From Prevotellaceae bacterium (lineage in GTDB: Bacteria > Bacteroidota > Bacteroidia > Bacteroidales > UBA932), in contig JAIRSZ010000161.1 in the NCBI GenBank assembly GCA_031255195.1, positions 1 to 35,618 on the forward strand: a DNA stretch of 35,618 nt, read 5' to 3'. This document shows positions 1-35,618 of this stretch, one piece after another; position 1 is the stretch's first letter, and each line of letters starts with the position of its first letter. The notes below the pieces were generated by a model. The model saw only the letters and a list, made by a program, of their open reading frames with translations, was not told the origin of the DNA and did no database searches. A program made the translations under genes and the position numbers.

Positions 1-80
1 CGGCAACTGTCGACAGTTGTCGACAACAATGATGTAATTAGGTTGGAAATTTATTTGCAACATGCTGATAATGATATTAT
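1..80. repeat. Short copy of a duplicated intergenic element (overlapping palindromes CAACTGTCGACAGTTG and GTTGTCGACAAC plus AT-rich tail)
   Basis: Aligns by eye with 217-342: same start cggcaactgtcgacagttgtcga, same tail aacaatgatgtaat...aatttatttgcaa.atgctgataatgat.ttat. Confidence 0.85.
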
Positions 81-216
81 CCAAAAATTTCCATTCGCCA
101 TAACGCCATTCTCTCCCTTTTCCCCTCGTGTGCCGCCGTCATTCCGTAGCGAAGCGCGCGAGGCACGAGCGAGCGTAGCGGAGGAACCTCAACCCGTAGC
201 TGTTGACGACAAGCGG

Positions 217-342
217 CGGCAACTGTCGACAGTTGTCGATAGTTGCCGACAGTTGCCGATAGTTGTCGACAACAATGATGTAATGAGATAGTGATGTAAT
301 GAGGTTGAAAATTTATTTGCAATATGCTGATAATGATGTTAT
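217..342. repeat. Long copy of the same element with an expanded 10-bp tandem repeat (AGTTGYCGAY)
   Basis: Units aactgtcgac-agttgtcgat-agttgccgac-agttgccgat-agttgtcgac at 221-270, then the same tail as 1-80, with gatgtaatgag partly duplicated. Confidence 0.85.
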
Positions 343-662
343 TTTGTTGATAAAATTAGATGAAAATAAGGTATAGGCGCACCGTTCGTTTGCGCCTCGC
401 CTGCCCGAACTGTGATTTATTTGGTTTATTTGATTTTTGTGATTGCGCCAACGTGCTACAATACCGTTATTTTCAAAAGTATCGTTAGGTTGACTTTCGT
501 AAAATCAATTCTTGGGTAGAAAAGCAAGGAGCAAGGCATAAAATAAAAATGAGGCGCAGGTGTTTAAGCAGCTGATGTAGACTTTCTATAAAACCTGCCT
601 TAAAACTTGCCTTATCTGTCGTGAACTCGTACTTGAGATTCGCATAAATTCAAAATTTAAAT

Positions 663-670
663 TATCTTTG
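663..670 (+). promoter_or_regulatory. Candidate Bacteroidetes -7 element TATCTTTG upstream of tex
   Basis: Match to TAnnTTTG; no clear -33 TTTG at the expected spacing. Confidence 0.35.
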
Positions 671-697
671 TGGCCTCAAAGCGCAGCAATAAAAAAG

Positions 698-2833
698 TTG
701 GATTTTTCAAATTTCATATCGCAAACACTTGGCATATCCTCGGGGCAGGTTGCCGCCACGCTCAAGCTCATGGACGAAGGCGCAACCATTCCGTTTATTA
801 GCCGCTACCGCAAGGAGGCCACCGGCAGCTTGGACGAGGTACAGGTGGCTGCTATTTTCAACGAAGCGGCGCGGTTGCAGGAGGTCAAAAAGCGCAAGGA
901 GGTTATTCTAAAGTCCATTGAGGAGCAGGGGGCGCTGACCGAAGAGCTCCGTGCGCGCATTGCGGAATGTTACGTGCTTGCTACGCTTGAGGATATTTAT
1001 TTGCCCTATAAACCGAAGCGCAGAACGCGCGCTACCATTGCCCGCGAGAAGGGGCTTGAGCCTTTGGCCGAAGAGCTTGCGAGGCAAACCTACGTGGAGG
1101 CGGCCAAGCTTGCGCAAAAGTACGCTACCGGCAAGGTGGCAAGCGTTGACGAGGCGTTGGAGGGCGCTCGCGACATCATTGCCGAGTGGGTGAACGAGAA
1201 CGAGACAGCGCGCCGTCAGGTGCGCAACCTGTTTGAGCGGGAGGCGACCATTTCGGCTACCGTTGCTCGGGGCAAGGAAAAAGAGGCTGAGGGAGCGAAG
1301 TACCGCGATTATTTTGCCTTTAGCGAGCCGCTGCACAAGTGTCCCTCGCACCGCCTGTTGGCCTTGCGCCGCGGCGAGGCCGAAGGCTTCCTGCGCGTAA
1401 GCATTGCGCCGCAGCAGGAAAAATCCCTCGGCATTTTAGAAAAATTGTTCGTAAAAAACGACAGCGAGTCGGCCATGCAGGTGAAGGCAGCAATTACCGA
1501 CAGCTACAAGCGGCTGCTTTCCCCTTCGATAGAAACGGAGGTGGCCGCCCAGAGCAAAGGCAAGGCCGACGGAGAGGCTATTCGCGTGTTTGCCGACAAC
1601 CTGCGACAGCTGCTGCTCTCTCCTCCTCTGGGGCAGAAAAATGTGCTGGCCATTGACCCGGGATTTCGCACGGGCTGCAAGGTGGTGTGCCTCGACGCGC
1701 AGGGCAACCTCCGGCACAACGCCACCATTTACCCTCACGCGGCGTCGCGCAGCGAAAGGGTTATGGCGGCAAAAAAGATGGAGGCAATGGTGGAAGCCTA
1801 CAAGGTAGACGCCATTGCCATTGGCAACGGCACTGCCGGACGGGAAACGGAAGATTTTGTAAAGGAGCTGCGCCTTAGCCGCAAGGTGCAGGTGTTTGTG
1901 GTGAGCGAAGACGGCGCTTCCATTTACTCCGCCTCGCCGGTAGCCCGCGAGGAGTTTCCGGAGTACGACGTAACGGTGCGCGGCGCGGCGTCCATAGGCC
2001 GCCGCCTGATGGATCCGCTGGCCGAGCTGGTGAAGATTGACCCAAAGAGCATTGGGGTGGGGCAGTACCAGCACGACGTCAACCAGCAGCAGCTCAAGCG
2101 CAGCCTTGACCAGACGGTGGAGAGCTGCGTGAATCTGGTGGGCGTGAACCTCAACACGGCAAGCAAGCACCTGCTGGCGTATGTGTCGGGGCTGGGGGCG
2201 CAGCTGGCGGAGAACGTGGTGAGCTGGCGCAGGGAGCATGGGGCATTTGCCTCGCGCAAGCAGCTCCGCGAAGTACCGCGATTGGGAGTTAAGGCATTTG
2301 AGCAGTGCGCCGGTTTTTTGCGCATCAGCAATCCGCAAAATCCGTTAGACAACAGCGCAGTACATCCTGAAAACTACCACGTGGTAGAGCAGATGGCAAA
2401 AGACGTGGGCTGCTCGGTTGGCGACTTGCTACAGGACGAGCGTCTGAGAAAGCAGCTCAATCCGCAAAAGTACGTGTCCGAAAAGGTAGGGCTTCCCACG
2501 CTTTTGGACATTATGAAGGAGCTCGCCAAGCCGGGGCTTGACCCGCGCGAGCATGTTCGTATTTTTGAGTTTGCGCAGCACGTCCACGCCATAGAAGATT
2601 TGCAGGAGGGTATGATACTGCCCGGAATAGTAACGAATATTACCGCTTTTGGGGCGTTTGTTGATGTCGGGATAAAGCAGGACGGCCTTGTGCACATATC
2701 GCAGCTGGCCGACGCTTTTGTAAACAACCCTAACGATATTGTCAAGCTTCACCAGCACGTGCAGGTACGCGTGGTCAGCGTGGACGCTGACCGAAAGCGT
2801 ATACAGCTCTCAATGAAGGGAGTACAGCAGTAA
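698..2833 (+). CDS. tex: Tex-family RNA-binding transcriptional accessory protein with C-terminal S1 domain
   Basis: GATIPFISRYRKEATGSLDEVQ, DPGFRTGCK, LNTAS..LL..VSGLG, S1 domain LQEGMILPGIVTNITAFGAFVDVG. Start placed at TTG 698 (MDFSNFISQTLG) rather than the ORF-track TTG at 668, which overlaps the -7 motif. Confidence 0.93.
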   Translation: MDFSNFISQTLGISSGQVAATLKLMDEGATIPFISRYRKEATGSLDEVQVAAIFNEAARLQEVKKRKEVILKSIEEQGALTEELRARIAECYVLATLEDIYLPYKPKRRTRATIAREKGLEPLAEELARQTYVEAAKLAQKYATGKVASVDEALEGARDIIAEWVNENETARRQVRNLFEREATISATVARGKEKEAEGAKYRDYFAFSEPLHKCPSHRLLALRRGEAEGFLRVSIAPQQEKSLGILEKLFVKNDSESAMQVKAAITDSYKRLLSPSIETEVAAQSKGKADGEAIRVFADNLRQLLLSPPLGQKNVLAIDPGFRTGCKVVCLDAQGNLRHNATIYPHAASRSERVMAAKKMEAMVEAYKVDAIAIGNGTAGRETEDFVKELRLSRKVQVFVVSEDGASIYSASPVAREEFPEYDVTVRGAASIGRRLMDPLAELVKIDPKSIGVGQYQHDVNQQQLKRSLDQTVESCVNLVGVNLNTASKHLLAYVSGLGAQLAENVVSWRREHGAFASRKQLREVPRLGVKAFEQCAGFLRISNPQNPLDNSAVHPENYHVVEQMAKDVGCSVGDLLQDERLRKQLNPQKYVSEKVGLPTLLDIMKELAKPGLDPREHVRIFEFAQHVHAIEDLQEGMILPGIVTNITAFGAFVDVGIKQDGLVHISQLADAFVNNPNDIVKLHQHVQVRVVSVDADRKRIQLSMKGVQQ

Positions 2834-2917
2834 AAAAAATTTTTTTTTGATATAGCAATAAACAGAATAAAAGCAAGCAACACAGCTAAATAAACATTAC
2901 GATTAATAAGTTGAGCC

Positions 2918-3304
2918 ATGAACATTCCTAAGAATTTGAAGTACAGCCACGAACACGAATGGGTACGTGCTGAAGCCGACGGTACTGCATACGTTGGCAT
3001 TACCGATTACGCGCAGAGTCAGCTTGGCGACATTGTGTTTGTCGATGTAAACTCGGTAGAAGAAACGCTCGCAAAGGGCGCAACCTTTGGTGCGATAGAG
3101 GCGGTGAAAACCGTTTCAGACCTTTTCATGCCCGTTGGCGGTCAGGTGCTGGAGTTAAACGACGAGCTGAACAGCTCCCCCGATCTGGTGAATAAAGACC
3201 CATACGGCGAGGGGTGGATGATTAAGGTAAAAATCGGCGACGCCGCAGAGCTTGACGACCTGCTGGATGCCGACGCCTACGCTAAAATCTGCGACACGCA
3301 GTAG
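2918..3304 (+). CDS. gcvH: Glycine cleavage system H protein
   Basis: [19 protein letters not shown]...[17 protein letters not shown]...[18 protein letters not shown]; lipoyl-lysine context EAVKTVS; 128 aa. Confidence 0.97.
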
Positions 3305-3486
3305 CCCATACCCTGAAAAAAAAGCGTACTTAATTCTCATAATTCTAAGCTTACCGCATGTCGTTGATGTGCGGGCGTGAAGGTATTACCTTTAAGCAAG
3401 CCGCCATCACCACTTGGTAAGGCGACGGCTGAGAAGTTGAGGATTAACCTTCGGCGCGTGGCAGTGAGCCAACGGACTATCTGCCT

Positions 3487-4770
3487 TTACCGGTATTTTC
3501 CCTTCCAGAGCTGCTCCATTCGTGCCCTGATTTCGCGCTCTTTGGGGCTGTCGCCCGGAACGTAGAACGTTGTCCTCGCTATTTTTTCGGGCAGGTAGTC
3601 GAGGTCTACAAAGTTGTTTTGGTAGTCGTGGGCGTACTTGTAGCCCTTGTGGTAGCCGAGGTCTTTCATCAGCTTGGTGGGGGCGTTGCGGAGGTGAAGC
3701 GGCACCGGCAGGTCGCCCGACTGCCGCACCTGCGCAATGGCGGCCTCAACAGCTAAGTACGAGGCGTTGCTTTTGGGGCTTGTGGCAAGGTAAACTGCGC
3801 ACTGCGCCATTACAATTCTTCCTTCCGGCATCCCGATAACCTTAACGGCGTCGAAGCAGGCCTGCGCCATGAGCAGCGCGTTGGGGTTGGCCAATCCCAC
3901 GTCTTCAGCGGCCAGAATCACCATGCGGCGGGCAATGAACAGCGGGTCTTCGCCGCCCTCAATCATGCGCGCCAGCCAGTACACCGCCGCGTTGGGGTCG
4001 CTGCCGCGCATACTCTTGATGAAGGCCGAAATGATGTCGTAGTGCTGCTCGCCGTTTTTGTCGTACAGGGCGATATTTTCCTGTAGACGTTCGGTTACAA
4101 TGCTGTTGTTGATGGTGATGGCGTCGTCGCTGTCGAACGAGCTGACCACGATTTCCAATATGTTGAGCAGCTTTCGGGCGTCGCCGCCCGAAAAGCGAAA
4201 CAGCGCCTCCGTTTCTTCAATGTTAAACTGCCGCTGCTTCAGGTAGCTGTCGGTGGTAACGGCGCGCTCCAGCAGCTTTTTCAGATCGTCCACCTCCAGC
4301 GATTTCAGCACGTAAACCTGACACCGCGAGAGTAGGGGCGATATGACCTCAAAAGAAGGGTTTTCGGTGGTTGCGCCAATGAGCGTAACCGTTCCGTGCT
4401 CCACCGCGCCCAGCAGCGAATCCTGCTGCGATTTTGAGAACCGGTGAATTTCGTCGATGAAAAGAATAGGGTTTGGCGTGCTGAAAAAGCGTTGCCGTCT
4501 GGCATCTTCAATCACCTCGCGCACGTCCTTCACGCCGGCGTTCACGGCGCTTAGCGTGTAAAACTTGCGGTTTTGGCGATTGGCGATGATTCGCGCCAGC
4601 GTTGTTTTTCCCACGCCAGGCGGCCCCCACAGGATAAAAGAGGAAAGCTTGTCGCCTTCCACCATACGGCGCAGCACGGCATTTTCCCCCACCAAATGTT
4701 GCTGCCCGACGTAGTCGTCCAGCGTTTGTGGGCGCAGCCGCTCGGCTAAGGGTATGTTTGACTGTTCCAA
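3487..4770 (-). CDS. rarA: Replication-associated recombination protein A (AAA+ ATPase, RarA/MgsA)
   Basis: PLAERLRPQTLDDYVGQQHL, Walker A GPPGVGKTT, Walker B LFIDEIHRF, IGATTENPSFEV, C-terminal YKYAHDY. Confidence 0.96.
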   Translation of the reverse strand: MEQSNIPLAERLRPQTLDDYVGQQHLVGENAVLRRMVEGDKLSSFILWGPPGVGKTTLARIIANRQNRKFYTLSAVNAGVKDVREVIEDARRQRFFSTPNPILFIDEIHRFSKSQQDSLLGAVEHGTVTLIGATTENPSFEVISPLLSRCQVYVLKSLEVDDLKKLLERAVTTDSYLKQRQFNIEETEALFRFSGGDARKLLNILEIVVSSFDSDDAITINNSIVTERLQENIALYDKNGEQHYDIISAFIKSMRGSDPNAAVYWLARMIEGGEDPLFIARRMVILAAEDVGLANPNALLMAQACFDAVKVIGMPEGRIVMAQCAVYLATSPKSNASYLAVEAAIAQVRQSGDLPVPLHLRNAPTKLMKDLGYHKGYKYAHDYQNNFVDLDYLPEKIARTTFYVPGDSPKEREIRARMEQLWKGKYR

Positions 4771-4784
4771 ATCTCAAAAAAATG

Positions 4785-5732
4785 TTATACTTTCAAAATT
4801 TCATCCAGCTCCTCGTCCGTAAAGCCGGTATTGTTTAGCGCGCCTGTGTTCTGCCGAAGCTGCTCTACGCTGCTTGCGCCCACTATCACGGAGGTTACGC
4901 GCGTATCCTTGAGCAGCCATGCAATGGCCATTTCTGCAAGAGATTGCCCGCGGCGGGCGGCAAGCTCGTTGAGGCGCGCCACGCGCTTTACAACCTCCTC
5001 CGTTACCTGCTCGCGCTGCAAGAATCCATGAGGCTTGGCGGCGCGAGAATTTTGCGGAATGTCCTGCAAATACTTTGAGGTAAGCAGCCCCTGCGCCAGC
5101 GGCGAAAAGGCTACGAATCCAACGCCGTTGCGCTCCGCAGCATCCAGCACCCCCTGCTCTACGTTGCGCGTCAGCAGGCTGTACCTGTCCTGGTTCACTA
5201 AGCACGGCACGTGCTGCTGCGCCAATATTTGGTATGCCTTTTCAGCTTGCTCCACCGGATACTTTGAGATACCTGCGTAGAGCGCCTTGCCCTGCTTTAC
5301 CACATCTATCAGGGCTTGCATGGTTTCCTCTATCGGCGTGCTGGGGTCGTAGCGGTGCGAGTAGAAAATGTCAACGTACTCCAGCCCCATGCGCTTGAGG
5401 CTTTGGTCGAGGCTGCCGATGAGAGACTTTCGCGAGCCGCCGTCGCCGTAAGGTCCGGGAAACATCAGGTGTCCGGCTTTGGTGCTTATCACCAGCTCGT
5501 CGCGGTGGCCGGCGAGGGTAGTTTTGAGTATTCGGCCAAAATTGACCTCCGCGCTGCCCGCAGGTGGCCCGTAGTTGTTGGCAAGGTCAAAGTGCGTAAT
5601 GCCGCTCTCGAAGGCATATTTCACGATGTCCACAGCGACGTCAAACCTATCCACATCGCCAAAGTTGTGCCACAGCCCCAGCGATATGCGTGGAAGCTGC
5701 AAGCCGCTTTTCCCGCAGTAGGCGTACTTCAT
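4785..5732 (-). CDS. Aldo/keto reductase, YghZ/Gpr-like (L-glyceraldehyde 3-phosphate reductase type)
   Basis: MKYAYCGKSGLQLPRISLGLWHNFGD, FDLANNYGPPAGSAE, YSHRYDPSTPIEETMQAL, IVGASSVEQL. Confidence 0.93.
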   Translation of the reverse strand: MKYAYCGKSGLQLPRISLGLWHNFGDVDRFDVAVDIVKYAFESGITHFDLANNYGPPAGSAEVNFGRILKTTLAGHRDELVISTKAGHLMFPGPYGDGGSRKSLIGSLDQSLKRMGLEYVDIFYSHRYDPSTPIEETMQALIDVVKQGKALYAGISKYPVEQAEKAYQILAQQHVPCLVNQDRYSLLTRNVEQGVLDAAERNGVGFVAFSPLAQGLLTSKYLQDIPQNSRAAKPHGFLQREQVTEEVVKRVARLNELAARRGQSLAEMAIAWLLKDTRVTSVIVGASSVEQLRQNTGALNNTGFTDEELDEILKV

Positions 5733-5944
5733 GATAGCTATGAATTATAGATTATGAAATTATGAATTTTTGTGCTGAAAAAGTCGGCACAGCTCGCTTC
5801 GCAGGATTGCCGGAGAACGGCCATACCCATGTTTTTTGCAGAGCGATAATCCATAGCGGCATTGCGAAAAAATTCACCGCTTCCAAATGCACAAACGCAG
5901 CCTCGTATTTTAGGGCAAGACATATACCGCACTTCATACCTCCC

Positions 5945-6637
5945 TTACATTTTTCCTTCGTAAAAAGCTTTGCCCACAATTACCGCCGGTACGCCGGCTT
6001 GCTGCAAATCTTCCACGTCGCTCATTTGGCTCACCCCGCCGCTGGCAATGAGGTGCAGCTGCGGGAAGCGTTCCAGCAGCTTGCGGTACAGGGCAACGTT
6101 AGCGCCCTGTAACATGCCGTCTCTGCCAATGTCGGTGCAGATAACCTGCGTAACGCCTTTGTCGACGTATCCGGCAACGAAGGGCAGCAAATCCGTCTGC
6201 GTGCTCTCCTGCCAGCCGCTCACGGCAATTTTTTCATCTGTAACGTCTGCTCCAAGGATAATCTTGCTGCCTCCGTAGGTGGATATCCAGCGCGTAAACT
6301 CTTCGGGGTTTTTTACGGCGATGCTGCCTCCCGTAACCATAGCTGCGCCGCACTCAAAAGCTATGCGCAGGTCGTCGGATGTTTTCATGCCTCCGCCAAA
6401 GTCCACTACCAGCTGCGTGCGAGTTGCTATTTGCTCCAGCGCCCTGTAGTTGACGATGTGCTGCGCCTTAGCTCCATCTAAGTCAACCACGTGAAGGCGC
6501 GTGTAGCCTTTGGCCTCAAACTGCTTTGCCACCTCCAGCGGATTTGTGCTGTACACCTTTTTTTTTGTGTAGTCGCCTTTGGTAAGCCTGACGCATTGAC
6601 CGTCGATAATGTCAATTGCAGGGATTACTTGTATCAT
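5945..6637 (-). CDS. hisA: Phosphoribosylformimino-5-aminoimidazole carboxamide ribotide isomerase (HisA); C-terminus appears short
   Basis: IPAIDIIDGQCVRLTKGDY, HVVDLDGAK, VDFGGGMK, CTDIGRDGMLQG, IASGGVS; stops right after AFYEGKM. Confidence 0.93.
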   Translation of the reverse strand: MIQVIPAIDIIDGQCVRLTKGDYTKKKVYSTNPLEVAKQFEAKGYTRLHVVDLDGAKAQHIVNYRALEQIATRTQLVVDFGGGMKTSDDLRIAFECGAAMVTGGSIAVKNPEEFTRWISTYGGSKIILGADVTDEKIAVSGWQESTQTDLLPFVAGYVDKGVTQVICTDIGRDGMLQGANVALYRKLLERFPQLHLIASGGVSQMSDVEDLQQAGVPAVIVGKAFYEGKM

Positions 6638-7125
6638 GCTGATGGAGTTATAGAGTTAAAAATAAAAAAAGCAGCGGCTATGATGCAGTAAATGAACTTA
6701 ACGCCAACGGTAAGCAGAAAGCCCGCAAACGAGTAGCAGGCTATAGTGAAGGCGCGCCCGACGCTGTTGTTATACATCAGCTCGCCGATGAGCGCCCCCA
6801 AAAACATACCCAGCAGCATACCCACAGGGGTGAGCAAAATTCCGGCTATCATCCCGATAAGCGCCCCGCGCGCCCCATACTTAGAGCCTCCTGCTTTGAG
6901 CGTAACCCATCCGGGGATGAGGTAGTCCAGCACAAGAACGGCAAGCAGCACGCCTCCCATAGCTATAAGCAGGATAATGCTGTTGGAAGGGACGCTCTCC
7001 GAACAAAAATGGCGGAGCAGCAGGGCGGCATACGCAAAAACAGGACCCGGCAGCATGGGCACAAAACAGCCCAAAAATGCCACAACCAACAGCAGTAACC
7101 CGATGATGACGATTATCGGTTCCAT
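6634..7125 (-). CDS. DUF456 domain membrane protein; stop codon overlaps the hisA start (ATGA)
   Basis: Hydrophobic protein with LGCFVPMLPGPVFAYAALLL, GARGALIGMIAGIL..PVGMLLGMFLGALIGEL; 4-bp overlap with hisA read directly at 6634-6637. Confidence 0.88.
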   Translation of the reverse strand: MEPIIVIIGLLLLVVAFLGCFVPMLPGPVFAYAALLLRHFCSESVPSNSIILLIAMGGVLLAVLVLDYLIPGWVTLKAGGSKYGARGALIGMIAGILLTPVGMLLGMFLGALIGELMYNNSVGRAFTIACYSFAGFLLTVGVKFIYCIIAAAFFIFNSITPSA

Positions 7126-7165
7126 TTCAGATTTTAGATACTCCGAACTTCAACTTTCCTGGCGT

Positions 7166-9262
7166 TTAGTTATTAAACCCCTCTCGTTTCAGCAAGGCCT
7201 CGATGGTTGGCTCTTGCCCGCGGAAGCGTTTGTAAAGTTCGAGGGGATGCTCGCTGCCGCCCTTCGAGAGAATGTTGGCGCGGAAAGAGGCGGCTGTGGC
7301 CGAGTCGAATATTCCGTTCTTTTTGAATACGGAAAAAGCGTCGGCGTCGAGTACCTCTGACCACTTGTAGCTGTAGTAGCCTGCCGCGTATCCGCTCGAA
7401 AAGATATGGCCAAACGAAGTACTGACGGAAGCGCCCTCCACGGCAGGCAGCAGAAGCGACGGGGCTATTGCCACCTTTTCAAAATCGGCAATGCTCCCCG
7501 TAAGCTCTTTGTCAATGGTGTGGTAGGCCATGTCGAGCAGGCCGAACGTGAGCTGGCGCAGCGAGTAGTATCCTGCAAGAAAATTCTGGCTGGCGATAAT
7601 TTTTTCAACCAGCTCTGCCGGAATTTTTTCGCCCGTTTCGTAGTGTTCGGCAAACATGTCGAGAAACTCCTTTTCCTGTCCCCAATTTTCCATTATTTGC
7701 GAAGGCAACTCCACGAAATCCTTGTAAACGTTTGTTCCCGAAAGGCTTGGGTAGGTGCAGTCGGACAACATGCCGTGCAGCGCGTGCCCAAACTCGTGCA
7801 GGACGGTGCTGGCTTCGGAAAAGGTAAGCAGCGCAGGCTTGCTGTCGGTCGGCATGGTGAGGTTGCACACGTTGATGATGTGCGGACGCTGCACGCGGTC
7901 GTTTTGCTTGTGCTGGTCGCGGATGTCGTTCATCCACGCGCCGTTGCGCTTGCCTTCGCGTGGGTGCAGGTCGGCGTAGAAGAGCGCCAGAAATTCACCG
8001 TTCTTGTCGTACACCTCGTAAGCTTTCACGTCGGGGTGGTACACGGGGATTTTTTTATTTTCCTTAAGCGTAATCCCGTAAAGCCTTTCGGCCAGGCCGA
8101 AAACGCCCTTAATAACGTTGTCCAGCTTGTAGTAGGGGCGTATTGCCTCGTCGTTGAGGCTGTACTTTTCCTCCCTCAGCTTCTCGGCGTAGAATGACCA
8201 GTCGTAGGGTTGCAGCTCAAAGTCTGCTCCGTGCCGCTCGGCGCAAGCCTGCACCTCAGCCAGCTCCTTTTGGGCAAAGGGCTTGGAGGCGTTGAGCAGC
8301 TCGTTGAGCAGGTTGTTTACGTTGGTTGTGTTTTGCGCCATTCGCTCTGCGAGGGCGTAGTCGGCGTAGGTTTTGTAGCCCAGCAGCTGCGCCATTTGCA
8401 GGCGGATGTTTACAATTTCGCGAATAATCTCGTTGTTGTCGTCCTGGTTGCCCTGGTTGCCTTTTACGGTGTAGGCAATGTAGAGCTTTTTGCGCAGCTC
8501 GCGGTTTTCGGCATACTTCATAAAGGGCGTATAGCAGGGCTGGTGCAGGGTGAACGCCCAACCGTCGATACCTTTGCTCCGGGCGGTTTCACTTGCCTGC
8601 TCAATGGACGAAGCCGGCAGACCTTTCAGGTCGGACGAGTCGGTAATGGTCAGCACGTAGGCGTTGGTTTCGTTGAGCACGTGCTGCTTGAAGTCGAGCC
8701 TGAGCGTAGACAGCCGCGAGGAGAGTTCGCGGTATCGCGTCTTGTCGGCCTCGCTGAGGCCTGCGCCGCTGCGGGTAAAATGCTTGTACGTCTTTTCGAG
8801 CAGCATTGCCTGCTCGGACGTGAGGGCGCTCCTGTCGGCGTTGTCGTAAACTGTCTTGATGCGGTCAAACAGCTTTTCGTTCAGGGTGATGTCGTTGTTG
8901 TACTCCGTTAGCAGGGGCATCACCTCGCGGGCTATTTGCTGCATTTCGGGGCTGGTTTCGGCCTCGTTGAGGTTAAAGAAAATGCCGCTGGTGCGCGTGA
9001 GCGACGCTCCGCTGTAGTCCAGCGCGGCAATGGTGTTCTCAAAGGTAGGAGCGTCGGCGTTGTTGGCAATAGCGTCAACCTCCTTGCGCCCCTCGTCCAT
9101 GCCGTAGCTGAAGGCGGGCAGGTAGTGCTCGGTTTTTATTTTGTCAAATGGAGTTGCCTCGTGCGGAGTGTTGAACTCCTCAAGCAGCGGGTTGTTGTTG
9201 GAGCTGTTGCAGCCCGATAGCAGCGTAGCGGCAGCGGCGGTGATAAGCATGATATTTTTCAT
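7166..9262 (-). CDS. M3 family zinc metallopeptidase (oligopeptidase A / peptidyl-dipeptidase Dcp-like), predicted lipoprotein
   Basis: Zinc motif HEFGHALHGMLSD; lipobox LLSGC near N-terminus; 698 aa. Confidence 0.94.
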   Translation of the reverse strand: MKNIMLITAAAATLLSGCNSSNNNPLLEEFNTPHEATPFDKIKTEHYLPAFSYGMDEGRKEVDAIANNADAPTFENTIAALDYSGASLTRTSGIFFNLNEAETSPEMQQIAREVMPLLTEYNNDITLNEKLFDRIKTVYDNADRSALTSEQAMLLEKTYKHFTRSGAGLSEADKTRYRELSSRLSTLRLDFKQHVLNETNAYVLTITDSSDLKGLPASSIEQASETARSKGIDGWAFTLHQPCYTPFMKYAENRELRKKLYIAYTVKGNQGNQDDNNEIIREIVNIRLQMAQLLGYKTYADYALAERMAQNTTNVNNLLNELLNASKPFAQKELAEVQACAERHGADFELQPYDWSFYAEKLREEKYSLNDEAIRPYYKLDNVIKGVFGLAERLYGITLKENKKIPVYHPDVKAYEVYDKNGEFLALFYADLHPREGKRNGAWMNDIRDQHKQNDRVQRPHIINVCNLTMPTDSKPALLTFSEASTVLHEFGHALHGMLSDCTYPSLSGTNVYKDFVELPSQIMENWGQEKEFLDMFAEHYETGEKIPAELVEKIIASQNFLAGYYSLRQLTFGLLDMAYHTIDKELTGSIADFEKVAIAPSLLLPAVEGASVSTSFGHIFSSGYAAGYYSYKWSEVLDADAFSVFKKNGIFDSATAASFRANILSKGGSEHPLELYKRFRGQEPTIEALLKREGFNN

Positions 9263-9310
9263 AATTTTTTTTTGATGGTTAATTCTAAATTTTCAACTTC
9301 TTTCTTACTG

Positions 9311-10678
9311 TTAGGGAATTAGGTTTTCCAGCTGGCTCACGCTCCTGTCAATTTCTTCCTGCGGCAGCGAGTAGTTGGTCAGCTTACCGGAGTAGTAGAG
9401 GTCGTAGGCCGACATATCCATCAGCCCATGCCCCGAAAGGTTGAACAGGATTGTTTTCTTCACGCCTTCCTCCTTGGCCTTTTTTGCCTCCCGAATGGTA
9501 GAGGCAATGGCGTGCGCCGATTCTGGAGCGGGGATGATGCCTTCGGCGCGGGCAAAAATGGTTGCCGCCTCAAAGCTTTCGAGCTGCGGAATATCCTGCG
9601 CCTCGATGATTTTTTCGCGGTTGAGCTGGCTAACGATAGTACCGGCGCCGTGGTAGCGCAGGCCGCCTGCGTGGATGTCGGCAGGCTGAAAATCGTGCCC
9701 CAGCGTGTACATGGGCAGCAGGGGCGTTGTGCCCACTTCGTCGCCAAAATCGTACTGAAACTGTCCGCGGGTAAGCTTGGGGCACGAAGCAGGCTCGGCC
9801 GCAATCACTCGCAGCGCCCTGCCTTCCGTGAGCTTGTAGCGCAAGAACGGGAAGGCAATCCCCGAAAAGTTGGAGCCGCCGCCAAAGCACCCAATGACAA
9901 CATCGGGAAATTCGCCCGCTATAGCCATTTGCTTTTCGGCCTCCAGCCCAATGATGGTTTGGTGCAGGATAACGTGGTTGAGCACGCTGCCCAGCGTATA
10001 TTTTGTGTCCGGCGTAGAAACGGCGGCTTCTATCGCCTCCGATATTGCCGTGCCCAAGCTCCCCGACGAGTTAGGGTGCGTGGAGAGAATTTTGCGTCCG
10101 GCGTTGGTTTGGCTGCTGGGCGAGGGGATAACCTCTGCGCCCCAGGCGTTCATCATCGACTTGCGGTAGGGCTTTTGCTCGTAGCTGATTTTTACCATGA
10201 ACACCTTCAGGTCGAGTCCAAACAGCTTGCAGGCAAAGCTGAGCGCTGTGCCCCACTGTCCGGCGCCCGTTTCGGTGGTAATGTGCTTCACACCCTGCTT
10301 CTTGTTGTAGTACGCCTGCGGTATGGCAGAGTTGAGCTTGTGCGAGCCGACAGGACTAACGCTCTCGTTCTTGAAGTAGATATGTGCCGGAGTATCCAAG
10401 GCTTTTTCAAGCCCGCAGGCGCGCACCAGCGGCGTTGGGCGGTAAATTTTGTACACCTCCCGCACCTCTTCAGGAATGTCAACATAGCGATCTTGCGTAA
10501 GTTCCTGAATACAAAGTTCTTTTGCAAAAATCGGCTCTAAATCGGCGACCATTAACGGCTGCTTGGTACCGGGGTGAAGTGGAGGCAGCGGTTTGTTTTT
10601 CATGTCGGCAACGATGTTGTACCATTGCACCGGCAGCTCTTGCTCCGAAAGCAAGATTTTTTTCGGTTTTGTGCTCAT
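9311..10678 (-). CDS. trpB: TrpB2-type tryptophan synthase beta-like PLP-dependent enzyme
   Basis: QWYNIVADM, PTPLVRACGLEKALDTPAHIYFKNESVSPVGSHKLN, ETGAGQWGTALSFA, GCFGGGSNFSG, LFNLSGHGLMDM; long N-terminus characteristic of TrpB2. Confidence 0.93.
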   Translation of the reverse strand: MSTKPKKILLSEQELPVQWYNIVADMKNKPLPPLHPGTKQPLMVADLEPIFAKELCIQELTQDRYVDIPEEVREVYKIYRPTPLVRACGLEKALDTPAHIYFKNESVSPVGSHKLNSAIPQAYYNKKQGVKHITTETGAGQWGTALSFACKLFGLDLKVFMVKISYEQKPYRKSMMNAWGAEVIPSPSSQTNAGRKILSTHPNSSGSLGTAISEAIEAAVSTPDTKYTLGSVLNHVILHQTIIGLEAEKQMAIAGEFPDVVIGCFGGGSNFSGIAFPFLRYKLTEGRALRVIAAEPASCPKLTRGQFQYDFGDEVGTTPLLPMYTLGHDFQPADIHAGGLRYHGAGTIVSQLNREKIIEAQDIPQLESFEAATIFARAEGIIPAPESAHAIASTIREAKKAKEEGVKKTILFNLSGHGLMDMSAYDLYYSGKLTNYSLPQEEIDRSVSQLENLIP

Positions 10679-10718
10679 AATTCTTTGGTTTTAATTTAGG
10701 GTGGAAATATTTCGGGTG

Positions 10719-10750
10719 CAAACTTACATGAAAAAGCTGAGCTTTGCAAG
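10719..10750 (-). promoter_or_regulatory. Candidate promoter of the trpB2-M3 peptidase-DUF456-hisA unit
   Basis: On the - strand: -33-like CTTG, 20-bp spacer, TAAGTTTG. Confidence 0.45.
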
Positions 10751-11009
10751 TTTGCGTACAAAATTTGTAACGCGCACAGGCGCTTCGCTATGTCGACGCA
10801 CATCGTGCGATTCAACCCTGTTTTTGTCCGAGCCGCGATTTATGCTGTTTGCTTTAAATCAATCGTTTGCGATTGTGCTGTTGTGATTTTATCGAAAAGA
10901 AGCTGTGAACGCCTGTTTTTAGAGCCTGTAGCTTTGTTTTCGCGGAATGGAAATGTTGCTCAGAGTGGCAAAAAGCATCGGCAAAAAAAGTTGGTGGAAG
11001 CTGCACCGT

Positions 11010-11041
11010 GCAGGCTGCACCCCGTGAGGGATGCAGCCTGC
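11010..11041 (-). terminator. Strong stem-loop 3' of tyrS, candidate terminator or processing hairpin
   Basis: - strand GCAGGCTGCATCCC-TCAC-GGGGTGCAGCCTGC: 14-bp stem with one U-G wobble, 4-nt loop; T7 run about 20 nt further downstream on the - strand. Confidence 0.6.
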
Positions 11042-11152
11042 GTGCTTTTTTCGGATTCTTGCATCCCTGCGGGGTACGCCGCCGACGCCTTGCGCTTAGC
11101 CGTGATGTGCTATGACGCATTTTTGTCGGCTTCGCAGGGCGTTGCAGGATTT

Positions 11153-12439
11153 TTACAGGACTTTCACGATGAAGTAGCTCTTTTTGCCTTTCTGCACCAG
11201 AAGGTACTTTCCGTTGAGCAGCATGTCGGGCGAAATGCTGGCAGCCGGATTGGTCACCTTCTCCTTGTTTATGCTGAGGCCGCCGCCCTGCACCAGCTTT
11301 TTAAATTCACCCTTCGACGGGAAAATTTGCGCTTCGACCACCAGCAGCTCTCCGGCCTCGGCGGGCAGCTTTTCTCTGGCAACGGAAAATGTGGGGACTC
11401 CCTCAAAAACAGACAGAAATGTGGCCTCGTCTATCTTTCTCAGTATGTCTGAGGTGGCGTTGCCAAACAGCGCCTCCGACGCTTCTACCGCCTTGCGGTA
11501 CTCCTCTTCGGAGTGCACCATGCAGGTGACCTCCTTTGCCAGCGCCTTTTGCAGCGACCGCAGGTGCGGCGCTTTGGCCTGCTCTGCCACCAGCGTTTCC
11601 ACTGCGCTTTTGTCCAGCGTGGTGAAGATTTTGATGTACTTTTCGGCGTCGGCGTCGCTCACGTTGAGCCAGAATTGGTAGAATTTGTAGGGCGAAGTGT
11701 AGCGAGCGTCGAGCCAGACGTTGCCGTCTTCGGTTTTGCCGAACTTCCCGCCGTCGGACTTGGTGATGAGCGGACAGGTAAGGGCAAAGGCCTCGCCGCC
11801 AGCCTTGCGGCGTATGAGCTCGGCGCCGGTGGTGATGTTGCCCCACTGGTCGCTGCCGCCCATTTGCAGCTTGCAATTTTTGGTCTGGTAGAGGTGCAAA
11901 AAATCGTAGCCCTGCACCAGCTGGTAGGTGAACTCGGTGAACGACATTCCGTCCGTAGCCTCACCGTTCAGGCGTTTTTTTACCGAATCTTTGCTCATCA
12001 TGTAGTTCACGGTGATGTGCTTGCCCACGTCGCGGATGAAGTCGAGGAACGAAATGGGCTTCATCCAATCGTAGTTGTTCACCATTTCGGCAGCTGTGGG
12101 CAGGTTGTTCTCAAAGTCCAGGAATTTGGACAGCTGCTTTTTAATGCACTCCTGGTTGTGGCGCAGGGTATCTTCGTCCAGCAGGTTTCGCTCCTGCGAT
12201 TTTCCGCTTGGGTCGCCAATCATTCCGGTAGCTCCGCCCACCAGGGCAAGAGGCTTGTGCCCGCACCGCTGAAAATGTTTAAGCATCATGATGCTCACTA
12301 AGTGTCCAATGTGCAGCGAGTCGGCGGTGGGATCTATGCCCACGTAGGCCGTTGTCATTTCTTTCTTCAGCTGCTCGTCAACGCCCGGCATCATATCGTG
12401 AACCATGCCGCGCCACGTCAGCTCTTCAATAAAATTCAT
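11153..12439 (-). CDS. tyrS: Tyrosyl-tRNA synthetase
   Basis: [16 protein letters not shown] (HIGH), [41 protein letters not shown] (KMSKS-like), C-terminal S4-like domain. Confidence 0.97.
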
Positions 12440-12484
12440 AGTAGCGTTTACTGTTGTTGTTAACTTTTAAAGGCGGATACTGCG

Positions 12485-13216
12485 TCAGCTCATTCCCCGT
12501 TCCTTCTTTATGTGCTCGTAGGCCTCCTGCACCTTGCGGAATTTTTCGGCGGCAGCACGCTGCACGTCGTCGCCCATTTGCACAACCTTGTCGGGGTGGT
12601 GCTTTACGGCCATGCGGCGGTAGGCTTTCTTCACCTCTGCGTCGGTAGCCGAGCGTTCCACCTCCAGCACCTTGTATGCCCAGCTCCTGTCGTTCTCGTC
12701 GAACATGGCCTTTACGGAGTTGTAGTCGCCGGGCGAAATGCCCAGGTGGTCTGCAATGCGCTTAATGATGTTCTGCTCGCTAACGTGTATTTCGCCGTCG
12801 GCGGCGGCAATGCCAAAGAGCAGGTGGAGCAGCTCGAGGCGTGCCGACAGGTTGAGGTTGGCGCGTATTTGTCCGCATACCTCGTAAAGCGGAAGCGGCT
12901 GCTGGAGAACGTTGCGCAGGAAGAGCAGGTACTCTTTGGCTGCATCTACGCCAAACTGCCGCACGAGGAACTTTTTGACGTAATCCAGCTCCGACTGCAC
13001 CACCTTTCCGTCGGCCTTGAGCACGGCGGCCATGAGCACCAGCAGGCTCACGGTGAAGCCGTCGCGGGGCGTTCCGCTGCCGCTGCCGTTTTGCCGGTTA
13101 TTTTTCTCCGTCCCCGCGTCGAGTAGCGACCCCAGGGCAAAGCCCACAATACCTCCTATGGGGCCTAATATCCACCAGCCAATAGCGCCGCTAATCCATT
13201 TTCCGTACTTTGCCAT
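12485..13216 (-). CDS. TerB-like / DnaJ-domain co-chaperone (DjlA-like)
   Basis: N-terminal glycine-rich hydrophobic segment, TerB-like [24 protein letters not shown]-terminal J domain with HPD ([15 protein letters not shown]). Confidence 0.88.
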
Positions 13217-13805
13217 GTATAGCTATCAAATTTTCAATTTTTTTGCTAATCTCCAGAATCTGCGGCAGCAGGGGAGTAGCATCGTCGTTTACAATGCAAA
13301 AATCAGCACGTGCAGCGCGCTCGGCGTCGCTCAGCTGTCGCGCCATGCGGCGCAGCGCCTCGCTGCGCGTGCAGCCGTCGCGCTGCGTTACCCGCCGTAT
13401 TCGCAGCTCCTCCGGTGCGTTTACGGTAACGATTTTGTCGAGCTGCCGGTGCGCGCCGCTTTCAAACATCAGTGCGGCCTCCTGCGCCACGCACGGTGCG
13501 CTTTGCTGCGCCGACCATGCGGCAAAGCGTTTTTCTACGGCAGGATGGGCTATGGCGTTGAGCGCGGCAAGCGCTGCGTCGTTGCCAAAAACCATTTCCG
13601 CCAGCCGCTTCCTGTTCAGCGCGCCGCCGTTGTACACTGCCTCCCCGAAGGTTTCGATGAGCTGCGCCCGCACTTCGGCATCGCTCTCGTACATTTTTTT
13701 CACCTCGTCGTCGGCGTAGAAAACAGGTACGCCAATGGCCTCCAGCGTTCTGCAAACGGTAGTTTTGCCGCTGCCCATGCCGCCGGTTACTCCTATGCGC
13801 ATCAT
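13191..13805 (-). CDS. coaE: Dephospho-CoA kinase
   Basis: [50 protein letters not shown]; 26-bp overlap with the downstream DnaJ-domain gene. Confidence 0.95.
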
Positions 13806-14797
13806 TGCTTTTGCGTTACAATGACGTTGACAAATGCCGGAGCAATGGACGTAGAGAGCACGTATTCGGGCGATTTGCTGAGGGTAACGCGCACCTGCCC
13901 CGATATGCTATGGTGCAGCTCGGAGTAGTATGCCGTGAGGTAAAGCTCCTCCTGCTTTAGCCTGTCGTATTCCTCCATCGCAATGGAAATGAAAATCTTT
14001 GCATTTTTAGGAATCAGCTCCACCGAGAGCGAATCGGGAGCGCCGACAAGGTGGATGGGCAGCTCCTGCGTTATTTGCGTAACGCGCTGTACGTTGATGT
14101 TGTACGACACCTGATCGCGCGACAGGAAGGTTTGTGGGGGAGACTCAAGCGGTACTTTCCCCGAAAGGTTGGCAATCACCTTCTCCCTTTTCACCGGCCG
14201 CGTGCCGATTTCGGTGGTAGCCTCAACAATTTCCTGTGGTCCGCTAAGCACTACGCTGTCAACGTCGAGGATTATTTCGCCCTGCTGCATATACTGCGGA
14301 GCGTAGGCGATGCGAAAGTTCACCGCCACCGGAACTTTTTTGCTCTCCACCGGCGACAGCTGGAAGTAAACGGAGTCGGGCAGAATGTCTTGCAGCTCGA
14401 AGTTGGCGCTCAGCTGCTGTTCCAACATGCCGCGCACCTGCCCTGTGGGGAGCGCCGCCTTTCCGGTCGAATCCGCCACGTAGTGCAGCAAGCCAAGGTT
14501 TACCCGAAACGTTTTTGAGTAAAACATCTTGTACCTTACGAGGTCGTAGCCGCGCGCCTGCACGCGCAGACGTAGCGGGGTAACTCCGCCGTCGGTGAGC
14601 ATAGTGCCCACAGGTCTCGTCTCAATAAGCTGCATTTTGGCCGAAATTTCGGCAATGTACGTGTGCGACAACTTGTTGAGCGTCCACAAGATGGCAGAGG
14701 TGAGCAAAAAAAATCCAAAGACAAGCAGCTGCTTATCTCGCTTGAACAGGCGGCGTGCGTCCAGCAACGTTTGAGGCAAGGGGGCTTTTTTGTCCAT
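13802..14797 (-). CDS. YbbR-like domain protein
   Basis: N-terminal TM QLLVFGFFLLTSAILWTLNKLS followed by YbbR-like repeats; adjacent to coaE (4-bp overlap) and yajC. Start could instead be GTG at 14800. Confidence 0.82.
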   Translation of the reverse strand: MDKKAPLPQTLLDARRLFKRDKQLLVFGFFLLTSAILWTLNKLSHTYIAEISAKMQLIETRPVGTMLTDGGVTPLRLRVQARGYDLVRYKMFYSKTFRVNLGLLHYVADSTGKAALPTGQVRGMLEQQLSANFELQDILPDSVYFQLSPVESKKVPVAVNFRIAYAPQYMQQGEIILDVDSVVLSGPQEIVEATTEIGTRPVKREKVIANLSGKVPLESPPQTFLSRDQVSYNINVQRVTQITQELPIHLVGAPDSLSVELIPKNAKIFISIAMEEYDRLKQEELYLTAYYSELHHSISGQVRVTLSKSPEYVLSTSIAPAFVNVIVTQKQ

Positions 14798-14819
14798 CAC
14801 CCATTGAGTACAAAATACC

Positions 14820-14854
14820 CTGCACGCGCCGGAGCAACGCCCCGGCAGCGTGCA
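14820..14854 (-). other. Strong intergenic stem-loop between yajC and ybbR-like gene
   Basis: CTGCACGC-GCCGG-AGCAACGCC-CCGGC-A-GCGTGCAG: 13-bp stem, one bulge; no T-run immediately after it on the - strand. Confidence 0.65.
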
Positions 14855-14920
14855 GAAGTCGTAGTGTTATCCGTAATGTTATTGTAGAAGCGTGGCGCTC
14901 TTACCTTTACCTTAATTCTG

Positions 14921-15247
14921 CTATTTTGCTTGAACAAGGTCAGAGGAATCTTTCAGCACGCTCGATTTGTCGAAACGTATGCGCACGTTGCTGTCAACCT
15001 CAATAATCACGTAGTTGTCCTTGATTTCGGAGATGGTGCCGTAAACGCCACCCACCGTTACCACCTTGTCGCCCTTTTGCAGGCTTTCGCGGAACTTGCG
15101 CAGCTCCTTCTGCCGCTTTTGCTGCGGGCGAATCATAAAAAAATACATCACCACAAAAATGGCGATGAGCATAATCCACGTGCTGGCTCCTCCCAGCGGC
15201 GACTGAGGAGCTGCTGTTGCAGCTTCGTCTAAGAGAATGAAGTTCAT
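14921..15247 (-). CDS. yajC: Preprotein translocase subunit YajC
   Basis: One TM then FFMIRPQQKRQKELRKFRESLQKGDKVVTVGGVYGTISEIKDNYVIIEV. Confidence 0.95.
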   Translation of the reverse strand: MNFILLDEAATAAPQSPLGGASTWIMLIAIFVVMYFFMIRPQQKRQKELRKFRESLQKGDKVVTVGGVYGTISEIKDNYVIIEVDSNVRIRFDKSSVLKDSSDLVQAK

Positions 15248-15283
15248 TATTGGTTGCTTTTAATTAAGAAAAAAAATCGGGTG

Positions 15284-15314
15284 CAAAGTTAGCAAAAGAT
15301 TGCGCACGCGCAAC
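15284..15314 (-). promoter_or_regulatory. Candidate promoter of the yajC operon
   Basis: On the - strand: -33-like GTTG, 19-bp spacer, TAACTTTG. Confidence 0.5.
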
Positions 15315-15377
15315 TTTTTCATTTTCCTTAACGTATAAATGTCATGCCATTTTGCGGCACAATTTGGAGGAGATAAT

Positions 15378-15409
15378 TTTGGATGATACGATTTTTTTAT
15401 CTACTTTTG
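15378..15409 (+). promoter_or_regulatory. Candidate Bacteroidetes promoter upstream of the LVIVD-like lipoprotein pair
   Basis: TTTG, 20-bp spacer, TACTTTTG. Confidence 0.6.
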
Positions 15410-15497
15410 TAAAAATCTACAGCTTAAATTCCGCTTTTTGGAGCGAAGGGGCTGTACATTAAACAGAAATGCAAAATTCTATTTACTTGACAAGCAA

Positions 15498-16013
15498 ATG
15501 AAAATTCAGCAGAAAGTAATAGCGCTAACGGGTACGGTGTTGGCGCTGTGTAGCCTCACGTCCTGCCCCTACGAGCGCTACCCCGAAGACTACTACGAGC
15601 CTGTTTACATGACGCGCGCCGAGCTGGAGTCGTCGGTAAGGTTTAGCCAGATAAGACCGCTCTACAGCGCAGGAAAAATCTACGTCCGCGGCAGCCAGCT
15701 TTTCATCTGCGAACCGTACAAGGGCGTGCACGTGATAGACAACAGCAACCCACGGCAGCCGCAGCCTACAGGCTTTGTTGCGATTCCGGGGTGCGTGGAC
15801 ATTGCGGTGCACGGCAACATTTTGTATGCCGACAACGCCACTGACCTTGTTGCCGTTGACCTCGACCAGCACATGGAGGTGGCGCGCGAGCGAAATGCGT
15901 TCAGAAGCATAGCGTCTCCCAACGGTACCTGGTGGTGGGTAAATAGCGAGAAGGATAACGGAAAAATCATCGTTGATTTTATAAAAAAAGAGAAGCGCCA
16001 GGACGAACGCTGA
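15498..16013 (+). CDS. LVIVD-repeat-like beta-propeller lipoprotein (N-terminal-half-like)
   Basis: Signal peptide MKIQQKVIALTGTVLALCSLTSC; propeller-like GKIYVRGSQLFICEPYKGVHVIDNSNPRQPQPTGFVAIPGCVDIAVHGNILYADNATDLVAVDL. Start at ATG 15498, internal to the ORF-track start. Confidence 0.75.
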   Translation: MKIQQKVIALTGTVLALCSLTSCPYERYPEDYYEPVYMTRAELESSVRFSQIRPLYSAGKIYVRGSQLFICEPYKGVHVIDNSNPRQPQPTGFVAIPGCVDIAVHGNILYADNATDLVAVDLDQHMEVARERNAFRSIASPNGTWWWVNSEKDNGKIIVDFIKKEKRQDER

Positions 16014-16065
16014 GCGACAAAATAGCTACCTTGAAAATGGCTGAACAAAACATTTCCATAATATT

Positions 16066-16851
16066 ATGAACAACCGAACTATGACACTCTTTGCCGCCTG
16101 CGCCGTCATGCTGACTTCGTGCACAGAAAGCGGCGACAGCAATACCGGCGGCAGCGAAAGCTTGGAGTTGGGACAAGGCGGGTCTATGTCGCGCTTTGCT
16201 GTAGTGGGCAACAGCCTGTACACGCTCAATAGCCCCTATATCAAAAAATACGACGTCGGCAAGCCAACGGAAATTCGCCCCGTAAACGAGGGCATGTTAC
16301 AGTTAGACGACGGCGAAACTATTTTTGTGCGCGATTCGCTCCTGTACGTCGGGTCGCAGTCGGGCATGTACATTATGAACCTGCAAAACCTGACGAATCT
16401 CTCGTTTGTTTCGCACGTTGTTGTGAGCTGCGATCCCGTGGTGTCGCTCGATACGTTTGCCTACGTAACCCTCAGCACGGGTAATTCCTGTAGCAGGGGT
16501 ATATCTGCCCTCCAGATATACAACGTAAAAAATCCGCTTGATCCGAAACTTGTGAAAGGCTACTCCATGGACAACCCCCGCGGGCTTGCCATACGCGACA
16601 GCTTGCTTTTTATTTGCGACGACGGGCTGAAAATTTACTACGCCAAACATCCTGCCGACAGCCTGCCGCGGCTGGTGCATGAGAGGAACATTGACGGGTA
16701 TGACGTGATACTCCGCGATACTACGCTGCTGCTCATTGGCGACGACGGGTTTTTCCAGTACAGCTACAGCCCCTACTTCGAAAATAACAGGCTATACGTT
16801 TCGTTTGAGCTGCTCAGCAGCATAGAGACCGTGAAGCAGAAAAAAAGGTAA
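16066..16851 (+). CDS. LVIVD-repeat-like beta-propeller lipoprotein (C-terminal-half-like)
   Basis: Own lipobox MLTSC; GGSMSRFAVVGNSLYTLN, LYVGSQSGMYIMNL, SCDPVVSLDTFAYVTL, LDPKLVKGYSMDNPRGLAIRDSLLFICDDGLKIY. Confidence 0.75.
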   Translation: MNNRTMTLFAACAVMLTSCTESGDSNTGGSESLELGQGGSMSRFAVVGNSLYTLNSPYIKKYDVGKPTEIRPVNEGMLQLDDGETIFVRDSLLYVGSQSGMYIMNLQNLTNLSFVSHVVVSCDPVVSLDTFAYVTLSTGNSCSRGISALQIYNVKNPLDPKLVKGYSMDNPRGLAIRDSLLFICDDGLKIYYAKHPADSLPRLVHERNIDGYDVILRDTTLLLIGDDGFFQYSYSPYFENNRLYVSFELLSSIETVKQKKR

Positions 16852-16864
16852 CGCCTCCCTCCCC

Positions 16865-19066
16865 TCAGTTTCCCTGCTCCGAAAGGAATTTGATGCGCAC
16901 CAGCCTGATTTCGGTTTCGGTAAAATCTTCGGCGCCGAGCGCAGCTAACGCCTCCTGTATGGAATCGTTCTGCGCCTTACTGTAGAAGTAGCTGATGATT
17001 TCGTCGTGCTTGTCCTCGTCTACGTGCTGCTGGATGTAGTAGTTGATGTTGAGCTTTGTGCCGGAATTTACGATGCTTTCAATTTCGGATAGCAGGTCGT
17101 GGAGCTTCAGCTTTTTTGCGGCGGCAATGTCGTCCAAGTCCATTTTTCGGTCGATGCTGCGGATGATGAAGACCTTGTTGGCCGACTTGTGAGGCGAAGA
17201 CTTCACTATCATGTCTTGCGGGCGCACAATGTCGTTTTCCTCCACATACCTGGCGATAAGCTCCACAAAGGGCAGTCCGAATTTTTGCGCTTTTCCCACG
17301 CCCACGCCCTGGCAGTTCAGCAGCTCCTTTATGGTGGTGGGGTAGTGGATGGCCATGTCGCGCAGCGACGTTTCGGGGAATATCACAAACGGAGGCAGGT
17401 TGCGTCGGCTCGATTCGCTTGCGAGCAGGCTCTTGAGCAGGGCAAAAAGTACCTTGTCGCTGCCCGCCGCCGCCGATTTTGAGGCTATGCTGATGCCTGT
17501 ATCGTTGTCGTCGCTGCTGGTAAAGTCCTGGTTTTCGACCAGCATGATGGAGTGCGGATTGTCCAGAAAAGCCCGCCCTTTTTCCGTTAGCGCAAGCAGG
17601 CCGTACTGCTCAATGTCCTTTCTTATGAGCTTGTGGAGAATGCTCTGCCTGAGAATAGCGTCCCAAAATTGCTCGCTTTGTTTCTCTCCTTCGCCAAAAA
17701 CACCCAGCTCGTCGTGTTTGTATGACCTGATGAGCGATGTCGTTTTTCCCCGAATAACGTCTACCACGTACTCAGGTTTGAATTTTTCGCGAATAACCTG
17801 CAACACTTTCAACACCAGCAGCACGTAGGGTTTTCCATCAAACTGCACCTTAGGGTTGAGGCAGTTGTCGCAGCATCCGCAGCGCTCAACGCTGTAGTCT
17901 TCGCCAAAGTAGTGGAGGAGAAGCTTTCGCCTGCACACCGAAGATTCGACGTAGGCCACCGTTTCCATCAGCAGCTGCCGGCCTATTTCCTGCTCGGGCA
18001 AGGGCTTGCCGTGGATAAACTTTTCGAGCCTTTGCACGTCCTTGTGGCTGTAAAAGGCAATGCACTGCCCCTCGCCGTGGTCGCGTCCGGCGCGGCCTGT
18101 TTCCTGGTAGTATCCTTCGAGGCTTTTGGGGATGTCGTAGTGGATAACGAAGCGCACGTCGGGCTTGTCGATGCCCATGCCAAAGGCGATGGTGGCCACA
18201 ATAACGTCCACCTCCTCCATGAGGAACTTGTCCTGGTTGGCCGAGCGTATCGCCGAATCTATGCCGGCGTGGTAGGGCAGGGCTTTTATACCGTTCAGGC
18301 AAAGCGTTTCGGCCAGCTCCTCCACGCGCTTCCGGCTCAGGCAGTAGATGATGCCGCTCTTGCCCGGACGCTGCTTGATGTACTTAATGATTTCCCTCAC
18401 CACATCTACCTTTTGGCGCACCTCGTAGTAGAGGTTGGGGCGGTTGAAGGAGGACTTGAATACCGCCGCGCTGAGCATACCCAGATTTTTTTGGATGTCG
18501 TGCTGCACCTTTGGCGTGGCGGTGGCGGTGAGCGCAATGATGGGGGCGACGCCAAGCTCGTTCACAGTGGCGCGAATGCGGCGATACTCCGGCCTGAAGT
18601 CGTGTCCCCACTCCGATATGCAGTGCGCCTCGTCGATGGCGTAGAACGAAATTTTCACCTGCTGTAAAAACTCTACATTTTCTTCCTTCATGAGCGATTC
18701 CGGCGCTACGTAGAGCATCTTTGTCTTTCCAGACAGCACGTCGTCCTTTACCTGCTGAATGGCGGCGCGGTTGAGCGACGAGTTGATGAAGTGTGCGACG
18801 CCGTCGTCGAGGACAAAGCTGCGCATGTTGTCAACCTGATTTTTCATGAGCGCAATGAGCGGCGAAACCACAATGGCCGTGCCTTTCATGATGAGCGCCG
18901 GAAGCTGGTAGCAGAGCGACTTCCCGCCGCCCGTAGGCATCAATACAAATGTATCGTTGCCGTTAAGTACGTTGCGGATAATGGCCTCCTGATCGCCGAT
19001 AAACTTACCGAAACCAAAGAATTTTCTTAGGTGTTCGTGGAGAGAAATATCATCAATGTAAATCAT
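16865..19066 (-). CDS. recQ: ATP-dependent DNA helicase RecQ
   Basis: MPTGGGKSLCYQLPA, IDEAHCISEWGHDFRPEY, HAGIDSAIR, ATIAFGMGIDKPDVRFVIHYDIPKSLEGYYQETGRAGRDH, zinc cysteines CGCCDNC, HRDC region. Start set at ATG 19066 (MIYIDDISL). Confidence 0.95.
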   Translation of the reverse strand: MIYIDDISLHEHLRKFFGFGKFIGDQEAIIRNVLNGNDTFVLMPTGGGKSLCYQLPALIMKGTAIVVSPLIALMKNQVDNMRSFVLDDGVAHFINSSLNRAAIQQVKDDVLSGKTKMLYVAPESLMKEENVEFLQQVKISFYAIDEAHCISEWGHDFRPEYRRIRATVNELGVAPIIALTATATPKVQHDIQKNLGMLSAAVFKSSFNRPNLYYEVRQKVDVVREIIKYIKQRPGKSGIIYCLSRKRVEELAETLCLNGIKALPYHAGIDSAIRSANQDKFLMEEVDVIVATIAFGMGIDKPDVRFVIHYDIPKSLEGYYQETGRAGRDHGEGQCIAFYSHKDVQRLEKFIHGKPLPEQEIGRQLLMETVAYVESSVCRRKLLLHYFGEDYSVERCGCCDNCLNPKVQFDGKPYVLLVLKVLQVIREKFKPEYVVDVIRGKTTSLIRSYKHDELGVFGEGEKQSEQFWDAILRQSILHKLIRKDIEQYGLLALTEKGRAFLDNPHSIMLVENQDFTSSDDNDTGISIASKSAAAGSDKVLFALLKSLLASESSRRNLPPFVIFPETSLRDMAIHYPTTIKELLNCQGVGVGKAQKFGLPFVELIARYVEENDIVRPQDMIVKSSPHKSANKVFIIRSIDRKMDLDDIAAAKKLKLHDLLSEIESIVNSGTKLNINYYIQQHVDEDKHDEIISYFYSKAQNDSIQEALAALGAEDFTETEIRLVRIKFLSEQGN

Positions 19067-19102
19067 GCTGTAAAACAAGCTGTGAAACAAGCTGCAAAAG
19101 CT
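19067..19102. repeat. Three imperfect 12-bp tandem repeats directly upstream of the recQ start
   Basis: GCTGTAAAACAA GCTGTGAAACAA GCTGCAAAAGCT. Confidence 0.7.
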
Positions 19103-19226
19103 CAAAAAAAATTGCGAAGACAAAGATATAATTTTTTTCTTCATACGCTAACTTTTCGCAGAATTTCAGGCTCGTATATGCCGATTTTTTATATGCTAAT
19201 GGTCAGATTTATAGCATGTTTTGAGA

Positions 19227-19370
19227 AGTAAAGCTGTCGCAGGTTTTGGGCTGCGTCAGGATGAGTGGGCAGGGGCGTATTTTGCCGAGCAGACGAAGCA
19301 GTACCGCCGAAAAGCGTTGCCCTTCGCCGATACTTGCTCCTTTCGGCAGATGCTGTTCGGATCTTTTTAG
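19227..19370 (+). pseudogene. Possible relict C-terminal coding fragment
   Basis: Frame reads RSKAVAGFGLRQDEWAGAYFAEQTKQYRRKALPFADTCSFRQMLFGSF* with no start or upstream domain; protein-like composition, family uncertain. Confidence 0.25.
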
Positions 19371-19610
19371 CGGTAAGCTACGCAGTAAAAAAATACGGCG
19401 TAGCGCGTTGTGCTATATGTATTACGGTAACAATCTCTACAACTACGGCATATTTTTGTTGTATTTGTTAACATTTTTACTAACTAATAGCAAACTCAAC
19501 GAATAAGTGGTATTAATTTGCTGAAAACAAATACATTGCAATGGTTTGAGTGCAAATAAGTTTAGTAATTAATTTTGTATGATTTGCTTTATTTAACCAA
19601 ATAGGAGAAA

Positions 19611-19668
19611 AACAGAAAGGGTTGCCCACGCCGGATTTTCGGCAGGCAACCTCTTCTGTTTTTTTTGT
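19611..19668. terminator. Intrinsic terminator downstream of the Nudix gene (T-rich on both strands)
   Basis: AACAGAAAGGGTTGCC...GGCAACCTCTTCTGTTTTTTTT with an inner GCCG/CGGC stem; - strand also ends CTGTTTTT. Confidence 0.8.
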
Positions 19669-19687
19669 GTTGTCGAATGGTAAATTC

Positions 19688-20203
19688 TTAGTTTTCAACT
19701 TTTCTGCAATGCAGCACTTTCTCTACTTCTCCTTCAAAGTTGTGAGTAAAGATGTTTTTGCCCATTGAGGCAAAAATTTCGTCCACGCTCCAGAAGCGTC
19801 CTTCGCTCACCTCGTTGCAGTCGGGCTGAGGCTGCACTGAGGAGACGGCGGAGTAAACGTACACCAGCTCGCGCTCCACGTCCGATTCGTAAACGTACCG
19901 GAACAGGAAAACAGGACAAATGTCGTGCAGCCCCAGCTCCTCGCCAGCCTCGCGGAGCAGGGCTTCCGCTACCTCCTCGCCATAGCCGACGTGCCCGCCC
20001 ACCGAGGTATCCCACATGTTTGGCTGGATGTCCTTGTGCGCGGCGCGCTTTTGCAGGTATAGCCGCCCCTGCGCATCGAAGTAGTGGAGGTGCACCACCG
20101 GGTGCAGCAGCTTGCTACCGCTGTGGCACTCCGCGCGGGTAGCCTTGCCTGTAACCCGACCGTCGGCGTCTACCAGCGGAAAAATCTCGTCAGATGTATT
20201 CAT
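19688..20203 (-). CDS. Nudix hydrolase (YfcD / isopentenyl-diphosphate isomerase-like)
   Basis: Nudix box GGHVGYGEEVAEALLREAGEELGL; FPLVDADGRVTGKATRAECHSG. Confidence 0.92.
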   Translation of the reverse strand: MNTSDEIFPLVDADGRVTGKATRAECHSGSKLLHPVVHLHYFDAQGRLYLQKRAAHKDIQPNMWDTSVGGHVGYGEEVAEALLREAGEELGLHDICPVFLFRYVYESDVERELVYVYSAVSSVQPQPDCNEVSEGRFWSVDEIFASMGKNIFTHNFEGEVEKVLHCRKVEN

Positions 20204-20225
20204 GTGCGTACAACAAAATTACCGG

Positions 20226-20345
20226 TTAATCGTCAGCATGGCGATATTGAGCGAAGATGCTCTTCACCTGCTCCTTGCTCAGGTTGGTAAATGCCTGAAT
20301 TTGCTCAATGGAAAAGCTGTTGCGCTTTCCACTCCCAAAGGTACG
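20226..20345 (-). pseudogene. Possible remnant of a C-terminal tail like those of Rpn/PD-(D/E)XK transposase-like proteins
   Basis: - strand frame reads ...GKRNSFSIEQIQAFTNLSKEQVKSIFAQYRHADD*; helix-turn-helix-like SIEQI..FT.LS.E.V tail without an N-terminal domain. Confidence 0.3.
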
Positions 20346-20549
20346 ATTTTTTTTGCATGATAAATTCGAGTACTTTCAGAGCAAGCGCGCGGAATTGCCG
20401 AGACATGAGCGGCACGTTTTCGCCACTCTCCGCAGGTTTGCATGGTCTATGGATGTTAAGGCGCTGGTTTTTACGTAAGAAAAACAGCAACGATTTTGTG
20501 CATTGGCCGTGAAGTTGGCAAACATGCTGCAAAGCCGCTAAAAATATTT

Positions 20550-20557
20550 TACCTTTG
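20550..20557 (+). promoter_or_regulatory. Candidate -7 element TACCTTTG upstream of cysK
   Basis: Match to TAnnTTTG; -33 not convincing. Confidence 0.35.
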
Positions 20558-20662
20558 GGGGCAAAATACCATATTTGTGGTATTTCAGGGCTGCTTAAAT
20601 TGCGCTTACTTTGCCGACGCATAATCAAACACATGTTTTACTAAAAAAAATACGGAATCATT

Positions 20663-21610
20663 ATGGCTAAGATAGCAAAAAAGCTGACAGATCTTGTGGG
20701 AAATACTCCCCTGCTGGCGTTGACTGCCTTCGGGAAGAAGCACGCCGTTGTAGCAAACCTGATTGGAAAAGTAGAGTACTTCAACCCGCTTGGCAGCGTA
20801 AAAGACCGCATTGCCCTGGCGATGGTAGAAGACGCCGAGGCAAAGGGAATCCTGAAGCAGGATTATACCATTATTGAGCCTACGAGCGGCAACACCGGCA
20901 TTGGGCTTGCATTTGTTGCTGCCTCCAAGGGCTACAAGCTCGTCCTCACCATGCCCGAAACGATGAGCATTGAACGCCGCAACCTGCTGAAGGCGCTGGG
21001 CGCAAACCTTGTGCTCACGCCCGGATCAGAAGGCATGAAGGGAGCTATAGCCAAGGCCGAAGCGCTGCGCAGCGAAACTCCCAACGCCATTATTCTCCAG
21101 CAGTTTGACAATGAGGCAAACCCTGCCATCCACGAGAAGACGACGGCAGAGGAGATAGTGCGCGATACCGACGGCAAGGTTGACATATTTGTGTCCGGCG
21201 TGGGCACGGGCGGTACGGTGAGCGGCGTGGGCAAACGCCTGAAAGCACTCAACCCCGCCGTGCAGGTGGTGGCCGTAGAGCCTTCCGATTCGCCCGTGCT
21301 TTCGGGCGGCAACCCCGGCGCTCACAAGATACAGGGCATTGGGGCGGGATTTGTGCCTAAAAATTTCGACCGCTCGGTGGTTGACCAGATTATCACCGTA
21401 TCCAACGACGACGCCATTCGCACGAGCCGCGAGCTGGCAAAGACCGAAGGACTGCTGGTGGGAATTTCGTCTGGAGCGGCTGCTTTTGCCGCAACGCAGC
21501 TTGCACAGCTGCCCGAAAACAAGGGGAAAAACATTGTGGTCATCCTGCCGGACACCGGCGAGCGCTACCTTTCGACGGTGCTCTACGCCTTTGACGAGTA
21601 CCCGCTGTAG
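20663..21610 (+). CDS. cysK: Cysteine synthase A (O-acetylserine sulfhydrylase)
   Basis: [81 protein letters not shown]. Confidence 0.96.
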
Positions 21611-21653
21611 GCCAACGAAGAAAGAGCAGCTAACCTGTGATTAAATAAATCGA

Positions 21654-21722
21654 GGCAGCAAGATAGCTCCCAAAAGAAGTTGAGGTAAACCTGATAGCTT
21701 CGGACGGGAGCTGTCGGCTGCC
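21654..21722 (+). ncRNA. Nested long stem-loop between cysK and the pyridoxamine kinase gene; possible structured RNA or 3'-end element
   Basis: GGCAGC/GCTGCC, AGCTCCC/GGGAGCT, GAAG/CTTC and AGG/CCT pair in nested order; no poly-T tract follows. Confidence 0.4.
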
Positions 21723-21771
21723 TTAACTGCTTGATAACTTATTAACAACTTATTAATAACCATATTGCTAT

Positions 21772-22623
21772 ATGTCACATCAAAAAAGAGTTGCAGCAAT
21801 CCACGATATTTCGGGATTCGGGAGATGCTCACTGACGGTTGCGCTGCCCATTCTGTCGGCGGCAGGCATTGAGACGGCCGTGATGCCCACGGCGGTTTTG
21901 TCCACCCACACGGGAGGATTTACGGGGTACACCTATCGAGACTTAACGGAAGACCTGCGCCCCTTTGCCCGACATTGGAAGTCGCTGGGGCTAAAGTTCG
22001 ATGCGCTCTACTCGGGCTTTCTTGGCTCGTTTGAGCAGCTGGATATTGTGGGTGAACTTTTTGACGATTTTAAAGAGCAGGGCAACCTCATCATGGTTGA
22101 CCCCGTGATGGCGGACAACGGGGAACTCTACAAAATTTTTTCGCCCGAATTTGCCGGTGGCATGAGGAAGCTGTGCGCCAAGGCCGACATCATTATCCCC
22201 AACATTACGGAAGCCTCGCTGCTGGTGGACGAGCCATACCAGCCCGGCCCATACACGGAAAGCTACATTGAGCGGCTGCTGAAAAAGTTGGGCGACATTG
22301 GCCCCCGGCAAGTGGTGCTCACCGGCACGTACTTCAACGAGAAGGAGCTCGGCGCGGCTGCCTACGACAGGGAAACGGGCAACATATCCTGCCTTTTTGC
22401 CGACAGAATTGAAGGCTACTACCACGGCACGGGCGACGTGTTCGGGAGCGCGCTGCTGGCTGCGCTGCTCAACGATTTTGGCCTGCCGCAGGCGGTAGAG
22501 ATTGCCGTTGACTACACCACAGCCAGCATCCGCAGGACGCTCAACGCAAAAACCGACATCAGGTTTGGCGTAGATTTTGAAAATGGCATCCCGCAGCTTG
22601 TCAAGGCGCTAAAGCTGGGCTAA
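21772..22623 (+). CDS. Pyridoxamine/pyridoxal kinase (PfkB-type, PdxY-like)
   Basis: KRVAAIHDISGFGRCSLTVALPILSAAGIE, PTAVLSTHTGGF, YSGFLGSFEQLD, VDPVMADNGELY, PNITEASLL, YHGTGDVFGSALLAALL. Confidence 0.92.
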   Translation: MSHQKRVAAIHDISGFGRCSLTVALPILSAAGIETAVMPTAVLSTHTGGFTGYTYRDLTEDLRPFARHWKSLGLKFDALYSGFLGSFEQLDIVGELFDDFKEQGNLIMVDPVMADNGELYKIFSPEFAGGMRKLCAKADIIIPNITEASLLVDEPYQPGPYTESYIERLLKKLGDIGPRQVVLTGTYFNEKELGAAAYDRETGNISCLFADRIEGYYHGTGDVFGSALLAALLNDFGLPQAVEIAVDYTTASIRRTLNAKTDIRFGVDFENGIPQLVKALKLG

Positions 22624-22741
22624 CGCAGGGTGGCTGCCTCAAAAGCCAGGTTGTTTTTCGGAGAACACGAAGCAGGGTATTCCATTCTCAAAAATCAAAA
22701 GTCAAAACCAGGCGCGAGGCGGCCACTTTGCTTCTACATTT

Positions 22742-25700
22742 CTAATTTTTCCTGCTTTTTTTAGTGATAAACGTGTACATGGCCGGAACAACGTAGAGCG
22801 TGAGGAAGGTAGAAACGGTAAGCCCGCCTACCACCGCAATACCCATCATGATTCGGCTGTTAGCGCCTTCGCCAGAGGCAAACACCAGCGGTAGCGTGCC
22901 GAGTATGGTGGAGAGGCTGGTCATGAGGATGGGGCGGAAGCGAGCCGCCGATGCATCCAAAATAGCGTCCATGAGCTTTAGCCCGTCGGACTTGCGCTGG
23001 TTGGCAAACTCTACGATAAGTATTCCGTTTTTGGACACCAGCCCCACGAGCATGATGATGCCGATTTGCGAGAAGATGTTCATCGTTTTGGCGTTTATCC
23101 ATAGGAAGAGTAACGCCCCAAACACCGCCAGGGGCACGGTGAGCATGATGATGAGCGGGTCGCGGAAGCTCTCGAACTGTGCGGCTAATACAAGGTAGAT
23201 GAGCAGCAGCGCCAGCAGAAATGCAAACATGAGGCTGGAGGCGCTGTCGCGAAATTCTTTTGATTCGCCGGCAAGCGCCGTGCGGAAGGTATCGTCCAGC
23301 ACCTCTTTGGCAATTCTGTCCATTTCGTCCAGCCCGTCGCCAATGGTTTTTCCCCTTGACAGCCCCGCCGAAACGGTTGCCGACACAAAGCGGTTGTAGC
23401 GGTACAGGTTGGGCGGCGTGCTCGTTTCGCGCAGCGATACGAGGTTGTCGAGCTGCACCATTTCGCCTTGCCCGTTGCGCACGTAGATGGAGCGCAGGTC
23501 GAGGGTTTTGCTGCTCAGCTGCCGCTCCATTTGCCCGATTACCTGGTACTGCTTGGAGTTGATGAAGAAGTAGCCAAAACGCTGCCCGCTCAGCCCCAGC
23601 TGCAACGTTTGCCCGATGTTTTGCGTAGAGATGCCCATCAGGTTGGCCTTGTCGCGGTTTACCTCCACGCGCACCTCCGGCTTTGTAAACTTCAGGTCGA
23701 CGTCGGCCATTTGGAACACGGGGCTTTCGTTGACCTTCTCCATGAACTTGGGGACAAACTCCTTGAGCTTATCGAGGTTGATGCCTTGCAGCACGTACTG
23801 CACCGGCATCCCCACGCGACGTCCGCCAAAGGTGCTCTGCTGCATCACGAACGAGCGGGCGTCGGTGAGCGGATAGAGCTTTGGGGTAAGACTCTCGTAC
23901 ACTTCCTGCTGCGTGCGCTTGCGCTCTGCTGGAGGCGTTAGCATGACCCGCGCAAAGCCGCCGCCAGCCCACGCCCGCGACATGGTGTTCTGCGTTTCGG
24001 GGACGTTTTCGGTAATAACGTCGGTAACGTTGTCCACGTAGCGGCTCATGTACTCGTAGGTGATGCCTTCGGTACCGGTGCTGCGCACGATGAGCAGCGA
24101 GCGATCTTCGAGCGGCGCCATTTCGGACGGGATTTTTTGCCAAAGGAACGCAATACCCACGCCCATGCTCACGAGCACGGCAACGGCTATCCAGCGGTAG
24201 CGCATGAAGCTTGTGAGCGTCCGGCGGTAGAAGCGGGTAAGCCCGCTGAAAAACGGCTCGGTAACGCGGTAAAACCAAGGCTGCCGCGCGCGGCGTTTCA
24301 GTATCTTTGTCGACAGCATGGGCGTGAAGGTCACCGCGACGAAGGCGGAGATGAGCACAGAGCCGGAGATGACAAAGCTGAATTCCCGAAACAGCCGCCC
24401 TGTAGTGCCCTGCAAAAATACGATGGGGAGGAACACCGCCACCAGCGTAATGGTGGTGGATACGATGGCAAAAAATATTTCGTTAGCGCCCTTTATGCCC
24501 GCCTCAAGCGGGGATAACCCTTCCTCTATTTTCACGTAGATATTTTCCATCATCACAATGGCGTCGTCTACCACCAGCCCGATGGCCAGCACGATGGCCA
24601 GCAGCGAGAGCACGTTGATGCTGAATCCCGCGATGTACATGATGAAGAACGCGCCGATGAGCGAAACCGGAATAACCACCGTTGGGATGAGCGTGGAGCG
24701 CCAGTCGCGCAGGAAGAGGAAGATAATGAGCACCACCAGCATAAAGGCAATGATGATGGTTTCGCCCACCTCCTTGATGGACGAGCGGATGAAGCGAGTG
24801 TTGTCGTAAATCATGTTGACAACCACGTCTTCGGGGAGGGTTTTGGCGATTTGCTCCATGCGCTGGTACACCTCGTCGGCAATTTCGATGTGGTTTGACC
24901 CAGGCTGTGGGATAATGGCCACGCCCACGCCCGGCACGCCGTTTTGCTTCATGATGCTGCGCAGGTCTTCGGGACCCAGCTCGGCGTAGCCCACGTCGCG
25001 GAAGCGCACCACCCTGTCGCCCTGCTGGGCGATGATGAGGCGGTTGAAGTCGTCGGGGGTAATCAGCAGCCCCTGTGCGCGGATGCTGAGCGCCACGTTC
25101 TTTCCCTCGATGAGTCCCGAAGGCAGCTCCAGGTTTTCGCGCAGGAGCGCGTCGCGCACGTCCATAGGCGTGAGGCCGTAGCCTGCCAGCTTGCCTGGAT
25201 TCATCCAAAGGCGCATGGCGTAGCGCTTTTCGCCCCAAATGGAGATGGCGCTAACGCCCGATATGGTTTGCAGCTGCTCCTTGTAGGTGAGGTCAGCAAT
25301 TTCGGATATTTCCAGCAGCGAGCGGCTGTTGCTCTGGATGCCGATCATGAGGATGGGGTCGGAGTCGGCGTCGGCCTTTGAGACGGTGGGCGGGTCGCAA
25401 TCCTTGGGCAGGCGGTAGAGCGATCGGGAAACCTTATCGCGCACGTCGTTGGCCGCCGACTCCATGTCGCGGCTCAGCTCAAACTCCACGATGATGCGGC
25501 TTTGCCCCGTGCTGCTGGTGCTGGTGAGCGAGCGTATGCCTTCGATGCCGTTGATGCTCTGCTCGAGCGGCTCGGTGATTTGCTTCTCAATGATGTCGGC
25601 GTTAGCGCCGATATAGCTGGTGCTCACCGAGATGATGGGCGGGTCGACGCTGGGGTACTCGCGCACACCCAAAAAGGTGTACCCGATAAGCCCAAAAATT

Positions 25701-25765
25701 GTAATGATGATTACGAATACGGTAGTAAGTACCGGTCGCTTGATGCTGGTTGAGGAAAGGGACAT
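22742..25765 (-). CDS. RND-family (HAE1/AcrB-type) multidrug efflux permease
   Basis: 1007 aa; SIKRPVLTTVFVIIITIFGLIGY, GLVVDDAIVMMENI, two RND halves, C-terminal GLVSKNGILIVEFAN. Confidence 0.95.
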   Translation of the reverse strand: MSLSSTSIKRPVLTTVFVIIITIFGLIGYTFLGVREYPSVDPPIISVSTSYIGANADIIEKQITEPLEQSINGIEGIRSLTSTSSTGQSRIIVEFELSRDMESAANDVRDKVSRSLYRLPKDCDPPTVSKADADSDPILMIGIQSNSRSLLEISEIADLTYKEQLQTISGVSAISIWGEKRYAMRLWMNPGKLAGYGLTPMDVRDALLRENLELPSGLIEGKNVALSIRAQGLLITPDDFNRLIIAQQGDRVVRFRDVGYAELGPEDLRSIMKQNGVPGVGVAIIPQPGSNHIEIADEVYQRMEQIAKTLPEDVVVNMIYDNTRFIRSSIKEVGETIIIAFMLVVLIIFLFLRDWRSTLIPTVVIPVSLIGAFFIMYIAGFSINVLSLLAIVLAIGLVVDDAIVMMENIYVKIEEGLSPLEAGIKGANEIFFAIVSTTITLVAVFLPIVFLQGTTGRLFREFSFVISGSVLISAFVAVTFTPMLSTKILKRRARQPWFYRVTEPFFSGLTRFYRRTLTSFMRYRWIAVAVLVSMGVGIAFLWQKIPSEMAPLEDRSLLIVRSTGTEGITYEYMSRYVDNVTDVITENVPETQNTMSRAWAGGGFARVMLTPPAERKRTQQEVYESLTPKLYPLTDARSFVMQQSTFGGRRVGMPVQYVLQGINLDKLKEFVPKFMEKVNESPVFQMADVDLKFTKPEVRVEVNRDKANLMGISTQNIGQTLQLGLSGQRFGYFFINSKQYQVIGQMERQLSSKTLDLRSIYVRNGQGEMVQLDNLVSLRETSTPPNLYRYNRFVSATVSAGLSRGKTIGDGLDEMDRIAKEVLDDTFRTALAGESKEFRDSASSLMFAFLLALLLIYLVLAAQFESFRDPLIIMLTVPLAVFGALLFLWINAKTMNIFSQIGIIMLVGLVSKNGILIVEFANQRKSDGLKLMDAILDASAARFRPILMTSLSTILGTLPLVFASGEGANSRIMMGIAVVGGLTVSTFLTLYVVPAMYTFITKKSRKN

Positions 25766-26093
25766 GCGATTAATTAGGTTTATATAGATTACTGAATAAT
25801 GGAAATCAGGGATTTAAAGTTGTTTTTTTTATGCAGGAAGGGGTCGCTTACCGTTGGCTATTCAACCCGAAGGATGCGGGTACCCCCCGACAACCCGGAG
25901 TACGCACCCTACTTTTTGCCCGCGTACAACGCGTACAAAAATATAAAAAAAAGGCAAGCGTGATTCATGAGGTCGAACTTATTTGGCGAAAAAAATTGCT
26001 TGATTGCTTTTTGGTAGCCACAAAAAGCCGCTGAGTAGTAATAAATTGTTTCAGCTTAAGAGTTCAAAGAAAGCATAACTTTTATTTACCGCT

Positions 26094-26123
26094 TTTGAAT
26101 TTAAATGTTTTTCCTTATTTTTG
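26094..26123 (+). promoter_or_regulatory. Candidate Bacteroidetes promoter of gdhA
   Basis: TTTG, 18-bp spacer, TATTTTTG. Confidence 0.6.
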
Positions 26124-26182
26124 CGCCGATTTTGCATAGAAGGTCATTCCTTATCACTCACTTTTAAACCATTAGTAGAACT

Positions 26183-27517
26183 ATGAAAGTACAAGCAGTA
26201 GTTGACGATTTGACGAGGAGATTTCCTCACGAGCCGGAGTACATCCAGGCCGTAACAGAAGTGTTGGAGTCAATAGAGGAGGTGTACAACCAGCACCCCG
26301 AATTTGAAAAGGCCAACCTGATTGAGCGGTTGTGCATTCCCGACCGCATATTTTCCTTCCGCGTTACGTGGGTGGACGACAAGGGTAAAACCAACGTAAA
26401 CATGGGATACCGCATCCAGCACAGCAACGCCATAGGCCCGTACAAGGGCGGAATCCGCTTCCATGCCTCCGTCAACCCATCTATTCTAAAGTTTTTGGCC
26501 TTTGAGCAGACGTTCAAGAATGCCCTCACCACGCTCCCTATGGGTGGCGGCAAGGGTGGTTCTGATTTTTCGCCCCGCGGCAAGTCGAGCGCAGAAGTTA
26601 TGCGCTTTTGCCAGGCGTTTGTCCTTGAGCTCTGGAAGCACATCGGCCCCGACACGGACGTTCCGGCAGGCGACATAGGCGTTGGCGGGCGCGAGGTGGG
26701 CTACATGTTCGGCATGTACAAGAAGCTGGCCAAGGAGTTTACCGGCACGTTCACCGGCAAGGGGCTGGAGTTTGGCGGCTCGCTGATTCGCCCAGAGGCT
26801 ACGGGCTACGGAAACATCTACTTCCTGCTCGAAATGCTGAAAACGCGGAACATTGACGTCAAGGGGAAGAAATGCCTCGTATCCGGCTCAGGAAACGTGG
26901 CGCAGTACACCTGCGAGAAGCTCCTTGAATTGGGCGCTGTTCCCGTAACCCTGTCCGACTCCGATGGCTACATCTACGATCCGGACGGCATTACCCGCGA
27001 AAAGCTGGACTACGTCATGGAGCTTAAAAACGTGGAGCGGGGTCGCATCCGCGAGTACGCCGAGAAGTACGGCTGCAAGTACGTTCCGGGCGGACGGGTG
27101 TGGGCTGAATCCGGCGACATTGCGCTGCCCTCTGCCACGCAAAACGAGCTGAACGGCGACGCGGCCAAACACCTCGTCGAGACGGGCTGCATTGCCGTAT
27201 CGGAGGGCGCAAACATGCCCTCTACGCCGGAGGCCATTGAGGTCTTCCAAAAGGCTAAAATCCTCTACGCGCCGGGCAAGGCTGCCAACGCAGGAGGCGT
27301 GGCCACCTCAGGATTGGAGATGACGCAAAACTCCATGCGCCTGTCGTGGAGTCACAGCGAGGTTGACGCAAGGCTAAAGCAAATTATGGCCGACATTCAC
27401 GCGCAGTGCGCCAAGTACGGCGCTGAGCCCGATGGATATATCAACTACGTCAAAGGCGCTAACATTGCCGGTTTCATGAAGGTGGCAAAGGCGATTATGG
27501 CGCAGGGAACGCTGTAG
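26183..27517 (+). CDS. gdhA: NADP-specific glutamate dehydrogenase
   Basis: 444 aa; GYRIQHSNAIGPYKGGIRFHASVN, LPMGGGKGGSDFSPRGKS, PAGDIGVGGREVGYMFG, CLVSGSGNVAQYT. Confidence 0.97.
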   Translation: MKVQAVVDDLTRRFPHEPEYIQAVTEVLESIEEVYNQHPEFEKANLIERLCIPDRIFSFRVTWVDDKGKTNVNMGYRIQHSNAIGPYKGGIRFHASVNPSILKFLAFEQTFKNALTTLPMGGGKGGSDFSPRGKSSAEVMRFCQAFVLELWKHIGPDTDVPAGDIGVGGREVGYMFGMYKKLAKEFTGTFTGKGLEFGGSLIRPEATGYGNIYFLLEMLKTRNIDVKGKKCLVSGSGNVAQYTCEKLLELGAVPVTLSDSDGYIYDPDGITREKLDYVMELKNVERGRIREYAEKYGCKYVPGGRVWAESGDIALPSATQNELNGDAAKHLVETGCIAVSEGANMPSTPEAIEVFQKAKILYAPGKAANAGGVATSGLEMTQNSMRLSWSHSEVDARLKQIMADIHAQCAKYGAEPDGYINYVKGANIAGFMKVAKAIMAQGTL

Positions 27518-27547
27518 GAAAATTTCAAATTCATTTTTTGCACGGAA

Positions 27548-27630
27548 GGTGCACCTCAAATTGTCGACTTTGCCCATTCCCCCGACGGGATTGTGCAGGG
27601 CGACAGCCTGAGGTGCACCCTTTCATTTTT
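27548..27630. terminator. Large stem-loop between convergent gdhA and ygiQ, likely terminator
   Basis: Perfect 11-bp arms GGTGCACCTCA/TGAGGTGCACC with inner TGTCG/CGACA and GCCC/GGGC pairs, followed by tttcattttttt on the + strand. Confidence 0.75.
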
Positions 27631-29380
27631 TTCCCTTATACCAAAAGAAGCAGCTGTTTTGCTTTAGCTTTTGCTCTTTGGTGTACGCCACGTAGATTTT
27701 TTTCCTTGTATAGGGATCGATGCCGGTGTAGTACATCACGGAGCTTAGCGTCATGGGGGTTGGGGTAAAATCCTGCACCTGCTCCAGCCTGAATCCCTGT
27801 AGCCGCGTTATGTTTGCCAGCTGCTGCATGTGAGCGTTGGTGCAGGCGGGATGGCTGGAGATGAAGTAGGGGATGAGCTGTAGCCGCAGGTTTTCGGCGC
27901 GGTTTTGCGCGTCAAAGAGCTGCTTTAGCTGGCAGAAGAGCCGGTAGCTTGGCTTGCGCATGGCCGCCAGCACCTCGTCGTCGGTGTGCTCCGGCGCTAC
28001 CTTGAGCCGCCCCGATACGTGGTGGCGCAGCAGGGTCTGAAAATATTTTTGCGAATCCTTATCCAAAAAACCGTGCCCGTTCAAAAATAAATCGTAGCGG
28101 ATTCCGCTGCCCACAAAGGCTTTTTTGATGTCGGGCAGGGCGCGTATTTTAGCGTACAGCTCGAGCAGGGGCGCGGTATCGGTGCTCAGGTTGACGCATA
28201 GCTTCGGGTAAAGGCACGAGCTGCGCGCGCACGCGGCGCAGGCGGCGGCGTTTTTGCCCTTCATTCGGTACATGTTGGCCGACGGGCCTCCTACGTCGGA
28301 GAGGTAGCCCCTGAAGTCCGGCAGGGCTGCCACCTTTTTTACCTCCTCCAGCACGGACTGCTGCGAGCGGCTTGCCACAAATTTGCCCTGGTGCATGGAG
28401 ATGGTGCAAAAGCTGCACCCGCCAAAGCATCCGCGATGAATGTTGATGGAGTGCTTCACCATTTCGTAGGCCGGTATGCGCTTGCCCCTATAGCGCGGGT
28501 GCGGCAGGCGCGTGTACGGCAAGCCGAAAGAATTGTCCATTTCCTGCTCGCTCATGGGCGGGTACGGCGGGTTGACGGTTACTACCATATCCGCCACTTT
28601 TTCATGAAGGGTTGCGGCCTGCATTTTGTTCGATTCCCGCTCAATGTGCACAAAATTTTCAGCAAATTTAGCCTTGCTTTTTTGACACTCCTCGAAGGAG
28701 TGGAGCGTGATGATGTCGCCGGAATGTTGCGCGTCGGAGTAGCTGCTCTGCTGCCGTATGCAGGCCGTTTGCGGAATATCCGTTAGCGTTTCCATAGCCT
28801 CGCCGCTGCTCAGCCGCCGCGCAAGCTCCACCACCGGCTTTTCGCCCATGCCGTACACGAGCAGGTCGGCGCGGGTATCGTAGAGTATGCTTGGGCGCAG
28901 CGCGTCCTGCCAATAGTCGTAGTGAGTGAGCCGCCGCAGCGAAGCCTCAATGCCGCCAAGGATGACGGGCGTTTGCGGGAAGAGCGCTTTGAGCGTGCGG
29001 GCGTAGGTGCAGGCGGCGTAGTCGGGGCGCATGTCGTTGCGTCCGTCGGGCGTGTAGGCGTCGCTGCTGCGCAAACGCTTGTTGGCGGTGTAGCGGTTCA
29101 CCATGCTGTCCATGCTGCCCGACGTAACGCCAAAGAACAGGCGCGGCGTTCCGAGCTTCTTGAAGTCGCGCAGATCGTCGCGCCAGTTGGGTTGGGGAAC
29201 AATGGCCACGCGGTAGCCCTGCGCCTCGAGCGTGCGGCCAATTACCGCCGCCCCAAACGAAGGGTGGTCAACGTAGGCGTCGCCCGTGAAGAGAATAACG
29301 TCAAGGCAATCCCACCCGCGGCTATCGCGCTCTTTTGCCGAGGTGGGGAGAAATTCGGGAGTATGCACGGAGTACGCCAA
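27623..29380 (-). CDS. ygiQ: YgiQ-family radical SAM protein (UPF0313)
   Basis: FLPTSAKERDSRGWDCLDVILFTGDAYVDHPSFG, HRGCFGGCSFCTISMHQGKFVASRSQ, LSDVGGPSANMYRM. Confidence 0.95.
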   Translation of the reverse strand: MAYSVHTPEFLPTSAKERDSRGWDCLDVILFTGDAYVDHPSFGAAVIGRTLEAQGYRVAIVPQPNWRDDLRDFKKLGTPRLFFGVTSGSMDSMVNRYTANKRLRSSDAYTPDGRNDMRPDYAACTYARTLKALFPQTPVILGGIEASLRRLTHYDYWQDALRPSILYDTRADLLVYGMGEKPVVELARRLSSGEAMETLTDIPQTACIRQQSSYSDAQHSGDIITLHSFEECQKSKAKFAENFVHIERESNKMQAATLHEKVADMVVTVNPPYPPMSEQEMDNSFGLPYTRLPHPRYRGKRIPAYEMVKHSINIHRGCFGGCSFCTISMHQGKFVASRSQQSVLEEVKKVAALPDFRGYLSDVGGPSANMYRMKGKNAAACAACARSSCLYPKLCVNLSTDTAPLLELYAKIRALPDIKKAFVGSGIRYDLFLNGHGFLDKDSQKYFQTLLRHHVSGRLKVAPEHTDDEVLAAMRKPSYRLFCQLKQLFDAQNRAENLRLQLIPYFISSHPACTNAHMQQLANITRLQGFRLEQVQDFTPTPMTLSSVMYYTGIDPYTRKKIYVAYTKEQKLKQNSCFFWYKGKK

Positions 29381-29392
29381 GCAGGTAGTGCG

Positions 29393-30256
29393 TCAGTTAA
29401 ACCGATTCAGGAAGCTGTATATGTCCTTTGAAAAATCTTCTCCGCTTTCGCGGAAAGCGCCAATGAGATACCGCCCCTTCCAGGCTATTGGAATGTTCCC
29501 GTTATACCGGTCTTCGGCGCGAAGATTTCCCTCCGCAAAGTTCAGCGGCTGCCGGGTAAAGCCGAAGTAGTCGCTGAGAATTTTCTCTGCGCCCTCCCTT
29601 GTCTTGCCATCAATCACAAACAGCTGGAACTTTAGCCCGTTCAGGTTGTAGTCGAGCGTGTAGGCAGACTTCAAAAACTCGTGTCCGATGTAGTTTTGGG
29701 GAATGTACGATTGGGTGTGCGGTAGCTGCCCCTCCTTCGGAAACGATTTGAATATTTCGGGGTACGATGCGCTTGCGTCAATCTTTGCCGCCAACCCTTT
29801 GGCTATTGCCTTGAACGTGCTCGTAATTTCGTTGCTTTTGCTGCTCGCCGACATTTTTACGTAGACGCTGCCCGAAAAGAAAAACAGCCCGTATTCGTCG
29901 CCCTGCGCCTCGCCGCCTATGCCCGGATAAAACTCCATATCCGGCGAACGCTCGGATGCGTACATGCCGAAGGCGTCTTCGGGGGTTGCGTGGCGGTATG
30001 CCTGGATGGTGATGTAGTCGTTGCCGCGAGTGTAGACCATGCTCGTCATCTCCTGGAAGTTGTTTTCCAAAAATGCGGGAGCAGCGCCGTTGATGCGCTC
30101 AAACAGGTTTTCGCCGTCAAAAACCTCCACTTGCGGCGATATTGTCCAGCCCTTGACGGGCGGCAGTCCTGAGTGCATATCCGTTGGCGACTGCGCGATA
30201 GCCTGCCCTGCAAGGCAGGACACGGCCAACATGACGTACTGAATTTTACGATTCAT
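29393..30256 (-). CDS. DUF6599-like exported protein
   Basis: Signal peptide MNRKIQYVMLAVSCLAGQAIA; FDGENLFERINGAAPAFLENNF, YRHATPEDAFGMYASERSPD pattern; family from memory. Confidence 0.7.
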   Translation of the reverse strand: MNRKIQYVMLAVSCLAGQAIAQSPTDMHSGLPPVKGWTISPQVEVFDGENLFERINGAAPAFLENNFQEMTSMVYTRGNDYITIQAYRHATPEDAFGMYASERSPDMEFYPGIGGEAQGDEYGLFFFSGSVYVKMSASSKSNEITSTFKAIAKGLAAKIDASASYPEIFKSFPKEGQLPHTQSYIPQNYIGHEFLKSAYTLDYNLNGLKFQLFVIDGKTREGAEKILSDYFGFTRQPLNFAEGNLRAEDRYNGNIPIAWKGRYLIGAFRESGEDFSKDIYSFLNRFN

Positions 30257-30280
30257 GCTTCAATCTCAAATTAATTTTAT

Positions 30281-31465
30281 TTACACCAGAAAACGTGAGG
30301 GTACGTCGACAATGGGCGCAATGGCCGCAATCTTGTCGGCAACGCTAAACTTCGACGAGCAGCGCGTCACCGTGCACTTTTCGCAGCCTGAGCAGGGGTT
30401 GCCCGCAATGGCAAGCTCGGTCAGCGTGCCCTTTGCCAGCGAGGGGTATTTGTAGCCGTAGCTGTACATGTAGGCGCGCATAATGTCGGGGACGGGCAGG
30501 TGCTTTGAGCACTGCTCCACGCAGCTGCCACAATTCTGACAGTAGAGCAGCTCCTGCTCCTTGAGGCTTGCGAGGTACTTTGCGTCCGTTTCTTCGAGCT
30601 TTGGCGAGTGAGCCGCCTCAAGGCAGTTGTCCAGCAAATCGAAGCTTGTAAATCCCGGTATTGCCGTTGTGATGTTTTTGTTTTGCCACACCCAGCGCAG
30701 GCAGGCTGCGCCGTTTATTTTCGACGCTCCTTTTGCGTCGGCTACGCCTCCAACCATTGTTTTCATGGCAACAAAGCCCATTCCTGCGTCCACGCCGCGC
30801 TGAATGGCTGCGTCGAGCTCGGGGAGAATATCCAGCTTGAAGTTGTAGCTCACCAGGCACACCTCGTAGATTCCCGCTGCAATGGCCTCGTCGATTTGGG
30901 CGGGCTTGTTGGCGTGCGTGGAGAAGCCAATGTGACGGGCTTTTCCGTCGGCTTTGAACTTCTTTAGCATCTTAACCAGCCGTGGGTTGTTGAGGTCTTC
31001 CGTATTGCCGATGGCGTGAGCGTAGAAAACGTCCACGTAGTCCATCTTCAGGCGGCGGAGGCTTGTGTTCAGCTGCTCCTCGTACTCCTGCTCAAAGTTG
31101 TCCGACTTGAGGTTGGGCTTGATTTTGGTTGCAATGGTAAAGGTGTTGCGGTCTTTGTCCTGAAAAAAAGCGCCGAGCAACTCTTCATTTTTCCCGTTCT
31201 GGTAGCCGTTGGCGGTGTCGAAGTGGGTTAGCCCGGAGTTGTAGGCCGCGCGAACAACGGCCGGATTGTCAGCGCGCATCACGCCCATGCTCAGGATGGG
31301 TACTTCCATGCCCGTTTTACCCAACATGCGGGTAGCAATCTTTTTTTTGGCATTGCCCGCGGGATTTGCCAGGGCAATCCTGCTGCCGGTTATCTGCGGG
31401 ACAACAGCGCTTACGCCCGCCAGGGCGAAAATGCTGAAAAACTTACGTCTGTTGATATTTTCCAT
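30281..31465 (-). CDS. Tat-signal aldo/keto reductase with C-terminal 4Fe-4S ferredoxin-like cysteines
   Basis: Twin arginine NRRKFFSIFALAGVSAVVP; AKR motifs FDTANGYQNGKNEELLG, YVDVFYAHAIG; CQNCGSCVEQCSKHLPVPDIMRAY plus CSGCEKCTVTRC. Confidence 0.92.
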   Translation of the reverse strand: MENINRRKFFSIFALAGVSAVVPQITGSRIALANPAGNAKKKIATRMLGKTGMEVPILSMGVMRADNPAVVRAAYNSGLTHFDTANGYQNGKNEELLGAFFQDKDRNTFTIATKIKPNLKSDNFEQEYEEQLNTSLRRLKMDYVDVFYAHAIGNTEDLNNPRLVKMLKKFKADGKARHIGFSTHANKPAQIDEAIAAGIYEVCLVSYNFKLDILPELDAAIQRGVDAGMGFVAMKTMVGGVADAKGASKINGAACLRWVWQNKNITTAIPGFTSFDLLDNCLEAAHSPKLEETDAKYLASLKEQELLYCQNCGSCVEQCSKHLPVPDIMRAYMYSYGYKYPSLAKGTLTELAIAGNPCSGCEKCTVTRCSSKFSVADKIAAIAPIVDVPSRFLV

Positions 31466-31759
31466 AGCGAAAACAAATTTATTTTATGGTTAATGTGTGA
31501 ATTTTCGGATGTCCTTAATTTTGCCAAAAATTAGCCGCTTTCCCTTAGCGGGTACATTCTCCCGAAGGTAAATGTTATCCCCCCACGGCTTCGCAAGTCA
31601 GGAGGCAAAGTTTCTTAGCGGTTGTTGTGTATAAAAAAATGATTGTCTCCGGCAGCAAATATACAATTTTTATTCTAAGTGAGATTTTTTTCTATGGTAA
31701 AGTTGCATTTGTTGGGTGAATTTACAAACTTTGCAGGCTCAAAATCCCCAGATGTTGTT

Positions 31760-32566
31760 ATGAGAATACTTTGTATGATAGGATTATCGGTCGCGTTGCT
31801 AAGCTGCTCCTACACAGCGCAAGGCAAGGATGAGCGTATGCACGGCTACGACGCTGACCACTCCAGCTACTTTTTTCGGGTATACGTGCCGGACAAAAGC
31901 GTGCAGCTGGGGTTTTCGGCCGGTTGCAGCTGGTACGACGCTACGCTGGTGCGGCCGGAGGATTTTCGCAACGGATTGAATATTTCGCCTGCGGCCAACC
32001 ACCTTCATGTGGGTGCGATGGGCGAAAAAGGCTTTTTCAACATGCGAATCACCATTACTTCGGGAGTTTACTACTCGCAGGTCAACAGCTACCTGCTTGG
32101 CTGGCCAGGCTACAAGGGCGCTGTCTACGTGGTCGACTCCGAGGATGCGCAAACCGTGCGCTACACCTCCGTGAGCGACGTCAGGTCGGTTACCTCGTGC
32201 GTTAGCATCCCTGTTGAGTTTACCTACTTGCTGTACAGGCAGCCCGATATGGGAGTTTACCTCAAGGGTGGCCTGATGGCCAACTTTAACGTACATGCCG
32301 GCACAAAATTCAGCGCCACAAGCTACGATACCTCAGAGGAGGTTAAGCAGCGGCTGACGAGCTACTTTACGGACAGCGAAACTTTTTCTGCCGACGCTTA
32401 CGCCAGGTTAGGCATACGCTGGGGAGACTTCGACAGCCCCAACTTCAGGCTGGAGGTGGGTATTCCCTTCATGCTTTCCGAAAGCAGCGGCCTGTACTAC
32501 CGCACGAAATTGGGCATTACAGCGCAAATAGGGCTGTACATTCCTCTGTTCATTTTTTACCTTTAA
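31760..32566 (+). CDS. Exported protein, probable outer-membrane beta-barrel
   Basis: Signal sequence MRILCMIGLSVALLSCSYTAQG; alternating aromatic/hydrophobic strands (YLKGGLMANFNVH, YYRTKLGITAQIGLYIPLFIFYL). Start set at ATG 31760 where the signal peptide begins. Confidence 0.6.
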   Translation: MRILCMIGLSVALLSCSYTAQGKDERMHGYDADHSSYFFRVYVPDKSVQLGFSAGCSWYDATLVRPEDFRNGLNISPAANHLHVGAMGEKGFFNMRITITSGVYYSQVNSYLLGWPGYKGAVYVVDSEDAQTVRYTSVSDVRSVTSCVSIPVEFTYLLYRQPDMGVYLKGGLMANFNVHAGTKFSATSYDTSEEVKQRLTSYFTDSETFSADAYARLGIRWGDFDSPNFRLEVGIPFMLSESSGLYYRTKLGITAQIGLYIPLFIFYL

Positions 32567-32585
32567 AATAAAAAAGAAAAAACGT

Positions 32586-33218
32586 ATGATGAAAAAAATA
32601 CTGCTCGCAACGTTTTTCGCCACGCTATGCCTGATGCTGCCAACCCTGCACAGCTGCGATAGCAAAGCAGACGAAGCCTTCTTTGACGACTATGTGATGA
32701 TGTTCGACGGCGAATTGCCCAAGTACACTGAGTATGGCTACAACACGGCGGGAGCAAATGTTGCCATCAAAATTGCCGGCAGGTCGAAACAGATTTGGAC
32801 GCTCTACTCTTCCGGCGCCAGCGCGGTTATTGTAAAAACGGAAACCGGAATATGCAGGTTGACGATGTCGGGGCAAATGCTTTACCAGCAAATGACGCTG
32901 ATGTTCGACCTGGCCGAAATGCCCGACTCGCTTCTTGGGTTGCAGGATCTCGTCGGCAGGCAGTTTTCCCTCAACCCTGCCAGCAATTTGGATTACACAT
33001 CAGCTTCGCTCAAGGTTACCAGCAGCCGTGCCATCTACAAAGGCGAGCAGCTCTACGGCGTCAGCTTTTCAGGAAGATTTGAGGCGTCCGTCCTCATGTC
33101 AGGTGGGGCAGGCGGGGAAGATGAAGAGAACAGCGGCGCTGCACAGAGCGTAAAAGTAAGCGACGGACGATTCGATATTTTGTTCAAAAGTCACGACGGT
33201 ACAACTATTTCCAACTAA
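32586..33218 (+). CDS. Hypothetical lipoprotein in operon with a TonB-dependent receptor
   Basis: Signal/lipobox MMKKILLATFFATLCLMLPTLHSC; 20 bp after the previous gene, 35 bp before the TonB receptor. Confidence 0.75.
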   Translation: MMKKILLATFFATLCLMLPTLHSCDSKADEAFFDDYVMMFDGELPKYTEYGYNTAGANVAIKIAGRSKQIWTLYSSGASAVIVKTETGICRLTMSGQMLYQQMTLMFDLAEMPDSLLGLQDLVGRQFSLNPASNLDYTSASLKVTSSRAIYKGEQLYGVSFSGRFEASVLMSGGAGGEDEENSGAAQSVKVSDGRFDILFKSHDGTTISN

Positions 33219-33253
33219 CCCTGTGTATTATCACTAAATCAAAAAAGAAAAAA

Positions 33254-35302
33254 ATGAAAAGAAAAACAAGTAGAAGTCTCATTTGCTTTTGCCGCTGGAC
33301 GCGCAAGCGCTACGCTGTGTTCAACAGCCTTGGCAGGCAAATAAAAATCGGCGTGCTGGCCACAAGCTTGTCGCTGGTAACGCTCGGTGCACAGCAGGCC
33401 TCGGCGCAGGCAACAGCAGAGCAAGCCTCCGAGCGCGAGCCGGAAACCGACCCCGTGCCCATAGGCGAGGTGACGGTAACGGGCGATAAAACGCTGGCCA
33501 TTGCCGAGCCGGTGCGCGTGGTAGCCCTCATCAGCCGCAGCGACATCGAGCGGGCGGCGGTGCAGAACATCCAAGACCTGCTGCGCTACGTTGATGGCGT
33601 TGACGTAAGAACGCGCGGCAGCAACAATGTGCAGGCCGACATATCCCTCCGCGGCGGCACTTTTGACCAAACGGTCGTCCTCCTCAACGGCGTAAACATT
33701 ACCGACCCACAAACCGGACATCACTCCCTAAACATCCCCGTTAACCTCGAAGACGTGCAGCGCATAGAGGTGCTGCAAGGCCCCGGCGCATGGACGTTTG
33801 GCGCGGCTACCTACAGCGGCGCCATCAACATTATTACGAGCGCACCAAACCGCTCTGGTGGCTCTGTGGGGTTGGCGCAGGGGATGCACGGCTACCAAAG
33901 CGCTAACGCCACCGGAAACCTTGCCGCAAAAGGCTGGTGCGCTGCTCTGTCGGCAAGCAAAAGCAAGAGCGACGGGTACGCCGGCAACACCGACTTTGAC
34001 GTGGATAACGTGTACGCCCAGCTGCGCTACACTACCGAAAAAAGCGGCACGCTCAGCGGACAGCTCGGCTACCAGAGCAAAGATTTTGGGGCAAACAACT
34101 TCTACACGCCGGAGTACCTTCACCAGTACGAGCATACGCAGACGCTCCTTTCGAGCCTGCGCTACGGCGTTGAAAGAGAAAAGTGGGGGCTGAGCGCAAC
34201 GCTCTACCACCGCCAACACTACGACCGCTACGAGCTGTTTCACGTTAACCCTGCCGAATGGTACACCGGCCACAGCTACCACCGCACCGACGTGGCGGGG
34301 GCGCTGGCGCAGCTCACCCGCCTTAGCCGGCTGGGGACAGGCACGGCAGGCTTCAGCTACCGCTACGAGCACATCTACAGCAGCGCGCTGGGCGAGCCGA
34401 TGCAGGAAAATATCGCCGTGAAAGGAGAGGGGGGGAGCAACGCTTTTTACGCGCGTGAAAAAAAGCGCGAGCATTTCTCGGTCTTTTTGCAGCACGCCCT
34501 GCACGCGCAGCGGGTACACGCCACGCTTGGGCTGATGGGCGCCGGTAACAGCGATTTTGGCTTCCGCGCATACGCCGGAGGAAACGTAACGTATGACCTC
34601 AGCTCGGCGTGGAACTTCTGCGCTGCCCTCAACAACGACTACCGCCTGCCAACGTTTACCGACCTCTACTACAAAGTCGGCTCGTACAGGGGCAATCCTG
34701 ATTTGAAGCCGGAGGAGGCCGTCACCGGAGAGCTTGCGCTGCGCTACCGCCGGACGTTATGGCGAGCCTCAGCATCGGGATTTTACCGCTACGGCTACCG
34801 CCTCATCAGCTGGAGTCTCAACCCGAACGACAACCTGTGGTACGCGCAGAACATTGCCAACGTTGCCACCGTTGGCGCAAACCTTCACGCCGAGTATGCA
34901 CCGCAGAGGCAGCTGCTCAAAAAGGCCGCCATTGCCTATGCCTACCTCTACGCCACGCCGAGCGGCAGGGAGGAGGCGGCCAGCTACGTGGTGGAGCAGC
35001 TGAGCCACCGCCTCACGGCAACGTTGCAGCACGGCGTTTGGAGGCGGCTGTCGGCGTCGTGGCAGCTACAGTACCAGCAGCGCGCCGGCGTCTACAAGCC
35101 TTTTGACGTTGAGGCGAAAACCTACGTTGAGGCCGTTCCTTTCAAGCCGTTTTGGTTGTGCGATTTGAAAATAGGCTGGGAAGGCGAGAGCAGCAGCATC
35201 TTTGCCGCCGCCACCAACCTGTTTGACGTCGCCTACTTTGATTTTGGAAATATCCCGCAGCCCGGACGGTGGGTAAAGGCCGGAATCACCGTAAAATTTT
35301 GA
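33254..35302 (+). CDS. TonB-dependent outer-membrane receptor (BtuB/FepA-like, no carboxypeptidase-like N-terminal domain)
   Basis: Plug domain QNIQDLLRYVDGVDVRTRGSNNVQADISLRGGTFDQTVVLLNGVNITDPQTGHH..IEVLQGPGAWTFGAATYSGAINIIT; barrel motif NDYRLPTFTDLYYKVGSYRGNPDLKPEEA; terminal GRWVKAGITVKF. Confidence 0.93.
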   Translation: MKRKTSRSLICFCRWTRKRYAVFNSLGRQIKIGVLATSLSLVTLGAQQASAQATAEQASEREPETDPVPIGEVTVTGDKTLAIAEPVRVVALISRSDIERAAVQNIQDLLRYVDGVDVRTRGSNNVQADISLRGGTFDQTVVLLNGVNITDPQTGHHSLNIPVNLEDVQRIEVLQGPGAWTFGAATYSGAINIITSAPNRSGGSVGLAQGMHGYQSANATGNLAAKGWCAALSASKSKSDGYAGNTDFDVDNVYAQLRYTTEKSGTLSGQLGYQSKDFGANNFYTPEYLHQYEHTQTLLSSLRYGVEREKWGLSATLYHRQHYDRYELFHVNPAEWYTGHSYHRTDVAGALAQLTRLSRLGTGTAGFSYRYEHIYSSALGEPMQENIAVKGEGGSNAFYAREKKREHFSVFLQHALHAQRVHATLGLMGAGNSDFGFRAYAGGNVTYDLSSAWNFCAALNNDYRLPTFTDLYYKVGSYRGNPDLKPEEAVTGELALRYRRTLWRASASGFYRYGYRLISWSLNPNDNLWYAQNIANVATVGANLHAEYAPQRQLLKKAAIAYAYLYATPSGREEAASYVVEQLSHRLTATLQHGVWRRLSASWQLQYQQRAGVYKPFDVEAKTYVEAVPFKPFWLCDLKIGWEGESSSIFAAATNLFDVAYFDFGNIPQPGRWVKAGITVKF

Positions 35303-35331
35303 ATCCTGACGGTCAGCATACCAGAATGTGC

Positions 35332-35382
35332 AAAAAAAAGGCTCTTAGATAGCTATGAATGTGATTTTGTAAAAGAGTCCTT
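35332..35382 (-). terminator. Candidate terminator for a - strand gene beyond the right edge
   Basis: AAGG-CTCTT / AAGAG-T-CCTT stem with one bulge; on the - strand it is followed by a run of T's. Confidence 0.45.
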
Positions 35383-35618
35383 CTTGGAATCGTTTAATCT
35401 GCAAGCTATAATAATGCCAAATTCACGACTTTTGGTATGGCTTTACTCTGCATCAATGTTGGCTTTGCCGCTTACATGGTAGAATTTTACTTGTCAGAAA
35501 AAATATGATACTAACCTGAATTTTATCATGTTAGCTATTTATTTACATGGTTGTTGATAAGTTCTCCGTGTTTTTATCTAAACATATTTTGAGCTTTCAA
35601 AAAAATTAATTTCATTTG

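Follow-up and report, generated by a model that had tools for sequence, protein, structure and literature searches.

An outer-membrane operon in a genus of Bacteroidales joins a conserved barrel–lipoprotein pair to a TonB-dependent receptor of a probable biotin regulon

Introduction

Ribosome-arrest and other regulatory leader peptides, of which TnaC and SecM are examples, are one point of comparison for the locus described here; another is the uptake of vitamins across the outer membrane. To our knowledge, no TonB-dependent receptor for biotin has been characterised, and our literature searches found neither a biotin TonB receptor nor a biotin leader peptide in Bacteroidetes. The biotin transporters named in a survey of vitamin pathways in gut bacteria are BioY and YigM; TonB is not mentioned in the text of that survey (PMC6593275).

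One of the closest described arrangements is that of BtuB and BtuG, a TonB receptor working with a surface lipoprotein (PMC6143338). Like the BtuB–BtuG system of Bacteroides, the operon studied here encodes a TonB receptor together with a probably surface-exposed lipoprotein. It differs in that the lipoprotein is a 210-aa protein of the Riean_0653 type with no 7-bladed propeller, in having an extra barrel protein, and in that the linkage of receptor and lipoprotein is limited to one genus. On balance, we consider it probable that the operon is one transcription unit carrying two independent modules: a barrel–lipoprotein pair, and a TonB-dependent receptor of a biotin regulon with a leader peptide, for which biotin would be the substrate and the leader would act in regulation.

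Results and discussion

Organisation of the locus

By the window we mean the whole stretch of DNA that was analysed (35,618 nucleotides). The features of interest within it are as follows.

31726..31733, + strand: Bacteroidetes −7-like box, AAACTTTG, with 1 mismatch to TAnnTTTG; probable operon promoter
31760..32566, + strand: gene for a predicted 8-stranded outer-membrane beta-barrel protein, PF13568-like, 268 aa; start codon kept in congeners
32586..33218, + strand: gene for an outer-membrane lipoprotein, probable divergent member of the Riean_0653 family (NF052634), 210 aa
33254..35302, + strand: gene for a TonB-dependent receptor, plug plus beta-barrel, 682 aa; predicted receptor for biotin or a biotin precursor
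33287..33358, + strand: core of the leader-like segment of the receptor, residues 12–35, FCRWTRKRYAVFNSLGRQIKIGVL, common to bioB/bioA leader ORFs

An earlier, sequence-only reading of this DNA had described three plus-strand genes, and the open reading frames bear this out, with gaps of 19 bp between barrel and lipoprotein and 35 bp between lipoprotein and receptor. The close relatives used for comparison (congeners) are 'Prevotellaceae' MAGs of a single genus, whose termite-gut origin we read from their bin codes. The order barrel–lipoprotein–receptor is kept in six of them (L043–L048), with identities to the window of 72–78% for the receptor, 47–64% for the barrel and 32–48% for the lipoprotein, while in two further congeners the locus is split by contig ends (L050 with L157, L158). 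In congener L049 (G133:C191; genome 50% complete) a diverged barrel and lipoprotein pair (∼30% identical) adjoins unrelated genes, with no receptor beside it.

TAnnTTTG is found 21–44 bp 5′ of the barrel start in L043–L047 and is also present in L049 and L050; in the window, as in L048, the box upstream of the barrel deviates from it at a single position. Both intergenic gaps lack TAnnTTTG in all seven intact loci. Since most members of the genus have a −7 box ahead of the barrel and none in the gaps, the three genes are most likely one transcription unit, and the earlier description of the locus as an outer-membrane operon holds.

The barrel and lipoprotein as a two-gene unit

The barrel protein scores 26.2 bits (1e-5) against PF13568 (OMP_b-brl_2), for which the gathering cut-off is 27, and 19 of 26 relatives match this family. 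AlphaFold models of the lipoprotein and barrel (pLDDT 81 and 83, pTM 0.73) predict for the latter eight transmembrane strands in an OmpA/OmpW-like fold.

When 294 further Bacteroidales genomes were searched with a profile of the barrel, 18 of them proved to contain relatives. Wherever the downstream side was on the contig (16/16 genomes), a lipoprotein gene of the window's type follows the barrel directly, and no TonB receptor of the window's family lies near the pair in any of the 16 testable non-genus genomes. Barrel and lipoprotein are an obligate two-gene unit across Bacteroidales. They very likely act together, and may do so as a complex. At the level of the class, searching for lipoproteins of the barrel-paired type gave the window and one partial match only, so the type is apparently limited to Bacteroidales. 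In other families of the order the pair loci (L109–L123, L125, L126) form a stand-alone two-gene unit of sporadic distribution.

Cys24 of the lipoprotein, the lipidation site, is invariant in 25 relatives. Two or more acidic residues lie within positions +2 to +8 after this cysteine in all 25 lipoproteins (mean 2.4, expected 0.9). Acidic residues after the lipidated cysteine constitute export signals of surface lipoproteins in Bacteroidetes (PMC5080379), a resemblance by which we judge the lipoprotein to be probably surface-exposed.

The sequence-only reading could place the lipoprotein in none of the SusD, BtuG or HmuY families, and our searches agree. The protein has no Pfam match; no SusD match was found with Pfam or NCBIfam models, HmuY is not among the families matched by the 25 relatives, and at 210 aa, with a beta model, it shows neither a propeller in the model nor a propeller match in the PDB listing. 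It appears to be a distant member of the Riean_0653 family: all 25 barrel-paired lipoproteins match NF052634, several relatives scoring above its curated cut-off of 57 bits and the window's lipoprotein reaching 24.4 bits over its full length. The window-type lipoproteins share with this family a similar LP-x-x-T-x-x-G-x-NTFG motif near the mature N-terminus. However, family members from other orders, unlike the window lipoprotein, have no adjacent barrel among the neighbours listed, and Bacteroidales members of NF052634 without the paired-type sequence likewise have no barrel alongside. The lipoprotein model is predicted to be beta-rich and a structure search with it gave no convincing PDB or binding-protein match; weak lipocalin-like matches in Foldseek (E 5.8e-3, TM about 0.2) were set aside, and PDB sequence searches with barrel and lipoprotein yielded nothing useful. 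For the pair itself, we found nothing that links it to biotin.

The receptor and its orthologues

Matches to the plug domain PF07715 (67.3 bits) and the barrel domain PF00593 (73.3 bits), both over cut-off, identify the third gene product as a TonB-dependent receptor. It consists of plug and barrel and, as had been claimed from sequence alone, is not of the SusC type, having no Pfam or NCBIfam match to the carboxypeptidase-like N-terminal domain of SusC.

The receptor is single-copy, with orthologues in 8 of the 20 non-genus Bacteroidales sampled. Outside the genus, 29 orthologues have no barrel or lipoprotein gene beside them, and the same neighbouring gene family was never seen at more than two of the 29 named cousin loci. 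Of genomes bearing the pair, 13 of 21 have the receptor, as against a background of 8/20. Given that receptor presence is near background, and that pair and receptor are apart outside the genus, the three-gene operon represents a genus-level joining of two modules. By sequence comparison, the receptor is a widespread, otherwise stand-alone orthologue that is joined to the pair only in the genus of the window.

These results go against the lipoprotein-assisted uptake system that the sequence-only reading had proposed. The upstream genes are linked to the receptor within the genus and unlinked outside it, the latter being what that reading had named as evidence against itself. On account of this separation we reject a dedicated three-part uptake system as a unit of general occurrence. 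A narrower version, in which the three proteins form one machine within the genus, with the lipoprotein capturing biotin at the surface and handing it to the receptor while the barrel anchors the lipoprotein, is in our view unlikely. The operon is conserved in the genus, and the acidic residues after the cysteine resemble surface-export signals (PMC5080379), but the pair is kept without the receptor in other families, pair and receptor show no co-occurrence signal, congener L049 has the pair beside other genes, and the lipoprotein model finds no convincing binding-protein match.

An N-terminal segment shared with biotin genes

The first ∼35 residues of the receptor form a charged and aromatic segment that is nearly invariant in the genus and recognisable in cousins. 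Neither these nor the first ∼50 residues have a Pfam or NCBIfam model match. The core motif is F-x-R-W-[ST]-R-K-x-Y-A-V-F-x-S-L-G-x-x-[VI]-x-I-G-x-L. Because our scan of named cousins was seeded with the segment itself, we built a profile (A6) from receptor N-termini only. In a six-frame search of 149 Bacteroidales, A6 matched in 62 genomes, with a single match in almost every one. We examined 60 distinct segments in context. Receptor N-termini account for 41 of them. Another 16 form short ORFs that precede bioB or bioA on the same strand, two form short ORFs directly upstream of the receptor (L285, L289), and one is fused in frame to BioB–BioA (L269, G257:C1; an 803-aa ORF at 7317–9728, minus strand, comprising segment, BioB and BioA). 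Thus all 60 lie on the receptor or on biotin genes, and no other context occurred among those examined. The BioB and BioA identities are over NCBIfam cut-offs in the representatives tested. Nine of 20 non-genus receptor orthologues lack the segment, and those have ordinary signal peptides.

At the 16 bioB/bioA loci the distance from leader ORF to gene ranges from −239 to +267 bp, starts having been chosen mechanically. The leader stop and the next start overlap by exactly 4 bp in L240, L244, L246 and L285, which suggests translational coupling. In L285 (G479:C7, 7136–9573) the stand-alone leader ORF overlaps a receptor that bears its own segment, giving tandem copies.

Physical linkage of receptor and bioB was seen only twice, among 86 receptor loci scanned together with L232. 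In L265 (G213) the receptor is followed by bioB after a 72-bp gap. In L232 (G285:C1:161000-172000), positions 3277–8196 carry a leader ORF, bioB, a sodium/solute symporter and a segment-bearing receptor, in that order; this locus is a candidate operon for biotin synthesis and uptake, and its symporter may carry biotin across the inner membrane. There is a good likelihood, judging by the segment it shares with bioB/bioA units, that the receptor belongs to a biotin regulon marked by that segment.

The conserved entity is the peptide

The third codon positions of the segment are free, with all synonymous codons in use. For residues that are shared, codon identity amounts to 0.37 in the leaders and 0.39 in the receptor N-termini, close to the 0.35 of a bioB control. 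No Rfam family matches at the leaders, in a search that can be considered to work since the same run detected an unrelated cobalamin riboswitch (L238) and a tRNA. From these observations it follows that what is conserved is the peptide rather than the nucleotides, and from peptide conservation with free synonymous sites we infer that the leader ORFs are translated. The 5′-terminal location of the segment in biotin-related transcription units would also fit an RNA or DNA element (an operator or riboswitch) whose translation is incidental; against the codon usage and the Rfam result, we find this scarcely credible.

The sequence-only reading had assigned signal sequences to all three genes. The receptor's is atypical; its segment also occurs on cytoplasmic biotin genes. 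The receptor version does resemble the extended signal peptide region (ESPR) of autotransporters, in being a long conserved charged and aromatic extension ahead of a hydrophobic core, and long signal sequences are found in type V secretion (PMC2805444). It is nonetheless very unlikely, in our estimation, that the segment is only an extended signal peptide of this kind, with the biotin association due to shared ancestry or chance. The short leaders are without the hydrophobic stretch that is present on the receptor version (Mann-Whitney p = 7e-7), from which we conclude that the segment is not simply a signal peptide. Moreover, unlike the ESPR, it is found on non-exported biotin genes, including the cytoplasmic BioB–BioA of L269, and so is not primarily an export signal. 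All 19 cases outside receptor N-termini concern biotin genes or the receptor.

The likely substrate of the receptor

The sequence-only reading had suggested a metal chelate or a cofactor as cargo; our analysis retains the cofactor as likely, and makes a metal chelate less likely than biotin. The best full-length match of the receptor in all seven congeners is TIGR01779 (TonB-B12, BtuB), and like BtuB the receptor has a plug and barrel architecture and a cofactor as likely cargo. This match, together with the BtuB–BtuG plan of a lipoprotein and a TonB receptor (PMC6143338), is what could be said for a BtuB-like cobalamin receptor with the lipoprotein as a helper in place of BtuG. We regard this as quite unlikely. 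The window receptor scores 115.3 bits (2.9e-33) against an equivalog cut-off of 599.7, a search for cobalamin riboswitches that did detect one at L238 found none in the window, nor in 8 loci of congeners and 12 of cousins, and the lipoprotein, at 210 aa, has no beta-propeller match. Further, in contrast to BtuB, the receptor carries an N-terminal segment tied to biotin genes, and two orthologues adjoin bioB.

A FepA- or HmuR-like receptor for a metal chelate or heme, with the lipoprotein as capture subunit, is highly improbable. Siderophore- and heme-receptor profiles do match the receptor, and in Riemerella, Riean_0653 mutants showed reduced haemolysis in a transposon screen where 7 of the 24 genes were iron-related (PMC7881567). 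However, the profile matches are weak and all far under cut-offs, there is no HmuY match, and the lipoprotein is unlinked to the receptor outside the genus. The recombinant Riean_0653 protein is moreover not a haemolysin, and its iron link is indirect (PMC7881567).

No BioB was detected in the window genome, where the best score was 33.5 bits against a cut-off of 225; as the genome is 92% complete, this is not proof of absence. Biotin or a precursor is the best candidate for the substrate, on the grounds that the segment is exclusive to biotin genes and the receptor among those examined, that two receptor–bioB linkages exist, and that the window genome has no detected BioB. We regard it as probable that the receptor serves biotin (vitamin B7) and not iron or B12; given the segment and the bioB linkages, a metal chelate, heme or B12 would be less likely as its substrate.

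A possible model for the control of biotin supply

Of the two modules of the operon, the first is an outer-membrane pair whose members, a barrel with eight predicted strands and a lipoprotein that is probably surface-exposed, very likely act together. The second would be a receptor that brings biotin or a near precursor (dethiobiotin, for example) into a cell that lacks BioB. The first ∼35 residues of this receptor would be a conserved regulatory peptide, which elsewhere takes the form of a short leader ORF at bioB, bioA or the receptor, or of a fusion to BioB. The likeliest mechanism would be cis-acting translational control by the nascent peptide: when biotin is plentiful, the peptide would pause the ribosome or bind a partner, thereby limiting biotin synthesis or uptake to times of need. 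We tentatively propose, while thinking it somewhat less than even in likelihood, that Bacteroidales control their biotin supply by a conserved nascent-peptide sensor, which may be a separate bioB/bioA leader ORF or the N-terminus of a TonB-dependent biotin receptor. In common with leaders of the TnaC and SecM type, the segment occurs in short, conserved and presumably translated ORFs that precede, and frequently overlap, the gene thought to be under their control, and is conserved at the level of the peptide. It is unlike them in being tied to biotin genes and in that it can also form an in-frame N-terminal extension of the presumed target protein.

A peptide shared by biotin-synthesis operons and a receptor would give a handle on biotin sensing in these bacteria. 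It would also link a receptor that many Bacteroidales possess (8 of the 20 genomes sampled outside the genus) to a substrate. If true, the nascent-peptide sensor would constitute a new regulatory peptide along with a biotin-specific outer-membrane receptor. Similarity to BtuB at the level of profiles can mislead the annotation of such receptors. The barrel–lipoprotein pair is a second, separate and widely conserved unit.

Some further observations were made. No viral contigs were found. The single FecCD permease of the window genome sits on another contig and is uninformative. Upstream of the operon, at 29393–31465 on the minus strand, the divergent genes encode a DUF6599 protein and an aldo/keto reductase, the latter with an RRKFF twin-arginine-like N-terminus and weak matches to 4Fe-4S domains.
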